The notes beneath the pieces were generated by a model, which searched no databases, was not told the origin of the DNA, and saw only the letters and a list, made by a program, of their open reading frames with translations. This document shows positions 1 through 64,000 of a DNA stretch of 64,000 nucleotides, in pieces (position 1 is the first letter of the stretch; the number at the start of each line of letters is the position of its first letter). This stretch comes from Candidatus Gastranaerophilales bacterium (GTDB lineage Bacteria; Cyanobacteriota; Vampirovibrionia; Gastranaerophilales; Gastranaerophilaceae): positions 1 to 64,000 of the forward strand of contig CALUVE010000005.1 in assembly GCA_944324135.1 (NCBI GenBank). The letters are read 5' to 3'. A program made the position numbers and the translations under genes.

Positions 1-128
1 GAGTAAATTTTTTGAGCTTTCTTAACTCTTTCAATAAGCAATTCCAATTGCTCTGCGTTGTCAACCAGACTTGACTTATTTAAAGTCTTTTCAAGGTTTT
101 CAACAGTCTTTTTGCTTTTTGTTGCCAT
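1..128 (-). CDS. adhE: AdhE-like aldehyde/alcohol dehydrogenase, N-terminal fragment
   Basis: Only the first 42 or so codons lie in the window; the gene runs off the left edge. It starts at the ATG at 128-126 behind a strong AAAGGAG ribosome site at about 137-147. The stretch IERVKKAQKIYS resembles the start of the aldehyde dehydrogenase domain of bifunctional AdhE proteins (LVERVKKAQREYAS in enterobacterial AdhE). That enzyme reduces acetyl-CoA to ethanol and regenerates NAD in fermenters, which fits an anaerobic lifestyle. A single-domain CoA-acylating aldehyde dehydrogenase is the main alternative, because the diagnostic regions are outside the window. Confidence 0.6.
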   Translation of the reverse strand, partial: MATKSKKTVENLEKTLNKSSLVDNAEQLELLIERVKKAQKIY

Positions 129-323
129 AGTGTTTTATCTCCTTTATTTAAAAAACAAATTTTATTTTGTTAATCTTTGCTTTTTCGTGATTTATTTCAC
201 AATTACATTTTAAACCAAATATGAATAAAAATCAAGTGTATATGATACAATCTTTATCTTATTTTAATATAATACATTAAATGGGGGAAACTTTTGGCTG
301 GCAAGGGTTGTATAATATGAAAT

Positions 324-1025
324 ATGAATAATTTTTCTAAAAAAATATCTGACTTCATAATGGAAATGAGAGAACGTATGCTTGCCAAAAAGCTAAGCAA
401 AACTTTTGGCAGCTCTTTTGAGAATATGACAAGCAAAACAATACTCTCCGGCACCGAAACTTTGACCTTGAGTGCGGAAACAGACAGACTGCGAGAACAG
501 GTACTCAACAATGTCACGGAGATTATGATTTCCACAAAAAACAATCCGCAAAAAATGCTGGATTACGTAAAAAGCACCGGCACAAAGGTTTATGTAATAA
601 AAAACAACTCAAAACTATTGAAAAAACTAGGTGAAGAGGACGGTTTTGTACTGCCGGCAGAGGGTTTAAAAGCTGCAGCATTAAGCTGGACGCTTGAACA
701 TAAAGTGACTCTAAAAACACCTGCAATGTTTGTTTTCAGAGAAGAAATGCTTGATGAATATTATGTACTCCAGCAGTTTTATAAATGGTTCTCCTATAAG
801 ACGGGACTTCCGGGATTCGACACAAAAACCCAGAATATTTTCAAAAAATATATGACAAAAGGCTACGATGTCACAAAACTCACGCTGGAAGAAACTCTTA
901 AACTGCAAGAAGCCGTAGCACGCGACACTGAGGCAACTAATTTTGCAATAGAATTTGCAAAACTCAGAGACGGCGGCAGAAAAGTCTTAAATAAAATTCA
1001 AAAAGACGGCGGAGCAAATATATAA
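324..1025 (+). CDS. Hypothetical protein, 233 aa
   Basis: I do not recognise this protein. It is Lys/Glu-rich with no signal peptide or membrane segment, so it is probably soluble and cytoplasmic. The first 60 residues are basic and helical (MEMRERMLAKKLSKTFG). The middle holds a hydrophobic alpha/beta-like stretch (KVTLKTPAMFVFREEMLDEY) and the end is helical and charged. Codon and base use match the neighbours. The ATG at 324 has only a poor upstream ribosome site (GGCAAGGG about 18 bases away), so the exact start is uncertain. It is divergent from adhE, stands alone, and is followed by a GC hairpin. Confidence 0.7.
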   Translation: MNNFSKKISDFIMEMRERMLAKKLSKTFGSSFENMTSKTILSGTETLTLSAETDRLREQVLNNVTEIMISTKNNPQKMLDYVKSTGTKVYVIKNNSKLLKKLGEEDGFVLPAEGLKAAALSWTLEHKVTLKTPAMFVFREEMLDEYYVLQQFYKWFSYKTGLPGFDTKTQNIFKKYMTKGYDVTKLTLEETLKLQEAVARDTEATNFAIEFAKLRDGGRKVLNKIQKDGGANI

Positions 1026-1040
1026 AAAAGTTAATTAAAA

Positions 1041-1064
1041 GCCGTTCCTGAGAACAAGAACGGC
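1041..1064 (+). terminator. Hairpin after the 324-1025 gene
   Basis: GCCGTTC (1041-1047) pairs with GAACGGC (1058-1064) across a 10-base loop, 16 bases after the stop codon. The downstream tract (CTTATAAG) is only weakly T-rich, so this is either a modest intrinsic terminator or an RNA-stabilising hairpin. Confidence 0.45.
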
Positions 1065-1154
1065 CTTATAAGATAAAATAGTTTCATCAATTGTATATGG
1101 ATAAGTTTCGGGAGTAAATGTATGTTTACTATTTTGGGGTTGCATCAAAAAACG

Positions 1155-1436
1155 TTATGCAACATAATCAACGTGTTGTTTTTGTTTCTTTTCTGCTTTA
1201 CGTTCGTTTGGTGTAAACAAGATATTATAAGTCTTGACAAATTTGTAAGCCAGTGCAGGAATCATACTTGATTGAACAGCATCAGCCTTAGTTGATCTTT
1301 CAAATTCTTTCTGGAAATTTATACCTGCGTTAGGGTTTTGCAAAGGCAAAATCGCAACGTTTGCTTTGATATCATTGTTTGCACGGTTGTCTTTAAAAGA
1401 TATATTATTATTTGTATTTATTGCATTTATTCTCAT
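1155..1436 (-). CDS. Small orphan protein with N-terminal ISFKD motif, 93 aa
   Basis: The start is placed at the ATG at 1436, which lies about 8 bases after a strong AAAGGAGG ribosome site (1444-1451). A longer upstream reading would run through that site. No known domain is recognised. The protein begins MRINAINTNNNISFKDN and has a Lys-rich C-terminus (ERKAEKKQKQHVD). The pattern of a short polar N-terminus followed by a Phe in an (S/A/N)F(K/G/T/S) context recurs in the small proteins at 10305, 27379 and 30453, which suggests a shared lineage-specific signal. There is no signal peptide or membrane segment. It appears monocistronic. Confidence 0.7.
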   Translation of the reverse strand: MRINAINTNNNISFKDNRANNDIKANVAILPLQNPNAGINFQKEFERSTKADAVQSSMIPALAYKFVKTYNILFTPNERKAEKKQKQHVDYVA

Positions 1437-1924
1437 AATCATCCCTCCTTTGAGGTTTATTAAGTGTTTAATTAACACTTCATCTAACACTTTCAATATA
1501 AACCATAATATAAAATTTGTCAACCCTTATTATGAATATTTGTTAAGATTGTGTGAAATCCTTGTTAATAAAGGGTTTTAGGATAAAGTGGAAAGTGTAC
1601 ACTTAATCTTTTATTATAGTGATTTTTAGTCTGGTTATTAATCATCCATGCCGGCAATTTTTTATTTTTTAACTACCCGGGTGGGTAATTGTAGTCAGAA
1701 TTTGTTTCTGATTTCATGGTTATATTAAAAGTTTCAATACTTCCAACAATACTTAATTCCAACGGGGGCAATAGTTTCCCCTATTTTTTTAGCTGTTTTT
1801 CATACTACAATAATAGTGGTTTAATAGTGTATTTTCTACATTTATTATAGACTGGAACTTGGTGACATTTTGTATATTTCTACACTTTTGGGTATAATAT
1901 AAAGATAAATTAACGGGGACAAAA
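1437..1924. other. Intergenic region with promoter-like sequence and small hairpins
   Basis: No gene is supported here. The left part holds the ribosome site and AT-rich promoter area of the minus-strand small gene. Near 1672-1690 there is an imperfect GC palindrome (ACTACCCGGGTGGGTAATT). Near 1764-1781 GGGG and CCCC flank a 10-base loop and are followed by a T tract, resembling a weak terminator with no obvious gene ahead of it. The right end holds the promoter of the glycosyltransferase gene. Confidence 0.5.
1870..1898 (+). promoter_or_regulatory. Sigma70-type promoter for the GT2 gene
   Basis: TTGTAT at 1870-1875 and a perfect TATAAT at 1893-1898 are separated by exactly 17 bases. Transcription would start near 1905, about 20 bases before the ATG at 1925, leaving a short leader that contains the ACGGGGA ribosome site. 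Confidence 0.55.
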
Positions 1925-2962
1925 ATGGAAAAAATTAAAGTAAGCGTCATTATACCTGTATATAACACTGAAAATTACCTGAGAGCATGCCTCGACAGCG
2001 TTGTTAATCAAACTTTACGGGATATTGAAATCATCTGCGTTAATGACGGCTCAACCGATAACTCCCTATCAATTTTAAAAGAATATGCTGAAAAAGATTC
2101 CAGAATTGTTTTAATCAACCAGAAAAATGCCGGCGTATCCGTGGCACGCAACAATGCCATAGCTGTTGCTAAAGGTGAATACCTTGCGTTTTTAGACAGC
2201 GATGACTGGTTTGAACCAGACGCAATGGAGGCTGCCTATTCCAAAATCTCGCAGGATAAAACTGATGTTGTAGTTTTTGCTCAAAAAAGCTATGACGCAC
2301 CTGAAACTTGGTATGAAGTCAGTCATAAATTGCTTGAGAAGTGTATACTTGGAACCAATTCACTAGATGAGTTTATCAGCCTTAACATTGTAGTGTGGGA
2401 CAAAATGTTCCGCACAGAATTTATAAAGGGAAGTAATATTGCTTTTCCGGCGGGATTAACACTGGGAGAGGACGGAATCTTCTGTTATCAGGCGATTTTT
2501 GCCGGGGCCAAATACAGTTATCTGAACAAATGTTTAATTAATCACAATGATTCTGTTGAAAATTCAGCGACATCAAAATGTGTCAATGGGATACAGGTAG
2601 CTTTGAAAGCACTAAAACACGTATATAACCTTAAAGGATTTCAAGCACAGGACCAAAACCTGCAGCTTTCAATAGTTGACAAGTTTTGCGGAAGCGTAAT
2701 TTTCTACTGGGAAAAACTCGGCGATGAAAACTATCGCGCAATGTTATACAAAGATATGCTCAAGTTCAGAGATTTTGTTGAAGAAATTTACCCGGTATCT
2801 GAACTTAAATCCCAACTGTTATACAGACGTTTTATAAAAAGAATTAAACAATACAAAGGTCAATTTCCGTATAATCTTTTGAGCAAAACAAAGTTTAGGA
2901 CATTCAAACAATTCAGGGTACTGGGGATTGAGTGGAAAGTCCCGCTGAAAAAGCAAACATGA
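1925..2962 (+). CDS. Family 2 glycosyltransferase
   Basis: A GT-A fold, family GT2 enzyme of 345 residues that probably transfers a nucleotide-activated sugar to a surface polysaccharide acceptor at the inner face of the membrane. The N-terminal strand VSVIIPVYNTENYL, the VNDGSTDNS nucleotide-binding motif, VSVARNNAI and the metal-binding LDSDDW are all present within the first 110 residues. EDGIF at about residue 180 fits the region of the catalytic base. There is no membrane helix. The C-terminal third is not recognisable. The stop codon lies inside the AAACATGATGTTT palindrome that recurs downstream. The N-terminal domain closely resembles that of the 697-residue protein at 41426. Confidence 0.9.
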   Translation: MEKIKVSVIIPVYNTENYLRACLDSVVNQTLRDIEIICVNDGSTDNSLSILKEYAEKDSRIVLINQKNAGVSVARNNAIAVAKGEYLAFLDSDDWFEPDAMEAAYSKISQDKTDVVVFAQKSYDAPETWYEVSHKLLEKCILGTNSLDEFISLNIVVWDKMFRTEFIKGSNIAFPAGLTLGEDGIFCYQAIFAGAKYSYLNKCLINHNDSVENSATSKCVNGIQVALKALKHVYNLKGFQAQDQNLQLSIVDKFCGSVIFYWEKLGDENYRAMLYKDMLKFRDFVEEIYPVSELKSQLLYRRFIKRIKQYKGQFPYNLLSKTKFRTFKQFRVLGIEWKVPLKKQT

Positions 2963-3273
2963 TGTTTGCATCACTACTATTTCCGCAGACTGAAATACCG
3001 CCTTATGAAGATGTTCAAGAAACTTTAAATGTCTTTTAAGATGCGGCTTTTACATCACCCGTAAGAGCTTCTCAATATTACCATCTCCCGCAATGGACGA
3101 GGGATGTATTTTTAGTTCCTCCCCACTCCGTGGGGGAGGTTAGGTTGGGGGGGGCAAACATGATGTTTGCATTACCGTCATTCTGAGCGTTAGCGAAGAA
3201 TCTCCAAATTTACAGAGATTCTTCACCCCTGAACGGCTGTCGGGTTCAGAATGACATGAAAACATGATGTTTT
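2953..3273. repeat. Three copies of a near-palindrome around AAACATGATGTTT
   Basis: GCAAACATGATGTTTGC occurs at 2953-2969 and 3154-3170, and AAAACATGATGTTTT at 3259-3273. The first copy overlaps the end of the glycosyltransferase gene. Copies 2 and 3 bracket the 79-base hairpin element at 3177-3255. The arrangement suggests insertion or duplication of small mobile hairpins at this motif. Confidence 0.6.
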
Positions 3274-3512
3274 TATCAATACCCTCACCCCTACCCCTCT
3301 CCCAGAGGTAGAGGGGAGATATTTTTGTCACCCTGAACTTGTTTGACTACTTTTTCCAAAATCTATGATTTTGTGAAAAATGTCCGGTTTCCCGCAGGGT
3401 CTTAGCCCGTCAAATTCTGTGCAAAACTTTTTTATCAAGTTCATTTCTTTCTTTTTTCACTCACACCACCCCCTCCCAGAGGGAGAAACTTCTCACCGGA
3501 GGGCTTTACTGT
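2963..3512. other. Repeat-rich intergenic region without a gene
   Basis: This 550-base stretch holds no convincing coding sequence. It carries the AAACATGATGTTT copies, the hairpin element at 3177-3255, a C-rich/G-rich inverted pair near 3118-3140 (CTCCCCCACTCCGTGGGGGAG type), and C-rich tracts near 3285-3320 and 3465-3490 that share CCCTCCCAGAGG-like words. Short open frames here follow the repeats rather than codon usage. Confidence 0.65.
3177..3255. repeat. Intergenic hairpin element, copy 1
   Basis: A 79-base element with terminal inverted repeats GTCATTCTGAG (3177) and TTCAGAATGAC (ending 3255), plus an inner stem GAAGAATCTC / GAGATTCTTC. Related copies lie at 33905-33971 and 40795-40876. 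It is a short non-coding palindromic repeat of the MITE/REP type. Confidence 0.7.
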
Positions 3513-3986
3513 CTATTCATCGTCATCAGATGTCGGGATTAATTGCTTTACATGCTCAGGTTTCTTATTCAATCCCAATGCGTCAATTAATTTGTAATAA
3601 GTGTTCAACCCCAGCATACTGCAATCAAGAGTCTCTCGCTCATTTGTAATCTGATTTGTTATAAACAAGTTGCAATCACTGTCAGAACCTGTTGAATCAA
3701 TAGGATTCTTTATATAAGAATCAAACACAACACTATTCAGATAATATTTACGTTTCAACTTGTTCAGACAAAAGACCTGCATTGTTTCCTTGTCCAAATG
3801 TATCGTTATGTTGTTGCTCGTAAACCCCGAAACTAACCAGAAAAATGCAGCCAGCGTGCTTATACCGAAAATTATAGTGTTATTATCTGTAAACAATCTC
3901 ATTACAATTGATAAAAACGCCCCTGCAGCTATTGCATATATTACGAATTTGGCTTTCGTAAATATATTGCTCTTAAATATTTTCAC
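3513..3986 (-). CDS. Small membrane protein of unknown function, 157 aa
   Basis: I do not recognise this family. Two hydrophobic segments (FVIYAIAAGAFLSIVMRLF and IIFGISTLAAFFWLVSGF, about residues 13-31 and 38-56) form a helical hairpin. A soluble domain of about 100 residues follows, with an acidic tail (TSDDDE). The start is set at the GTG at 3986, preceded by GGGAGAGG at 3990-3997 and lying 10 bases after the aspartate kinase stop. An upstream start would overlap that gene. It is the last gene of the phosphatase-TPR-lysC operon and is probably translationally linked to lysC. Confidence 0.7.
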   Translation of the reverse strand: MKIFKSNIFTKAKFVIYAIAAGAFLSIVMRLFTDNNTIIFGISTLAAFFWLVSGFTSNNITIHLDKETMQVFCLNKLKRKYYLNSVVFDSYIKNPIDSTGSDSDCNLFITNQITNERETLDCSMLGLNTYYKLIDALGLNKKPEHVKQLIPTSDDDE

Positions 3987-3996
3987 TAACCTCTCC

Positions 3997-5262
3997 CTAA
4001 ATATTAGGCAAATCACCTTTAACTTCAGCAATTTCATCACTTTCAAGCTGAAATTCTTTGTGTAAAGCGGCTACTGCCCTTTTCGCATCCTCTTTGTCAA
4101 CCAGACAGCTTATTTTGATTTCACTTGTAGATATCATTCTAATGTTGACATTGAGTTTTGCAAGTGTTTCAAACATTGTAGATGCAATACCGGGACGGTC
4201 AATCATGCCGGCACCGACAATTGAAACTTTTGCAATATTTTCATCTATTTTAATATCTCCTGCCTTTAACTCGTCTTTCAATTCTTCCAGTGCAGCTTTT
4301 GTTTTTTCCAAATCACTACTGTCAATTGTAAACGCAATGTCATTTGTGTTAGACACTTTTCTTGCATATGATTGGATAATCATATCAACAGAGATACCTT
4401 CCTGAGCCAATTTGCCAAAAATCATTGCTGCCTGCCCCGGAGTATCCGGAACATCGCATACTACAATTCTTGCCTGTGACAAATCTGCCGCAACCCCTGC
4501 GACCGGTTTATATATTTCCATTTTGTCAACTCCTAATATTAAAGTACCTAAATTATCTGTCTTGAAGCTGCTGCGAACCCTGAGCGGAACATTAAACTGT
4601 TTTGCAGTTTCTACACTTCTCGGATGAAGTACGTTAGCTCCTGCGTGTGCTAACTCCAGCATCTCTTCGTATGAAATTTCACGTAGTCTTGACGCATTCG
4701 GCACAACACGCGGATCTGTCGTATAAACACCCTCTACATCTGTATAAATATCACAACGCTCTGCGTTCAAAGCAGCAGCAAGCGCCACCGCTGATGTATC
4801 TGAACCGCCGCGTCCGAGGGTTGTTATTTCACCGTCAGGAGTGACACCCTGAAAACCGGCTACTACAATAATTTTTCCCTCTTGAAGATTCTTCTTTAAT
4901 TTATCCGTCTTTATGTCAATAATTCTGGCTTTTGAATGGACATTTTCCGTTACAATACCTATCTGCATTGCGTTAAAACTGACCGCATCATAACCTGCAG
5001 CCTGTATTGCCATTGCCAAAAGCGCAATAGATACACCCTCTCCTGTTGAAAGAAGCATGTCCATTTCTCTGCTTGACGGATTAGGGCTTAAATCTTTTGC
5101 CATTTTGACAAGATAATCAGTTGTGTGCCCCATTGCGGAAACTACAACCACAACATCATTTCCGTTTTGTTTCTCCTTGATGACCGTACGGGCTACATTT
5201 TTAATTTTATCTGTGTCTGCTACCGATGTTCCGCCAAACTTTTGTACAATAATTTTTCTCAA
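3997..5262 (-). CDS. lysC: Aspartate kinase
   Basis: Phosphorylates aspartate in the first step of the Lys/Thr/Met and diaminopimelate pathway. The 421-residue length and order match the single-function ACT-regulated class. The kinase core holds IVQKFGGTSVAD at the start, VVSAMGHTTD, TTLGRGGSDTSAVALA and YTDVEGVYTTDPR. Two ACT domains follow from about residue 265 (VCDVPDTPGQAA and VSIVGAGMIDRPGIA), so feedback inhibition by lysine and/or threonine is expected. The start is a TTG at 5262, just 2 bases past the TPR gene stop, with no strong ribosome site; this suggests coupled translation. It lies within a four-gene minus-strand operon. Confidence 0.95.
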   Translation of the reverse strand: MRKIIVQKFGGTSVADTDKIKNVARTVIKEKQNGNDVVVVVSAMGHTTDYLVKMAKDLSPNPSSREMDMLLSTGEGVSIALLAMAIQAAGYDAVSFNAMQIGIVTENVHSKARIIDIKTDKLKKNLQEGKIIVVAGFQGVTPDGEITTLGRGGSDTSAVALAAALNAERCDIYTDVEGVYTTDPRVVPNASRLREISYEEMLELAHAGANVLHPRSVETAKQFNVPLRVRSSFKTDNLGTLILGVDKMEIYKPVAGVAADLSQARIVVCDVPDTPGQAAMIFGKLAQEGISVDMIIQSYARKVSNTNDIAFTIDSSDLEKTKAALEELKDELKAGDIKIDENIAKVSIVGAGMIDRPGIASTMFETLAKLNVNIRMISTSEIKISCLVDKEDAKRAVAALHKEFQLESDEIAEVKGDLPNI

Positions 5263-5264
5263 GA

Positions 5265-6761
5265 TTATTCACTTTCTTTGAAATTTTTTAATAAGTTTTC
5301 AAGTTCCTCTTTTTCTTTATGGTATTCAAAACCTGAATCACTTATTTGGATTATTTTTTCAGCTAGAGTTATAGCTTCTTTTATATTATATTCACAAACG
5401 TTTTCTTTGACAAGTGTATAACTGACAAAAAATTGTAAATTTAACACTTCTAAATCTTTGTCATAAATTTTAACGATTTTCCGCAGTTTTCTCTGCGCCT
5501 CAGAGTATTCATTATCAGCTATAAGAAACCTTGTATAATCCAATCCGCACTTAAGAAAATACGGATTTAAATTCATTGATTTTTCATAGAAATCAACAGC
5601 TTTTGATTTATTCTTTTTAACCTCATTAATTTTAGCCATAAAATATGTTGTCAAAAATTCAAAATCTTCTGTTTCAATTTTACGGAAAAGTGCGGCAGCA
5701 CCGTCGTAATTACCGTTATTATATTCTCTGACCGCCATAATCAAATCTATAATTATAGAGTCAGCCCCGCCGTCTTGAGCCATCTGTATCAAGACTTCGT
5801 CATCATTATGCTTCAGCATTCTTGTTAATGCCAGATATGCCATGCTTTCTGAGTTTTCGCCGTCGTATTCAAGCGCTTTTACAAACTTGTTTTCAGCTTC
5901 ATCAAAATTTGTAAATTTCAAAAGCGATTTGCCCCATTCTGTATAGAGATTTGAATTATTCAATTCTCTTTTTGCTGCTGTTGAATACATTTCAAGTGCT
6001 TTATCCCTGTCAAGCTCGACTGTATAAAGTTTACCGAGCAAAAGATATGACGGGAGCATGTTTTTATTAAATTCCAGAGATTTCATTGCATAATGCTTTG
6101 CGTTTTTGTAATCTTTTTTTATGAATTTCAGGTTTGCAAATTCGTAAGTGTTAGTTTCATTCGGGCAGACATTTGCAAGAAAAGTCAATTTAGCCTCGGC
6201 ATCTTTGTGCGCGCCAATCTTTATCTCACAAACAGCTGCAAGAAATATTGATGTGAAATTATATTTGTTAATTCTGGAGGCTGTAACAAACTTTTCTCTG
6301 GCATCTTCATATTTTTTTTGTTTCATTAAAGTCATGCCCCAGCCGGTAAAAGTATCGGAATTTGCCGGAGAGATTTTGTCAGCGTTTTCAAATGATTTTT
6401 CTGCCTCTTCAAAATCATTACATGCCAGTTGTGCAAACCCGAGTTTTTGCCATATAGTTTTATCTGTATAACATATCTGGGCTGATTTTTTATAGGCTTC
6501 CACAGCTTTGGAGTGTTCATTTTTTTTGTCATAAACAGTCCCGAGATACTTGTAAACAAGCGGGTCTTTTTCTGACAAGTTCAATGCTTCCAGAAGGATA
6601 GTTTCCGCCTCTATAAGATTGTTTTCCTCAAGACATTTTTTTGCACGGTTAACATAGGCAACCGTCGGCAGTGATTGAATTATTGTTGATTCTTTGTATT
6701 TGTCTATAGATAAATTCAGTTTTTTTATGTATTCAATTAATTTTTTTAACCTGTTAAACAA
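5265..6761 (-). CDS. Tetratricopeptide repeat protein, 498 aa
   Basis: A solenoid of about 12 TPR-like units spans nearly the whole protein. Characteristic repeats include AETILLEALNLSEKDPLVYKY, LGTVYDKKNEHSKAVEAYKK and LGFAQLACNDFEEAEKSFE. There is no signal peptide or membrane anchor, so it is probably a cytoplasmic scaffold. Its partner is unknown. It starts at a TTG (6761) overlapping the last 16 bases of the KdsC-like gene, with GAGAGG upstream, and it runs directly into lysC, so the order in the operon is phosphatase, TPR, lysC, membrane protein. Confidence 0.85.
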   Translation of the reverse strand: MFNRLKKLIEYIKKLNLSIDKYKESTIIQSLPTVAYVNRAKKCLEENNLIEAETILLEALNLSEKDPLVYKYLGTVYDKKNEHSKAVEAYKKSAQICYTDKTIWQKLGFAQLACNDFEEAEKSFENADKISPANSDTFTGWGMTLMKQKKYEDAREKFVTASRINKYNFTSIFLAAVCEIKIGAHKDAEAKLTFLANVCPNETNTYEFANLKFIKKDYKNAKHYAMKSLEFNKNMLPSYLLLGKLYTVELDRDKALEMYSTAAKRELNNSNLYTEWGKSLLKFTNFDEAENKFVKALEYDGENSESMAYLALTRMLKHNDDEVLIQMAQDGGADSIIIDLIMAVREYNNGNYDGAAALFRKIETEDFEFLTTYFMAKINEVKKNKSKAVDFYEKSMNLNPYFLKCGLDYTRFLIADNEYSEAQRKLRKIVKIYDKDLEVLNLQFFVSYTLVKENVCEYNIKEAITLAEKIIQISDSGFEYHKEKEELENLLKNFKESE

Positions 6762-7228
6762 TCCACAACCTCTCTAAAAGCTCCGTCTCCACCATCATTA
6801 TTTGTTATCTGAATACCTTTTATTTTTTTTACTTTTGGCACGGCATGCGGAACGGTTATTTTATATTTGGCATATTCCATGCATTCAATATCATTAATAT
6901 CATCCCCGATATAAACATATTCATTCTGGTTAAGATTATATTTTTCAACAATAGATTTTAGCACGTTGATTTTTATTCTTATGTCCTGATGTACTTCGTC
7001 AATCAAAAATTTCCTTGCCAAAGTATCTATAGCTGCATTTTGCTCGCCGGAAATTATACCTATTTTGAAATTACTTTTTTTCAGGATAGAAAAAGCCATT
7101 ACATCTTTAAAATTAATTTTTCGTGCCATTGAAAAGTCATCGTGGATATAAACGCAATTGTCCGTGATAATCCCGTCAAAGTCTGTTATAACCATTTTAA
7201 TTGTATCAGGCAGTTTAATCTTTTTCAC
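6746..7228 (-). CDS. kdsC: KdsC-type HAD phosphatase
   Basis: A 160-residue HAD-superfamily phosphatase without a cap domain, as in KDO-8-phosphate phosphatase (KdsC), which makes KDO for lipopolysaccharide. The catalytic motif VITDFDGIITD (about residues 13-23), motif II IISGE, and the C-terminal metal site YIGDDINDIECM are present. Length agrees with the KdsC family (about 160-180). Related phosphatases act on other sialic-acid-like sugars, so the substrate is inferred. LPS-type genes elsewhere in the window (GT9 heptosyltransferase-like) support an outer-membrane role. Confidence 0.75.
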   Translation of the reverse strand: MKKIKLPDTIKMVITDFDGIITDNCVYIHDDFSMARKINFKDVMAFSILKKSNFKIGIISGEQNAAIDTLARKFLIDEVHQDIRIKINVLKSIVEKYNLNQNEYVYIGDDINDIECMEYAKYKITVPHAVPKVKKIKGIQITNNDGGDGAFREVVDCLTG

Positions 7229-7329
7229 TTATTAACTCCGCGTCATCAGTTTAATGTATTAACAAAGAATTCTATATTTGATATAATTTTACCATAAAAC
7301 AGCGTTAAAAAAAAGATTGTAGATTTATT

Positions 7330-8598
7330 ATGCTCTGGTATCTGCTTAACATAGGAATTATAATAGTTTTTATCGGTTTGTTTCTCATCACACGAAACAC
7401 AAACAAACGCTGGTCAAAAATTAACGATTACCTCGGTATGGTTACAAACACTGTTGACTCAGTCCGCTACGGTAACCTTTCTACCAAAATGGAGCAGATT
7501 CATCACCCCACATATCAAAACGTAACAGACAGTATTAACCGGATGGTTGAAACACTTAACGACCGTGAACACATGATTGTTGAATACCAGACAGAACTTA
7601 TGAGACAGAACAAACTTCTGGAATCAGTAATCAATTCGCTCTCTGACGGGATACTGATTGTCAACGAAAAAGGCGGTATACTCCGGGCTACCCCGAAAAT
7701 TTCTTCCTGGTTCGGCGTTAAGGGGGCTGAACTTTTGGGGAAAAATATCTTCGATTACATAAAAATAGACGGAGATTATTCTTTTGAAAAACTAAATAAT
7801 GTAGATATCTTTATCATGCACACTCCTACTAATAATTTTGTTGCAAATTCCAGACGGCTTACGCTTGAGGACAAAAAGCGTTTTGTATTCATTATAAAAG
7901 ATGTAACCAACGAACGCGAGATTGAAAAATTAAAGGAAGATTTTGTTGCGACATTAACCCACGACTTGAAAGTACCGATTGTTGCGGAATCCAATATTAT
8001 TAATTTTTTGCTGGAGGGCCGCTTTGGTGAAATTAACGAAAAACAGGACTTAGCACTCAAAAACATGAAAGCCTCAAACCAGGAGCTTGTAGAACTGGTG
8101 CAGATATTGTTAGAAACTTACAAGATAAAAGAAACAGGCATAAAACTTTTAAAAGAGAACATTAAATTAAATCAATTTATCTCTCAAATTGTAGAGGAAA
8201 CACAGCCTATAGCAACAAATTCCGGCATAAAAATTAATTTTCAACCTGACCGTGATATCAAAGTAGTGGCTGATCCGCTGCAGCTTGAAAGGGTAATCAA
8301 AAATCTTATCTCAAATGCAATCTCTCACAGCAACACAAAAGAAAATATCGACATAAAAACCGGAGAAATTCCTGGGTACGTAACAATATCTGTAATAGAT
8401 TACGGACAGGGAGTTCCTGAAAAAGAATTAAAACTGATATTCAACAAATATTATTCAGCTGCAAAAAAATTCCGCAAAATAGGAACAGGATTGGGGCTGT
8501 ATCTCTCCCAGCAAATAGCAAAATCACATAACGGAGAAATAACAGTCACAAGTGAAGAAAATGTAAGAACAGAATTTTGTATAAAACTGCCTGTGTAA
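7330..8598 (+). CDS. Membrane-bound sensor histidine kinase (HAMP-PAS-HisKA-HATPase)
   Basis: A single N-terminal membrane helix (WYLLNIGIIIVFIGLFLI) is followed by a HAMP-like linker (about 25-85), a PAS domain (about 92-195, SLSDGILIVNEKGGIL) and a HisKA domain with the phosphoacceptor His211 in THDLKVP. The HATPase domain has N box NLISNAISHS, G1 DYGQGVPE and G2 GTGLGLYLSQQIA. With no periplasmic loop, it probably senses an internal or membrane signal through PAS. No response regulator adjoins it, so it is an orphan kinase in this window. Confidence 0.9.
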   Translation: MLWYLLNIGIIIVFIGLFLITRNTNKRWSKINDYLGMVTNTVDSVRYGNLSTKMEQIHHPTYQNVTDSINRMVETLNDREHMIVEYQTELMRQNKLLESVINSLSDGILIVNEKGGILRATPKISSWFGVKGAELLGKNIFDYIKIDGDYSFEKLNNVDIFIMHTPTNNFVANSRRLTLEDKKRFVFIIKDVTNEREIEKLKEDFVATLTHDLKVPIVAESNIINFLLEGRFGEINEKQDLALKNMKASNQELVELVQILLETYKIKETGIKLLKENIKLNQFISQIVEETQPIATNSGIKINFQPDRDIKVVADPLQLERVIKNLISNAISHSNTKENIDIKTGEIPGYVTISVIDYGQGVPEKELKLIFNKYYSAAKKFRKIGTGLGLYLSQQIAKSHNGEITVTSEENVRTEFCIKLPV

Positions 8599-8612
8599 AA
8601 ATACAATGATTC

Positions 8613-8683
8613 AGAACAAAAATATTTAGTCACTCTAAAGCCAGCAATAATTCCTGTGTAAAGAATGACTAAATATTATGTTC
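8613..8683. terminator. Long inverted repeat between convergent genes
   Basis: AATATTTAGTCA at 8621-8632 pairs with TGACTAAATATT at 8666-8677, extended by outer bases (GAAC / GTTC). It lies between the ends of the kinase gene and the convergent DnaJ gene. There is no long T run, so it may be a bidirectional transcript-end structure rather than a classic terminator. Confidence 0.45.
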
Positions 8684-8693
8684 AAAGTGATTT

Positions 8694-9749
8694 TTATTTT
8701 CTCAATTCCGCAAGTTTCTTATAAAGGTCAATTTCTTTATCTGTCAAATCTTTTGGGATAACTATTTTTATTCTGATATTGAGATTTCCTTTGCCGCCGT
8801 CTTTTTTAGCAAGCCCGAGGCCTTTCAGTCGCAGCATTTGACCTGATGAAGTTTTTGGAGGAATTTTTACACTGATATTGCCATCCGGTGTTTTTACCTC
8901 TTTCTTGCATCCGATTACTGCCTCTGCAGGGGTAACTTCAAGGTCTTTTATCAAATCACTGCCGTCTATCTCGTAATCATTATCTTTAATATGGATTACC
9001 AGATACAGGTCACCTTTTTGTCCGTAAGCATCAGCTTTCCCCTCGCCTTTAACTCTTACTTTTTGCCCCTCATGCAACGGCGATGGTAATTTAACTTTAA
9101 TGGATTTTTGTTCGCTTCGGATTCCTGTTCCGCCGCAGGCAGAACAATAGCCTCCGCCCGGCGGGCATTGTGTACAACGTTCCATCTGATTAAATCTGAC
9201 ATTTATCGGGGATGTAGACATCAAATCTTTCAATGTAACATTCAAATTCATAGTGACATCCAAATCCTCTTGCGGTGCCTGCTGTGTGCGTCTGGAACGC
9301 TGTTTTGCACCACGCTGGGACTGTTGTGCACCGCCAAAGTCAAAGCCGCCAAAATTCATTCCCTGAGCTCCGCGCATTCCCCCGCCCATCATATCTCCGA
9401 ATAGTGAGCTGAAAAAGTCGGAAAAGCCGCCCAAATCCTGACCATTGAAACTATAACTTTGATAGCCGCCCTGTCCGCCGCCAAATCCAAAGTTTTCAAA
9501 TCCAGGCGGAGGTGTGTAACTCTGACCGCCCTGCCAGTTTGAACCTAAGCTGTCATATCTTTGACGTTTTTGTTTGTCGCCTAATACTTCATAAGCTTCA
9601 TTTATATCTTTAAATTTGCTTTCAGCCTCTTTTGTTTTATTTACATCAGGGTGATATTTACGCGCAAGTTTACGGTATGCCGATTTTATCTCTGCATCCG
9701 TTGCGTCACGTTTTACACCCAGTATTTCATAATAATCTTTGTATTCCAT
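8694..9749 (-). CDS. DnaJ/CbpA-like co-chaperone with reduced zinc finger
   Basis: An Hsp40 co-chaperone that would stimulate DnaK. The J domain occupies residues 1-70 ([16 protein letters not shown], the HPD motif in KYHPDVNK). It is followed by a Gly/Phe/Gln-rich region to about residue 150, a short Cys segment ([18 protein letters not shown]) and the client-binding beta domains with a dimerisation tail. Full DnaJ has four CxxCxGxG motifs; here only one complete and one partial motif remain. The protein is therefore between type I and type II (CbpA-like). It begins at an ATG with an AGGAGA site overlapped by a perfect palindrome. Confidence 0.88.
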
Positions 9750-9762
9750 AGTATGTGTCTCC

Positions 9763-9778
9763 TATTATCATGATAATA
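9763..9778. promoter_or_regulatory. Perfect 16-base palindrome upstream of the DnaJ gene
   Basis: TATTATCATGATAATA is an exact palindrome that ends 14 bases before the start codon, abutting the AGGAGA ribosome site. It may serve as an operator or as an RNA hairpin affecting translation. It is not the CIRCE heat-shock element, which is longer and contains GAGTGCTAA. Confidence 0.35.
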
Positions 9779-9823
9779 TAAATTCCACGAATTACTCAAA
9801 TTATTAATTATTTTTTAATCATA

Positions 9824-9860
9824 TAAAAAAAGCCCCCTGAAAATTCAGGAGGCTTTTTTG
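9824..9860. terminator. Bidirectional terminator after rplR
   Basis: AGCCCCCTGAA at 9831-9841 pairs with TTCAGGAGGCT at 9844-9854 with one mismatch, flanked by an A run and a T run. On the minus strand it ends the rplF-orphan-rplR unit 17 bases after the rplR stop and insulates it from the DnaJ gene. Confidence 0.8.
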
Positions 9861-9876
9861 TTTTAAGTGTAACAAA

Positions 9877-10245
9877 TTAGAACATCAATCCTGCTTCACG
9901 TGCAGCGTCAGCAAGTGCCTGTACACGACCGTGGTATAAGAAACCTCCGCGGTCAAATACAACACATTCAACGCCTGCTTTCAAAGCTTTTTTAGCGATA
10001 GCTTCACCGACAACTTTTGCAGCGTCGATATTTCCGCCGTGAGCCAATTTTGCTTTAAGTTCTTTATCGTTTGAAGAAGCTGCTGCCAGTGTTACATGGT
10101 TTTCATCGTCAATCAACTGTGCATAGATGTGTTTTGTACTTCTGTAAACAGCTAATCTCGGGAATTCCTTTGTTCCTGACAATTTAACTCTGATTGATCT
10201 GTGTCTTTTTTGTGTTTGTGGTTTTCTTGCTTTTTGTTTAATCAT
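9877..10245 (-). CDS. rplR: Large ribosomal subunit protein L18
   Basis: A 122-residue L18, which binds 5S rRNA with L5. It is recognised by [30 protein letters not shown] and the C-terminal [26 protein letters not shown]. The start is the ATG at 10245 with AAAGGAG ten bases upstream; an earlier in-frame ATG would remove that site. It is the last gene of the cluster. rpsE, rpmD, rplO and secY, which usually follow, are absent, and a terminator comes next. Confidence 0.96.
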
Positions 10246-10304
10246 TTTGTTTTCTCCTTTCACCCAAACCTTCTTGAAAAACCACTTTCAAGGGTTTATG
10301 CGGG

Positions 10305-10628
10305 CTATGCTTTTGTATCTAATACTAATTCAACTTTAGATTTATCCACATACTGCTGACCTAAATCTTTATTCATCTGTTCGAAAATATCGCACAAAAT
10401 CCAGGGATTATCAACAGTAGTAGAAAGTCTAATTCCTTTATCGGCTAATTTTTTATCTGTTTTTTGGATATTGAAAGTATCTTTTACAGAGACATCAAAC
10501 ATATCACTGATATTATTGTATTTTTTATCAATATAAATTTTAACATCCGTATATTTTTTATCAATTTCCTTATCCGTAGTCCCGGCGGGAAATCGAATAT
10601 CATATATACCTGAAAAAGATACTTTCAT
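10305..10628 (-). CDS. Orphan protein inside the ribosomal protein cluster, 107 aa
   Basis: I do not recognise this protein. It lies between rplF (24 bases away) and rplR (59 bases away), where most bacteria have nothing. It starts at the ATG at 10628 with GGAG ten bases ahead and begins MKVSFSGIYDIRF, matching the FxG-type start of other small orphans in this window. The rest is Asp/Lys-rich with no Cys motif or membrane segment, and is not the basic composition of a ribosomal protein. It is probably co-transcribed with L6 and L18; a translation-linked role is only a guess. Confidence 0.75.
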   Translation of the reverse strand: MKVSFSGIYDIRFPAGTTDKEIDKKYTDVKIYIDKKYNNISDMFDVSVKDTFNIQKTDKKLADKGIRLSTTVDNPWILCDIFEQMNKDLGQQYVDKSKVELVLDTKA

Positions 10629-10651
10629 AATCAACCGACTCCGGTTATTTA

Positions 10652-11191
10652 TTATTTTTTACCAGCTTTACCGGCTTTACGTCTTACGTATTCACCCTCG
10701 TATCTGATACCTTTTCCTTTGTAAACTTCAGGCGGACGTTTTCCTCTGATTTCAGCGGCAACATCACCTACTGTTTGTTTGTTAGTACCTTTTACGCTGA
10801 TTTTTGTGTTTGCTTCTACAGAAAGAGTAATTCCTGCAGGCGGAACAATATCAACAGGGTGTGAATAACCAAGCTGCATATTTAATGTAGTACCCTGCAT
10901 TTGAGCACGATAACCTACACCTTGGATTTCAAGATTTTTTACAAAACCTTCTTTAACACCTTTAACTGCATTTGCAATCAAAGTTCTTGAAAGACCGTGC
11001 AATGAACGGGCTTCTCTTGAATCATCTTTTCTTGTAACAACTACATGGTTGTCTTCAACTTTAACATCGATTTCAGGACGAATTTCTACAACTTCAGTAC
11101 CTAAAGGTCCTTTTGCAGTAATTACGTGTCCTTCGATTTTTACCTCAACTCCAGCTGGAATTTCGATAGGTAATTTTCCGATACGTGACAT
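10652..11191 (-). CDS. rplF: Large ribosomal subunit protein L6
   Basis: A 179-residue L6, which binds 23S rRNA near the sarcin-ricin loop and stalk base. The start MSRIGKLPIEIPAGVEV, the middle SRTLIANAVKGVKEGF and the C-terminal KGKGIRYEGEYVRRKAGKAGKK are typical. AAGGAG lies about 7 bases upstream of the ATG. It is the first gene after a 356-base gap containing a terminator for rpsH and a candidate promoter, so it probably heads its own transcript with the orphan gene and rplR. Confidence 0.97.
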   Translation of the reverse strand: MSRIGKLPIEIPAGVEVKIEGHVITAKGPLGTEVVEIRPEIDVKVEDNHVVVTRKDDSREARSLHGLSRTLIANAVKGVKEGFVKNLEIQGVGYRAQMQGTTLNMQLGYSHPVDIVPPAGITLSVEANTKISVKGTNKQTVGDVAAEIRGKRPPEVYKGKGIRYEGEYVRRKAGKAGKK

Positions 11192-11297
11192 AGTTTTTTC
11201 TCCTTATGGTATATTACTACAGTTGGCGGAACATAAATATTTCGGCTTAATAGTTCCCGCCTCCGGACTTTTCTACCAATTACATCCGGCAAATTCT

Positions 11298-11326
11298 AAT
11301 CTATCACAGACAAAATCTCTTGTAAA
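11298..11326 (-). promoter_or_regulatory. Candidate promoter for rplF-orphan-rplR
   Basis: On the minus strand TTTACA (11326-11321) and TAGATT (11303-11298) are 17 bases apart. The predicted transcript would carry about 100 bases of leader before the rplF start. The match to consensus is moderate and AT-rich DNA gives chance hits. Confidence 0.35.
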
Positions 11327-11488
11327 CAGGTTATTAAAATTCGTAAAGTAGGGTCGATGTGTAGGATGTAATCGTAGAACACATACTACAGATTTTTAAT
11401 GTCTATTACAATCCGGTTCTATTAGACACAACTTTCCTGACTCCCACAGGTTAGGAGATGTAGCAAATAAAATTCTATCAATAACATC

Positions 11489-11520
11489 AAAAAATCCGTT
11501 CCAAACTGAAACGGATTTTT
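11489..11520 (-). terminator. Intrinsic terminator after rpsH
   Basis: AAAATCCGTT and AACGGATTTT form a strong stem about 28 bases after the rpsH stop, followed on the minus strand by a T tract. It splits the ribosomal protein cluster between rpsH and rplF. Confidence 0.75.
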
Positions 11521-11547
11521 ATATGATATTTGTTTATTGATTTCAAA

Positions 11548-11943
11548 TTAATAAATGTAGCAGAGTACTTCGCCGCCAAGGTTTTCCTTACGTGCTTTTC
11601 TGTCTGTCAGCAAGCCTTTGCTTGTTGATACGATTGCTACACCCATACCGCCTAATACTTGCGGCAAGTTTTTAGCTTTGCAGTAAGTTCTCAAACCAGG
11701 TTTTGATACTCTTTTCAAACTTGTAATTACAGGTTTGTTCTTTTCATCGTATTTCAATTCGATTTCCAAAACCTTGAATTTGCCGACTTCTTTCACTGCG
11801 TAATCAGTGATGAAACCTTCTTCTTTTAATAATTTTGCCAGCTCAACTTTTAATTTTGATGCCGGAATTTCAACGCTCGGGTGTGATACCATATTTGCGT
11901 TTCTGATTCTTGTTAGCATATCTGCTATTGGATCTGTATTCAT
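11548..11943 (-). CDS. rpsH: Small ribosomal subunit protein S8
   Basis: A 131-residue S8, a primary 16S rRNA binder and, in some bacteria, an autoregulator of this operon. It is recognised by [16 protein letters not shown] at the start and [27 protein letters not shown] at the end. The ATG at 11943 is chosen because AAAGGAAA lies just upstream and the S8 family starts at [10 protein letters not shown]. It is followed by a terminator rather than by rplF. Confidence 0.96.
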
Positions 11944-12126
11944 AATTATTTTCCTTTTCAACTTATGCCGAATGTTTTCGGCGCTACTTACTAAATTTTA
12001 TTGTCCGGTTCGGTTTTTGCCGCCTTGACATATTTCTAGCAGTTTAGCAAGTCAATAAAGGTTATAACTGGGTATAATTCTTTATAGTCTTGCTTTTCAC
12101 AGCATTTTAGCAACTTCTCAGTTGTA

Positions 12127-12333
12127 CTACCAGCTTGCTTTTGTTACGCCCGGCAACAAGCCCTGGTGAGCCATTTTTCTCAAACAAATTCTGCAAAGAC
12201 CGAAATCTCTGTGGAACCCGTGAGGTCTGCCGCAAATGCTGCATCTGTTATGAAGTCTTACTGTCGGGTATTTGCCCTTTGCAGCAAGCATTCTTCTTTT
12301 TTCTTCTTTGTTTATCATCGCTTTTTTAGCCAT
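12127..12333 (-). CDS. rpsN: Small ribosomal subunit protein S14, zinc type
   Basis: A 68-residue S14 of the short, zinc-binding type, with two CxxC pairs (CSIC and CRIC) spaced about 17 residues apart. Conserved RHNRCxxCGRPHG-like sequence ([19 protein letters not shown]) and LPGVTKASW at the end confirm it. It lies between rplE and rpsH as in the spc operon. A 183-base gap to the rpsH start on the downstream side is longer than usual. Confidence 0.96.
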
Positions 12334-12396
12334 GAATTTCTCCTTTGTGTTTTGTTTGTTTACTTGTAATATTGACGATTGTTATCGTCTTTTGTT

Positions 12397-12954
12397 CTAT
12401 TTGTTAAGTCCTTTGAAAGGCATTCCGAGAAGTCTCAATAATTCTCTTGCTTCATCATCTGTGTTTGCAGTTGTAATGATTGAAACGTTCATACCTTTTA
12501 CAAGATCAACTTCTTCATAAGTGATTTCAGGGAACAGTGCTTGTTCTTTCAAGCCTAATGTGTAGTTGCCGCGTCCGTCAAAACTTTTTGCGCTGATACC
12601 GCGGAAGTCACGGATACGAGGAAGAACTACTGTGATTAACTTTTGAAGAAAATCATACATTCTTTCGCCGCGTAATGTAACCATTGCACCTACAGGCATC
12701 CCTTCTCTCAATTTGTAAGAAGCGATTGATTTTTTAGCTTTTGTAATAACAGCTTTTTGACCTGCTATTTTAGTCAATTGAGCTTCAATTGATTCAGCGA
12801 TTTTTGTATTGTGAGAAGCTTCACCAACACCCATGTTCAACACGATTTTGTGCAATTGAGGGATTTGGTGGTCATTTGTGTAACCAAACTTCTCTTTCAA
12901 TGCTGCTTTTACTTCTTCATTGTATTTTGATCTTAAATTTTTAGTTAATGTCAT
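12397..12954 (-). CDS. rplE: Large ribosomal subunit protein L5
   Basis: A 185-residue L5 that binds 5S rRNA in the central protuberance. Typical signatures are [49 protein letters not shown] and [20 protein letters not shown]. It follows rplX and precedes rpsN, in the normal order. Confidence 0.97.
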
Positions 12955-13005
12955 TTTTCTAGTTCCTTATCTTAGGATGATTTGCGCCAAACCACCAGGT
13001 TTGCG

Positions 13006-13344
13006 TTATACATCCAACTGTTCACCGCATTTTTTGCAAACACGAACTTTTTTGCCGTCTACGACATCGTGTTTGATTCTGGTTGGTTTTTCGCAAGCCG
13101 GGCATACAATCATTACGTTTGATGCATCTACAGGTGCTTCAAGCTTGATTAAGCCGCCTTGAATACCAGCCATTGGTTGAGGTTTTTGTGCTTTGGTAAC
13201 CATATTTGCACCTTCCACAATCACTTTTGATTCAGACGGAATTGCTTTTTTTACGTTACCGATTTTTCCTTTATCTTTGCCTGCTGTCAGGATTACTCTG
13301 TCTCCTGCTTTTACATGCAAATTTTTCTTTTTTTTGTCTGCCAT
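13006..13344 (-). CDS. rplX: Large ribosomal subunit protein L24
   Basis: A 112-residue L24 that initiates 50S assembly. The KOW motif region (LHVKAGDRVILTAGKDKGKIG) is at the N-terminus. The C-terminus carries two CxxC pairs (CPAC and CKKC), a zinc-ribbon extension found in many bacterial L24 proteins. The start is the ATG at 13344, with ATGGAGAAATAAA upstream; a longer frame begins 11 codons earlier without a good site. Confidence 0.96.
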   Translation of the reverse strand: MADKKKKNLHVKAGDRVILTAGKDKGKIGNVKKAIPSESKVIVEGANMVTKAQKPQPMAGIQGGLIKLEAPVDASNVMIVCPACEKPTRIKHDVVDGKKVRVCKKCGEQLDV

Positions 13345-13435
13345 TTTATTTCTCCATTGTTCATACGTAACCGTCATAACTGCCGGGCGTATATTGTATT
13401 AGCTTTTTTGGTTTTATCTCATTTTTTTTTGAGTG

Positions 13436-13804
13436 CTAGATAACTTCCGGTGCAAGAGAAACAATCTTCATATAGCCTTTGTCTCTCAATTCACGGGCTA
13501 CAGGTCCGAATACACGGGTTCCGCGAGGGTTGCCGTCTTTGTTGATAATTACTGCAGCGTTTTCGTCAAATCTGATTACTGAACCATCTTCACGTTTGAT
13601 ATCGTGTTTTGTTCTGACTACTACAGCTTTTACAACTTCACCGGCTTTTACTGCCTGATTCGGTGCAGCTGATTTTACAGAAGCTACGATTTCATCGCCG
13701 ACTGCTGCAAATTTTTTGTTTGAGCTGCCCATTACACGGATACACAGTAATTCTTTTGCGCCTGTGTTATCTGCTACTTCTAATCTGGTTTCTTGTTGTA
13801 TCAT
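13436..13804 (-). CDS. rplN: Large ribosomal subunit protein L14
   Basis: A 122-residue L14, highly conserved: [20 protein letters not shown], the [20 protein letters not shown] core and [20 protein letters not shown]. It contributes to the subunit interface. Located between rpsQ and rplX as expected. Confidence 0.98.
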
Positions 13805-13893
13805 TTTTACTATTCCTTTGTTTTTAAGTATTTCTACTAAGTTTAAGACCTCTCATTACTCTCTGGTAATGTTGTCTGTTTTTCTGCTGATTA

Positions 13894-14139
13894 TTAACGA
13901 GCCTTTTCTACTACTTCCAATAATGTCCAACGTTTGTCGCCTGAAATAGGTCTTGATTCGATGATTCTAACGATATCACCTTCGTTGCAAACATTGTTTT
14001 CATCATGTGCTTTGTAGTTTTTGTTAGATTCAATAATCTTTTTGTATTTCGGATGTGGTTCATAATCAGCTACTTTAACAACAATTGTTTTATCCATTTT
14101 GTTGCTAACTACGATTCCTTGTTTTTCTTTCTTAGGCAT
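13894..14139 (-). CDS. rpsQ: Small ribosomal subunit protein S17
   Basis: An 81-residue S17 that binds helix 11 of 16S rRNA. Recognised by [46 protein letters not shown]. Its ATG at 14139 overlaps the rpmC stop by 8 bases, so the two are translationally coupled. Confidence 0.96.
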
Positions 14140-14329
14140 TTTGTACCTCTTTTTCTTTTATTACTGTTTTTGCTTGAGCTACCAATCTTTTTGTTTTAGA
14201 AATCATTGCTGTGTTTTCTAATTTATGAGTTGCAAGCTGCAATCTGTATTCCATCAATTGCTTCTTCCAATCTAAAATTAGATTCTGGAGCTCATCAATT
14301 GTTTTTTCTCGCATTTCACTTAATTTCAT
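14132..14329 (-). CDS. rpmC: Large ribosomal subunit protein L29
   Basis: A 65-residue two-helix L29 near the peptide exit tunnel, recognised by [20 protein letters not shown] and the C-terminal Lys-rich helix. The ATG at 14329 is preceded by AAGGAAAACATAAA; an upstream in-frame start would add a non-conserved tail. Its end overlaps rpsQ by 8 bases. Confidence 0.94.
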
Positions 14330-14392
14330 TTTATGTTTTCCTTTTTCTTGTTTTTTTTGCTGCACAGAATTTTTATTCTGAAGCAAAAAGCA

Positions 14393-14812
14393 TTATGCTT
14401 CGACTTTTGCTTTTTCAACTATTTTTACTTTAATAGGAAGTTTTTGAGCTGCGAGTTCCAATGCATGAACTGCAACACTTCTGTCAAAGTAATCAAGTTC
14501 AAAAAGTAATCTGTTCGGTTTTACAACCGCTACCCAGTACTCCAAATTACCTTTACCTGAACCCATACGAGTTTCAGCAGGTTTTGCTGTAATCGGTTTA
14601 TCCGGGAAAATTTTAATCCATACGTTACCGCCACGTTTGATTTCACGGGTCATAGCACGACGTGCTGCTTCGATTTGACGGCTTGTAATCCAACCCGGTT
14701 CTACAGCTTGCAATGCATATTGACCAAATTCGAACTTGGTACCTCTTGTTTCAGTACCTTTCATTCTTCCTTTCATCATTTTGCGGTATTTTGTTTTTTT
14801 AGGCTGTAACAT
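14393..14812 (-). CDS. rplP: Large ribosomal subunit protein L16
   Basis: A 139-residue L16 that organises the A-site tRNA region. Signatures include [58 protein letters not shown] and [16 protein letters not shown]. Between rpsC and rpmC as expected. Confidence 0.97.
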
Positions 14813-14859
14813 TATTATTTGCTCCTATTTGTTTTTATACCTTAATTTTTACTCTTTGA

Positions 14860-15594
14860 TTATTCAGCTTGAGTTGTTTCAACTGCTCTGCGTTTTGGAC
14901 GTCTCATTCCTTTTTCTGAATTTTCTTTTGAGCTTTTTACTTTGATGTTCTGGTCTGCTTTTTCACCAGGCATAAGGTTGCCTTTGAAAATCCAAACTTT
15001 AACACCGATTTTACCCATTATAGTATCTGCTTCGGTGAATCCGTAATCTACGTCTGCTCTTAATGTTTGAAGAGGAATTCTACCCTCTTTTGCCCATTCT
15101 GAACGAGCGATTTCAGCTCCGCCCAAGCGGCCTGATACCATAACTTTTATACCTTGAGCACCGGCTCTCATTGTACGCTGCATTGCTTGTTTCATTGCTC
15201 TTCTGAAAGCTACACGTTTTTCCAGTTGTTGAGCAATTGCTTCTGCTACTAATTGTGCATCTGCATCAATTCTTGCAACTTCTACAACATTTATAATAAC
15301 CGGTTTACCGATGTGTTTTGACACATCTTGTCTCAATTCGTCAATACCTTGTCCGCCTCTGCCTACTACAATACCAGGCTTAGCTGTTACAACGGTAATT
15401 GTAATATTTTGTGCTTTTCTTGCAATTTTAATTTTTGATACGCCTGCTGCGTATAATTTTTTCTTAACGAATTTTCTGATTTTAGCATCTTCTGCTACAA
15501 ATTGACTATAATCTCTAATCTTAGCAAACCATGTGCTTGCCCAAGGTTGGATTATGCCTACTCTAAATCCGGTTGGATGTGTTTTTTGTCCCAT
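14860..15594 (-). CDS. rpsC: Small ribosomal subunit protein S3
   Basis: A 244-residue S3 with the KH domain ([31 protein letters not shown]) and the C-terminal domain ([20 protein letters not shown]). It forms part of the mRNA entry channel. The C-terminal 30 residues are a charged lineage-specific tail ([14 protein letters not shown]). Confidence 0.97.
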
Positions 15595-15619
15595 TTTTTA
15601 TACCTTTTGTTTTTTGCTA

Positions 15620-15961
15620 CTACTTTTTAACGATGTCACTGACTTTTAATGTCAGGTGTGATGTACGTTTCAGTCTTTTATAAATACGACCTTGTGCTCT
15701 TGGTTTCCCTCTTTTATATGTTGTGCTTTCATCAGCGAAAATTTCAGAAATTTTCAAAACATCAGCTGATACGCCGTATTTTTCTTGAGCGTTTGCAACT
15801 GCAGCTTTCAAGTTCTTTTCAACCACTCTTGCCGCAAAGTATGGCATAAAACGCAACATATCTTGAGCTTCAAGAACACTTTTGCCTCTAACTTCGTTGA
15901 TTACTCTGCGAAGTTTTCTTGCTGTCATTCTTATATCTGTTTGTCTTGATTTAGCTTCCAT
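15620..15961 (-). CDS. rplV: Large ribosomal subunit protein L22
   Basis: A 113-residue L22 whose loop lines the peptide exit tunnel. Recognised by RMTARKLRRVINEVRGKSV, AAVANAQEKYGV and the RAQGRIYKRLKRTSHLTL loop region. Between rpsS and rpsC in normal order, 25 bases ahead of rpsC. Confidence 0.97.
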   Translation of the reverse strand: MEAKSRQTDIRMTARKLRRVINEVRGKSVLEAQDMLRFMPYFAARVVEKNLKAAVANAQEKYGVSADVLKISEIFADESTTYKRGKPRAQGRIYKRLKRTSHLTLKVSDIVKK

Positions 15962-16055
15962 TTTTACTTTCCTTATGTTTTATTTCTTTTGCTTTTGATT
16001 CTGAAACAAGTTCAGGATAAGTTTTCGTAAACCTCTATAGTTCGGCAACTACAAC

Positions 16056-16337
16056 TTATTTTCTTTTTGCGGTTTTATCAGAACCTGCGTGACCTTTGAA
16101 TAATCTGGTCGGTGCAAACTCACCCAATTTGTGACCAATCATTTGCTCTGTTACATACACAGGAACGTGAGTTTTCCCGTTATGAACTGCAATTGTATGA
16201 CCTAACATATCAGGGATAATCATTGACGCTCTTGACCATGTTTTTATCACTTTATGTTCTGAGTTCGCATTCATTTTTTCGATTTTCTTTTGTAGAGCTT
16301 CTTCTACATATGGGCCTTTTTTTAATGAACGTGCCAT
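16056..16337 (-). CDS. rpsS: Small ribosomal subunit protein S19
   Basis: A 93-residue S19 in the 30S head: [88 protein letters not shown] lies directly before the ATG. Confidence 0.98.
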
Positions 16338-16449
16338 TAATTTCTCCTTTTAGTTGTTTTTATTTTGTATTTATGAAAGGCTTGTTCGCTCTTTTGAGGG
16401 TGATTCGGGTGGAGGCTGGCTCGCACCCGATATCCTCATCTAACTTGCC

Positions 16450-17277
16450 TTATTTTTTTCTTCTTCTAACGATTAATTTATTAGAAGCTTTATTAACTTT
16501 TCTAGTTTTCTGACCGAGAGCTGGTTTACCCCAAGGTGTTTTAGGGTTGCCGCCAGGTCCGGTTTTACCTTCACCACCACCGTGAGGGTGATCGCAAGGG
16601 TTCATTGTAACACCGCGGACAGTTGGTCTGATACCGAGGTAACGTTTTCTACCTGCTTTACCGATTGACAAGTTTTTGAATTCAGCATTGCCTAATGTAC
16701 CGATTGTAGCCAGGCATTCTTTTCTTACCATTCTCATTTCTGATGAAGGAAGTTTAATAGTTACGTAATTGCCTTCTTTAGCCATTACCTGAGCTGCGTT
16801 ACCTGCTGCTCTAACCATTACACCGCCGCGTCCCGGTCTGAGTTCAATGTTGTGAACTATAGTACCTAACGGGATAAGATCGAGAGGAAGAGCGTTACCG
16901 ACTTGAACCGGTGCTTCCGGTCCTGATACGATAACATCGCCTACATTCAAACCTTCCGGTGTAAGTATGTATCTTTTTTCACCATCTGCGTAGAATACAA
17001 GTGAAATTCTTACGTTTCTGTTCGGATCGTATTCTATTGTTTTTACTGTTGCCGGTACGCCGAACTTGTCACGTTTGAAATCTATGATACGGTAAGTTCT
17101 TTTTACACCGCCGCCTTTGTGACGACATGTAATTCTACCGGTATTGTTTCTTCCTGCTGTTCTTTTCAATGATTTTAACAGTGATTTTTCAGGAGTTGTA
17201 CAAGTGATTTCTTGATAATCACTTTTTGTCATACCTCTTTGTCCCGGAGATGTCGGATTAATTTTTCTTATTGCCAT
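16450..17277 (-). CDS. rplB: Large ribosomal subunit protein L2
   Basis: A 275-residue L2, needed for subunit association and peptidyl transferase assembly. [40 protein letters not shown] and [19 protein letters not shown] (with the conserved functional His) are present. Located between rplW and rpsS. Confidence 0.98.
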
Positions 17278-17412
17278 TTTTATTTTCTCCTTTAGTTGGC
17301 TTTTTCTAGTGTCTTTGGGACTTATGCCTTTCGCCCCGTTGTGATTGTTCAGCTTATTTGTTTGGTGTATGCCTTGAATTATCTATCCGCGGCACACACC
17401 GTTCAAAATCCG

Positions 17413-17709
17413 CTAAACTCCGATTAATTCTTCAATCGGATCGCCTTCGATTGTTACGATGGCTTTTTTGCTGGAATCAGTTCTGCCGAATTTGTATCCC
17501 ATTCTTTTTTCATGAGACGGCATATAAACTGTTCTCACTTTTTTAACTTTTCTGCCCGGAAATGCAAGTTCAACAGCTTTGGCAATTTCGATTTTTGTTG
17601 CGTCCTGTTTAACTTCAAAAGTATATTGTCCGAGAGATGTAGCGCCTACTGATTTTTCAGTAATGATAGGCTTTTTAATTACGTCGTATAATTTTTCTGT
17701 ATTACTCAT
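17413..17709 (-). CDS. rplW: Large ribosomal subunit protein L23
   Basis: A 98-residue L23, the docking site for trigger factor and SRP at the tunnel exit. Signatures are YDVIKKPIITEKSVG, QYTFEVKQDATKIEIAKAVE and KVKKVRTVYMPSHEKRMGYK. Its start overlaps the last base of rplD (ATGA-type junction), so the two are coupled. Confidence 0.97.
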   Translation of the reverse strand: MSNTEKLYDVIKKPIITEKSVGATSLGQYTFEVKQDATKIEIAKAVELAFPGRKVKKVRTVYMPSHEKRMGYKFGRTDSSKKAIVTIEGDPIEELIGV

Positions 17710-18335
17710 TATTGCAGCCTTTCTGTTATTTCATTAACAGCAGATTCGGTAATGATTACAGAATCAGCTTCCAGTAAATCTTTCACATTCAAGTTTGACG
17801 GGAGGAGCAATTTAACGCTCGGGATGTTTCTTGCTGCAAGTTCAAGATAATTGTTTTCAGCTGCTTTTGTATCAGCAACAATTAAAGTTTTGCCGGAAAC
17901 ATTCAAAGCTTTCAATGCGCTTACCATCAATTTTGTTTTTGGTTCTGTGATTGTTGAGAAGTCTTTTACAACGACTAATTGGTCTTGTCTTGCAGATAAT
18001 GCTGATTTAAGAGCCAATTTTCTTGCTTTTTGAGGCATGTTGAAACTGTAATCTCTTGGTTTAGGTCCAAAGATTACGCCGCCGCCTGCAAACAGAGGTG
18101 AACGAAGTGAACCAGCTCTTGCGCGGCCTGTTCCTTTTTGTTTCCATGGTTTTCTTCCGCCGCCGGAAACTTCAGCTCTTGTTTTTGCGCAAGCTGAACC
18201 TTGACGTGCATTGTTAAGTTGTCTTCTCAAAGCCAAATGCATTACGTGTAAATTCGGTTCTACACCAAAAACGTTTTCGTTTAATGTGATTTCGCCTAAT
18301 TTTTCACCATTTGTATTTAAAATTTCTTTTGACAT
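17709..18335 (-). CDS. rplD: Large ribosomal subunit protein L4
   Basis: A 208-residue L4 with the tunnel loop region (GGRKPWKQKGTGRARAGSLR, SPLFAGGGVIFGPKPRDYSF). In enterobacteria L4 autoregulates the S10 operon; no such leader structure is identified here. Overlaps rplW by one base. Confidence 0.97.
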   Translation of the reverse strand: MSKEILNTNGEKLGEITLNENVFGVEPNLHVMHLALRRQLNNARQGSACAKTRAEVSGGGRKPWKQKGTGRARAGSLRSPLFAGGGVIFGPKPRDYSFNMPQKARKLALKSALSARQDQLVVVKDFSTITEPKTKLMVSALKALNVSGKTLIVADTKAAENNYLELAARNIPSVKLLLPSNLNVKDLLEADSVIITESAVNEITERLQ

Positions 18336-18491
18336 TTTTGTTTTCCCTTTTATTCTAACTACTGCCTGTTACCCCTTTCGGTGTTACCCGTTTTATATGG
18401 CAACTCGGGATTTTTAAAACTTTTCTGTTTGTCTCTGATTAGTTGCAATGTACTGGGTGACTTCGTCACACGGCACACTTGCCAAAATCAG

Positions 18492-19127
18492 CTAGTTCCA
18501 TTTGGTTCTTGTCGGAACTATTGTAACAAGTCTGCCTTCGCAGCCAGGAACTGAACCTTTTATCAATACTAAACTGTTTGCTGCGTCAACTTTGACCAAT
18601 TTCAGTTTAGAGATTGTAACTCTTTCGTTGCCCATGTTACCGGCCATTCTTTTGCCTTTAATAACACGGCTTGGAGTTGTACCTGCACCGATTGAACCTG
18701 GTTCTCTGTGGTTTTTAGAACCGTGTGCCATCGGTCCTCTTCCAAAGTTCCATCTTTTTACTGTACCCTGGAAGCCTTTTCCGATTGATTTTCCTGTTAC
18801 GTCAACTTTTTCTACATTATCTAAAACTGATAATTCGATTTTGTCGCCGACTTTGTAATCTTGAGGATTATCAACTCTGAATTCTTGAAGATGTCTGAAA
18901 TTTTCAAGATTATTTTTCTTAAAGTGACCGAGTTGTGCTTTTGTCAGGTGTTTTTCTTTTGCTGCAACAGTACCTACCTGAATTGCATTGTAGCCGTCTG
19001 TTTCAACTGTTTTTACCTGAGTAACAACAATCGGGTCTACTTTAATAACAGTTACGGGTATTGCCAAACCTTGTTCGTCAAAGATTTGAGTCATTCCCAG
19101 TTTTTTTCCTATTACACCTAGTGTCAT
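18492..19127 (-). CDS. rplC: Large ribosomal subunit protein L3
   Basis: A 211-residue L3 that folds near the peptidyl transferase centre. GVIGKKLGMTQIFDEQGLAI, GKGFQGTVKRWNFGRGPMAH and GSIGAGTTPSRVIKGKRMAG are diagnostic. The gap to rplD is 156 bases, unusually long for this junction. Confidence 0.97.
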   Translation of the reverse strand: MTLGVIGKKLGMTQIFDEQGLAIPVTVIKVDPIVVTQVKTVETDGYNAIQVGTVAAKEKHLTKAQLGHFKKNNLENFRHLQEFRVDNPQDYKVGDKIELSVLDNVEKVDVTGKSIGKGFQGTVKRWNFGRGPMAHGSKNHREPGSIGAGTTPSRVIKGKRMAGNMGNERVTISKLKLVKVDAANSLVLIKGSVPGCEGRLVTIVPTRTKWN

Positions 19128-19329
19128 ATTCTACCTTTCTAGCTCGCCCTACTTGATGCGGACACTTTCCGCCTCTGTTTCGGGTTTGCATTTTCACTTG
19201 CGAGCGCTACGTGCTTGCTTTTGTCCTTTTACCTCTAGGGGACTTTCACCCCTCATACCGCTTTTCGGGTATGTCGTAGATCACATTATATGCATAATGC
19301 TTATTAAATTTTCATTTTCCGGCTCGAAA

Positions 19330-19647
19330 TTACAATTTAACTTCGATATCTACTCCGGCAGGTAAATCTAATCTACTTAACTCTTCAGTTGTCTGTTGAG
19401 TCGGATCGTATATATCAATGATACGTTTGTGTGTTCTGAGTTCAAAGTGTTCACGAGATTTTTTATCTACGTGCGGTGAACGGAGAACGCAATATATACG
19501 TCTTTTTGTAGGTAAAGGAATCGGGCCTGCAACTGTTGCGTCAGTTCTTTTTGCTGTTTCTACGATTTTGTCTGATGATACGTCGATAAGCTTGTGGTCG
19601 TATGCTTTCAAACAAACTCTGATTCTTTGTCTTTTTGTGCTTGCCAT
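19330..19647 (-). CDS. rpsJ: Small ribosomal subunit protein S10
   Basis: A 105-residue S10 (also the NusE antitermination factor): [60 protein letters not shown]. It is the first gene of the cluster; the promoter must lie in 19648-19936. The 202-base gap to rplC is long. The usual upstream str-operon genes (rpsL, rpsG, fusA, tuf) are not adjacent here. Confidence 0.98.
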
Positions 19648-19842
19648 TTTTATTCCTTTTCTTTTTTTGTATAACTACACTTAAAAGAATACCGGCATCG
19701 TCTGCCGTTTCTTGCCTGAAATTCGCTATTCTGTAATATTTCGGGTATTTGAAATCACTATATTCCAAGCATAACAATACTAAAATAAACATATTTTGGT
19801 GTCAACATAATATTTTATAGTTTGTGTACTTTTTGTAACATG

Positions 19843-19867
19843 TATTTGTAAAATTTTATTACAAATA
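19843..19867. promoter_or_regulatory. Perfect inverted repeat in a divergent promoter region
   Basis: TATTTGTAA at 19843-19851 and TTACAAATA at 19859-19867 are perfect 9-base arms separated by 7 bases. They lie between the divergently transcribed rpsJ cluster and the transglycosylase gene, where an operator would be expected. In AT-rich DNA this may be coincidental. Confidence 0.3.
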
Positions 19868-19936
19868 GGCAATTTTGCTTTGTAAAAAATTTTGATTAAA
19901 ATATAGAAACATATTTTTAATAGAATCGAGGATGTA

Positions 19937-21673
19937 GTGACTGAGCTTTCAATAGACAAAAATAATGCAGGAATCACATACGCTCTTGCCAATTATGCAA
20001 AAACCGTTAACGGCGGCAAAACAGTAAAACTCACTAAAAAACAGTGGGCAGAAGTAATGGCAAAAGTTACAGAGTTTAATAATAAAAGAACCGCAGATAA
20101 CAAAATTTTTACAGGCGGAACAAATCTTAACGGGCCTGCGCATAAAAATTTTATCGTCACCGGAGATAAAATCAATTTTACGGAAGAAGAACTGAACATC
20201 CTTTTAAACGAAATGGGAATTGAAAAAATAAAAGGATTAAGCATTGAAAAAACGTCCACAGACGGGGCAGAGATGTCACCGCTCCTGAGCAGTCCTCCGG
20301 AGATTGAAATACCGGAAACAGACCTTTCAGCTCTTGCTGATAAAGAAAATATCTTTGCTCAAAATTTGACTGTACCGCAGGCTAATACCATTGCCATAAA
20401 TCAGACGCCGACACCGGCAGAACAAAAACAACATACAAGTACGCCATCACCATTACCGGAGGGGCCAAATACGCCTGAAACACCGACTCCTGCAAGCACA
20501 GAACTACCTGCAGCACAGATGCCTGTATCTGAAGAACCTGAAGTAACTTATATTGATGAAACTTTGACTCCGGCAGCAGGCAAAAAGTCAGAAAGCCAAC
20601 CGGACGCTCCTGTACAAAAATCTGTTCAGGATACTCCTACAACAGCTCCTCTTGAAGTTGAGCCGATTGAAATAGCTGAGGGAGAAGAAGTTGCAATGAG
20701 CAGCACAACAGAGCCAAAACTTACAGAACAAGTTAATACTGTAGTAGTAGGAGGAGGAGAAGTTTCTGAAACAACAGGAAACGGACAGGCAAAAATCCCG
20801 AGAGCGTTTGCCAAACGGAATAATATAAAAATTCCGGGTGACACTACTTATGACAACACAGGAGCTCTGACTTACGAAGTAACGACGAAAACCTACGATA
20901 TAAAAAGCATCAAAAAAAGCGACAAAGAAATTTCCGAACTTGGGAATACATACACACAGGTTGATGTATTTAATAAAAAAGGCGAAGTTATTGCAAGAAA
21001 AATTGACGGTAAATATCTGATAGGAAAAGAGTTTGTTACAGAAGAAAAATTCAACAGATATGCAAGAAGAAAAGGGCACACCGTGACACTCACGACAAAA
21101 CTGCCGAAACTTAATTTTGATGCGAGAAAAGTGCTTGCTGATGTGATGCCGGCACCGGATGTTTCGCCGCTAGAGGCTGAATTAAAACCTCTGCCCATAC
21201 CGACAAACCGGCTTCCGTTCACGATTGAGGGCGACCCTATTAACGTAAATAATCCGCAAATTCTCTCGTATGTTAAACAGGCTTCCGAAAAATACGGAGT
21301 GGAAGAAGAACTGATTCTTGCAGTAATCAAAAAAGAGTCCGGCTTCAGAAACAACCAGACATCGCATAAGGGTGCTATGGGCTTGATGCAGCTAATGCCG
21401 GCAACAGCAAGAGGACTCGGAGTCAAAAACCCTTGGGATCCTCAAGAAAATATTGAGGGCGGAGTTCGGGTACTTAAGACATTACTTGATCACTATAGCG
21501 GAGATGTCATGCTCGCACTTGCCGGCTACAATTACGGGATTGGGAATGTGAACAAAAAACTCGAGGGCAAACCGATGAGCATTAACGCGATTTACGACAG
21601 TCTGCCAAGAGAAACGAGGAATTATGTCAAGACAGTTTATTCAAACTATCTGGCAACACGTAAGCAGGCTTAA
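19937..21673 (+). CDS. Lytic transglycosylase (SLT domain) with long Pro-rich region, 578 aa
   Basis: The C-terminal 150 residues form a Slt70-type lysozyme-like domain that would cleave peptidoglycan glycan strands. ILAVIKKESGFRNNQTSHKG carries the catalytic Glu, followed by GAMGLMQLMPATARGLG and LALAGYNYGIGNV. Residues about 120-250 are rich in Pro, Thr, Glu and Ala and probably disordered. The segment at about 290-390 is a separate uncharacterised domain. The start is the GTG at 19937 after GAGGATGTA. There is no Sec signal peptide, which is odd for a cell wall enzyme and suggests another export route or phage/flagellar-type delivery. Confidence 0.88.
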   Translation: MTELSIDKNNAGITYALANYAKTVNGGKTVKLTKKQWAEVMAKVTEFNNKRTADNKIFTGGTNLNGPAHKNFIVTGDKINFTEEELNILLNEMGIEKIKGLSIEKTSTDGAEMSPLLSSPPEIEIPETDLSALADKENIFAQNLTVPQANTIAINQTPTPAEQKQHTSTPSPLPEGPNTPETPTPASTELPAAQMPVSEEPEVTYIDETLTPAAGKKSESQPDAPVQKSVQDTPTTAPLEVEPIEIAEGEEVAMSSTTEPKLTEQVNTVVVGGGEVSETTGNGQAKIPRAFAKRNNIKIPGDTTYDNTGALTYEVTTKTYDIKSIKKSDKEISELGNTYTQVDVFNKKGEVIARKIDGKYLIGKEFVTEEKFNRYARRKGHTVTLTTKLPKLNFDARKVLADVMPAPDVSPLEAELKPLPIPTNRLPFTIEGDPINVNNPQILSYVKQASEKYGVEEELILAVIKKESGFRNNQTSHKGAMGLMQLMPATARGLGVKNPWDPQENIEGGVRVLKTLLDHYSGDVMLALAGYNYGIGNVNKKLEGKPMSINAIYDSLPRETRNYVKTVYSNYLATRKQA

Positions 21674-21680
21674 GAAGCAA

Positions 21681-21714
21681 AAAAAGACTGCTCTTAGATA
21701 AGCAGTCTTTTTTT
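21681..21714 (+). terminator. Terminator between the transglycosylase gene and minE
   Basis: AAAAAGACTGCT (21681-21692) and AGCAGTCTTTTT (21701-21712) form a strong stem with an 8-base loop and a T run. Flanking A and T runs make it work for both convergent genes. Confidence 0.85.
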
Positions 21715-21726
21715 AATACAACAATT

Positions 21727-22242
21727 TTATTTATTTTTCTTATTGGTCGGATTGCATTTTTCGCATTTACCGCAATCACACGCGTCATTTTCAAACTCAT
21801 CTTCATCGTCCGAATCATCATCAGAATCCGTCTCTTCTCGTGCGTCAGAGTTTTCTTCTGAATCTTCTTCATCATTATCAGACTCATTTTCTGCTTCATC
21901 AGTTTCGGCGGAGGAAGCTTCTTTATCTTCTTCCTCAGCGGCTATTTCGGATTCTTCTTTTGCTCTCAAAACAGGGATAGAAAGCATCAAAGCCATCTGG
22001 TCACCCTCCTGTTCTAGATTAAGTTCAAGAGCTTCTTTATCCATTTCAACATATTTAGAAAGAAGTTCGATGAGTTCTTTTCTCATTTTTTCCATTAATT
22101 CAGGAGTAAGATTTGTTCTGTCCTGCATCAACACAACGCGGAGACGGTTGCGGGCAACATCTTTTGAACTTTCTTCCTGAGCTTCCGTACGGCGGAAAAA
22201 GCCGATTACTTTATTATAGAATTCTGCAAAAATATCTTTCAT
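21727..22242 (-). CDS. minE: MinE with an acidic, Cys-ended C-terminal extension
   Basis: The first ~93 residues match MinE: an N-terminal amphipathic helix (IFAEFYNKVIGFFRR), the MinD-contact segment (KDVARNRLRVVLMQDRTNL) and the dimerisation domain (MRKELIELLSKYVEMD, ALELNLEQEGDQMALML). MinE drives pole-to-pole or regional patterning of MinCD by stimulating MinD ATPase. Usual length is about 85-95 residues. Here about 78 further residues follow, dominated by Asp/Glu/Ser and ending in a CDCGKCEKC cluster (Cys155, 157, 160, 163), which resembles a metal-binding site. The gene follows minD by one base, so the identification does not rest on sequence alone. Confidence 0.9.
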   Translation of the reverse strand: MKDIFAEFYNKVIGFFRRTEAQEESSKDVARNRLRVVLMQDRTNLTPELMEKMRKELIELLSKYVEMDKEALELNLEQEGDQMALMLSIPVLRAKEESEIAAEEEDKEASSAETDEAENESDNDEEDSEENSDAREETDSDDDSDDEDEFENDACDCGKCEKCNPTNKKNK

Positions 22243-22243
22243 C

Positions 22244-23059
22244 CTACTTCTCCTTTCCGACTAAGCCCGAAAAGAACTTTTTCACTTTTGCCATAACACT
22301 TGTTTCCTCTTCAAGGTTAAGGAAAGGAACATCTTCGCCCATTATTCTTCTTGCAACATTATTGTAAGCTTTGCCTGCAAGTGATTTTTCATCATTAACA
22401 ATAGGCTCGCCCTTGTTGGTAGAAGTGATAATTCCTGTATCTTCCGGAATTATACCGATTAAGTCAGCTGACAAAATTTCAACAACATCATCGACACTCA
22501 TCATATCATTTGATTTGATAAGGTTTGGACGGACTCTGTTGAGGAGAAGTTTGTATGACTTAATTTCTTCTCTTGCTTCCAGCAGACCGATAATTCTGTC
22601 TGCGTCACGGACTGCAGACATTTCCGGAGTTGTAACAACGATAGCTTCTGATGCACCTGCTACTGCATTCTGGAAGCCCTGTTCTATTCCGGCAGGGCAA
22701 TCTACCAGAATAAAATCATAATCTTTTTTCAACTCTTCACATATATCTTTTAATTGTTCTTCTGTGACTGCAGTTTTATCTCTTGTCTGTGCTGCTGCGA
22801 GCAAACAGAGGTTTGGATTTTTCTTATCTTTAACAAGTGCTTGTTTAAGCTTGCATCTTCCTTCTACAACATCGACTATTGTATATACGATTCTGTTTTC
22901 CAGACCGAGCAGAAGATCCAGGTTTCTTAATCCCAAATCTGTATCTATCATAACAACTTTTTTCCCGGCACGGGCTAAAGCTGTTCCTATGTTGGCATTG
23001 GTGGTAGTCTTGCCGACACCGCCTTTACCTGACGTAATTACGATTACTCGACCACTCAT
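22244..23059 (-). CDS. minD: Septum site-determining ATPase MinD
   Basis: A 271-residue ParA/MinD family ATPase with the deviant Walker A GKGGVGKTT at residues 11-19, switch regions VMIDTDLGLRNLDLLLGLE and ILVDCPAGIEQGF, and a C-terminal amphipathic membrane-targeting helix (VMAKVKKFFSGLVGKEK). It recruits MinC to the membrane to block FtsZ ring formation away from midcell. GGAGATACC precedes the ATG. Between minC and minE. Confidence 0.97.
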   Translation of the reverse strand: MSGRVIVITSGKGGVGKTTTNANIGTALARAGKKVVMIDTDLGLRNLDLLLGLENRIVYTIVDVVEGRCKLKQALVKDKKNPNLCLLAAAQTRDKTAVTEEQLKDICEELKKDYDFILVDCPAGIEQGFQNAVAGASEAIVVTTPEMSAVRDADRIIGLLEAREEIKSYKLLLNRVRPNLIKSNDMMSVDDVVEILSADLIGIIPEDTGIITSTNKGEPIVNDEKSLAGKAYNNVARRIMGEDVPFLNLEEETSVMAKVKKFFSGLVGKEK

Positions 23060-23076
23060 GGTATCTCCTTTTTGTC

Positions 23077-23937
23077 TTATGCTTCGTGTATTTTATGTAT
23101 CAATATTTGTTTTCTGAATACTCTGGCTTCCTCCGGAGTAAACGTATCTGTTTTTTGTACAAACGGAATATTTACGCTATCAGGGCGTCTTGCAAAAACA
23201 TCGCCTATTCGTAATTGTATTGCGTTCATTTTTAATGCTCTTATTTTTGTATATAAATTGCCCTCGCATCCGGCATGGGCAATACCGCCAAGTATACCCC
23301 ATACTGTGATATCACCTTTGGCAATAATTTCGGACCCCGGGTTAACATCGCCGACTATAACAAGATTACCGTCCGATTTGATGCTCTGACCTGAACGGAT
23401 GTTTCTTTGTATATAAAGCGTTGGCAATTTTTCGGTTTCTTTTGATTTTTCCAGATACTCCTGAAGCTCTTTTTCCAACTCTTTCATAGTCTCAGCGTCG
23501 GCATCATTTTTAGCTTCGGTAACTTCTTTTGTTTCCAGAGCCGCATCATCTGAAAAATCAGAATCCCCGAAAATTTTATCAAGAGCCTTTTCAAGCTCAG
23601 GATTAACAGGTTTTTCTTCTTCTGCAGCTGCAAAATCGGGAACAGGTATCTCGTTTTCCAATTCTGCAACCTTTATTCCGAGTTCTTCGGCCGCCAATTT
23701 TGTAGATTCTGCGCTTGCTGAAATGCATTCTATAGCAGACTCCATTGATTCGACAAGTGCTTTTATACTGATAAGCTGTGTTTTTTCAACAGCATTGCCG
23801 CCGAATTTCAAACATACACTTTTGCCTTTTGCTTCCGGTATATCAAGTATTCTGCTGAGTTCATATATCATATCGGCAGTACGTTTTGCGTTACTTAAAT
23901 CAACGATAAAGCCGTTTTCTACATATCCCATTTCCAT
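23077..23937 (-). CDS. minC: Septum site-determining protein MinC
   Basis: A 286-residue MinC. The C-terminal beta-helix domain (about 175-275: YIQRNIRSGQSIKSDGNLVI, GDVNPGSEIIAKGDITVWG, GGIAHAGCEGN) binds MinD and FtsZ. The N-terminal domain (about 1-95) is divergent. A Glu/Lys/Ala-rich linker of about 75 residues separates them, longer than usual. GGAAGGGATTAAA precedes the ATG. It is the first gene of minCDE. Confidence 0.92.
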   Translation of the reverse strand: MEMGYVENGFIVDLSNAKRTADMIYELSRILDIPEAKGKSVCLKFGGNAVEKTQLISIKALVESMESAIECISASAESTKLAAEELGIKVAELENEIPVPDFAAAEEEKPVNPELEKALDKIFGDSDFSDDAALETKEVTEAKNDADAETMKELEKELQEYLEKSKETEKLPTLYIQRNIRSGQSIKSDGNLVIVGDVNPGSEIIAKGDITVWGILGGIAHAGCEGNLYTKIRALKMNAIQLRIGDVFARRPDSVNIPFVQKTDTFTPEEARVFRKQILIHKIHEA

Positions 23938-24031
23938 TTTAATCCCTTCCGAAAAAAATTCATCTTAATGGGATAATACATGAAACATTTTCAGACTGCA
24001 ACGGAATATTTAGAATTGTAATGTAAAAATT

Positions 24032-24763
24032 TTACGCAAAATACATATCGCTGACCTGTTTATCTGCAACTCTCATAGCAAGTTCTGCTTTTGTAATTTT
24101 GCCATCGCCGTTCAGGTCAAGACCTTTGTTCCATTTGTAGTATTTTTCATTGCTGGTTGCAAGTACGCTTCTGTTTGCACGTGCCGGCAAATATGTAAGT
24201 GCATATAATTCACCTGCATCCAGTTTTTCATTACTGCCAAATCTTATTCGCTTTGCATTTGAAAGGTATTTTTCTACATAATCCAATTGGTCAATAGCCG
24301 ACATATTCATTAATTCATCAACCGTTGTCCCTAACTCTCTCGCTGTAGACGGCATAAATTGTATCAAGCCTGTTGCACGGCTTTTCTTGTTTCTGGCTTT
24401 TGGATTTAAGCCTGATTCTGAGTTCATAAGACCAATCAAATCTCTATAATCACATTTCAAACGTTTTGCTACTTCTTTTACTTTTTCCAAAAAATCTTGA
24501 CCGAGTCTGGCTGCAACATCTGAATTTTTTACACGACTTGATTTAATTCCCGATGCAGCAGAACTCTGGATTTGTCGTTCTTCCTCTATAGGGATTTCGT
24601 AATACGGAATTTTCATACTTCTAATTTCTGCAAACCGCCTTTGTGCCACATCTTGAAAAGGGTCATACAATTCCGCAGGAACCAGCGGCAAACTTGTAAA
24701 AGCCGGCTTTACGTCTGTATTAAGACTATTCAACATTTGTGTCAAGCTGCTTGTGGCTGTCAT
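24032..24763 (-). CDS. Lysozyme-like (SLT) protein with C-terminal EF-hand
   Basis: Residues about 85-215 form an SLT-type transglycosylase domain: LIGLMNSESGLNPKARNKKS with the catalytic Glu in NSESG, then ATGLIQFMPSTARELG and ELYALTYLPARA. The C-terminus carries a canonical EF-hand loop, DLNGDGKITKAEL, similar to that in the calpain-like protein at 53623. No signal peptide is present (start MTATSSLTQMLNSLN); the Ser/Thr/Asn-rich start would fit type III-like secretion, which is inference. GGGG lies 8 bases before the ATG. It is divergent from the Nudix gene and separated from minC by 94 bases. Confidence 0.8.
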   Translation of the reverse strand: MTATSSLTQMLNSLNTDVKPAFTSLPLVPAELYDPFQDVAQRRFAEIRSMKIPYYEIPIEEERQIQSSAASGIKSSRVKNSDVAARLGQDFLEKVKEVAKRLKCDYRDLIGLMNSESGLNPKARNKKSRATGLIQFMPSTARELGTTVDELMNMSAIDQLDYVEKYLSNAKRIRFGSNEKLDAGELYALTYLPARANRSVLATSNEKYYKWNKGLDLNGDGKITKAELAMRVADKQVSDMYFA

Positions 24764-24831
24764 AAAATAACCCCTATAAAAAATATTCCCGTATATATAT
24801 AAAGTTTTTCAAAACAGAAAAATTGACGTAG

Positions 24832-24849
24832 TGTTAAAAAATATTAACA
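24832..24849. promoter_or_regulatory. Palindrome upstream of the Nudix regulator-like gene
   Basis: TGTTAA-N6-TTAACA at 24832-24849 lies 78 bases before the ATG at 24927 in the divergent spacer. It could be an operator for the adjacent regulator-like protein. AT-rich composition makes chance symmetry plausible. Confidence 0.3.
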
Positions 24850-24926
24850 AATAGCTGACCCGGGTTAATATAAATTAATATGTTTGTTATAAAATTAAAC
24901 TAGCAAGGGTAAGAGATTGAAAGATT

Positions 24927-25613
24927 ATGTTTAATGAAACCAAAACACACGAAATTACAGTCGACGTAGTTATTTTAACAATCATCAACAATGCAATTCA
25001 AGTGCTTCTGGTAAAACGCACAAATGAACCTTTCAAAGACAAATGGGCAATTCCCGGAGGTTATGTAAGGTTATCGGAAAACCTTGATCAGGCAGCTCTA
25101 AGAGTTTTGAAAGAACGTACAAATGTAGATAACATTTATCTTGAACAGCTGTACACTTTTGGAGACCCACTCCGCCACCCGAATGCAAGAGTTATTACCT
25201 GCGCATACTTTGCACTTGTAAGAGCTGAGGATATAAAAATCATTTCAACTCCGGAACTTGGCTGGCACAAAGTTTCCAACCTGCCGCCTCTGGCATTTGA
25301 CCACAAAGAAATTATTGAATATTCTCTCAAACGCACAAGAGAAAGACTTGAAATTTGCCCTGTTGCTTACCAATTATTGAACGAAAAATTTACCCTGACA
25401 GAAATGCAAAAATCTTATGAATTGATTATGGAGAAAAAACTGGACAAGCGTAATTTCAGAAAGAAAGCGCTGAGTACAGAGGGTTTGATTGAGCTTGATG
25501 AATATACAAAATCCTCCTCAAAAAGACCGGCAAGATTATATACTTTTGAAAATATCCGTTTAAATTCAAAAAGAGCGCATTTTATTTCAAACAAAAAGGA
25601 GAAAAAATTATAA
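24927..25613 (+). CDS. Nudix protein with C-terminal winged helix (NrtR-like)
   Basis: Residues about 8-145 are a Nudix domain (VDVVILTIINNAIQVLLVKR, WAIPGGYVRLSENLDQAALR). In the Nudix box GX5EX7REUXEE the catalytic REUXEE reads RVLKER, so two acidic positions are lost and hydrolase activity is doubtful. The C-terminal 80 residues look like a winged helix (FTLTEMQKSYELIMEKKLDK, RNFRKKALSTEGLIELDEY), the layout of NrtR-type repressors that bind ADP-ribose and control NAD metabolism genes. The target genes are unknown here. The stop overlaps the secG start (TAATG). Confidence 0.8.
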   Translation: MFNETKTHEITVDVVILTIINNAIQVLLVKRTNEPFKDKWAIPGGYVRLSENLDQAALRVLKERTNVDNIYLEQLYTFGDPLRHPNARVITCAYFALVRAEDIKIISTPELGWHKVSNLPPLAFDHKEIIEYSLKRTRERLEICPVAYQLLNEKFTLTEMQKSYELIMEKKLDKRNFRKKALSTEGLIELDEYTKSSSKRPARLYTFENIRLNSKRAHFISNKKEKKL

Positions 25614-25837
25614 TGTTAACATTTACTTGGATATTACAAATTGTATCAGCAATTTTGCTCGTAGTACTCATCTTGCTGCACTCTCCGAAAGGTGACGGCA
25701 TCGCAGGGATGGGCGGAACTTCTCAGATTTTTGCATCACAAAAATCAGCAGAAAAAGGATTGAACAAACTTACCGGAATCATTGCAGGAATTTTTCTGGT
25801 CTGCACATTCCTTTTAGGTTTTGTTTTCACAAAATAA
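25613..25837 (+). CDS. secG: Protein translocase subunit SecG
   Basis: A 74-residue small membrane protein with two helices (LQIVSAILLVVLILLH and KLTGIIAGIFLVCTFLLGF) joined by the conserved SPKGDGIAGMGGTSQIFASQ loop. It assists SecYE in export. It overlaps the Nudix gene stop by one base (TAATG) and is followed 14 bases on by tcdA. Confidence 0.92.
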   Translation: MLTFTWILQIVSAILLVVLILLHSPKGDGIAGMGGTSQIFASQKSAEKGLNKLTGIIAGIFLVCTFLLGFVFTK

Positions 25838-25850
25838 GCGGGGCGTATAA

Positions 25851-26600
25851 ATGCCTGAGAGTGAAATATTTTCAAGAAACGAAATGTTCTGGGGAGAAGA
25901 TTGCCAGAACATTTTGGCATCTATGCATGCTGCAGTATTCGGACTTGGCGGAGTTGGAGGATACTGTGCCGAAGCACTCGCAAGAGCTGGTATCGGCAAG
26001 TTGACTATTATTGATTTTGACGAAGTTTCAATATCTAATATCAACCGTCAAATTATTGCACTGAACTCGACCATCGGGAAGAAAAAATCAATACTTTTTG
26101 CTGAACGATTAAGAGACATTAACCCTGATATAAAACTGAATGTTTATGATGAATTTTATGTAGATGATTTTGACTGGGAGGGTATTGATTTTGCTGCAGA
26201 TGCAATTGATACGATGCGGTCTAAAATTTCTCTTTTGGAAAACTGTGTAAAAAGAAATATTCCGGTCATAAGCTCTATGGGTGCAGGCAACAGAATAGAC
26301 CCGACTCAGCTCTACATCTGTGATATAAAAGACATTGAAAATAAAAACGCGCCGTTTGTATCAAATATAATTCATCAGCTGTCAAAAAGAGGGATAACTG
26401 AGGGTATCACTGTAGTTGCGAGCAGAGAAAAACCATTCTGCAGAGAAAAAATTACCTCGGAAGAAAAAATTATCCTGAAAAACGGAGAACAAATTGAGTT
26501 TAATAAAATAACACCGGCATCCACACCTTTTGTCGCAAGTACAGCCGGAATTTATATGGCATATTTCATTGTGAAAAATTTTATTGAGGGGGAAAAATAA
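25851..26600 (+). CDS. tcdA: tRNA threonylcarbamoyladenosine dehydratase, TcdA/CsdL
   Basis: A 249-residue E1-like (ThiF/MoeB fold) enzyme that cyclises t6A37 in tRNA to ct6A using ATP. FSRNEMFWGEDCQNIL at the start, the nucleotide site AAVFGLGGVGGYCAEALARA, DFDEVSISNINRQIIAL, AIDTMRSKISLLENC and ISSMGAGNRIDPTQL are the family motifs. It sits between secG and an SDR gene, with a 1-base overlap at the 3' end (TAATG). Confidence 0.9.
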   Translation: MPESEIFSRNEMFWGEDCQNILASMHAAVFGLGGVGGYCAEALARAGIGKLTIIDFDEVSISNINRQIIALNSTIGKKKSILFAERLRDINPDIKLNVYDEFYVDDFDWEGIDFAADAIDTMRSKISLLENCVKRNIPVISSMGAGNRIDPTQLYICDIKDIENKNAPFVSNIIHQLSKRGITEGITVVASREKPFCREKITSEEKIILKNGEQIEFNKITPASTPFVASTAGIYMAYFIVKNFIEGEK

Positions 26601-27301
26601 TGAACATTCTCGTAACAGGGGCATCAAAAGGAATAGGAAAAGCTATAGCAGAAGAACTGCAAACGCTGGGAAATGTTTATGTCACCGCAAGAAACACCAA
26701 AGCACTGGAAAGTTTGAATTGCAAAGGATTTTGCACCTGTGACCTCTCAGAAGATATCACGCCGCTGATTGAATTTATAAAATCAAATAATATAGATGTA
26801 CTTGTGAACAATGCCGGCGAATACATCTATGGCGCAATAGATTCCGTTGATTGTGAAAAAATTAACCATATCTACAAAACAAACTTAATTGCCCCGACAA
26901 AATTAATTAAAGCAGCAGTGCCGTATATGAAACAAAATCTCTGGGGAAGAATAATAAACATCGGTTCAATATCGGGGGTTATGGGAGAAGCGAATGCAAG
27001 TTTATATTCCGCAAGCAAAGCCGGGCTGCTAGGACTCACAAAAGCGCTTGCGCTGGAACTTGCGGAATTTAATATTACGGTAAACACAATTAACCCCGGC
27101 TGGGTGGACACAGAACTCGGCATGGCATCAATTGATGATAGCGAGTTTTCAAAGGAAGAAATAATTGAAACTATTCCGCAGAGACGTTTTGTAAAACCTG
27201 AGGAAGTTGCAAAACTCGTCAAATATTTAATATCAGAAGATGCAAAAGGCATCACAGGTCAGGGGATAAATCTCTGCGCAGGGTTAAGCGTTGGTATATA
27301 G
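26600..27301 (+). CDS. Short-chain dehydrogenase/reductase
   Basis: A 233-residue classical SDR, FabG-like. It has the NAD(P) motif TGASKGIGKA at residues 6-15, NNAG, the catalytic Ser in IGSISG and YSASKAG (Tyr-x3-Lys). The C-terminal GQGINLCAGLSVGI fits 3-oxoacyl-ACP reductase-like members, but the substrate cannot be assigned. Start overlaps the tcdA stop by one base. Probably the last gene of the Nudix-secG-tcdA-SDR operon. Confidence 0.88.
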   Translation: MNILVTGASKGIGKAIAEELQTLGNVYVTARNTKALESLNCKGFCTCDLSEDITPLIEFIKSNNIDVLVNNAGEYIYGAIDSVDCEKINHIYKTNLIAPTKLIKAAVPYMKQNLWGRIINIGSISGVMGEANASLYSASKAGLLGLTKALALELAEFNITVNTINPGWVDTELGMASIDDSEFSKEEIIETIPQRRFVKPEEVAKLVKYLISEDAKGITGQGINLCAGLSVGI

Positions 27302-27307
27302 CTGCAA

Positions 27308-27366
27308 GTCAGGCAGTGCCTGACCTACGACTACGCACCTGCCGATACAGATTTCATAAAATCTGT
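27308..27366. terminator. Two hairpins between convergent genes
   Basis: GTCAGGCAGTGCCTGAC (27308-27324) and ACAGATTT-CATA-AAATCTGT (27347-27366) are two stem-loops between the SDR gene end and the convergent gene ending at 27379. Neither has a long T tract on the plus strand; they may be termination or processing structures, or another copied repeat. Confidence 0.4.
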
Positions 27367-27378
27367 CCGCTGTAAAAA

Positions 27379-27747
27379 CTAGCTGTTTTTATAAATATTG
27401 AGTAAAGTATTGCTTCTCATATTAGCAACACTTTCTCTTAATTCTTCTTCTGATAACGCATGCGTTTTCAATTTTATTGAACTTATTTTATTTCCGGAAA
27501 TCATTTTTTTAAGTTTGCCTAAAATACCTCGTGGAGTAATTTCATCCATCTTTAAGGCATATTGAATTCTATTTTTCTCACGACTGCTGTAGAATGTATC
27601 AACCGAAAGAACCGCATCAAATTTTTCGCCAAACTTTTTTACAGCCAGAGTCTGAATAAGAGAGTCAAAGAGTGCTCGCGGTACATTTTGCTCGCGGTAA
27701 ATATGACCAAACGCAGTTGAATTATCTTGTATTTTTTGCACTTGCAT
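27379..27747 (-). CDS. Small orphan protein with N-terminal TAFGH motif, 122 aa
   Basis: No known domain. It begins MQVQKIQDNSTAFGHIYRE, matching the Phe-containing start of other small orphans in the window (1155, 10305, 30453). The rest is basic and Lys/Leu-rich with no signal peptide or membrane helix. AAAGGATGTAAATT precedes the ATG. It stands alone between an SDR gene and the GT9 gene. Confidence 0.7.
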   Translation of the reverse strand: MQVQKIQDNSTAFGHIYREQNVPRALFDSLIQTLAVKKFGEKFDAVLSVDTFYSSREKNRIQYALKMDEITPRGILGKLKKMISGNKISSIKLKTHALSEEELRESVANMRSNTLLNIYKNS

Positions 27748-27811
27748 AATTTACATCCTTTCTAAATAACGGGGTAACAAAATTATTATATTACAAAACC
27801 TCTGAAATCAA

Positions 27812-28807
27812 TTATAAAATTTTATTCACAATATCCTGTGCTGAAATTTTTAAGCAATCAAGAGAAGAACAAGTTGTTTTTCTGCGTTCCCACAAACATG
27901 GTTTCAAATGGCAGGTGTCGTTAGCTTTAATAGGGGTGACAAATTCAGATTGCGGGATTAATTTTTTATCATCCGTCGGCCCGAAAATTACATAAGTTTT
28001 GGTCCCCATAGCTACCGCTACATGCAACGGTGCTGAATCAGAGCAGACAAAAGTTTCCGCTTTTCCGATGAGTTCGGCAAGCTCTTTTAAGTTTTTCGTT
28101 CTGCCGTAATAATTTTCAAAATTTTCAGCGTCAGCCGGGATAGTAGAAAGAATTTTTTCAATACATTCTCTGTCATCAGGGCCGCCTGCCAGCATAACTT
28201 TTTTACCTTTTTTAATCAAAAGATTAACAACTTCTGCCCACACATCCGCGCCGACAGTTTTTATCATCCCTTTTTGAACGCTCAATTTGCTGACCCCCGG
28301 GTGAATCAAAACTGAATCAGGTATTTTTTCCTGCGGCGGAACATTAATCTCCGGCAAATAAGTTTTATGAGAAGTCACCGGTGTCACAAGGTCATGATAC
28401 ATAGCGCAGGCATACTGATTTTTGTTCAGAGGTACGGCTTTTGTGAGCAAAATTTCACTCAATTTTCCGGAATTGTACCCGTAACGTTCTTTAATTCCGG
28501 TGAGCCACAAAATTATGCTGATGAATTTATTTGAACCCGCAGATACTACCATATCAAAATTCCCGCGGCGCGCAAGAAAAATAAGTTTTAAAAGTTCAGT
28601 ATACTTTTTCTTACCTTTGACATCAATTAAAAAAAGTTCGTCGATAACATCCGTCAAATCCTTAACACTTTTGCTGCGCGGTTCAAGCGCGAGTGTAATA
28701 CGGGAATTTGGAAATTCTTTCTTTAGAGAAATTAATGTTGGGAGAAAAAATATCTCATCACCTATCCCGCCAAAATTCATTGCCAAAATTTTTTTATCGC
28801 TATTCAT
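27812..28807 (-). CDS. Family 9 glycosyltransferase (heptosyltransferase-like)
   Basis: A 331-residue GT-B enzyme resembling ADP-heptose:LPS heptosyltransferases. It has MNFGGIGDEIFFLPTLISLK at the start, VLIHPGVSKLSVQKG, VMLAGGPDDRECIEKI and the donor site FVCSDSAPLHVAVAMGTKTY followed by VIFGPTDDKKLIP. It would add heptose to LPS core. Together with the KdsC-like phosphatase it supports an outer membrane with LPS-like glycan. Divergent from yifB with a 42-base gap. Confidence 0.87.
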   Translation of the reverse strand: MNSDKKILAMNFGGIGDEIFFLPTLISLKKEFPNSRITLALEPRSKSVKDLTDVIDELFLIDVKGKKKYTELLKLIFLARRGNFDMVVSAGSNKFISIILWLTGIKERYGYNSGKLSEILLTKAVPLNKNQYACAMYHDLVTPVTSHKTYLPEINVPPQEKIPDSVLIHPGVSKLSVQKGMIKTVGADVWAEVVNLLIKKGKKVMLAGGPDDRECIEKILSTIPADAENFENYYGRTKNLKELAELIGKAETFVCSDSAPLHVAVAMGTKTYVIFGPTDDKKLIPQSEFVTPIKANDTCHLKPCLWERRKTTCSSLDCLKISAQDIVNKIL

Positions 28808-28849
28808 AGCTTTTATTATATATCAAAAATTTTATAGTATAATCTGAAT

Positions 28850-30394
28850 ATGGTAAACAAAGTTACAACTGCAACGGTCATAGGTCTGGAAGCTTACAAG
28901 ACGGATGTGGAAACTGATATCGTGAATTCACTCCCTGCAATGGTAATTGTAGGACTACCGGATATTGCAATTAATGAAGCAAAATCACGGGTTCGCTCTG
29001 CGATAAAAAATTCTAATTACACATTTCCGTCAAAAAAAATTATCACAAACCTTGCGCCAGCCGACCTAAAAAAGGAAGGGACAGGTTTTGACCTGCCGAT
29101 TGCCGTTGGAATTTTAATAGAAGAGGGGGCAATCGAGGCTGAGAAAGTAAAAGATTATGCCTTTTTGGGAGAACTTTCGCTAGATGGGACGTTGCGTCCG
29201 ATTACCGGAATTTTGCCGCTGGTTGTCGGACTCAAAAATTTCGGAATCAAAAACGTTATTGTTCCTGAAGAAAATGCAAAAGAAGCTGCACTTTCTGACG
29301 GAATAAATATCTACGGAGCAAAACACCTGACAGATGTGGTAAATCATTTTATTGAAACCCCTATTCCACAGACAAAAGTGGATATTGATGAATATCTAAA
29401 AAACGGAGAAAATACAGATTATCCATACGACTTTAAAGACGTAAAAGGACAGCAAAAAGCAAAACGAGCAATGGAAATAGCAGCCGCTGGCGGACATAAT
29501 TTGCTTATGATAGGGTCTCCGGGCTCCGGCAAAACCCTTATGGCAAAATGTTTTGCATCAATTCTGCCGCCTTTAGAACTCACTGAAGCTCTTGAGCTTA
29601 CGCGTATTTACAGTATTTCTGGGATGCTTCCGCCGGATAAACCGCTGATGACAAACCGTCCGTTCAGACCTGTTCACCACACAGCATCAGCTGTCGGGAT
29701 TATAGGAGGGGGAACAACTCCAAAACCCGGAGAAATTACGCTTGCCCACCGCGGCGTTTTGTTTCTTGATGAAATGGTTGAATTTCCGCGCAATGTGCTG
29801 GAAGTTCTCAGACAACCCCTTGAAGATGGTGAAGTTGTCATCTCAAGAAGCAAACACTCCGTCAAATATCCGGCAAAATTTATTCTGCTTGGTGCAATGA
29901 ATCCATGCCCGTGCGGATTTTTAGGCGACAAAGAAAAACAATGCACCTGCTCGCAATTCCAGATTGACAGGTATTTGAGCAGACTTTCCGGCCCGCTGCT
30001 CGATAGAATTGATTTGCAAATTGATGTTCCGCGTCTCACCGCTGACGAACTTCTAAGCGTCGGTTCACCGCAGGAATCATCTGCTGATATAAGAAAACGT
30101 GTTGTGAAAGCCAGAAAAATTCAATCGGAACGATACAAAAACGATGGAATCCTTACAAATTCCGAACTGACTTCAAAACTCATAAAAAAATACTGCCAGC
30201 TGGATGCAAAATCTCAGGAAATGCTGAAAATTGCCGCTGTTAAATACCAGCTTTCCGGCAGACGATATGACAGAATCTTGAAACTTTCACGTACTATTGC
30301 TGACCTTGACGGCTCTGAAAATATTACCCAGAACCATCTGATGCAGGCGCTCCAGTACAGAATGTTTGACAAAGATTCTCTGTCCAATACATAA
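28850..30394 (+). CDS. comM: YifB/ComM family Mg-chelatase-like AAA+ ATPase
   Basis: A 514-residue ATPase. The N-terminal Lon-protease-like domain (MVIVGLPDIAINEAKSRVRS, NLAPADLKKEGTGFDLPIAV) is followed by the chelatase domain with Walker A GSPGSGKTLMAKCF, Walker B GVLFLDEMVEF and the sensor GAMNPCPCGFLGD, and a C-terminal MgsA-like part. In other bacteria ComM is a DNA branch-migration helicase used in natural transformation. Competence genes are not seen beside it, but the family occurs widely. Confidence 0.93.
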   Translation: MVNKVTTATVIGLEAYKTDVETDIVNSLPAMVIVGLPDIAINEAKSRVRSAIKNSNYTFPSKKIITNLAPADLKKEGTGFDLPIAVGILIEEGAIEAEKVKDYAFLGELSLDGTLRPITGILPLVVGLKNFGIKNVIVPEENAKEAALSDGINIYGAKHLTDVVNHFIETPIPQTKVDIDEYLKNGENTDYPYDFKDVKGQQKAKRAMEIAAAGGHNLLMIGSPGSGKTLMAKCFASILPPLELTEALELTRIYSISGMLPPDKPLMTNRPFRPVHHTASAVGIIGGGTTPKPGEITLAHRGVLFLDEMVEFPRNVLEVLRQPLEDGEVVISRSKHSVKYPAKFILLGAMNPCPCGFLGDKEKQCTCSQFQIDRYLSRLSGPLLDRIDLQIDVPRLTADELLSVGSPQESSADIRKRVVKARKIQSERYKNDGILTNSELTSKLIKKYCQLDAKSQEMLKIAAVKYQLSGRRYDRILKLSRTIADLDGSENITQNHLMQALQYRMFDKDSLSNT

Positions 30395-30429
30395 AAAAGA
30401 TACAAACATTTGCTATTTGTATCTTTTTT
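30393..30429. terminator. Bidirectional terminator after yifB/comM
   Basis: AAAAAAGATACAAA (30393-30406) pairs with TTTGTATCTTTTTT (30416-30429) and is flanked by A/T runs, between two convergent genes. Confidence 0.8.
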
Positions 30430-30452
30430 CTTTTAAATGACATTTATTATTT

Positions 30453-30788
30453 TTATATAAAAAGATCAATCACAGGCCCGTCAATCTCAATTTCCGGAGC
30501 ATCGTCAATAAATTTTACATCAGGGTCAATTTCTTTAAGAACACGCCCGATAAATCTATCATCACTTTTGTCTTTTCCTACAACAAGCATACCTTTTTTA
30601 TCAAAACCTATTGCTGCCTGAGAAAAATCTATTTTTTCTCTCAATGCCTCCGGTGATTCTTTACCAAAACCTTTTAAGGTAAAATATTTGTCTAATGTTT
30701 TAAAATAACGACTTAATGGTTTTGTAGAAGTGTAAGGGATAATTGAGGAAGTAAAATTTGGTTGCGAATTTGTTCTGTTAACGTTCAT
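30453..30788 (-). CDS. Small orphan protein with N-terminal PNFTS motif, 111 aa
   Basis: No known domain. It begins MNVNRTNSQPNFTSSIIPY, again a polar start with a Phe near residue 12, like the small proteins at 1155, 10305 and 27379. Residues about 20-100 are mixed with KTLDKYFTLKGFGKESPEAL and an acidic end (DDAPEIEIDGPVIDLFI). AGGAGA lies about 7 bases before the ATG. It is convergent with yifB and independent of the chr genes. Confidence 0.7.
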   Translation of the reverse strand: MNVNRTNSQPNFTSSIIPYTSTKPLSRYFKTLDKYFTLKGFGKESPEALREKIDFSQAAIGFDKKGMLVVGKDKSDDRFIGRVLKEIDPDVKFIDDAPEIEIDGPVIDLFI

Positions 30789-30882
30789 ATCAGATATTCT
30801 CCTTTGTTTAGATATTAGTAATCTTATATTTTAGTATTGATGACTAGAAAACATAAACAAAATATTTTTTGCTAGATAAAAA

Positions 30883-31413
30883 TTAATCAATCAGATGAAA
30901 CCATCCTGCCACAATACCGGCAAGTGCAGATACTCCCAGATAAAACATCGGAGAACGTTTTTCAGACATCCCTGCAATAAATAATCCGACCAGAAGCAGC
31001 ATTCCTATCATATTAATATCCTGGATAAACATTTCTATACCGACAGCAGCTAAAAGTCCGCAGCTTGTAGGTTTCAGCATATAAATAATAGCTCTTACGT
31101 ACCTGTTTGTTCTAAATTTGTCGAGAAGTTTGTAAATTATCAAAATCAAAAAGAATGACGGTAAAATAACTGCGGTAGTAGCAATCAACGACCCTAAAAG
31201 CCCTGAAGTCATAAAACCGGCAAAAGTCGCAACGTTTACCCCGACAGGGCCGGGCGTAACAGATGAAACTGCTATCATATTTGTTAACTGGTCAACACTG
31301 TACCAGCCTTTGTTCTCTGCTATATGGTAGAGGAAAGGCAACGTTGCATACCCGCCGCCGTATGAAAATAATCCGATATGAAAAAATTCTTTGAATAATT
31401 CCCAGTAAATCAT
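30883..31413 (-). CDS. Chromate transporter family half-protein, ChrA-type
   Basis: A 176-residue half-size CHR domain protein with about six hydrophobic segments. The start YWELFKEFFHIGLFSYGGGY and the GPVGVNVATFAGF motif are typical of the CHR family, where two half proteins form a heterodimer. Some members export chromate; the physiological substrate here is unknown. The ATG overlaps the end of the upstream half by 4 bases (ATGA junction), so the two are coupled. Confidence 0.9.
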   Translation of the reverse strand: MIYWELFKEFFHIGLFSYGGGYATLPFLYHIAENKGWYSVDQLTNMIAVSSVTPGPVGVNVATFAGFMTSGLLGSLIATTAVILPSFFLILIIYKLLDKFRTNRYVRAIIYMLKPTSCGLLAAVGIEMFIQDINMIGMLLLVGLFIAGMSEKRSPMFYLGVSALAGIVAGWFHLID

Positions 31414-31985
31414 TTTTCATCTCCGGATTGCAAACTGCGTTCTGATTTAATCCGGCTATATTTTTCGTAAATTATTCCGAAAATAATAGCAGCTATAATA
31501 AGATAAGCCGGTGACACCTTAAATCCCGCAGAAAGGAAAAATGCTACAAAAAATATTACGCAGGTAAAATTATCAACAATACTTTTACCCCACATTTCTT
31601 TAACTGCAAGAAATAAAAGCATAATAACTCCGATACCGACCCCCCAGAAAAGACTCTGGACAAAATGATATGCTACCAGCTGTTCCAAAATTTTTGCTAA
31701 CAGCACAATTGAAATAAATGCAGGTGTAATCATTCCGGTTGTAGCGGCAATAGCACCGATTGTACCGCGCAGTTTGCAGCCGACAAAAATAGACGTATTT
31801 GCAGCAATAATACCCGGTACGCTCTGCCCGAGGGCATAATATTCACACAACTCATCAAAGTCAACCCAGTTTCTTTTAATACAAAGTTCCTCCTGCAAAA
31901 GCGGTAAAATAACATATCCGCCGCCAAGGAGTAATGTTCCGACTTTGAAAAAAGTTTTAAATATATTATAAAAAGATTTATCCAT
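31410..31985 (-). CDS. Chromate transporter family half-protein, ChrA-type
   Basis: A 191-residue partner of the downstream half protein, with the KVGTLLLGGGYVILPLLQEE start and ALGQSVPGIIAANTSIFVG motif. Several membrane helices are visible (about residues 70-165). It begins 5 bases past the atpC stop, so it appears to be transcribed with atpD-atpC, an unusual partner for ATP synthase genes. Confidence 0.9.
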   Translation of the reverse strand: MDKSFYNIFKTFFKVGTLLLGGGYVILPLLQEELCIKRNWVDFDELCEYYALGQSVPGIIAANTSIFVGCKLRGTIGAIAATTGMITPAFISIVLLAKILEQLVAYHFVQSLFWGVGIGVIMLLFLAVKEMWGKSIVDNFTCVIFFVAFFLSAGFKVSPAYLIIAAIIFGIIYEKYSRIKSERSLQSGDEK

Positions 31986-31989
31986 TTGA

Positions 31990-32382
31990 TTACTTATTCA
32001 ATGTAGCTTTCAGACGAGCCATAGCACGCGCAACTGCAGCTTCGGCGCGTTTTGCATCTATATTAGCATCTGCATCGGCAAGTCTTGCACGGGCACGGGC
32101 GAGGGCTTCTTTTGCTCTTGCAACATCAATTTCAGAACCGGCTTCAGCGGTTGTTGTCAGGATTATACCCTCATCATCTTTGAATTGAAATACGCCGCCC
32201 ATTGTGGTGAACAATTTTGTATTATCACCTTTGATAATCTTTGTTACACCAATGTCGAGCGCTGACATCACAGGAACGTGACCTTTCAAGATGCCGAATT
32301 CACCGTCTACACCTCTGGTATAGATTTCATCTACATCTTCATCAAATACAACTCTTTCATGAGTAATTATTTTCAAATGCAT
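31990..32382 (-). CDS. atpC: ATP synthase epsilon subunit
   Basis: A 130-residue F1 epsilon: LKIITHERVVFDEDVDEIYT, GEFGILKGHVPVMSALDIGV and the C-terminal two-helix domain (DVARAKEALARARARLADAD) that can regulate ATP hydrolysis. Directly downstream of atpD (4-base gap). Only beta and epsilon are encoded here, as in cyanobacteria, with the remaining subunits elsewhere. Confidence 0.97.
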   Translation of the reverse strand: MHLKIITHERVVFDEDVDEIYTRGVDGEFGILKGHVPVMSALDIGVTKIIKGDNTKLFTTMGGVFQFKDDEGIILTTTAEAGSEIDVARAKEALARARARLADADANIDAKRAEAAVARAMARLKATLNK

Positions 32383-32386
32383 AAGT

Positions 32387-33829
<1,443 letters not shown>

Positions 33830-33904
33830 TCAAGCAAAAAAATTACGCAATTTGTAAAAATTTTGACTTATATAGCAAACCCCGCCAAAAATTTCCAGAA
33901 CTAC

Positions 33905-33971
33905 GTCATACTGAGCGCTAGCGAAGTATCTCATTATAAAAGATTCTTCGGGCTGAAGCCCTCAGAATGAC
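33905..33971. repeat. Intergenic hairpin element, copy 2
   Basis: A 67-base element starting GTCATACTGAGCGCTAGCGA and ending CTCAGAATGAC, with the inner AGATTCTTC word. It is related to the 79-base element at 3177-3255 but one terminus is mutated. It sits between the atpD start and the yidD end, within 227 bases of otherwise featureless sequence. Confidence 0.65.
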
Positions 33972-34023
33972 GGACTTTTTATAGTATTAGTAAGATTTGC
34001 TATATAAGTCCCTTAAAATTTTG

Positions 34024-34269
34024 CTAAGGAACTGGGTCATAACCGCCCTCATTGAGAGGATGACACCGGCAGATTCGTTTAACTCCAAGCCAGCCGCCTT
34101 TTAAAAATCCGTATTTTATAATCGCCTGTTTTGTATACTCCGAACATGTCGGATAAAACCTGCAAACTTTCGGCGTGTATTTTGATACACGCTGGTAACA
34201 ACTTATTAAAAATATGGCAATACGCTTTAACAAAATTTTTCCTAATCTTTTCAGAATAAAGTATAACAT
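34024..34269 (-). CDS. yidD: Membrane protein insertion efficiency factor YidD
   Basis: An 81-residue Yid[59 protein letters not shown] and the ending PVP. It assists YidC-mediated insertion. yidD normally lies between rnpA and yidC near the origin; neither is adjacent, and the neighbour here is flhA, so the gene has moved from its usual place. Confidence 0.93.
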
Positions 34270-34324
34270 GCAGAAACAAATTCAGCATGACAAATTACAG
34301 TTATTAGCAAACGTTAGGGTTACC

Positions 34325-36424
34325 CTATTCAACAGCGTAAGATTCGCCGATTGTGTCTATAGCCTCAACCTTGATATCCGTAATCAGTTCTGAGTAAGAG
34401 ATTACGACAATAGTCGGCATATGACGTTCAAGCAGTTGATAAAGAGGCAGTCTGATTCTCGGTGAACACAGGATAACCGGCTGTTTACCGCAGGCGTTGT
34501 GCGCACGGACAAGTGTATTTGCAGTAGTTTCAATTAATTCCTGAACCTGCATCGGGTTCAACAGGAACATTGTACCAAGCTCTGTTCTCTGACAGCTGTC
34601 ATCAAGAATTTTTTCCCACTCCGGAGACAGCGTAAGAGCATACAAAACTTTATCTTCCTGAACGTTGGAAAGACAAATCTGACGACCGAGAGCCGCCCGG
34701 AGTCTTTCCGACAAAATATCAGGCTCTTTTGAAAATCTCGCGTAATCGCAAAGTCGTTCAAATACAAATATAATATCTTTGATAGAAACTTTTTCTCTGA
34801 TAAGGTTAACAAAGATTTTTCTCAAATCGCTTGTAGAAATAATAGTCGGAACAAGGTCGTTGACAAGAGTCGGGTCTTGAGAACGTACAAGTTCCATAAG
34901 CTTAAGAACATCTGTTTTTGTCATAACCTCATCAACGTGTTTTCTTACGCATTCCTGCAGGTGAGTTACGATAACGTCAGTAGCGTCAATAGCCGTCACT
35001 GAACGTGCAGCTTTGGCATCTTCTGCAGAAATCCAGTAAGCCTGTGTTTGGTATGTCGGGTCGATACCAATAATCGCATCAGGAGGAACATCTTTTCTCA
35101 AAGCATCCCACTGGTCTGCAATTACCATGAATTTGCCAGGATAAACATATCCGGTAGCTACAGTATTTCCGCGGATGGAAAGCATGTATTCATTTGCATC
35201 AAGAGCAGATGAATCCATAATTCTTATGTTGGGGAGAATGTAACCGAGTTCATCCGTAACTCTTTGACGCAAGGCAGCAATTTTAGCAAGCAATTGACCT
35301 TCCTGATCCGGGTCCGCGATTACAAGCAGGTTAGAACCTACCTGCAAACTCAAAACATCAACACCCAAACGCTCGTACATTCTGTTCGGGTTTACCAAAT
35401 CCTGCATGTTTTGACGTACATTTTCCAATTGACCGAGTTGTGATTGGACATCTGCGTTAATCAATACAGAGAAACCGGCAATAGCAAGACCTATAGCAAA
35501 CACCGTAAACGGCAGCCATGGCAAACCTGTCCAGTGACCTGTCACCGCAAGCATCAGCAAAAATCCTGAGGAGAAAAACAGAGCATGAGGTTTGCTCATA
35601 ATCTGTCCGGAAACATCAGCACCCAAAGATTCGCTCGCTGCTGATGAACGGGTCATAAATACACCGGCTGCAATTGACATCAACAGTGACGGAACTTGTG
35701 ATGCCAAACCGTCACCGATTGTTAAGATAGTATATTTTGAAACTGCGTCCGCAGCAGGCATATTGTTCATCAAACAACCGATACACAAGCCGCCGACGAT
35801 GTTAATGATTACAATAATAATACCTGCGATGGTATCCCCTTTTACGAACTTCATCGCACCGTCCATACTACCGAAGAGGTTTGATTCTCTTTGCAAATCT
35901 TCACGCTTTTTAGTTGCCTCTTCCGGAGAAATTAACCCTGCGTTAAAGTCCGCGTCAATTGTCATTTGCTTACCTGGCATCGCGTCCAATGCAAAACGTG
36001 CAGCAACTTCCGCGATACGTTCAGCACCTTTGGTGATTACCATAAACTGTACAACCGTAATGATTAAGAAGATTACACCGCCGACTATCATATTACCGCC
36101 GGTTACGAATGTACCGAACGCGTGGATAACTTCCCCCGCCTCGCCTTTAGCAAGAATCAACCTGGTTGATGCGATTGAAAGACATAACCTGAACATCGTA
36201 CCAATCAAAATAATTGACGGAAATGACGACAATTCAAGCGTCTTTTTTACATACAGTGCAAACATCAAAAGCACAATCCCGAGGGTTATGTTCAAACAGA
36301 TACAAACGTTGATAATCCAGTTTGGTAATTCTACCAGCAGGATTACGATAAGGAACAGTACAAAGACTGCCATAAATATTTCGCTTAACGGATTGCCCTG
36401 TTGTGCTCCTGCGCCCTGTGCCAT
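34325..36424 (-). CDS. flhA: Flagellar/type III export gate protein FlhA
   Basis: The large export-gate component of the flagellar-type secretion apparatus, 699 residues. There are about eight N-terminal membrane helices. The FHIPEP-family signature RFALDAMPGKQMTIDADFNAG lies at about residues 143-163. The cytoplasmic ring-forming C-terminal half follows (YVYPGKFMVIADQWDALRKD, ILCSPRIRLPLYQLLERHMP). The family includes injectisome SctV, but neighbours FliE, FliF and FliH favour a flagellar-type basal body. It is the last gene of fliE-fliF-X-fliH-flhA, 6 bases after fliH. Confidence 0.96.
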   Translation of the reverse strand: MAQGAGAQQGNPLSEIFMAVFVLFLIVILLVELPNWIINVCICLNITLGIVLLMFALYVKKTLELSSFPSIILIGTMFRLCLSIASTRLILAKGEAGEVIHAFGTFVTGGNMIVGGVIFLIITVVQFMVITKGAERIAEVAARFALDAMPGKQMTIDADFNAGLISPEEATKKREDLQRESNLFGSMDGAMKFVKGDTIAGIIIVIINIVGGLCIGCLMNNMPAADAVSKYTILTIGDGLASQVPSLLMSIAAGVFMTRSSAASESLGADVSGQIMSKPHALFFSSGFLLMLAVTGHWTGLPWLPFTVFAIGLAIAGFSVLINADVQSQLGQLENVRQNMQDLVNPNRMYERLGVDVLSLQVGSNLLVIADPDQEGQLLAKIAALRQRVTDELGYILPNIRIMDSSALDANEYMLSIRGNTVATGYVYPGKFMVIADQWDALRKDVPPDAIIGIDPTYQTQAYWISAEDAKAARSVTAIDATDVIVTHLQECVRKHVDEVMTKTDVLKLMELVRSQDPTLVNDLVPTIISTSDLRKIFVNLIREKVSIKDIIFVFERLCDYARFSKEPDILSERLRAALGRQICLSNVQEDKVLYALTLSPEWEKILDDSCQRTELGTMFLLNPMQVQELIETTANTLVRAHNACGKQPVILCSPRIRLPLYQLLERHMPTIVVISYSELITDIKVEAIDTIGESYAVE

Positions 36425-36430
36425 ACTGTT

Positions 36431-37186
36431 CTACTGTACCTCTTTCAATGCTTCACAGATTATTCCTATCTGCGTTTCTATTGTTGCATCTATCACACCG
36501 TTTGTTGTCGTTACACGACAACCACCTTCACTCATTGTTTCATCCGGAACTATAAGTATCTTTGCATCCAGTCCTGCCTGCTCTAACACTGACGGCATTT
36601 CTTGTTTTACTATACTTACCTGAGACGGATTGACATGGATTGTAACTTTTGATTCTTCTTTCGACAGCGTTTTGAGAATTTCTATTATACTGTCAATGAT
36701 TTGTTGAGGATCTTGTGATAACTCTTTTTTAATTATTTTTTTCGCTATATCAACACTTATCTCTAAGATATCCGGCGCTATATAATCAAATACCTCCTGC
36801 TTTGCTGACATAAAGGCATTTAAAGATTCTTTCAATTGCGCGATGTCAGCTTTTGCTGATTCTAATCCTGCCTGATACCCCTCTTTTGCCGCGGCTTCTT
36901 TTATACTATCCGCTTCCTCTCTGGCTCTTGATATCAAGTTTCTGTCATCAATACGGCGGAAACCACGGCGTCTATCCCCTCTTCTGCGCTCCTGACGCTG
37001 TTTGAAATCTATATTATCAAGATTAAATAAATCAATCTCTTCATCTTCTGACGGCTGCTGCGTATCCTGCTCATTTTCAGCAGAAATACCCTCAAGGTCT
37101 TCCTGAGGTTCTTGCAGGTCACCATCAGAAGTAACCGATTGTTCTTCTGTTACTTCCTCTTGTTGTTTTTTACGTTTTATAATCAT
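36431..37186 (-). CDS. fliH: Flagellar assembly protein FliH
   Basis: A 251-residue regulator of the export ATPase FliI. Residues 1-80 are acidic and low-complexity, followed by a coiled-coil (RAREEADSIKEAAAKEGYQAG, typical of FliH) and the C-terminal V-ATPase E-like domain (SVDIAKKIIKKELSQD, VTIHVNPSQVSIVKQEMP). FliI itself is not beside it. 11 bases after the gene at the fliG position. Confidence 0.88.
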   Translation of the reverse strand: MIIKRKKQQEEVTEEQSVTSDGDLQEPQEDLEGISAENEQDTQQPSEDEEIDLFNLDNIDFKQRQERRRGDRRRGFRRIDDRNLISRAREEADSIKEAAAKEGYQAGLESAKADIAQLKESLNAFMSAKQEVFDYIAPDILEISVDIAKKIIKKELSQDPQQIIDSIIEILKTLSKEESKVTIHVNPSQVSIVKQEMPSVLEQAGLDAKILIVPDETMSEGGCRVTTTNGVIDATIETQIGIICEALKEVQ

Positions 37187-37197
37187 GATTAATTATA

Positions 37198-38232
37198 TTA
37201 TACACTATCGGCAAGATGAGTGGCAATAATTTGCGCAACGTGAGGCGGTATTTCATAATACTCTCCCTCCAAAGCCGTGAATACAAAGCGTTTTACGTTT
37301 GGACGTTCCAATTTTAACAATATTTCCATCTTTGGTTTATCTAAATATTCCGCAACACTTTGAACCTGTGCCACTATTTTTGAGGTGTCAATAATCCGTT
37401 TTTTAGGTAAACTTTTTCTGATTTCTGCCAGACATCTAAGTGCGTGACCTGCATCTACTTTGTCTGTCAAATTATCAACACTCATATACTTGATAACTTC
37501 TGTTGCATCCTGCACGTCAAACTTATCCAGAATAGTCTGAACTTTATCCTGTTTCATTTTCTGGAAAAGCATTGCACAGGTAACAAGCTTAAGCAGCTTC
37601 GGAGTTTGCATTGCGCCTTTTTGTGCCGGAGCTCCGCCAGCTGCCGCCGGAGCAGGAACATTTGCGGCCTGTGGCTGTGGTGGTTGGGCCTGTGCCTGTG
37701 GCTGCGGAACAGGTTCTTCCGGAGGGGCTTCTTCCTGCATTTGCTGCATCATTGCATCTATGTTTGACTGGCTTTCTGCTTTTTGTTTTAAGCCCTCGTC
37801 TATCAGACCTTTTGCCTTTAATTCTTCTATTGACTCAATATAAACTTTTTTTACGTGGTGTTCTATTAATTGGAGAATTTGTTCCTGCGGAAGCCCCTGC
37901 TTGAATGTCTGCTTTGCTATTTCGAAAATAGTAAAAGCTATTTTCTGCATAATAGGATCCCAGTAATCCTGAGGCAGTCCTGAACGGATTAAGTCTACGG
38001 ATTTGTGGTATGCCCACTCTGCAATTATCTGGGTTATCATCACTGCCTGATCGACATTGAAATTCGATTCTGTATCATTATACAAAGCTTCACCGGCCAG
38101 ATTTGAAAAATTGTACAACGTATTAATTACGTACTGCTTTTCAAAGTCTTTAAACTCCGGCGGCACCAGTTCTTGTGCCTGCCCTGCTAAATTCTTCGCA
38201 AATTCTTGATAATCAAACCCTTTTATTGCCAT
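37198..38232 (-). CDS. Unknown protein encoded at the fliG position
   Basis: It lies between fliF and fliH, exactly where the rotor protein FliG is normally encoded, but I cannot recognise FliG's motifs. The 344-residue protein has a helical N-terminal domain (about 1-175; FAKNLAGQAQELVPPEFKDF), a Pro/Gln/Ala-rich linker (about 185-225) and a helical C-terminal domain (KLLKLVTCAMLFQKMKQDKV, ILLKLERPNVKRFVFTALEG). It may be a strongly diverged FliG or a different adaptor that joins FliF to the cytoplasmic complex. The start is the ATG at 38232; an earlier GTG pair is possible. The gene's own upstream sequence is part of a tandem repeat. Confidence 0.7.
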   Translation of the reverse strand: MAIKGFDYQEFAKNLAGQAQELVPPEFKDFEKQYVINTLYNFSNLAGEALYNDTESNFNVDQAVMITQIIAEWAYHKSVDLIRSGLPQDYWDPIMQKIAFTIFEIAKQTFKQGLPQEQILQLIEHHVKKVYIESIEELKAKGLIDEGLKQKAESQSNIDAMMQQMQEEAPPEEPVPQPQAQAQPPQPQAANVPAPAAAGGAPAQKGAMQTPKLLKLVTCAMLFQKMKQDKVQTILDKFDVQDATEVIKYMSVDNLTDKVDAGHALRCLAEIRKSLPKKRIIDTSKIVAQVQSVAEYLDKPKMEILLKLERPNVKRFVFTALEGEYYEIPPHVAQIIATHLADSV

Positions 38233-38238
38233 TTTTTT

Positions 38239-38477
38239 CACCACTACTTACTAATTATCACTCTGCCGCTGTATTAGATTTTCGTAGCCCTTTCTCTGTC
38301 TTTTAGGTTGCGCTTTTTACCTGTCAACCCATCTGTTTTTTTTCACCACTACTTACTAATTATCGTTCTGCCGCTGTATTAGATTTTCGTAGCCCTTTCT
38401 CTGTCTTTCAGGTTGCGCTTTTTACCTGTCAACCCGTCTGTTTTTTTCACCACTACTTACTAATTTTCGTTCCGTCG
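38239..38477. repeat. Tandem repeat, unit about 105 bases, between fliF and the fliG-position gene
   Basis: CACCACTACTTACTAAT recurs at 38239, 38344 and 38448, giving periods of 105 and 104 bases. Two full units differ by only a few bases and a third is partial (about 30 bases). Each unit carries, on the minus strand, TTGACAGGTAAAAAGCGC and the AGTAGTGGTGAAAAA sequence that precedes the next gene's start. No coding potential is seen. Confidence 0.85.
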
Positions 38478-38497
38478 CTGTGTTAGTGTTTCATTAA

Positions 38498-40144
38498 CTA
38501 ACCTTGCTCAATCCAGCTCTTAATCTTTTCAGCCGCTTCCTCAGAATCTGTATCTGAAAGCTGGGATGAAAGTGAAGAAAGACTGTTCATCAATTCTTCA
38601 GTAGTACCGGCCGGCAAGAATTCTCGTTGCTGCTGTTCAAGCAGTCCCTGAGCAAGTTCTGACTGGCGGGCAGTAAGTTCTGATGCTCTGTCATTAATTG
38701 CATTCAACTGTCTTTCCTGTTCAGCTGCATGTGCTCTCAGAGCTTCTACTTCTCTGCGGTTTGCTTCCTGAACCTGTTTAACCTTGTCTGATACAGCCTT
38801 GAACACAATGAGCAAGCCAACGGCACTCAATGCTACGGCAAGCCACCAAGGATTACCTGTTTCATCAGGTTTCGGCAGGTTGACCGGTCTGTCTGACGCC
38901 AGATACGGATCAAGAGAATCTGCAAATGCTATTGAAACATTTTCAGGATTAACCATCGGGCTTGCGGCTCTTGCAACAAGTTCTTTCAACTCTTCAAGAG
39001 TTGTGTTTGCCGGAAGTGAATTTTTCTCCAAAGTTACGGCTACAGAAATTTCTTCTACAACACCGGGTTTCATATACTCATTAATCTGAGTTTTTGTAAC
39101 CCCGTATTGAGTTTCTCTTGCTGAACGTGAATAACTTCTGTTCTGGCTGGAGTTTGAACCGGCTGCCGGCAGTCCGTTCGGCAGGTAAACACTAACTGCG
39201 TTTACGCCGCCGTTACTATCCTGTGTCTGGTCTCCCAAACCTTCTGTAAAAGATTGCTCATTTACGGAAGTTTTTCTTTCAGGATCATATACGATGCTGA
39301 ATTTTTCTACAGGAGACTGCGTCAGGAAAGTACTTACGGTTACTACATAATTTCCTTTACCTATCAATCTGTCCAACTGGGCTGCAACTTTTTGCTGCAT
39401 ATATTTATCGTTTTCTTCAAGTTTTTGAAGCATCTCATCGCTGGCTTCTATCATACTTGAATAAACGTTGCCGTTCGTATCGGTTATTGATATATTTTCT
39501 GTGGTTAGACCTGAAACACTGCCTAAAAGCAAGTTTGTGATTGCTTTTACTTTCAACTGGTCTAATTTATCTCCCGGCGGGATAGTAATCTGAACCGTTG
39601 CTGTGACAGGTTTTTGCATGGATGAAAACATCGTCTGCTCCGGTATTGAAATAAATACAGAAGCGTTAGTAATCGGATCAATTTTACGGATTAATCTTGC
39701 AAGTTCACCGTTAATTGCTCTTGCAAGTCTGATTTTTTTATCTTCTTTAGTTGAAGTAAAATCGCCTTTATCAAAAATTTCCAGCCCCACATTTTGATCC
39801 ATCAGACCGCTTTTTACAATAGCGAGCAAAGCTGCGTCACGCTGGGATTGAGTATATTCTTTCAAAAAGATTGTAGACTTTGTACCGTCAATTTTTCTGC
39901 TTGCAACAATACCGTCACGCGCAAGCAGAGCTTGTATTTCTATTGCTTTACCTAAATTGTCGGTTGTTAACAGGTCCAATGGTTCTTTAATAACTTTTTC
40001 GCTGACAACTCTGGCGGCACCAGCTGAGTTCTTGTTTGAAGAACTGACTATGCCTATAGAAATAACCAGCGCCAGCACTATTACCAGCCCGCCGATTATC
40101 CCGTATAATAAAGGTTTGTTTTCCAATATTTTTTGAAAATCCAT
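38498..40144 (-). CDS. fliF: Flagellar MS-ring protein FliF
   Basis: A 548-residue FliF that forms the membrane ring housing the export gate. There is an N-terminal helix (LLYGIIGGLVIVLALVISIG), ring-building motifs (LLTTDNLGKAIEIQALLARD, EISVAVTLEKN) and a second helix near residue 440 (WWLAVALSAVGLLIVFKAV). The C-terminus has a long coiled-coil and ends EEAAEKIKSWIEQG, similar to the FliG-binding tail of other FliF proteins. That tail implies that a FliG-like partner exists, even though the next gene does not look like FliG. Confidence 0.9.
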   Translation of the reverse strand: MDFQKILENKPLLYGIIGGLVIVLALVISIGIVSSSNKNSAGAARVVSEKVIKEPLDLLTTDNLGKAIEIQALLARDGIVASRKIDGTKSTIFLKEYTQSQRDAALLAIVKSGLMDQNVGLEIFDKGDFTSTKEDKKIRLARAINGELARLIRKIDPITNASVFISIPEQTMFSSMQKPVTATVQITIPPGDKLDQLKVKAITNLLLGSVSGLTTENISITDTNGNVYSSMIEASDEMLQKLEENDKYMQQKVAAQLDRLIGKGNYVVTVSTFLTQSPVEKFSIVYDPERKTSVNEQSFTEGLGDQTQDSNGGVNAVSVYLPNGLPAAGSNSSQNRSYSRSARETQYGVTKTQINEYMKPGVVEEISVAVTLEKNSLPANTTLEELKELVARAASPMVNPENVSIAFADSLDPYLASDRPVNLPKPDETGNPWWLAVALSAVGLLIVFKAVSDKVKQVQEANRREVEALRAHAAEQERQLNAINDRASELTARQSELAQGLLEQQQREFLPAGTTEELMNSLSSLSSQLSDTDSEEAAEKIKSWIEQG

Positions 40145-40194
40145 TTTACTGTTAACTCACTCCCACAATTTTGTTTGGTTATTTATTATTTATT

Positions 40195-40539
40195 CTACAC
40201 CTGAATTTGCATAACTTTGTCATACGCTTGAATGACTTTTCCCGTAATTTGGGTTGCAACGTTAACGCTTATTTCAGATTTTGCCATTGCAGTCATAACA
40301 TCGTGGATATCGACATTCATAGAACCTGACATAGCGTCTTTCAAAAGATTATCCGGAGCGTTTAACTCAGTATTGAAATTTTCTACCAGACCGGACAATA
40401 CCTGTTTAAAATCCTGCGTTTCAGGAGTTTCGACGCGTCCCATTCTGGCTGACGGCATATCACCGACACCTGTATCCAGTTTTGTGTGCTGAATACGTCC
40501 TGCCAAATCATAATGTGGATAAAATCCGTTATAAAACAT
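40195..40539 (-). CDS. fliE: Flagellar hook-basal body protein FliE
   Basis: A 114-residue FliE, the adaptor between MS ring and rod. The conserved C-terminal helices are FKQVLSGLVENFNTELNAPD, VDIHDVMTAMAKSEISVNVA and the ending KVIQAYDKVMQIQV. The N-terminal 40 residues are unlike other FliE proteins. It is the first gene of the flagellar unit; flgB and flgC, its usual neighbours, are not present. Confidence 0.92.
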   Translation of the reverse strand: MFYNGFYPHYDLAGRIQHTKLDTGVGDMPSARMGRVETPETQDFKQVLSGLVENFNTELNAPDNLLKDAMSGSMNVDIHDVMTAMAKSEISVNVATQITGKVIQAYDKVMQIQV

Positions 40540-40886
40540 AGTGACTACCTGCCTTTCTTCTATTTATTCTAACGGATTTTTTTATAATTTATGCACTGTA
40601 AGACGTATAAATCATCTAAATTCATTAGAAAAAACAGATATTTAATTCAAATGTTTGAGAGAAACACCATGTATTTAATGATTTTGGACAGGAAGTCAAG
40701 ATTATCAGTTAATCTGTCGGATTCAAAATGACGACAAACTAAGGGCCCATCTCCCCATTTTGCACTCTTCCCAAAGAGACGAGGATTTTACATTGCTATC
40801 ATTCTGGCAAAGCCGGAATCGCAAAGCATACAGAGATTCTTCACCACTGAATGGTTATCGGATTCAGAATGACTGATAGCAAAACC
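40540..40886. other. Intergenic region with degraded repeats
   Basis: No gene is supported. The fliE promoter must lie near 40560-40680, and the right half is filled by hairpin element copy 3 and a degenerate half copy near 40716-40733 (GTCGGATTCAAAATGACGAC). Confidence 0.55.
40795..40876. repeat. Intergenic hairpin element, copy 3
   Basis: It begins CTATCATTCTGGC and ends ATTCAGAATGACTGATAG with an internal GAGATTCTTCACCACTGAA region, sharing the body of the 3177-3255 element (ATTCTTCACC, GGATTCAGAATGAC). It lies 11 bases from the end of the deaminase gene. Confidence 0.6.
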
Positions 40887-41330
40887 TTATGCTTCCAGCT
40901 CTCTTCTGATGTCATCTACTGAGACGTGTTCTATCGGTGAGTTTTCGTCTTTTTTCAGATAAACTTCTTTTATGCCGGACTGGACTATAAATCTCTTGCA
41001 CAATATGCAGATAAAATTGTGCCCCCAGATATACATTGTGGCGTCTTTGCATCTGTCCTGCCCGGCCTGTATAATTGCGTTTTGCTCAGCGTGGATTGAA
41101 CGGCAGGTTTCATATCTGGTGCCGGACGGAATGTTATTTTTTATACGGTAACACTCTCCGCGCTCGTAACACGATTCTACTTTTGACGGAGTCCCGTTAT
41201 AGCCTGTTGCTTTTATTTTTTTATCTTCTCCGACAATTACGGCACCGACCTGTGCTCGCAAACAGTTTGAACGGCTCGCACAAGTTTTTGCCAAATCCAA
41301 AAAATAATCGTTCCAAGATTTTATTTCCAT
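40887..41330 (-). CDS. dCMP deaminase-like (ComEB family)
   Basis: A 147-residue zinc-dependent cytidine/deoxycytidylate deaminase. The active site shows HAEQNAIIQA (catalytic Glu) and a Cys pair (CILC) with SNCLRAQVGAVIVG at the N-terminus. It makes dUMP from dCMP; in Bacillus the family member is ComEB. The start is the ATG at 41330 with AGGGAAGTGTAAAA upstream; the longer frame adds 21 unconserved residues. Divergent from the glycosyltransferase at 41426. Confidence 0.88.
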   Translation of the reverse strand: MEIKSWNDYFLDLAKTCASRSNCLRAQVGAVIVGEDKKIKATGYNGTPSKVESCYERGECYRIKNNIPSGTRYETCRSIHAEQNAIIQAGQDRCKDATMYIWGHNFICILCKRFIVQSGIKEVYLKKDENSPIEHVSVDDIRRELEA

Positions 41331-41425
41331 TTTTACACTTCCCTGCTCATTATTCCTACAAATTAATTTTATACCAAAATTAACTTCTTGCAAACTTAAT
41401 TTTATATCTTTATAATAGAAATTAT

Positions 41426-43519
41426 ATGGTAAAAGTTTCCGTTACTATACCTATTTATAATACTGGAAAATATCTGGCAGAATGCATAGAGAGTGTAATA
41501 AATCAGAGCCTTAAAGATATTGAAATCATCCTCGTTGATGACGGCTCGCCTGATAATGCCGGCAAAATTTGTGATGAATATGCACTCAAAGATTCTAGAA
41601 TTAAAGTCTTTCATCAGGAGAATCAAGGGGTAGCTGCCGCTCGAAATACAGGGCTTGAGAACGCCACCGGAGAATATTTATATTTTCTCGATTCCGATGA
41701 TATGATTGAAGAAAATTTCCTGGAATATGCATACAATGTCGCAAAAGCTAACGATAGCGATTTAACTATTTGTGATGAAAGAAATTATTCTTCCAGGTCG
41801 GTGGAATTTCTGGCTACGGTTGCAACCTACGGAATTTTTGTCAGGCATGAATTTCTTAAACTTCATCCGGATATTAAATTCCCAGTAGGTATACAACCTT
41901 CTGAAGACGGAATTTTTTCACATAAAATTTTACTATTGACTGACAAAATTTCTTTTTGTAATAACAAGTATTTCTACAGACATTACCCTGAGCAACATAC
42001 ATACCGTGTATGCCAAAACCAACAATTAGCATTACCGCAAGCACCTGAAATTTTTAAAATATTAGAAGAGTTTTATGACAAATATAATCTGTGGGATAAG
42101 CATTACCTGAAAATTATTAAAACTTTTGAATTTGAATTATTTGCAAATAGAAACAAATTTAAAGGCTGCGCACTCTTTGACCGAATAAAAATAGCTAACC
42201 TTAACAATAAGTTTTTCAAAAAACATTTAAAAAAATATTTGACTAAAGCTCAAGCAAAAAAATTCAACTATGAATTTATAAAACTCTTATACTCAATGAA
42301 CGGCTGCACTTTTATTTTCAACCGTTTTTTGCATAGTATTCCTCTTATTCAGGATAATTATCTCGCGGTCAGATTTCTGACAAATTATTTTAAAACAAAT
42401 ATAAAAAAATTAATCTATAAACTCGCAAGAGCAAAAGCTAAAATAAAAGTTATTCATCCGTCAGAGAGGAAATTTCTTAAACAATTTTTCAATAATATTG
42501 ACGAGGATAAAGTTCTTGTTGTCGAAATGAATAACTGTCATAATGAGGTTATCCCCGGTTATCTGAAATATCTGAATGAACTTGGATACAGATGCGATGT
42601 TCTGGTTGAAAAACAAATTTACAAGGATAATATTTTCGTCAATCTGCCGGATAATTTGTATGAAAATATTTACAATGCCAGATATTTTATTATACAAAAA
42701 ATTCTTAAATCACCGGAGGTCAAAAAATATAAAAAAATATTTATAACTTCAAATTATATCTACGCGCCCGAAGTTATACTTAGCGATTTACCTAATCTGC
42801 AGGATAAAGAAAAATTTATCTTTACCGAACATAATATAAAATATCTCACTAATGACTTAATGAAATGCCACAAATTTCTCTGTATCAACAACTTTGGAAA
42901 GAGTGAACTGCAAAATAATGTTGTAAATCCTCACTATTTCGGAGACATAAATATTACGGAGAAAAATAAGGATATAACAAAATTTTTAGTAGTCGGAAGA
43001 ATAAAAAACGACCGGCAAAATTATTCTATGATTTATGACTCAATAAATGATTTGAAAGCAAAAAACATTTTTAATTATAAAATTACACTTGTCGGATACG
43101 ACTTTGGCGGATATCTTGACCGGTACCTGCTGTGCGAAAGAAATCTTGAATATAAGGGGAAATTAAATTTTGCAGAATTGTATAAAGAAATTGAAGATGT
43201 TGACTTTTTTATAACTCTGTTTGATGATAGTAATCCTGAGCACCAGAAATATAAAACCACGGTAACCTCAGGACAAATACAACTCATTTACGGATTTTTA
43301 AAACCAACAATTATACAAAAAAACTTTGCGCCTTATTGCGGATTTGATAAAGAAAATTCAATACTTTTTGAAAACAAAGATGACCTCACTGATGCACTTA
43401 TAAAATGTATTAATATGCAGGATAAAGAATACAAAAAAATTCAGGATAACATCAAAAATTATTCAGAAAATCTCTATCAAAAATCCCTTACAAATCTAAA
43501 AGGAATACTGAATGACTGA
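41426..43519 (+). CDS. Two-domain glycosyltransferase (GT2 fused to a GT-B-like domain)
   Basis: A 697-residue protein. Residues 1-230 form a GT2 domain (VTIPIYNTGKYLAECIESVI, LVDDGSPDNAGKICDEYA, FLDSDDMIEENF), similar to the protein at 1925. Residues about 360-697 look like a GT-B-fold glycosyltransferase (VLVVEMNNCHNEVIPGYLKY, TKFLVVGRIKNDRQNYSMIY, ITLVGYDFGG, FFITLFDDSNPEHQKYKTT). Such fusions make two linkages of a polymer. The two genes 41426 and 43512 overlap by 8 bases, so this and the GT32-like enzyme probably act on one glycan, possibly a surface polysaccharide. Confidence 0.85.
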   Translation: MVKVSVTIPIYNTGKYLAECIESVINQSLKDIEIILVDDGSPDNAGKICDEYALKDSRIKVFHQENQGVAAARNTGLENATGEYLYFLDSDDMIEENFLEYAYNVAKANDSDLTICDERNYSSRSVEFLATVATYGIFVRHEFLKLHPDIKFPVGIQPSEDGIFSHKILLLTDKISFCNNKYFYRHYPEQHTYRVCQNQQLALPQAPEIFKILEEFYDKYNLWDKHYLKIIKTFEFELFANRNKFKGCALFDRIKIANLNNKFFKKHLKKYLTKAQAKKFNYEFIKLLYSMNGCTFIFNRFLHSIPLIQDNYLAVRFLTNYFKTNIKKLIYKLARAKAKIKVIHPSERKFLKQFFNNIDEDKVLVVEMNNCHNEVIPGYLKYLNELGYRCDVLVEKQIYKDNIFVNLPDNLYENIYNARYFIIQKILKSPEVKKYKKIFITSNYIYAPEVILSDLPNLQDKEKFIFTEHNIKYLTNDLMKCHKFLCINNFGKSELQNNVVNPHYFGDINITEKNKDITKFLVVGRIKNDRQNYSMIYDSINDLKAKNIFNYKITLVGYDFGGYLDRYLLCERNLEYKGKLNFAELYKEIEDVDFFITLFDDSNPEHQKYKTTVTSGQIQLIYGFLKPTIIQKNFAPYCGFDKENSILFENKDDLTDALIKCINMQDKEYKKIQDNIKNYSENLYQKSLTNLKGILND

Positions 43520-44366
43520 AACTAAAATACCTAAAATCATACATTATTTTTATGACTCAAACGCTGACATTTTTGAGAAAAATAACAGACCGCAGCTCAG
43601 AATGTGCTACACCTCATGGAAAATGTTTTGTCCTGACTATGAAATAATGTTCTGGCACGATAAAATGCCTGAATTCCAAGAAATGCTTAAGGCTTCACGC
43701 TTTTTAAGAGAAGCTTACAGACTAAAAATCTGGGCATTCGTTTCTGATTACGTAAGATTCTATGCTCTGTATAAATACGGCGGGATTTATCTGGATACAG
43801 ATGTTCAGATAATCAAAAATATTGACGAATTTCTTGACAATGAATTCTTTTGTTCTGTCTACGGCTGTATGACACAGCCTAATTACCTTGTAGAACCGGC
43901 TCTCACCGGCTCTGTTAAAGGAAATCCCATTGCTAAAATAATGCTGGACTACTATAACTCTGAAGAGATATTCAACGCTAAAAATATTATGCTGCCGGTA
44001 ATCTTCAGACAAATTTTGCAAAAGAATAATCTGCTTCCGGAAAATGAAAACTACCTTGAAGATTCTCTTAAACCAATCATGGAAGTAGATTTTGACGAAT
44101 ACAAATCTCAGGAAATTTATAAAGGAACTAATCTGACCTTATACCCGATGTTTTACTTTTGCCCGTCCTGGGAGTTCCATGGAGAAAAATCCATACTTCC
44201 GGAAACACACGCAATCCACTGGTGTCAAAGTTCATGGTGGTACACACTTAAAAACAAAATTGATGTATATGAACTCCAGCACCTTGGAAAAGCCAAGGGG
44301 TTGAAAAAATTATACCGGAAAATAAGAATAATCCTTTATAGAATAGCTAATTCTTGTTGTTTTTAA
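43512..44366 (+). CDS. GT32-like glycosyltransferase with DxD motif
   Basis: A 284-residue enzyme with the Gly_transf_sug signature: KIIHYFYDSNAD at the start, SDYVRFYALYKYGGIYLDTD with the DTD metal-binding motif, and HWCQSSWWYTLK at the end. The family transfers mannose, galactose or similar sugars to extracellular glycans. It overlaps the fused glycosyltransferase by 8 bases and its last 20 bases overlap the convergent purH-type gene. Confidence 0.85.
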   Translation: MTETKIPKIIHYFYDSNADIFEKNNRPQLRMCYTSWKMFCPDYEIMFWHDKMPEFQEMLKASRFLREAYRLKIWAFVSDYVRFYALYKYGGIYLDTDVQIIKNIDEFLDNEFFCSVYGCMTQPNYLVEPALTGSVKGNPIAKIMLDYYNSEEIFNAKNIMLPVIFRQILQKNNLLPENENYLEDSLKPIMEVDFDEYKSQEIYKGTNLTLYPMFYFCPSWEFHGEKSILPETHAIHWCQSSWWYTLKNKIDVYELQHLGKAKGLKKLYRKIRIILYRIANSCCF

Positions 44367-45312
44367 TACCGGTTGTAATCATTGCAATGTTATATTTATC
44401 GGCAGTCTGGATAATACGTTCATCCTTGATGCTGCCACCGGATTGTATAATCAAACCTATACGAGCCAGCACTGCCGCGTGAATACTGTCTTCTGCCGGC
44501 AAAACATCATCAGATGCAAGCACTGCATTTTTTGCCTCATCGCAGGCTAAATTTAATGCCCAATCCACTGCCGCAAGCGAAGTTGTTTGACCTTGTGCTA
44601 TGGCTATTGTTTTAAAATCTTTTACAATCACAACTGCATTTGATTTTGCATGCTTTGCAACTTTCCAGGCAAATATAGCATCTTCAATCTGCTCCGGTGA
44701 CGGCTTTTGTTTGGTTACGACTTTAAATGTGTCTTTATTCAGCTCACTTCTGTTAGCATCTTGAATAAGCGTGCCGAACGGTGTCACTTTAATCTCTTCA
44801 TCAATATATTTTTTGTAATCTTTGAGCGGTGTGATAAGTTTTACCAGTTTAATTTCCGGATTTGCTTTCAACAAATCCAGAGCTGACGGTTCAAATTCCG
44901 GCGCTACAACAACGCTCACAGACATAGAATCTATATGCTTTGCAGAATCATAATCAACCGCAGAAGAAAACGCGATTACTCCGTAGAAAGCACTGATAGG
45001 GTCACAATCAAAAGCTTTTGTATAAGCATCATATGAAGTCCGTCCAAGAGCAACCCCGCAAGGTTTACCGCGTTTTACAAACGCTACGGCATTCACATCA
45101 TAAAATTCGCTCACAATATTTATTGATGCAGTAAGGTTCAGAATATCATTATATGTCAATTTATCACCGGATAATACTTCATAATCCACCATATGCGGAG
45201 ATTTATAAACAGCAGCTCGCTGATGCGTATTTTCGCCGTGCTGTAATTCGTCTAATAAATGAAGTGTATAGGTTCTTTCCTGTGAATATTCTTGTGTATC
45301 CCGATCGCTCAT
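44347..45312 (-). CDS. Stand-alone AICAR transformylase domain of PurH
   Basis: A 321-residue protein matching the C-terminal AICAR formyltransferase half of PurH (step 9 of purine synthesis). YTLHLLDELQHGENTHQRAA, KHAKSNAVVIVKD, SIHAAVLARIGLIIQSGGSI and the ending AMITTGIK are conserved. Normal PurH has about 510 residues with an N-terminal IMP cyclohydrolase domain, which is missing here, and no in-frame coding continues upstream. The final cyclohydrolase step must be done elsewhere, or by another protein. It overlaps the convergent GT32-like gene by 20 bases. Confidence 0.85.
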   Translation of the reverse strand: MSDRDTQEYSQERTYTLHLLDELQHGENTHQRAAVYKSPHMVDYEVLSGDKLTYNDILNLTASINIVSEFYDVNAVAFVKRGKPCGVALGRTSYDAYTKAFDCDPISAFYGVIAFSSAVDYDSAKHIDSMSVSVVVAPEFEPSALDLLKANPEIKLVKLITPLKDYKKYIDEEIKVTPFGTLIQDANRSELNKDTFKVVTKQKPSPEQIEDAIFAWKVAKHAKSNAVVIVKDFKTIAIAQGQTTSLAAVDWALNLACDEAKNAVLASDDVLPAEDSIHAAVLARIGLIIQSGGSIKDERIIQTADKYNIAMITTGIKNNKN

Positions 45313-45488
45313 TTTGTGTCCTCAATGTTCTCTATTTTTCTTAAGACTAACATAAATACACCGGCTGTGCAAATCTTTAAAATCTTAGCATTTCGTAACT
45401 ATTTAGGCTTAGAAAGTCAATAATTGTTGAAATAATTTTTTGTCTTTACTATAATTTTTTTTGTAGAAATAAAAACTTAGAGGACAAA

Positions 45489-46139
45489 ATGGCAAGTAAC
45501 AGAATAACTGAAGGCGTAGGGAAAAAAATAGTAGAAGCATTAAAAAAACAATCCGATATAGAAATTATTCCTGTACCGGAATCACATTTTAATACACAAG
45601 AAGAGCCAATGCCTCAACCGGAAGTAGAATACGTAGAAAACAATGAAGAAGAAATCCAGCCGGAATTGACTTTTGAAGCTGCAACTTATTCAGAACCGTC
45701 TTTTACACCGCCGCCTGTAATGCCGCAGCCTCAAATTTCACGCCCTGCTTACACACAGCAGCCTGCGATGAATAACTCAAGTTTTGCAGCTAATTCAACA
45801 ATGGATAGTATCTCTAATGAACTCGACGGGTTTGAAATTCCGACAAATGTTGCAGTACTAAAACAACTTATTTCCAAATTGCCGTCCGGAGTAACAAAAC
45901 AAACCGGTGCTCAAATTATTAAACAAACTATGGAAGCACTCGGAATTTCTATGAACAGTGTTTTGCAGGAAGCTCAACAGGTTCAAGAGGGTTTAAATAA
46001 CTCTGCAAGAGATTGTCAGACTACTATTATTGAATACAGAAAACAAATTAATCTGCTTGAAAAACAGGCTCAAAAATACCAGAGACAATACGCTGCTCTA
46101 AATGATATTATAAGCTTATTTATTCAAACTAATCACTAA
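45489..46139 (+). CDS. Hypothetical protein with disordered middle and C-terminal coiled coil, 216 aa
   Basis: No known family recognised. It begins MASNRITEGVGKKIVEALKK, then a Pro/Glu/Gln-rich segment (residues about 30-110, with TPPPVMPQPQISRP) that is probably disordered. A domain at 120-160 (VAVLKQLISKLPSGVTKQTG) leads into a coiled coil (QINLLEKQAQKYQRQYAALN). No membrane segment. Possibly a structural or cell-envelope adaptor; its function is unknown. GAGGACAAA lies just before the ATG. Followed by a bidirectional hairpin. Confidence 0.75.
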   Translation: MASNRITEGVGKKIVEALKKQSDIEIIPVPESHFNTQEEPMPQPEVEYVENNEEEIQPELTFEAATYSEPSFTPPPVMPQPQISRPAYTQQPAMNNSSFAANSTMDSISNELDGFEIPTNVAVLKQLISKLPSGVTKQTGAQIIKQTMEALGISMNSVLQEAQQVQEGLNNSARDCQTTIIEYRKQINLLEKQAQKYQRQYAALNDIISLFIQTNH

Positions 46140-46158
46140 TTCTATTAAAAAAATACAA

Positions 46159-46231
46159 AAAAAGAAAAACTATTTTTTGAACTTGTGTCTTATTTCTTTA
46201 ACACAGTTGTTCTCAAATAGTTTTTCTTTTT
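46159..46231. terminator. Bidirectional terminator between convergent genes
   Basis: AAAAAGAAAAACTATTT (46159-46175) pairs with AAATAGTTTTTCTTTTT (46215-46231), with an inner GAAC...GTTC stem. It separates the gene ending at 46139 from the convergent unit ending at 46259. Confidence 0.75.
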
Positions 46232-46258
46232 GTTATCAAAATTATTAATTAAAACCTA

Positions 46259-46594
46259 TTATCCGCCTAAGTTATAACTGAACGAACGTGATATGTTGCT
46301 TGTTAATCTGCCTTTTACGGATTGAAGTTCAGATTCTACCATCCTTAGTTTTATTTGATATTGCTGTGATTGCTGTTCAAGTTTTTGTTCAAGAAGCTTT
46401 AACTTTGCCTGACGCTGGTTCAAAGTTTTCATAACAGGAGAGTCCGGATCATAATCCGTGCCGACCTGCATCAGGTCACTTGCTGACTGAGCAAGCGACA
46501 TCTTTGACTGAGTCACAAGCTGTATTTTGTATTCCAAATCAAACTTGAGATTGGTCAAATACTGAGTTCTGATTGTATCGGTAATAACACCCAT
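46259..46594 (-). CDS. Small two-helix protein, filament-subunit-like, 111 aa
   Basis: An N-terminal helix region (MGVITDTIRTQYLTNLKFDL) with LEYKIQLVTQSKMSLAQSAS, a short turn with YDPDSPVMK, and a C-terminal helix region (LEQKLEQQSQQYQIKLRM) ending SVKGRLTSNISRSFSYN. Its N- and C-terminal motifs also occur at the two ends of the 434-residue protein at 47988. The compact helix-turn-helix layout and length resemble needle or rod subunits of type III systems, which is inference from architecture. No signal peptide. Start chosen at the ATG following GGCAGGAAAA. Last gene of the minus-strand unit 46259-49292. Confidence 0.75.
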   Translation of the reverse strand: MGVITDTIRTQYLTNLKFDLEYKIQLVTQSKMSLAQSASDLMQVGTDYDPDSPVMKTLNQRQAKLKLLEQKLEQQSQQYQIKLRMVESELQSVKGRLTSNISRSFSYNLGG

Positions 46595-46605
46595 TTTTCC
46601 TGCCT

Positions 46606-46878
46606 TTATCTGGTTGTGTTCAGGTTATTACCCCTCAAAAAGCTGTGCTGGTTGTTTTCTGCTATTAATTGTTCCATTTTGTGGAACTGGTGCCTGTGAT
46701 AATTCAATCTGTACTGCGCCATTTTAAGTTTCTTTTTCATTGTCAAGAAGTCTTTAATACCGTCTACTATTGAATTTATCATTGCTTTTATCGGGCTTTT
46801 CCTGATGATAAAATTCTTTGAATAGATAAGGAAGTCTACTAGCCTTTTCATATTCGTCTCTAAAGTATCTCGAAGCAT
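46606..46878 (-). CDS. Small basic helical protein, 90 aa
   Basis: No known family. It starts MLRDTLETNMKRLVDFLIYS and is Lys/Arg/His-rich with an amphipathic middle (IKAMINSIVDGIKDFLTM, KLKMAQYRLNYHRHQFHKM). It resembles a chaperone or a peripheral membrane factor more than an enzyme, but I cannot assign it. AAAGGAGAAAT precedes the ATG, the strongest ribosome site of this cluster. It lies 11 bases upstream of the 111-residue protein and is probably co-transcribed with it. Confidence 0.65.
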   Translation of the reverse strand: MLRDTLETNMKRLVDFLIYSKNFIIRKSPIKAMINSIVDGIKDFLTMKKKLKMAQYRLNYHRHQFHKMEQLIAENNQHSFLRGNNLNTTR

Positions 46879-47032
46879 ATTTCTCCTTTACACTTTAGAC
46901 CTACATGTATATTAAAACAAGTCACGCCCGATAATTGCTTATTTTGTTACATTCAGCTTAACATGTCTTAATCATTCAGTCTCAAGTAATTTAGTATTCA
47001 TTATATTTAACGGCAGACTTTTATAGAACTTT

Positions 47033-47096
47033 AAAAAAATCTGACAGGATTACGTTATTTTTAATAAAATTTTACAATAAAATCGCAATCCTGCCA
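47033..47096 (-). terminator. Terminator after the 47130-47945 gene
   Basis: On the minus strand GCAGGATTGCG and CGTAATCCTGTC pair across a roughly 30-base AT-rich loop, followed by AGATTTTTTT. This separates the gene at 47130 from the genes at 46606 and 46259. The long loop lowers confidence. Confidence 0.5.
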
Positions 47097-47129
47097 AATT
47101 TTAAAATATATACTGGATAAAAGCAAATC

Positions 47130-47945
47130 TTACAAGTTTTGAATAGCTTTGCTGTCACCGTCGATAGATTCTTTCAACATCTTTTTAACGACATCTCCCT
47201 GGGTATCAAGCATTTTGCAAACGGTTTCGATATTTCTAACCTTGTTGGACAAAATGACATCGGCATTTGCAGTAATTTTGCCGGTAACGTTCTGGTAAGC
47301 AGCCAGTGCCGCAGAAGTTGTACCCTGCATCAAGTTACCCATAACAAGGGCAGGGAGACCGTATTCACCGAGGTAAGGTGCAGCGGCCTGCATAATACCG
47401 CCCCATCCGGAAATTACACTGGCAAGAGGCAATACTATGTTTTTGCCGACAAAACCGTAACCGTTAGCAGTACCAACACCGTAAGCTGCGGCGCTTGCGA
47501 TATCCGCAATTCCGCCCATACTTGACGCTCCGCCTGTAACATAACCGTCAGAACCCCATCCTGTCATTAAGCCGGCTGCGCCGCCTGTGGAATAACCATC
47601 CAACCCCCAGGATACCGGAGCTGCTCCGCCCGGAAAACCTGAATAGTTGTATAAAGAATCTATACCGTAAGAGGTTCCGCCTGAATACGGCGAACTATAT
47701 GAAGTACCGGCAACATTCATTGCTTCCGATGCACCAAAGACATGCGCAAAGGATGACGGGGCTAGCATACTTGCTAAATTGTATAAAAATCCGCCGGTTG
47801 TCTCAAAACCGGTGCCCATACCGCTTCCTGAAACAGTTAAATCTCTCAGGCGGTCATAAGTCTCGAACAACTGCGCTTTTGCATCGCCGCTCGCTGAACC
47901 GTATTTGTTTGCTATTACCAAGTAACTATCATTTTTGTAAGACAT
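47130..47945 (-). CDS. Glycine-rich hydrophobic protein, translocator-like, 271 aa
   Basis: No known family. The start is MSYKNDSYLVIANKYGSASG, polar and without a Sec signal. The middle (residues 45-190) is dominated by Gly, Ser, Ala and Tyr (SSPYSGGTSYGIDSLYNYSG, GAAGLMTGWGSDGYVTGGAS). Residues about 165-215 are hydrophobic (VLPLASVISGWGGIMQAAAP), and the C-terminal 40 residues form a charged helix (VRNIETVCKMLDTQGDVVKK). The hydrophobic core with flanking helices suggests a pore or tip protein, but this is inference. It is directly followed in transcription order by a terminator. It lies 42 bases downstream of the 434-residue gene. Confidence 0.65.
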   Translation of the reverse strand: MSYKNDSYLVIANKYGSASGDAKAQLFETYDRLRDLTVSGSGMGTGFETTGGFLYNLASMLAPSSFAHVFGASEAMNVAGTSYSSPYSGGTSYGIDSLYNYSGFPGGAAPVSWGLDGYSTGGAAGLMTGWGSDGYVTGGASSMGGIADIASAAAYGVGTANGYGFVGKNIVLPLASVISGWGGIMQAAAPYLGEYGLPALVMGNLMQGTTSAALAAYQNVTGKITANADVILSNKVRNIETVCKMLDTQGDVVKKMLKESIDGDSKAIQNL

Positions 47946-47987
47946 AAGTACCTCTTAATATTAATGCTTTTAACAAGCACCTTAACT

Positions 47988-49292
47988 CTATTCGAAAGTT
48001 TTGAATGTAGATTCGATGTTCTTTTCAATAACTTTCTTAACTGCTTCCATTTCAGTCTGGAGCGCATCCTGTTCAGTATCGAGCTGACGGAGTCTCAATT
48101 CAAGAGTTCTGTCCTCCTGTTGAATAATCTCTGTCTGAGCGTTGATATCCTGAATTTGTTTTTCATAAGTTTCCATATCGTAAGTATACTGGTTCATTGC
48201 ATCTTGATAAGCTGCCTCGTCAGTAATAGTTTCAGTATGGAGCGGATATACTGCTGAAGAATCTTCAAAGTTAATAGATGTCCAGCGGCCTGAACCGTCA
48301 ATTTCAATCATTGCCTTATCAGTTTTTTCAATTTTTGTTTTAACATTCTTTGCTTCGTAGAAAATCAATTTGTCCTGGTTTTCTGTCGGATATTGAGGAT
48401 CTACCGGAGACATATAGCTGTTGTACAAATCTTCTTTTGTAGCAAAGTAAGTTGTATCACCGTCATCCCAGCAGTAAATATCTTCGATATCAGCTTGAGC
48501 GATAGCTTCGTCAGGCCAATCTTTGCAAATCTGCTCGTAAGCTGCGGCAAGCATCTTATCCGTTTCATCATACTTATACAACTCATGGTTACCTACAGAA
48601 CCAGGGAATTCAGCATCAATTGTATAATCGTTGATATCAGCAGCAGCTCCTGTCAAGTCAGCAGTATTCAAGAAGTGATATACACCCTCTTCATCCTTAT
48701 AGTATGAAAGTTCTTCTTTAAGAAATTCTACCGGAGGATTCTGGCTTGCGCCGTTAGCCGCAAGTTTGTTGAACGCGTTTTGCAAATCCGGGTGAAGAGC
48801 CTCTTCATCTTCTGTTTGCGGGTATTCGTAAATTCTGTTTCCGTTAGCATAATATACATCATCAACAAGATTTAAGCCCGGTGCATCTTCACTCTGTGAA
48901 GCCTGGTCAGGGTTACGTGTCAGTGTGTCTGTGGAAATTGTTTCTTCTAATTTAACCTGCGGATTACGCAATTTATTTTGAATACCTGTAAAAACATCAG
49001 CATAATGATAATGTGTGATGAGATAATTGTATCCATCAGGATCATCAATCAATTCGTGCATATCGGTAATTGTTTCAGAGTAAACACCGTCCTCATAAGA
49101 GTATTGGACTTTTGTAAAATCTGAAGTACTAGGAGCTGTCGGGACTTCCAAAGCCAAAAGCTGGTTAAAAAGGTTAGCACTCTGATTTGCCAGTGCTGTA
49201 CGAGCCTGGTTTACCTGCTGTCCTTCATATTCAACGTTTGTCTTTCTTGCCGTCAAGCCTAAATATCTTGCCTGTGATGCTGCCATACCCAT
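47988..49292 (-). CDS. Large paralogue of the two-helix protein, 434 aa
   Basis: It begins MGMAASQARYLGLTARKTNV, then VEYEGQQVNQARTALANQSA, and ends MEAVKKVIEKNIESTFKTFE. The same pattern of an N-terminal YL...EY..Q.V.Q motif and a C-terminal VK...I..NI...F motif is present in the 111-residue protein at 46259. About 300 residues of acidic, Tyr-rich, mostly beta-like sequence (CWDDGDTTYFATKEDLYNSY) lie between. This is the layout of flagellin-like or hook-associated proteins, with conserved terminal helices and a variable middle. No signal peptide. The start is the ATG at 49292, with AGGAG 8 bases upstream. First gene of the minus-strand unit. Confidence 0.7.
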   Translation of the reverse strand: MGMAASQARYLGLTARKTNVEYEGQQVNQARTALANQSANLFNQLLALEVPTAPSTSDFTKVQYSYEDGVYSETITDMHELIDDPDGYNYLITHYHYADVFTGIQNKLRNPQVKLEETISTDTLTRNPDQASQSEDAPGLNLVDDVYYANGNRIYEYPQTEDEEALHPDLQNAFNKLAANGASQNPPVEFLKEELSYYKDEEGVYHFLNTADLTGAAADINDYTIDAEFPGSVGNHELYKYDETDKMLAAAYEQICKDWPDEAIAQADIEDIYCWDDGDTTYFATKEDLYNSYMSPVDPQYPTENQDKLIFYEAKNVKTKIEKTDKAMIEIDGSGRWTSINFEDSSAVYPLHTETITDEAAYQDAMNQYTYDMETYEKQIQDINAQTEIIQQEDRTLELRLRQLDTEQDALQTEMEAVKKVIEKNIESTFKTFE

Positions 49293-49473
49293 ATGCAACT
49301 CTCCTTCATTATAAATATTTCTACCTTTTTACTATCTCTATAATGACCTTTTTAAAAAAGTCAATATAATCTATAATAAATTATACGTGAATATTAAGTT
49401 TTTTATACAGCAGAATTAATAAAAATCATCTGTTTACAGTAGATAAAAACACATAATTCAACCGTATGTATAA

Positions 49474-49511
49474 CAAAAAAGACCGCTGATAAAATCAACG
49501 GTCTTTTTTTA
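49474..49511 (-). terminator. Terminator after rpsA
   Basis: AAAAAAGACCG and CGGTCTTTTTTT form a strong stem (with TGAT/ATCA inner bases) 14 bases after the rpsA stop on the minus strand, between rpsA and the promoter area of the 434-residue gene. Confidence 0.85.
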
Positions 49512-49524
49512 TTATATAGTCCAT

Positions 49525-50607
49525 TTATTCTGCAGACGTATTATTTGTTTCTTCTGTTTTGGGTTCATTAACAGTAAGAGCAATTCTCTTATCTGTCGGA
49601 TTGAATTTTAATATATAAGTCATAACCTTATCGCCGACCTGCAGGATATTAGAATTTTTATTCTGCAATTCAACAACTTCATTATGAGGAAGAAGAGCTT
49701 CAACCCCCGGGAACACTTCAACAAAAGCGCCGAAATGTTTAATTCTTGTGATTGTACCTTCCACTTTGTCGCCTTCTTTAATTTGTTTTTCAGCCTCAAC
49801 CCAAGGATCAGGTTCAAGGTTTTTCAAACTCAAAGACACGCGTTGTTTGTCGTGGTCGACAGCAATAACTTCAACATCAATTTTGTCGCCGACTTTAAGA
49901 ATATCAGTCGGATGATCAATCCATCTCCAAGAAAGTTGAGAGAGCGGAAGTAGACCATCGATACCGCCCAAATCAATGAACGCACCGAAATCAGTAATTC
50001 TCACAACATCGCCTTTAACAATCTGCCCCGGCTCAATTTGAGAGAACACATTTTTTCTTGCTTCAACGGCACTGTCATCATAAACTTTCTTATTAGAAAG
50101 GATGAAGTTATTTTGCTGAGCATCGAGCGTAAGAATTTTCAATTCAATCTTACTGCCTACTTCAAGCTCAGTTTCTTTCACTCTGAGCTGGCTTGACGGA
50201 ACAAAACCGCGAACACCAGAGACTTCAACAAGTACGCCGCCTTTAACAATTCCGGCAACAGTACCGAGGATTGTTTCATCAGCAGCTTTAACTTTTTCAA
50301 GTTCTTTCCAAGCATAAGCAAAGTCAACACGTTTGCGGGAGAGCAAGAATTTGCCGTCCTCATCTTCTTCTCTGATAATTAAGAATTCGTATTCTTCACC
50401 TTTTTTGAATTTTTCTTCTAATTTTTCATTTTTGTCTACGGCTTCTTTTTCCGGAACGATAGCTATAGTTTTAGCTCCGATATCTACCATTACCCCAGAA
50501 CCATCAAATCCGCATACAATACCTTTTACTAAATCACCTTTTTGGAAATTGTAATCATACTTTTTCAATAACTCTTCAAAATCCATATCTTTTTCTAAAG
50601 ATGCCAT
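49525..50607 (-). CDS. rpsA: Small ribosomal subunit protein S1
   Basis: A 360-residue S1 with four OB-fold S1 domains. GDLVKGIVCGFDGSGVMVDI, GTVAGIVKGGVLVEVSGVRG, GDVVRITDFGAFIDLGGIDG and GTITRIKHFGAFVEVFPGVE are visible. Proteobacterial S1 has six domains; the shorter version is found in cyanobacteria and their relatives. It recruits mRNA to the 30S subunit. Start chosen at the ATG at 50607 after AATGGAGAAAAA; an earlier in-frame start adds 8 residues. Confidence 0.93.
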   Translation of the reverse strand: MASLEKDMDFEELLKKYDYNFQKGDLVKGIVCGFDGSGVMVDIGAKTIAIVPEKEAVDKNEKLEEKFKKGEEYEFLIIREEDEDGKFLLSRKRVDFAYAWKELEKVKAADETILGTVAGIVKGGVLVEVSGVRGFVPSSQLRVKETELEVGSKIELKILTLDAQQNNFILSNKKVYDDSAVEARKNVFSQIEPGQIVKGDVVRITDFGAFIDLGGIDGLLPLSQLSWRWIDHPTDILKVGDKIDVEVIAVDHDKQRVSLSLKNLEPDPWVEAEKQIKEGDKVEGTITRIKHFGAFVEVFPGVEALLPHNEVVELQNKNSNILQVGDKVMTYILKFNPTDKRIALTVNEPKTEETNNTSAE

Positions 50608-50802
50608 TTTTTCTCCATTGTCCACAGACACTAACTATTTTAACTATTTTATGACATGTATTTTATCAGACGTTTGGCAATCTGTAAAGGATTATTAATA
50701 TTGCGTAACATCGCTTAATGATTAATCCGGCGGGAAAAAGCAGTGTAAAATGCAGACAGAGCAACGTTTAGCGCCCTGCCTGCAAATAATTAAGAAATGT
50801 TG

Positions 50803-53454
50803 CTATTTAAGGGATTCAATCAGTTGATTTATGGTATCTGATTGAATATTAATCTCTTCAATACGCGCTTTTGTTTGCTCAATCAAATCTTTTGGAGCAT
50901 TAGCAACAAATTTCGGGTTATTAATTCTGCCCTCAAGTGATTTTTTCTCCCCTGTGAGTTTATCTAATTTCTTTTGCTGGCGGGCAATTTCCTCGTTGAA
51001 ATCAATAAGATTTTCCAGAGGAATAACGATAGTAGAGGCAGAGACCACAGCATTAGCGGATTTTTTAGGTGACGGAGCGTCTTTATCCGCATAAGTGATA
51101 TCTTCAACCCTTGCCATACGTTTAATATAAGCTTCAATTGCCTCAAATGTTGATTTTTCGGAAATGTCTGCTCTTATTTCAATATTCAATTTAATAGAGT
51201 GAGAAATATTGAAACTTTGCCGTACGTTACGGAGAGATTTAATAGTTTCAAATACAAGTTCCATTTCCTTAGCTTCTTCAGGGAATGCGAGATTTTCCTT
51301 GTATTGAGGAAAATCAGCCAGCATAATAGCTTTGAATTCAGATTCTTTAGGGATAAGCTGCCAGATACGTTCAGTAATATGAGGCATAATCGGGTGGAGC
51401 ATTCTCAAAGACATATCAAGGACATATCTTAAAACACGCTGTGTATTAGCTTTTAAATCCTCATCCTGAAGCTGAATTTTAGCTATTTCAACATACCAGT
51501 CGCAATAAGAATTCCAGAAGAAATCATACAGAATATGAGCAGTTTCACCTATTCTGTAATTTTTTATATTTTCATTAATTTCTTTTGCTGTAGTATTCAG
51601 TTTATCTAAAATCCACTTGTCAGCGATAGTGAGACCTTGTGTATCAATATCCTTGTTATCGACACCCTCAAGATTCATCAATACAAAGCGGGAAGCGTTC
51701 CAAATTTTATTAGCAAAATTTCTGCCGTATTCAAATCTTTCATCGCTGATTTTGATATCCTGACCGCCGTATGTACAAAGAGACGTCATCGTAAATCTCA
51801 AGGCATCGCAGCCGTATTTGTCAATAATTTTAACCGGGTCAATTGTATTGCCTTTTGATTTTGACATTTTCTGACCTTTTTCATCACGGATAAGCCCGTG
51901 GATATAAACAGTCGGGAACGGCGCTTTTTTAGTGAATTCAAGCCCCATAGTTATCATTCTGGCAACCCAGAAGAAAATAATATCAAAACCTGTAACGAGA
52001 ACTGAAGTAGGATAGAATTTTTTATAATCTTCAGCCTCCGTATCAGGCCAGCCCAATGTTGAGAACGGCCATAAACCTGAAGAAAACCAAGTATCCAAAA
52101 CATCACTATCCTGAGTGTAATTAGCAGGGTCAGGATTTTCTTTAGCTACGACCATTTCGCCTGTAACATTGTGGTAATAAGCCGGAATTTGATGCCCCCA
52201 CCAGAGTTGTCTGGAGATACACCAGTCGCGGATATTTTCCATCCAGCCTAGATAATTCTTTTCCCAGCGTTCAGGAACAAATTTAATTCTGCCGTCTTTA
52301 ACAGCAGCTATAGCTTCTTTGGCAAGCGGAGCCATTTTCACAAACCACTGTTCAGACAAAAGCGGTTCAATAGTAGTATTGCAACGCTGGCATTTGCCTA
52401 CATTATGTTCGTGGTCGCGAGTGCGGAGCAGGAATTTTTCATAACTAAGCATGCCGAGAATTTTTTCACGCGCTTCATAACGGTCAAGACCGTGGAGAGA
52501 CGGCGGGACTTCACCGCAGGCTTTCATTTTGCCCTCTTCATCAATAACCCAGATAGGTTTGAGGTTGTGGCGTTTGCCTACTTCAAAGTCATTCGGATCG
52601 TGAGCCGGAGTAATCTTAACAGCGCCTGTACCGAAAGATTTATCAACATATTCATCGGCAATAATCGGGATTTCTCTTCCGGAAAGCGGAATTACAACTG
52701 TTTTACCGATAAGTTCGCTATACTTGTGATCTGACGGGTGAACCGCAATCGCAACATCACCAAAAATAGTTTCAGGACGGGTAGTTGCAACAATAATTGC
52801 ACCGTGTTCACCTTTAACGGGATATGAAATTTCCCACATATGCCCCTGTTCTGTTTCGTATTCTGTTTCAACGTCAGAAATAGCACTTTTGCAGCGCGGG
52901 CACCAGTTTACAATGTATGCGCCTTTGTATATAAGTCCTTTTTCATATAATTTAACGAACACTTCCTTAACAGCTTTAGAGCGGGCTTCATCAAACGTAA
53001 AACATTCTCTTGAACGGTCAAAAGATGCCCCGAGACGTTTGCACTGATCTAAGATAGCGCTCTTGTGTTCATTAGTCCATTTCCAAGTTTCTTTAAGGAA
53101 TTCTTCTCTACCCAAATCGTAGCGGGAAAGCCCTTTTGCTCTGAGCTGTTTTTCCACAACGTTCTGTGTTGCAATACCGGCGTGGTCAGTACCCGGAACC
53201 CAAAGAGCTTCATAACCTGACATTCTGTGATAACGGATTAAAATATCCTGCAAAGTTTCATCAAGTGCGTGCCCCATATGAAGAACACCGGTAACATTTG
53301 GAGGCGGTATTACTATTGAATAAGGCGGCTTTTTGCTTTTTGCATCAGCCTTGAAAAATTCATTTTCTTCCCAGAATTTGTAAATTCCAGCCTCGGTAGA
53401 CGCCGGGTCATAAACTGTAGGTAAATCTTCAATCTTACACGCTGTATCTGTCAT
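50803..53454 (-). CDS. valS: Valine--tRNA ligase
   Basis: An 883-residue class I synthetase. The HIGH motif is HMGH in PPPNVTGVLHMGHALDETLQ, KMSKSKGN is the KMSKS motif, and the editing domain (ATTRPETIFGDVAIAVHPSD) and C-terminal coiled-coil arm (RQQKKLDKLTGEKKSLEGRI) are present. It attaches valine to tRNA-Val and removes mischarged threonine. GAGGGAATTTTAAG precedes the ATG. Between rpsA and the divergent calpain-like gene. Confidence 0.98.
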   Translation of the reverse strand: MTDTACKIEDLPTVYDPASTEAGIYKFWEENEFFKADAKSKKPPYSIVIPPPNVTGVLHMGHALDETLQDILIRYHRMSGYEALWVPGTDHAGIATQNVVEKQLRAKGLSRYDLGREEFLKETWKWTNEHKSAILDQCKRLGASFDRSRECFTFDEARSKAVKEVFVKLYEKGLIYKGAYIVNWCPRCKSAISDVETEYETEQGHMWEISYPVKGEHGAIIVATTRPETIFGDVAIAVHPSDHKYSELIGKTVVIPLSGREIPIIADEYVDKSFGTGAVKITPAHDPNDFEVGKRHNLKPIWVIDEEGKMKACGEVPPSLHGLDRYEAREKILGMLSYEKFLLRTRDHEHNVGKCQRCNTTIEPLLSEQWFVKMAPLAKEAIAAVKDGRIKFVPERWEKNYLGWMENIRDWCISRQLWWGHQIPAYYHNVTGEMVVAKENPDPANYTQDSDVLDTWFSSGLWPFSTLGWPDTEAEDYKKFYPTSVLVTGFDIIFFWVARMITMGLEFTKKAPFPTVYIHGLIRDEKGQKMSKSKGNTIDPVKIIDKYGCDALRFTMTSLCTYGGQDIKISDERFEYGRNFANKIWNASRFVLMNLEGVDNKDIDTQGLTIADKWILDKLNTTAKEINENIKNYRIGETAHILYDFFWNSYCDWYVEIAKIQLQDEDLKANTQRVLRYVLDMSLRMLHPIMPHITERIWQLIPKESEFKAIMLADFPQYKENLAFPEEAKEMELVFETIKSLRNVRQSFNISHSIKLNIEIRADISEKSTFEAIEAYIKRMARVEDITYADKDAPSPKKSANAVVSASTIVIPLENLIDFNEEIARQQKKLDKLTGEKKSLEGRINNPKFVANAPKDLIEQTKARIEEINIQSDTINQLIESLK

Positions 53455-53622
53455 CTTAAAATTCCCTCTTTTTGTGTCTCAATAAGAATAATTTAGCACA
53501 AAAAAAGTTTTTATAACACTTATTCAACACCTGTAAAATATTTATTAAGCATTGTAACAAGCTTTATTTTTTTTGAAATTTATAATCAGAAAATTTGTTT
53601 ATAAATACAGAAAGAGAGATTT

Positions 53623-54591
53623 ATGTCCGTAAATAACGTCAGTTCAATCAGTACAGAAAATCTAAACACAATAAAGGCAAAAGCCGCAGAAATAACTTCC
53701 TCATCAGGAGGAAGCATCTGGAATGACTACAAAAATTTTGACCTGAACGGCGACGGCAGTATTTCCGATGACATAGAAAACATGTCTGATGCCGACCTTT
53801 ACAGAATGGGACAGCAGATGGGCATTCTAAGTGACGGAACAGTACAGGCGACAAAACAGAGCGAAGAAACCGGCAACTGTTACCTGTTGAGCGGAGTAAA
53901 CGCGCTGAGTAACACCACCTGGGGCAAAGAAGCTATTCAAAATGCAATAGAGCCAACAGAAGATGGCGGTTACAATGTTACATTTTATAACTCTGACGGG
54001 GAGAAAGAAACCGTCAATATAAGCGCAGAAGAACTTGCTGCAAACCCTGAGAAATACTCGAGCGGCGATGTTGATATGAAAATTATTGAAGTTGCTGCAG
54101 AAAAATTCTATTCCGCTCATCTGGATGAGGATGCTTACAGCTATAAAGATAAAAATACCCCTCTGACAGAAGGGCTTATGGAGGGGAAAACCTCTATACT
54201 ATATATGCTGACAGGCAGTGAAGGGCATGTACTGCAATCAACAGAATTAGATAAAAGAATTCACGAAAGCGCGCTGGCATCAGATAGAGGAGCACTTACC
54301 GATGAAACACTGCAGCAAGAACTGCTGGAGATTGCCTCAAATCCTGATGGTTATGCGGCAACCTGCGCGTTTAAAAAACCGGGATTTTTCCAGAAATTAT
54401 TCGGCGGCGGTGATACTGTGTCTGCCCACGGATACTCCATAAAAGAAGTAATCCAATCACCTGACGGCGGCATCCAATCAGTAATTGTTCAGAATCCTTG
54501 GGACAGCTCTAAAGAAATTGTAATGTCTTATAAAGACTTTAAATCTCAGGTGGCTTATTTTGTAACACATAATCAGAATGATACTTTCTAA
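53623..54591 (+). CDS. Calpain-like cysteine protease with N-terminal EF-hand-like loop
   Basis: A 322-residue protein with the C2 (calpain) peptidase layout. Cys86 in SEETGNCYLLSGVNALS, His269 in DTVSAHGYSIKEV and Asn291 in VQNPWDSSKE match the catalytic triad region of calpains (GDCW, HAY, NPWG). An EF-hand-like loop, DLNGDGSISDD, lies at residues 40-50, so calcium control is plausible. The loop has Ile instead of Glu at position 12. There is no Sec signal. The start MSVNNVSSISTENLN resembles that of the 55646 protein. It could be an exported effector or a cytoplasmic protease; function is inferred. It stands alone with its own terminator. Confidence 0.75.
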   Translation: MSVNNVSSISTENLNTIKAKAAEITSSSGGSIWNDYKNFDLNGDGSISDDIENMSDADLYRMGQQMGILSDGTVQATKQSEETGNCYLLSGVNALSNTTWGKEAIQNAIEPTEDGGYNVTFYNSDGEKETVNISAEELAANPEKYSSGDVDMKIIEVAAEKFYSAHLDEDAYSYKDKNTPLTEGLMEGKTSILYMLTGSEGHVLQSTELDKRIHESALASDRGALTDETLQQELLEIASNPDGYAATCAFKKPGFFQKLFGGGDTVSAHGYSIKEVIQSPDGGIQSVIVQNPWDSSKEIVMSYKDFKSQVAYFVTHNQNDTF

Positions 54592-54605
54592 TAATTTTTT
54601 AACAG

Positions 54606-54643
54606 CAAAAAGCGCTCCGGAAAAATTTTTCGGAGCGCTTTTA
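54606..54643. terminator. Bidirectional terminator between the calpain-like gene and fabI
   Basis: AAAAGCGCTCCG and CGGAGCGCTTTT form a 12-bp stem with an AT loop at 54606-54643, between two convergent genes. Confidence 0.85.
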
Positions 54644-54659
54644 ATAAAATCTGATAAAT

Positions 54660-55466
54660 CTATGAAACGTGGCTTGCAATGATTTCCATTTCCTCAAGTG
54701 AAGCGTAAACTGAATGGCAGCCGCAATCTACGTAAAGGATATGACCTGTTGTTCCTGTTGAAAGGTCAGAAGCCAGATACAAACCTGCTTTACCAACATC
54801 ATCCAGAGATACGTTACGGTTGAGCGGAGCTTTAGCAACTGCTGCTTTAAGCATTTTGTCAAATCCTGAAATACCTTTAGCCGCGAGAGTTTTAACAGCA
54901 CCGGCAGAAATACAGTTGACTCTGATGCCTTTTTTACCCAAATCAGCAGCCAGATATCTCATAGAAGATTCAAGAGCAGCTTTAGCTACACCCATTACGT
55001 TGTAATTAGCAACAACATATTCAGAGCCGAGATATGTAAGAGCAAAAATAGAACCACCCTCATTCATAATCGGTTCTACATTTCTGCAGATAGAAACTAA
55101 TGAATAAGCACTTACACCCATTGCAAGATTCCAGCCGTCGTGAGATGTGTCAATAAATCTGCCCTGCAAATCTTCTTTTGCAGCAAAAGCAACGGCGTGA
55201 ACAACAAAATCGAGTTTGCCGTAAACTTTTTCACATTCAGCAACAACAGCCTTGATTTCATCTTCTTTTGTAACATCACAGCTCATAATGATTTTAGCGC
55301 CCATTTCTTCAGCGAGCGGTCTTACACGTTTTTCCATAGCTTCGCCGGCATAAGTAAACGCAATATCTGCACCTGCTTCATAAAGCTGTCTTGCAATTGC
55401 GTATGCAATACCGTGAGTATTGGATACACCAAAAATTAACCCTTTTTTACCTTCCATTAGTTTCAT
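54660..55466 (-). CDS. fabI: Enoyl-[acyl-carrier-protein] reductase FabI
   Basis: A 268-residue NADH-dependent enoyl-ACP reductase, the last step of fatty acid elongation. IFGVSNTHGIAYAIARQLYE is the FabI-type cofactor site, FVVHAVAF, and the catalytic YNVMGVAKAALESSMRYLA has Tyr-x6-Lys. ISAGAVKTLAAKGI follows. GAGGGAGAAATAATT precedes the ATG. FabI is the usual triclosan/isoniazid-type target in other bacteria. Confidence 0.95.
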   Translation of the reverse strand: MKLMEGKKGLIFGVSNTHGIAYAIARQLYEAGADIAFTYAGEAMEKRVRPLAEEMGAKIIMSCDVTKEDEIKAVVAECEKVYGKLDFVVHAVAFAAKEDLQGRFIDTSHDGWNLAMGVSAYSLVSICRNVEPIMNEGGSIFALTYLGSEYVVANYNVMGVAKAALESSMRYLAADLGKKGIRVNCISAGAVKTLAAKGISGFDKMLKAAVAKAPLNRNVSLDDVGKAGLYLASDLSTGTTGHILYVDCGCHSVYASLEEMEIIASHVS

Positions 55467-55645
55467 AATTATTTCTCCCTCGTAAAATACTAAGCTACCA
55501 ATTAATAATAACTTAAATAATTTTTTTTTGCAAATTTTTACAATTTAGAGATTGTTAACAAATGTAACAAAAAGCTAACATGCTGAAATCAGCTGATTTC
55601 GGATGTTTTTATATCTTTAGAGAGTATAAAATACAGGAGAGCTTT

Positions 55646-57556
55646 GTGGGCGTAAATAACGTTCAAAATATGAATAAAGCCGAGCTATATAAATTAGCGA
55701 AGCAAAAGAGCGGACAGCAGACAACTGTCTCTCAACAGTCCTGGATGACATCCACAGGCTCTATTTTCAATGCGCCGCAAGCAAGATCAGCATCAAGCAA
55801 AACACAACCTGCACCAACAGGACAAACTCAAGAAAATCAACAGCCTGAAAATAAAAAACTTGAAATGTACCAAAAACATTGGGGCGAAGAAAAAGGTTCT
55901 GAAATATACGAAAAGAAATACGGGTCAGATGATGTTCAGAATGCCCCGCAGACAAGAAATTCAAGCAGTACATCAGGCGGTGCTAAAGCCGAAGATGACC
56001 CGATGGCAAAATATGAAAATGTAGACAACGCCTCTGATGGTAAAGCTCTTGCACAAGAGGGCGACAAAATTGCATCAGACGGTCAATCTCAAGCTGAAGA
56101 AATTGAAGCTGAAGGCCAAAATTCAGAAAAAGTAAGCAAAGATGCAACCAAAACAGCAAAAGACCTCACAAAAGAAAACAAAACATTTGAAAAGAAAATA
56201 AAACAAGAACAAAAAACATTCATGCAGGCTCAAAAAGAAATTGAAAAAGCCGCAGAAGAAATAGAAAAAGCACAAGTTGAAATGGATGCGATTAACGCAG
56301 AAATCGAAAGTCTGCAGAGTGCGCAATCAAGCAGATCAATGTCAGCTTCAAGCTCATCAGACGGCGTAAGCAGCGGTTCTGATGACACTTCCAGCAAAAT
56401 TGCCGATTTGCAAACAAAAGCAAATTCACTCGGGCAGATAATGATTTCTAACGGTAAAATTATTCAAACAAAACAAAAAGTTTCTACAAAATCTTTGAAA
56501 AGCATGAATAAGATGAGTAAAACTTTCAACAAAAACAATATCAAAATCCAAAAACAACTTGAAACACAATCAACAGAACAGAGCAAAGTAATTCAGGTAG
56601 CTGAGAAACTTGACAAAGTATTCCAGACCATATCACAGGTCGGCCAGGCCTTAAAAATCGGCGGTCAGGCACTTATAGCATTAGGTTCAGCAACATCCTG
56701 GTGCGGTGTTGGTGCTGCATTGATTTCAGCAGGTTCATTTATGATGAAAGCCGGTAACGTTGTAGAACTCGTTGGTAACTACGGTACGATGGCTGCAAAC
56801 ATAACCAAGACAGCAGCGTACGCAGCTGAGGGCAACCTTGCAGGAGCTCTGCAGAGCGCAGGTACAGCAATTATGTCAGGTGCTGCTGCTATTAAAGGCA
56901 CAAAAGAATTCTCCTCAACAATGGATGCAATTAACCAGAAAGCTGAAAATGCAACCAAAAACCTCGCAGCAAATGCAGCAGCTAAAGATCTTGCAAATAC
57001 CGAACAGGCTAAAGAATTGATGGAACAAACAGGAATGAGCAAATCTGCCCTCAAGAAAGATTACAAAGCTCAGATTATGCAAAACGGAATGACTGGTGAT
57101 ACTGCTGCTGAAATGAGAGATAGTATAACAAAAGGCACAGATATTAATGGTAAATCCTTTGCGGATAGTTTCACGGCAAATGCTGATGGTCATATCACCG
57201 GAGCAAAAGACAAATTATTAATGAATAATGAAAAACTTGCCGGAAAATCCAAAAAACTTGCAAGAAAAGCAAATAAAATGGTTAAAAATGCTGCAAACAA
57301 CGATATTAACGAAATCAACAATAAATGGGCAAGTGCAATTCCGCAGTCTAAGAGCAGCAAAATGTTTGAAAACGCTAAGAAAATCGGTTCTTCACTCGCT
57401 GCAGCCGGTTCACAAATGCAAATGTACAATGATATGGCAGCTGCAGGTACAGGCAACCAAGTTGGCTATGTCGGACACAGACTCACCAATCCTGCCAGAA
57501 CAAGACAGGTTATCGCGAACATTAACAAAAGGAGATACGGCGGCGCTATTGGCTAA
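55646..57556 (+). CDS. Large coiled-coil protein with central hydrophobic segment (translocator-like)
   Basis: The start is the GTG at 55646, five bases after AGGAGA; this gives a 636-residue protein beginning MGVNNVQNMNKAEL. Residues 1-130 are polar and rich in Ser/Gln. A long coiled coil follows (about 140-245, KEIEKAAEEIEKAQVEMDAI). The hydrophobic segment (about 340-385; IGGQALIALGSATSW, VGAALISAGSFMMKAG, NVVELVGNYGTM) is flanked by helices. The C-terminal 250 residues are Ala/Lys-rich. This order resembles type III translocators (IpaB/SipB), but similarity is in layout only. No Sec signal. Its start resembles the calpain-like protein. Followed by a terminator. Confidence 0.75.
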   Translation: MGVNNVQNMNKAELYKLAKQKSGQQTTVSQQSWMTSTGSIFNAPQARSASSKTQPAPTGQTQENQQPENKKLEMYQKHWGEEKGSEIYEKKYGSDDVQNAPQTRNSSSTSGGAKAEDDPMAKYENVDNASDGKALAQEGDKIASDGQSQAEEIEAEGQNSEKVSKDATKTAKDLTKENKTFEKKIKQEQKTFMQAQKEIEKAAEEIEKAQVEMDAINAEIESLQSAQSSRSMSASSSSDGVSSGSDDTSSKIADLQTKANSLGQIMISNGKIIQTKQKVSTKSLKSMNKMSKTFNKNNIKIQKQLETQSTEQSKVIQVAEKLDKVFQTISQVGQALKIGGQALIALGSATSWCGVGAALISAGSFMMKAGNVVELVGNYGTMAANITKTAAYAAEGNLAGALQSAGTAIMSGAAAIKGTKEFSSTMDAINQKAENATKNLAANAAAKDLANTEQAKELMEQTGMSKSALKKDYKAQIMQNGMTGDTAAEMRDSITKGTDINGKSFADSFTANADGHITGAKDKLLMNNEKLAGKSKKLARKANKMVKNAANNDINEINNKWASAIPQSKSSKMFENAKKIGSSLAAAGSQMQMYNDMAAAGTGNQVGYVGHRLTNPARTRQVIANINKRRYGGAIG

Positions 57557-57570
57557 TACTTTATTCACAG

Positions 57571-57602
57571 AAAAAGACCGGTTTTTAAAAACCGGTCTTT
57601 TT
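57571..57602. terminator. Perfect palindromic terminator
   Basis: AAAAAGACCGGTTTTT at 57571-57586 is the exact complement of 57587-57602, between the translocator-like gene and the convergent adhesin gene. It can end transcription from both sides. Confidence 0.8.
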
Positions 57603-57622
57603 AGTCTTTGATAATCTTTATA

Positions 57623-60600
57623 TTACTTGTTCAGAGAGATTGCTTGATTTTCTTCAAGAAGAACGTTCATATAGAGTAATTTGTTTGCAGTTGCCTGGTC
57701 TAAGTTGATGAACTCTGCACCGGCTCTTCTATCGGTTGCTGATACAACTTTTACATCAGCTTCAATATCAAGGTCGCCGTATGAAATTTGTACAGGGATT
57801 ACATCACCGACTTTAACTTGGTTGTGGTGTTTAAGAGCGATACCGCCTCTTGAAATATCAACCAGTGATTCAATCTTGCTGTTCTGAGCCAACTCTACAG
57901 GGTTTCTGTTACCTTCAACCTGGAATCTCATATATTGACGTTTGTCAATTGTTGAGATGTTTTCATCGTAGTCTTTTCTGTAAGTCAACTTACCCATGTT
58001 ATCGTATTCGGTAACTTCATCGTCATCAGAGTCAGCATCAGCATCAGCATCGGCATCTGCGTCAGCATCGGCATCTGCATCGGCATCAGCATCGGCATCT
58101 GCATCTGCGTCAGCGTCAGCATCAGCGTCTGCATCGGCATCGGCATCAGCGTCAGCATCAGCATCGGCATCGGCATCAGCGTCAGCATCAGCATCTGCAT
58201 CAGCGTCTGCATCAGCATCAGCATCTGCATCAGCATCAGCATCTGCATCTGCATCAGCGTCTGCATCGGCATCTGCGTCAGCATCGGCATCAGCATCAGC
58301 ATCAGCATCAGCATCAGCATCGGCATCAGCATCGGCATCGGCATCAGCGTCTGCATCTGCATCGGCGTCAGCATCGGCATCAGCATCTGCATCAGCATCA
58401 GCATCAGCATCAGCGTCTGCATCAGCATCAGCGTCAGCATCGGCGTCTGCATCAGCATCAGCATCAGCATCGGCATCAGCATCTGCATCAGCATCAGCAT
58501 CAGCGTCTGCATCAGCATCAGCGTCTGCATCAGCATCAGCATCAGCATCAGCATCGGCATCGGCATCAGCATCAGCATCAGCATCAGCATCGGCATCAGC
58601 ATCAGCATCAGCATCGGCATCTGCATCTGCGTCAGCATCAGCGTCAGCATCAGCATCTGCATCGGCGTCAGCATCGGCATCTGCATCGGCGTCAGCGTCA
58701 GCGTCAGCGTCTGCATCAGCATCAGCATCGGCATCAGCATCAGCATCAGCATCAGCGTCTGCGTCAGCATCAGCGTCTGCATCAGCATCAGCATCAGCAT
58801 CAGCGTCTGCATCAGCGTCAGCGTCTGCATCAGCATCAGCGTCAGCGTCTGCATCAGCGTCAGCGTCTGCATCAGCATCAGCGTCTGCATCGGCATCTGC
58901 ATCTGCATCAGCGTCAGCATCAGCATCAGCATCGGCATCTGCATCTGCATCTGCGTCAGCATCAGCGTCAGCATCAGCATCAGCGTCTGCATCAGCATCA
59001 GCGTCTGCATCGGCATCTGCGTCTGCATCAGCATCAGCGTCAGCATCAGCATCGGCGTCTGCATCTGCATCTGCATCAGCATCTGCGTCTGCATCAGCAT
59101 CTGCATCGGCGTCAGCATCGGCATCAGCGTCTGCGTCAGCATCGGCATCGGCGTCTGCATCTGCATCAGCATCTGCGTCTGCATCAGCATCTGCATCGGC
59201 GTCTGCATCTGCATCAGCATCTGCGTCTGCATCAGCATCTGCGTCAGCGTCTGCGTCTGCGTCAGCATCAGCGTCAGCATCAGCATCTGCGTCAGCATCA
59301 GCATCTGCGTCTGCGTCTGCGTCTGCGTCAGCATCAGCGTCAGCATCAGCATCTGCGTCAGCGTCTGCGTCAGCATCAGCGTCAGCGTCAGCATCTGCAT
59401 CGGCATCAGCGTCAGCATCAGCATCAGCATCAGCGTCTGCGTCAGCATCAGCGTCTGCGTCAGCATCTGCATCTGAGTCTAATGGCATTTCATCGTCACC
59501 ATAATAATTTCTTTCATCTTCATCACGACCAATTGCAGTTACATCTTCAGGTCTTACTGCTTTTGCAGTTAAAGTTAAATCTTCACCTTCGATTTCGTTT
59601 GTGCTGTCATCAGCAACTCTTGTACCGTAATTGTCTTTTCCTAATGAAATATAAACACCGTCAGCGTAAATATTATCAGCAGTGATAGTCATTTCGCCGC
59701 CGTCCTGGAGGCTGCCGTTTTCAACTTTAACAATTGAATCAGCCCAGTTTTTATCAACTCTTGTATTTTTGTTAATATCTAAAGCTTTTAATTCAACATT
59801 TTTCGGTTTAACATTGCTGTTTGGACCATAGTAATCAACCGGAGTATTAGGAACTGAACCTAAGTTTTCAATGTTCAATTCAGCACCGCGGGTTGTAATG
59901 TTCAAATCTTTTGCGGCAGTTGTTTCTTTTACGTTAACATTACCTGCAAATTCTGCATTGATGCTGCCGTTTTTAGCAATCATTGTATTTACATTTGTTT
60001 CGCTGTAAGCATCGCTGTGACCTTTAATATTAATATCGTTGATAGCTAAAGCGTTGAATTCATAGTTGTCAGCATCAGTCTGGTTGAAAGTTAATTTGTT
60101 GTTTTTCTCACCGATGTTGCCGCTTGCGATTAAGGAAACACCAGTACCTTGAACGTTTGCTTTGCTAGAATCAGAAGAAGCGTTCAAGATTGAGTAAGGA
60201 GTTTGACCTTTAGTTGAAGAATCAGCAAGAAGTGCAACCTGACCGTCTGCAATGATGCTGTCAACATTCATATTAGAATCTTTGCTAGCCATATTGATTG
60301 ACAGGTTGTTGCCAGAATTTTTTGTATCGGTTGTAGTTGCATTAACTTTGCCCTGTACGTTGATGTTAACTGATTTTGTCAAATCTCTTGCATCAGGTCC
60401 AATGCCATCGTTGTGGAAAGTACCGATTTTGCCGTTTTTAACATCAATGTTTAAGTTGTTACCTGCTTTTAATAAAGTTTTGTCATAACCTGCATTTAAC
60501 AAATTACCGTTTTCAAGGTTGATGTTGATGTTGTTTCTTGCATCCAGGTTGTTGTTAACAGAAGCACCACCGATAACTACATCTGAATTGCTGTTTTTAA

Positions 60601-61516
60601 CTTTGATGTTGTTGCCAGTAACTTTACCGTTAACTTTGATACCTTGAGAACCAGCGTTTGTCAGGATTGTATTATCACCGGCGTTTTGAACTTTTGCAGC
60701 TGATGCGATTTTGATACCGCCGTTTGCGCCGTTTGTAAGTTCAACGTTGCCGCTGTTTGCCATATTTTTAACTGCACCGTTAACTTCAATTCCGTTTGAA
60801 GTTTTGATTACGATATTTCCGTTTTCAGCAGCGAACTGATTGCCGCTTGTTGCTTCTGTATTAACCAATTGAGAAAATAAAGCGTTTGCCTGAGCTGCTG
60901 AGTTGAATACATCTGTGTTACCTTTAACACCTGACATAATTCCTGCATTTGCACCGATTGTTGCAGTTTTTGCAAGAACTTCAACATCTCCTCTGGAAAT
61001 AACTTTACCATTGATTGTTACATTGGAAGTACCGTCTTTTACCATTGCTAAGTCTTGAGTAAGGAAATTTTTCTTATAATTTTTGAAATCATCGGAATTC
61101 GGGGTATAAACAGCTAAAGAACCAACGTTGAGAACACCTGATGCTCCTACAACCATACCGTTAGGTGAAACGAATACAGCCTGTCCGTTGTAGAAGTTGC
61201 CGTCTCTCATAGAATTAACAATACCATTGATGTTAATCTGGTTATCAACAAGGTTTACAAATCTTTCAAGATTTTTTGCACCGTATTTGAAAATAAGGTT
61301 TGCAATATCGCCTTCAGAAAGATTGAAGTCTTTATATTGTCTGAAACCTGTTGTCCCGTTAACTGCGCTAGGATTGATGTCGAAAACACCATTGTTGCCG
61401 GTTACACCTGTGATAGTGCTTGCCATTACATTTAAAGCCATTGTTTGATGAGCTAAGAAACATACTGTGAGCAGTGATGCTACAAGCTTTCTTTTGTTAA
61501 TTTTTCCGTGATCCAT
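57623..61516 (-). CDS. Filamentous adhesin with (Asp-Ala)240 stalk and PilZ-like C-terminal domain
   Basis: A 1297-residue secreted adhesin in three parts. Residues 1-32 are a signal peptide ([20 protein letters not shown] with [12 protein letters not shown]). Residues 33-680 follow the filamentous hemagglutinin/LktA layout with [20 protein letters not shown], then repeated beta-helix-like Asn/Gly-rich units. Residues 682-1162 are 481 residues of strict Asp-Ala alternation. Residues 1163-1297 hold a PilZ-like domain with RxxxR (R1193-R1197, RQYMR) and DISRGG at 1220-1225. PilZ domains normally bind cyclic di-GMP in the cytoplasm, so one behind a secreted stalk is unusual. The start is the ATG at 61516 after GAAAGGAAGTACAGC. 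Confidence 0.88.
58031..59473 (-). repeat. 1443-base (Asp-Ala)n codon repeat
   Basis: On the minus strand GAY-GCN codons alternate without a change in amino acid for 481 codons. Asp is encoded by GAT or GAC, and Ala by GCT, GCC or GCA; I saw no GCG. Synonymous differences are scattered along the array rather than arranged in long identical blocks. The other reading frames of the same DNA are also free of stop codons. Confidence 0.95.
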
Positions 61517-61732
61517 GCTGTACTTCCTTTCAATTTTTCCCAAATTTTTTAACTATTTATATTCCGTGTACTCTTAATTTTATCAAGAGGGTTTTCTTTT
61601 TTCTAGTAATTTTTTAATTTATTACAATTAATTAACATGCTTTTTGAATGTATATTTATATAAAAAACCGGACAAAAAAAATATTGCTCTTTTGTAACAA
61701 AATATTACAGCAAATAATATATCAAATATATA

Positions 61733-61764
61733 ATAAAGAGGTAATGTACATATTACCTCTTTAT
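61733..61764 (-). terminator. Terminator after the second adhesin gene
   Basis: ATAAAGAGGTAAT (61733-61745) and ATTACCTCTTTAT (61752-61764) form a 13-bp stem 28 bases past the stop of the partial adhesin at 61793, isolating it from the adhesin at 57623. Confidence 0.75.
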
Positions 61765-61792
61765 CTTTTGACTATCTTTTTTGAAAATTTTA

Positions 61793-64000
61793 TTATTCTT
61801 CAGAATCAGATGGTTTGTTGATATCAGAAACTTCGCCATAGATTGCAAGTTCACCCTCTTTATTCAAGAATTGAACTACATCTTCCGTAGAAGTGACTTT
61901 GCCGCTTATTATTGTTCCTTTTTCGCCTGTGTTTACAAATCTGATGTTTTTGTCATTGTTTATTTCTGCATTTACACCAACTGAAATTCCTGTGCCGTAG
62001 TTTGAAATTACAACAGAATCAGATTCATTATTTATCTTGCCGTTGATGTACAAACCGCCGTCATTATTAATAGCCGTGAATTTCTTTGTATCAAATGAAC
62101 CGTTAAGGGTCATACCGTCACTGCCTGAGTTTTTGATTAGCATATCGCCTGTTGATGAAATCACAGCATCTTCTCCGATATACAAACCTGTACCGTCATT
62201 TGTAATGTTGATTGATGAACCGTCAGCTCCGGAAGTGATAATATTTCCCTCTTTAATATCAAGGCTTCCTGCTTTGTTTGTAATTTTTATCAAATCGTCA
62301 CCGAGGACAGTACCGTTGATTATAGTACCTTCGCTGCCTGTGTTTGTAACATCAACACGTTTTGCGACAGTTTTTCCTGAAAGACGAAGATTATTGCTGT
62401 TATTTTTTATTATAAGCTTGTCCCCGCTTGTCAAATCTCCATTGCTGACCATTCCGCCTTTTGTGTTGATGATAGTTGTAGAACCGGATTGGGCAATCAT
62501 ATTATTGTTGTCATCCAAACTTCCGTAACTGCTAATTTGACCGTTATGGATTATGCCGTTTTCACCAAAGTTCTGAATCGTCAAGTCACCGTTTTCTGCT
62601 GCGATATAAGAATCTTTGTCCGTTACAAAAGAATAAGTTGCATTAGATAATTTAAGGTCACCGTCTTTTGTATAAACAGTACCGTTAACTTTAAATCCGC
62701 CGTCTTTGTTGATGATTGTAGTATTTCCGTTTGTCAAAATGCTTCCATCTACTGTTGTGCCGTGCTCGCCATAGTTCAAAATTGTTGTTGTTCCGCTATT
62801 ATTGGCAACAGAGCTTTCATAGCCGAAATTAAGTGCGCCGTCGCCTTTATTTGTAATTCCAAGCTTGCCGTTTGAGTTTTCTATTGAACCGTTAACTTCC
62901 ATATTGCCGTCATAGTTCAAGAGAGTTGTATTACCGCTATTTGCAATTTTGCCGTTGAATTGTGCGCCGTTCGGTCCGAAATTCTGGACGAAAACTGCTC
63001 CGTTGTGGTTCACAACCGACTCATCAGTAATTTCCATGCCGGCACCTGAATTATTCATATTCAATGCGCCTGATGTGTTGAATTTTGCGCCAACTGTCAA
63101 CTTGCCGCCTTTATTTGTTATAACGGTTGATTTTGTGTTTTCAATCTCTCCGTTTACTGTCATCCCGTAACTTCCTGAACTTAACAAACGGATAACGCCG
63201 TCATTTGAAAGTTTTGCGTCTGATTTTACATCAAGACTGACCCCCTCATTTGTTATCAAAAGATTTCCGCCTTTATTTGAAATATTACCTGAAATTTTCA
63301 TACGGCTTGCAGTATTTTTAATTGTTGTTGCACCGTTTTCATTAGTTATATTTCCGGAAACCTCCATTTCATTATTATTGTTTGAGAGAAGTATATTTCC
63401 TTTTTTAGTTGAAATATTACCATCAATATAAGCACCGTTTTTGCCATTGTTTGTCATTGTAATGTTGCCTTTGGTGCTTATGTCGCCGCTTACCTTTAAT
63501 GAACCGTTATTGTTCGTAACTATTATATTTCCGTTAGCGTTTTCTATTTTCCCGCCAAGGAGGGTATTATGAGACCCCTCGTTTGTAATCGTTATATGTC
63601 CTTTGCCAAAATTTTTGATAGTTCCTGCAGTACTGACTTTGCCGTTAGTGGTGTCACTTTTTATTACAATTTTACCGTTTTCTGCAGCAAAAGAATTTGC
63701 GTTTTTAACATCAATATTGACCAGTCTGCTGAAAATATTTTCAGCCTGCTTTGAAGAAGTAATAGCAGATGAATATTTAACACCAGCCAGCACCTGTGAA
63801 GATGCACCAAGTTCTACATCTCTGCCAAGTAATTCAATACCGCTCCTTGAAATAACTTTGCCGTCTATAGCAATATCTGCCTTGCCTGAGGCTATTGAAT
63901 TCAAATCCTGAGTTTTGTAATTGTTCTTGTAATTTCTATAATCGCTGCTTGATGGAGTATAAACAGCAAGAGAACCAACGTTCAATACACCTGATGCGCC
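61793..64000 (-). CDS. Second filamentous adhesin, LktA-type, partial
   Basis: The reading frame is open to the right edge, so the N-terminus is missing. The 735 visible residues begin [20 protein letters not shown], matching the equivalent region of the adhesin at 57623 (both have [16 protein letters not shown]), so the two are paralogues. Then follow about 20 repeats of a beta-helix-like unit with alternating NxGxxT/INGxI and ITNxG patterns (KGNILLSNNNNEMEVSGNIT). The C-terminus ends DINKPSDSEE with no stalk, PilZ or anchor domain. Probably secreted in the same way as its neighbour. Confidence 0.88.
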   Translation of the reverse strand, partial: GASGVLNVGSLAVYTPSSSDYRNYKNNYKTQDLNSIASGKADIAIDGKVISRSGIELLGRDVELGASSQVLAGVKYSSAITSSKQAENIFSRLVNIDVKNANSFAAENGKIVIKSDTTNGKVSTAGTIKNFGKGHITITNEGSHNTLLGGKIENANGNIIVTNNNGSLKVSGDISTKGNITMTNNGKNGAYIDGNISTKKGNILLSNNNNEMEVSGNITNENGATTIKNTASRMKISGNISNKGGNLLITNEGVSLDVKSDAKLSNDGVIRLLSSGSYGMTVNGEIENTKSTVITNKGGKLTVGAKFNTSGALNMNNSGAGMEITDESVVNHNGAVFVQNFGPNGAQFNGKIANSGNTTLLNYDGNMEVNGSIENSNGKLGITNKGDGALNFGYESSVANNSGTTTILNYGEHGTTVDGSILTNGNTTIINKDGGFKVNGTVYTKDGDLKLSNATYSFVTDKDSYIAAENGDLTIQNFGENGIIHNGQISSYGSLDDNNNMIAQSGSTTIINTKGGMVSNGDLTSGDKLIIKNNSNNLRLSGKTVAKRVDVTNTGSEGTIINGTVLGDDLIKITNKAGSLDIKEGNIITSGADGSSINITNDGTGLYIGEDAVISSTGDMLIKNSGSDGMTLNGSFDTKKFTAINNDGGLYINGKINNESDSVVISNYGTGISVGVNAEINNDKNIRFVNTGEKGTIISGKVTSTEDVVQFLNKEGELAIYGEVSDINKPSDSEE

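Follow-up and report, generated by a model that had tools for sequence, protein, structure and literature searches.

PilZ-tailed adhesins are real and conserved: they add a new variant to the two-partner secretion (TPS) adhesins, and their PilZ domains form a family that follows a predicted signal peptide. One of them is encoded in the window (the whole stretch of 64,000 nucleotides that was analyzed), where a predicted signal peptide, NF012204 domain, beta-solenoid, Asp-Ala stalk, and PilZ domain follow one another from N to C terminus. The first-pass annotation had read this gene as a signal-peptide adhesin whose PilZ-like domain either works outside or across the envelope or has lost nucleotide binding; the fusion itself proves genuine and lineage-wide, while loss of nucleotide binding is disfavored for this adhesin and most of its relatives. 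The features of the gene and its tandem neighbors are as follows (window coordinates unless a locus is named).

57623..61516, minus strand: PilZ-tailed TPS adhesin gene, 1297 aa counted from the ATG
61421..61516, minus strand: predicted Sec signal peptide, 32 residues, read from the sequence
59501..61420, minus strand: beta-solenoid, including the TPS domain (AlphaFold2 model)
60947..61384, minus strand: TPS secretion domain (NF012204, adhes_FxxPxG; NCBIfam match, E 2.8e-41)
58031..59473, minus strand: stalk, 481 residues of strict Asp-Ala alternation (codon-level reading)
57677..57943, minus strand: PilZ domain (PF07238 match and predicted fold)
57926..57940, minus strand: RxxxR motif (RQYMR) within PilZ, from alignment
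57842..57859, minus strand: DxSxxG motif (DISRGG) within PilZ, from alignment
61793..64000, on to contig position 64369, minus strand: second tandem TPS adhesin, 858 aa, no stalk, no PilZ
L039 10557-18326, minus strand: tandem TPS adhesin, 2589 aa, no stalk, no PilZ

The open frame begins at a TTG (57623..61543, minus strand; 1306 aa), and the previously given gene start at 61516 is the first ATG of this longer frame, at residue 10. What had been called a filamentous hemagglutinin-type region is the NF012204 match, and the N-terminal TPS secretion domain of TpsA exoproteins is present. The solenoid model (mean pLDDT 91.1, pTM 0.87) has strands along its whole length, and the passenger is predicted to be beta-helical, as in TpsA exoproteins. 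Of 83 complete homologous frames, 82 begin like a signal peptide by a heuristic test of our own; the single negative is L164, a 603-aa frame that resembles a fragment of a broken one. Misassembly joining a separate C-terminal gene is ruled out because many independent assemblies show the identical fusion, and an internal start yielding a separate cytoplasmic PilZ protein is unlikely, since the DNA before the PilZ domain and the homologues share no methionine there.

The C-terminal domain matches PF07238 at residues 1201-1289 (E 1.6e-7), scoring 32 bits where the curated threshold is 22.5, and takes the PilZ fold in the structural model; the range first assigned to it, 1163-1297 counted from the ATG, takes in the end of the stalk and the PilZ domain. 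Among the sequences of solved structures, the PilZ profile matched a single entry, and weakly: Lpg0364 (E 0.0013). Fold and both binding motifs are common to the PilZ domains of YcgR, Alg44, MapZ, and MrkH, which act in the cytosol, whereas the domain described here comes after a predicted signal peptide. The only other PilZ protein of the source genome is a 201-aa frame with no signal peptide.

To judge the ligand site we compared two overlapping sets of modules. Both arginines and (D/N)xSxxG survive in every one of 136 modules selected by a profile that leans towards the motifs, nearly all of its 39 sequences having first been found by a motif-containing pattern, and in 92 of 92 modules picked by a C-terminal pattern without the motifs, which favors close relatives; mean column identity in the 39-row PilZ alignment is 38%. 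The 136 modules are distinct last-90-residue strings from 83 complete frames of at least 600 aa, 11 short complete frames (one of which, L025, is a giant's fragment), and 42 frames cut by the end of a contig or fetched stretch, and the counts leave out other weak profile matches and the G032 tail. The G080 frame keeps both motifs as well. One or both arginines are lost from the PilZ-like tails of two divergent giant TPS adhesins with adjoining TpsB genes: the G033 tail (L202 / L080), which HMMER dropped under its default filters and recovered with filters off, lacks RxxxR and keeps NxSxxG, and the G008 tail (L199) has lost the second arginine and the D/N. Because arginines are missing from these two, a tail can apparently persist without a complete ligand site. 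Motif conservation, which had been put forward as a check on the domain, thus holds throughout both sets and fails in G033 and G008, and the idea that nucleotide binding was lost is disfavored by the same counts. The PilZ domain likely does have the anchoring role once suggested for it, but as a ligand-competent anchor.

The claimed Asp-Ala run is exactly 481 residues long (residues 691-1171 of 1306). Its codons are GAT (169) and GAC (72) for Asp and GCT (134), GCA (71), and GCC (35) for Ala, with none of the 481 encoding any other residue. The equivalent gene of the sister species, G002, has an Asp-Ala stretch of 483 residues, and the two DNAs are 84% identical in the stalk, with one 6-base gap, and 89% identical outside it. 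Codon variation that is synonymous only, together with the 483-residue stalk of the sister species, indicates that the stalk is selected at the protein level; neutral expansion of a hexamer repeat is ruled out on the same grounds. Relatives have Asp-Thr/Ser, poly-Asp, Pro-rich, or Gly-rich linkers instead. Measured from a landmark to 20 residues before RxxxR in 74 of the 83 complete adhesins (nine without the landmark were left out), these linkers have a median length of 212.5 residues, 71 of them spanning 54-530 residues and three, all in giants of about 5,000 aa, spanning 11; their two commonest residues are Asp-Thr in 26, Asp-Ala in 11, Pro-Asp in 8, and Pro-Thr in 8. Since composition varies and lengths lie mostly between 54 and 530 residues, a spacer is general among PilZ adhesins, and pure Asp-Ala is one solution.

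An acidic dipeptide spacer between adhesive head and anchor is also found in the Ser-Asp stalks of the MSCRAMM Clf/Sdr adhesins, which serve Gram-positive wall anchoring. The NCBIfam models of that family match the stalk only, far below their cut-offs (ClfB, 287 bits against 999; SdrD, SdrC, and ClfA also below), and on reading the adhesin C terminus we found no LPXTG anchor; with matches confined to low-complexity sequence, kinship with MSCRAMM adhesins is ruled out. Two further open frames cross the stalk: on the plus strand, a (Ser-Ala)n frame of 502 aa (window 57996-59504), and on the minus strand, one of 495 aa that is rich in Met, Leu, Gln, and Thr (window 57985-59472); both are likely by-products of the repeat and could be mis-annotated as genes. 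The contigs of several relatives end within the stalk repeat (L041, L085, L086, L087, L088, L089, L090, and L091); the repeat probably breaks assemblies, leaving full-length adhesins under-counted. Elsewhere in the window a tandem repeat occupies 38232-38486 (105 bp unit, 2.4 copies, 94% matches).

The source lineage is common in the gut and largely uncultured. With a single 118-residue query, matches were obtained in 37 of 99 relatives, and a protein search with the tail returned 556 proteins at E <= 0.001, 120 of which are among the matches listed. The PilZ-module profile identified 101 of 292 genomes of the phylum, 100 of them in the source's family and one a 7 Mb genome elsewhere, with at least 20 genomes of the family giving no match. 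A scan of named genomes turned up 209 relatives and retained 78 loci, mostly under the names Candidatus Gastranaerophilales, uncultured Melainabacteria, and uncultured bacterium, with odd single names such as Fusobacterium sp. CAG:439. Among 60 family members counted by eye, the PilZ module is present in 33 of the 37 genomes with a strong NF012204 match versus 1 of the 23 without (ShlB: 36 of 37 versus 15 of 23), the sole exception being G005, where the module lies in a 207-aa frame with no signal peptide. TPS adhesins occur in G037 and G056, where the single query and the stretches taken revealed no PilZ, and frame ends there are uncertain. A second family of giant adhesins joins a short conserved linker to a C-terminal PilZ domain (L043, L044, L079, L081, and L045, in G001, G035, G045, G003, and G050); its frames reach about 5,000-6,400 aa in four of the five, and ShlB adjoins in G001, G003, G035, and G045.

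The locus itself encodes a tandem of TPS adhesins of 2589, 858, and 1306 aa, and of these three the last alone has stalk and PilZ; G002 has frames of 2598, 874, and 1311 aa in the same order. The 858- and 2589-aa proteins contain no cysteine after the signal peptide, and they may be released or may be held by the PilZ-tailed third. Convergent with the adhesin gene lies that of a 658-aa protein (window 55580-57556, plus strand) with no Pfam match, and G002 and G010 also have a gene of this kind close to the adhesin. A 322-aa protein (window 53623-54591, plus strand) likewise has no Pfam match; its GNCYLLSGVNAL stretch presumably recalls the site of a calpain-like cysteine peptidase. The one TpsB of the source genome is unlinked to the adhesin, on another contig (C21), and the second ShlB match, on C7, is BamA-like; in eight relatives TpsB adjoins an intact PilZ adhesin. 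A cognate TpsB transporter, as expected for a TpsA exoprotein, is thus present. The TpsB frame on C21 (G000; L083 6898-8967, minus strand) has about 150 residues ahead of its first POTRA match, which could comprise a signal peptide and a possible periplasmic extension able to meet the PilZ tail.

The location of PilZ is further constrained by ten short frames of 166-247 aa, in which a signal-peptide-like start is followed by a PilZ domain with both motifs kept. Eight loci (L087, L041, L142, L152, L153, L155, L158, and L159) have such a short frame immediately downstream of a PilZ adhesin and in the same orientation. G065, which belongs to a different family of the order, encodes a 173-aa signal-peptide-PilZ protein divergently from tpsB (L193, 6125-6646 plus and 4276-6051 minus); the listed starts of the two genes are 73 bp apart, and the 12 kb read there contains no TPS adhesin; G070 has a PilZ-tpsB pair in the same position, with the same type of exported PilZ sequence. 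In the shortest members RxxxR follows an AxA-like site after only about 14-28 residues, which counts against a cytosolic tail and for an extracytoplasmic PilZ. Based on these proteins, PilZ is likely an extracytoplasmic domain in this lineage, and of the two alternatives offered at the outset the one placing its work outside or across the envelope is favored.

We propose, at a confidence just under even, that PilZ is a periplasmic plug of the TPS adhesin that is switched by c-di-GMP. The adhesin would leave the cytoplasm by Sec through its predicted signal peptide; its TPS domain would then engage the TpsB pore and the solenoid would be threaded outward, as the fold and the TpsB neighbors of relatives suggest. 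The acidic low-complexity stalk may serve as a spacer in and beyond the pore, and the compact PilZ barrel, unable to pass, would anchor the adhesin in place of a C-terminal disulfide hook. All 92 PilZ adhesin frames of at least 600 aa have fewer than two cysteines in the last 150 residues, and because this pair is missing, a folded plug that replaces the hook is the economical reading. Constraint on the ligand site suggests that such a plug is switchable, and the obvious first candidate for its ligand is periplasmic c-di-GMP, since GGDEF proteins are encoded in 99 of 99 relatives (five in the source genome at E <= 1e-10). The short exported PilZ proteins beside some adhesins would likely partner the plug or compete with it. 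Finding two tails without arginines slightly lowered our confidence in the switched plug, to its present level, and the absence of PilZ from two of the three adhesins at its own locus and the position of the genome's TpsB on another contig also count against it. A more specific version, in which periplasmic c-di-GMP acting on the PilZ tail directly sets lock in the TpsB pore versus release and small exported PilZ proteins act as competing caps, is possible but doubtful. The weak point of a periplasmic plug is that c-di-GMP is usually regarded as cytosolic, as stated in the part of PMC8472254 cited here; of the five GGDEF frames read in the source genome, none has a signal peptide alone and all appear to encode cytoplasmic or membrane proteins, so no exported GGDEF protein is among them (a sixth, weak match, L038, lies outside this reading).

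A lack of any extracytoplasmic c-di-GMP source among those five frames would sit well with a purely structural role, in which PilZ is a periplasmic or surface anchor or assembly module that needs nucleotide no longer. The G033 and G008 tails, which keep their C-terminal position though arginines are lost, also fit this reading, and some PilZ folds, such as XC1028 and, in sections of PMC12943098, Campylobacterota PilZ, lack a c-di-GMP switch. Retention of both arginines and (D/N)xSxxG throughout the two module sets at such low column identity argues against it, as does the classification, in the same sections, of Leptospira PilZ proteins as non-functional for want of the arginines, and we consider a purely structural module unlikely. 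Rather unlikely, too, is that the whole adhesin is secreted and that PilZ binds extracellular c-di-GMP or another anionic matrix ligand, for example cross-linking adhesins. The short PilZ proteins do look fully exported, the adhesin C terminus carries no other recognizable anchor, and extracellular c-di-GMP alters biofilm and adherence in Campylobacter jejuni (PMC9608569, in part); on the other hand, the lineage has no known extracellular nucleotide, and a folded barrel ending a TPS passenger would more probably be halted at the pore, by analogy with the anchors of HMW1, HxuA, and CdrA (PMC5422565, in part).

The conserved site for a cytosolic ligand would be explained most directly if translocation stopped at the inner membrane, with a cytosolic PilZ folding on c-di-GMP and tethering the adhesin through both membranes while the stalk crosses the periplasm, and linkers of the length found in 71 of the 74 adhesins are compatible with this. 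We regard this as very unlikely: the three giants have a linker of only 11 residues, the shortest signal-peptide-PilZ proteins retain too few residues after cleavage, and reading of the stalk-PilZ junctions revealed no transmembrane segment. A cytosolic location is also at odds with the predicted signal peptide and the TPS domain.

HMW1 and HxuA hold their C terminus on the periplasmic side with a loop closed by a disulfide (PMC5422565, in part), where the proteins described here have PilZ in its place. The closest parallel is CdrA-CdrB with LapD/LapG in Pseudomonas aeruginosa, a TPS adhesin retained at the surface through its periplasmic C terminus in a c-di-GMP-dependent manner and freed at low c-di-GMP when LapG cleaves the periplasmic tail (parts of PMC5422565 and PMC8472254). 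CdrA differs in having a disulfide hook and in sensing c-di-GMP indirectly, via LapD and the protease LapG, whereas here the adhesin itself contains the putative receptor and lacks the two cysteines. ExlA of the P. aeruginosa ExlA-ExlB pair also stays at the outer membrane at high c-di-GMP, through a link that its authors call indirect (PMC8472254, in part). A 2024 report describes a periplasmic c-di-GMP pool in Stenotrophomonas maltophilia, with cytoplasmic synthesis and presumed transport; there a periplasmic region of BtsD binds c-di-GMP, but that region is the N terminus of a diguanylate cyclase and, in the part of the report cited, is not presented as a PilZ receptor or adhesin (PMC11404848). 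Open-access searches gave no match for PilZ adhesins in Melainabacteria, none on topic for Gastranaerophilales adhesins, and, for PilZ with two-partner secretion or TpsA, the ExlA paper alone (PMC8472254). Exported PilZ was likewise not recognized among the matches listed from the wider open-access literature, judged by titles and the starts of abstracts and by parts of PMC12943098, PMC12564702, and PMC3482391. PilZ-tailed adhesins thus have no description in the open-access literature searched, and their novelty in print is unproven.

Receptors for c-di-GMP are in general taken to be cytosolic, and where c-di-GMP is best known to act on a TPS adhesin, in CdrA, it does so via the LapD membrane relay and LapG. 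The lineage described here has PilZ fused to TPS adhesins, encoded beside them as a separate signal-peptide protein, and next to tpsB. It thereby offers direct test objects for extracytoplasmic c-di-GMP action, a question that the 2024 report of a periplasmic pool raises, with the G033 and G008 tails as natural contrasts for the switch. The fusion also points to one possible way in which c-di-GMP could govern whether TPS proteins such as ExlA are retained. If the adhesin is indeed a one-protein switch, its PilZ receptor family would be the first to work beyond the inner membrane, and c-di-GMP control of adhesion would be a property of the adhesin itself, in what are major predicted surface proteins of a gut lineage.
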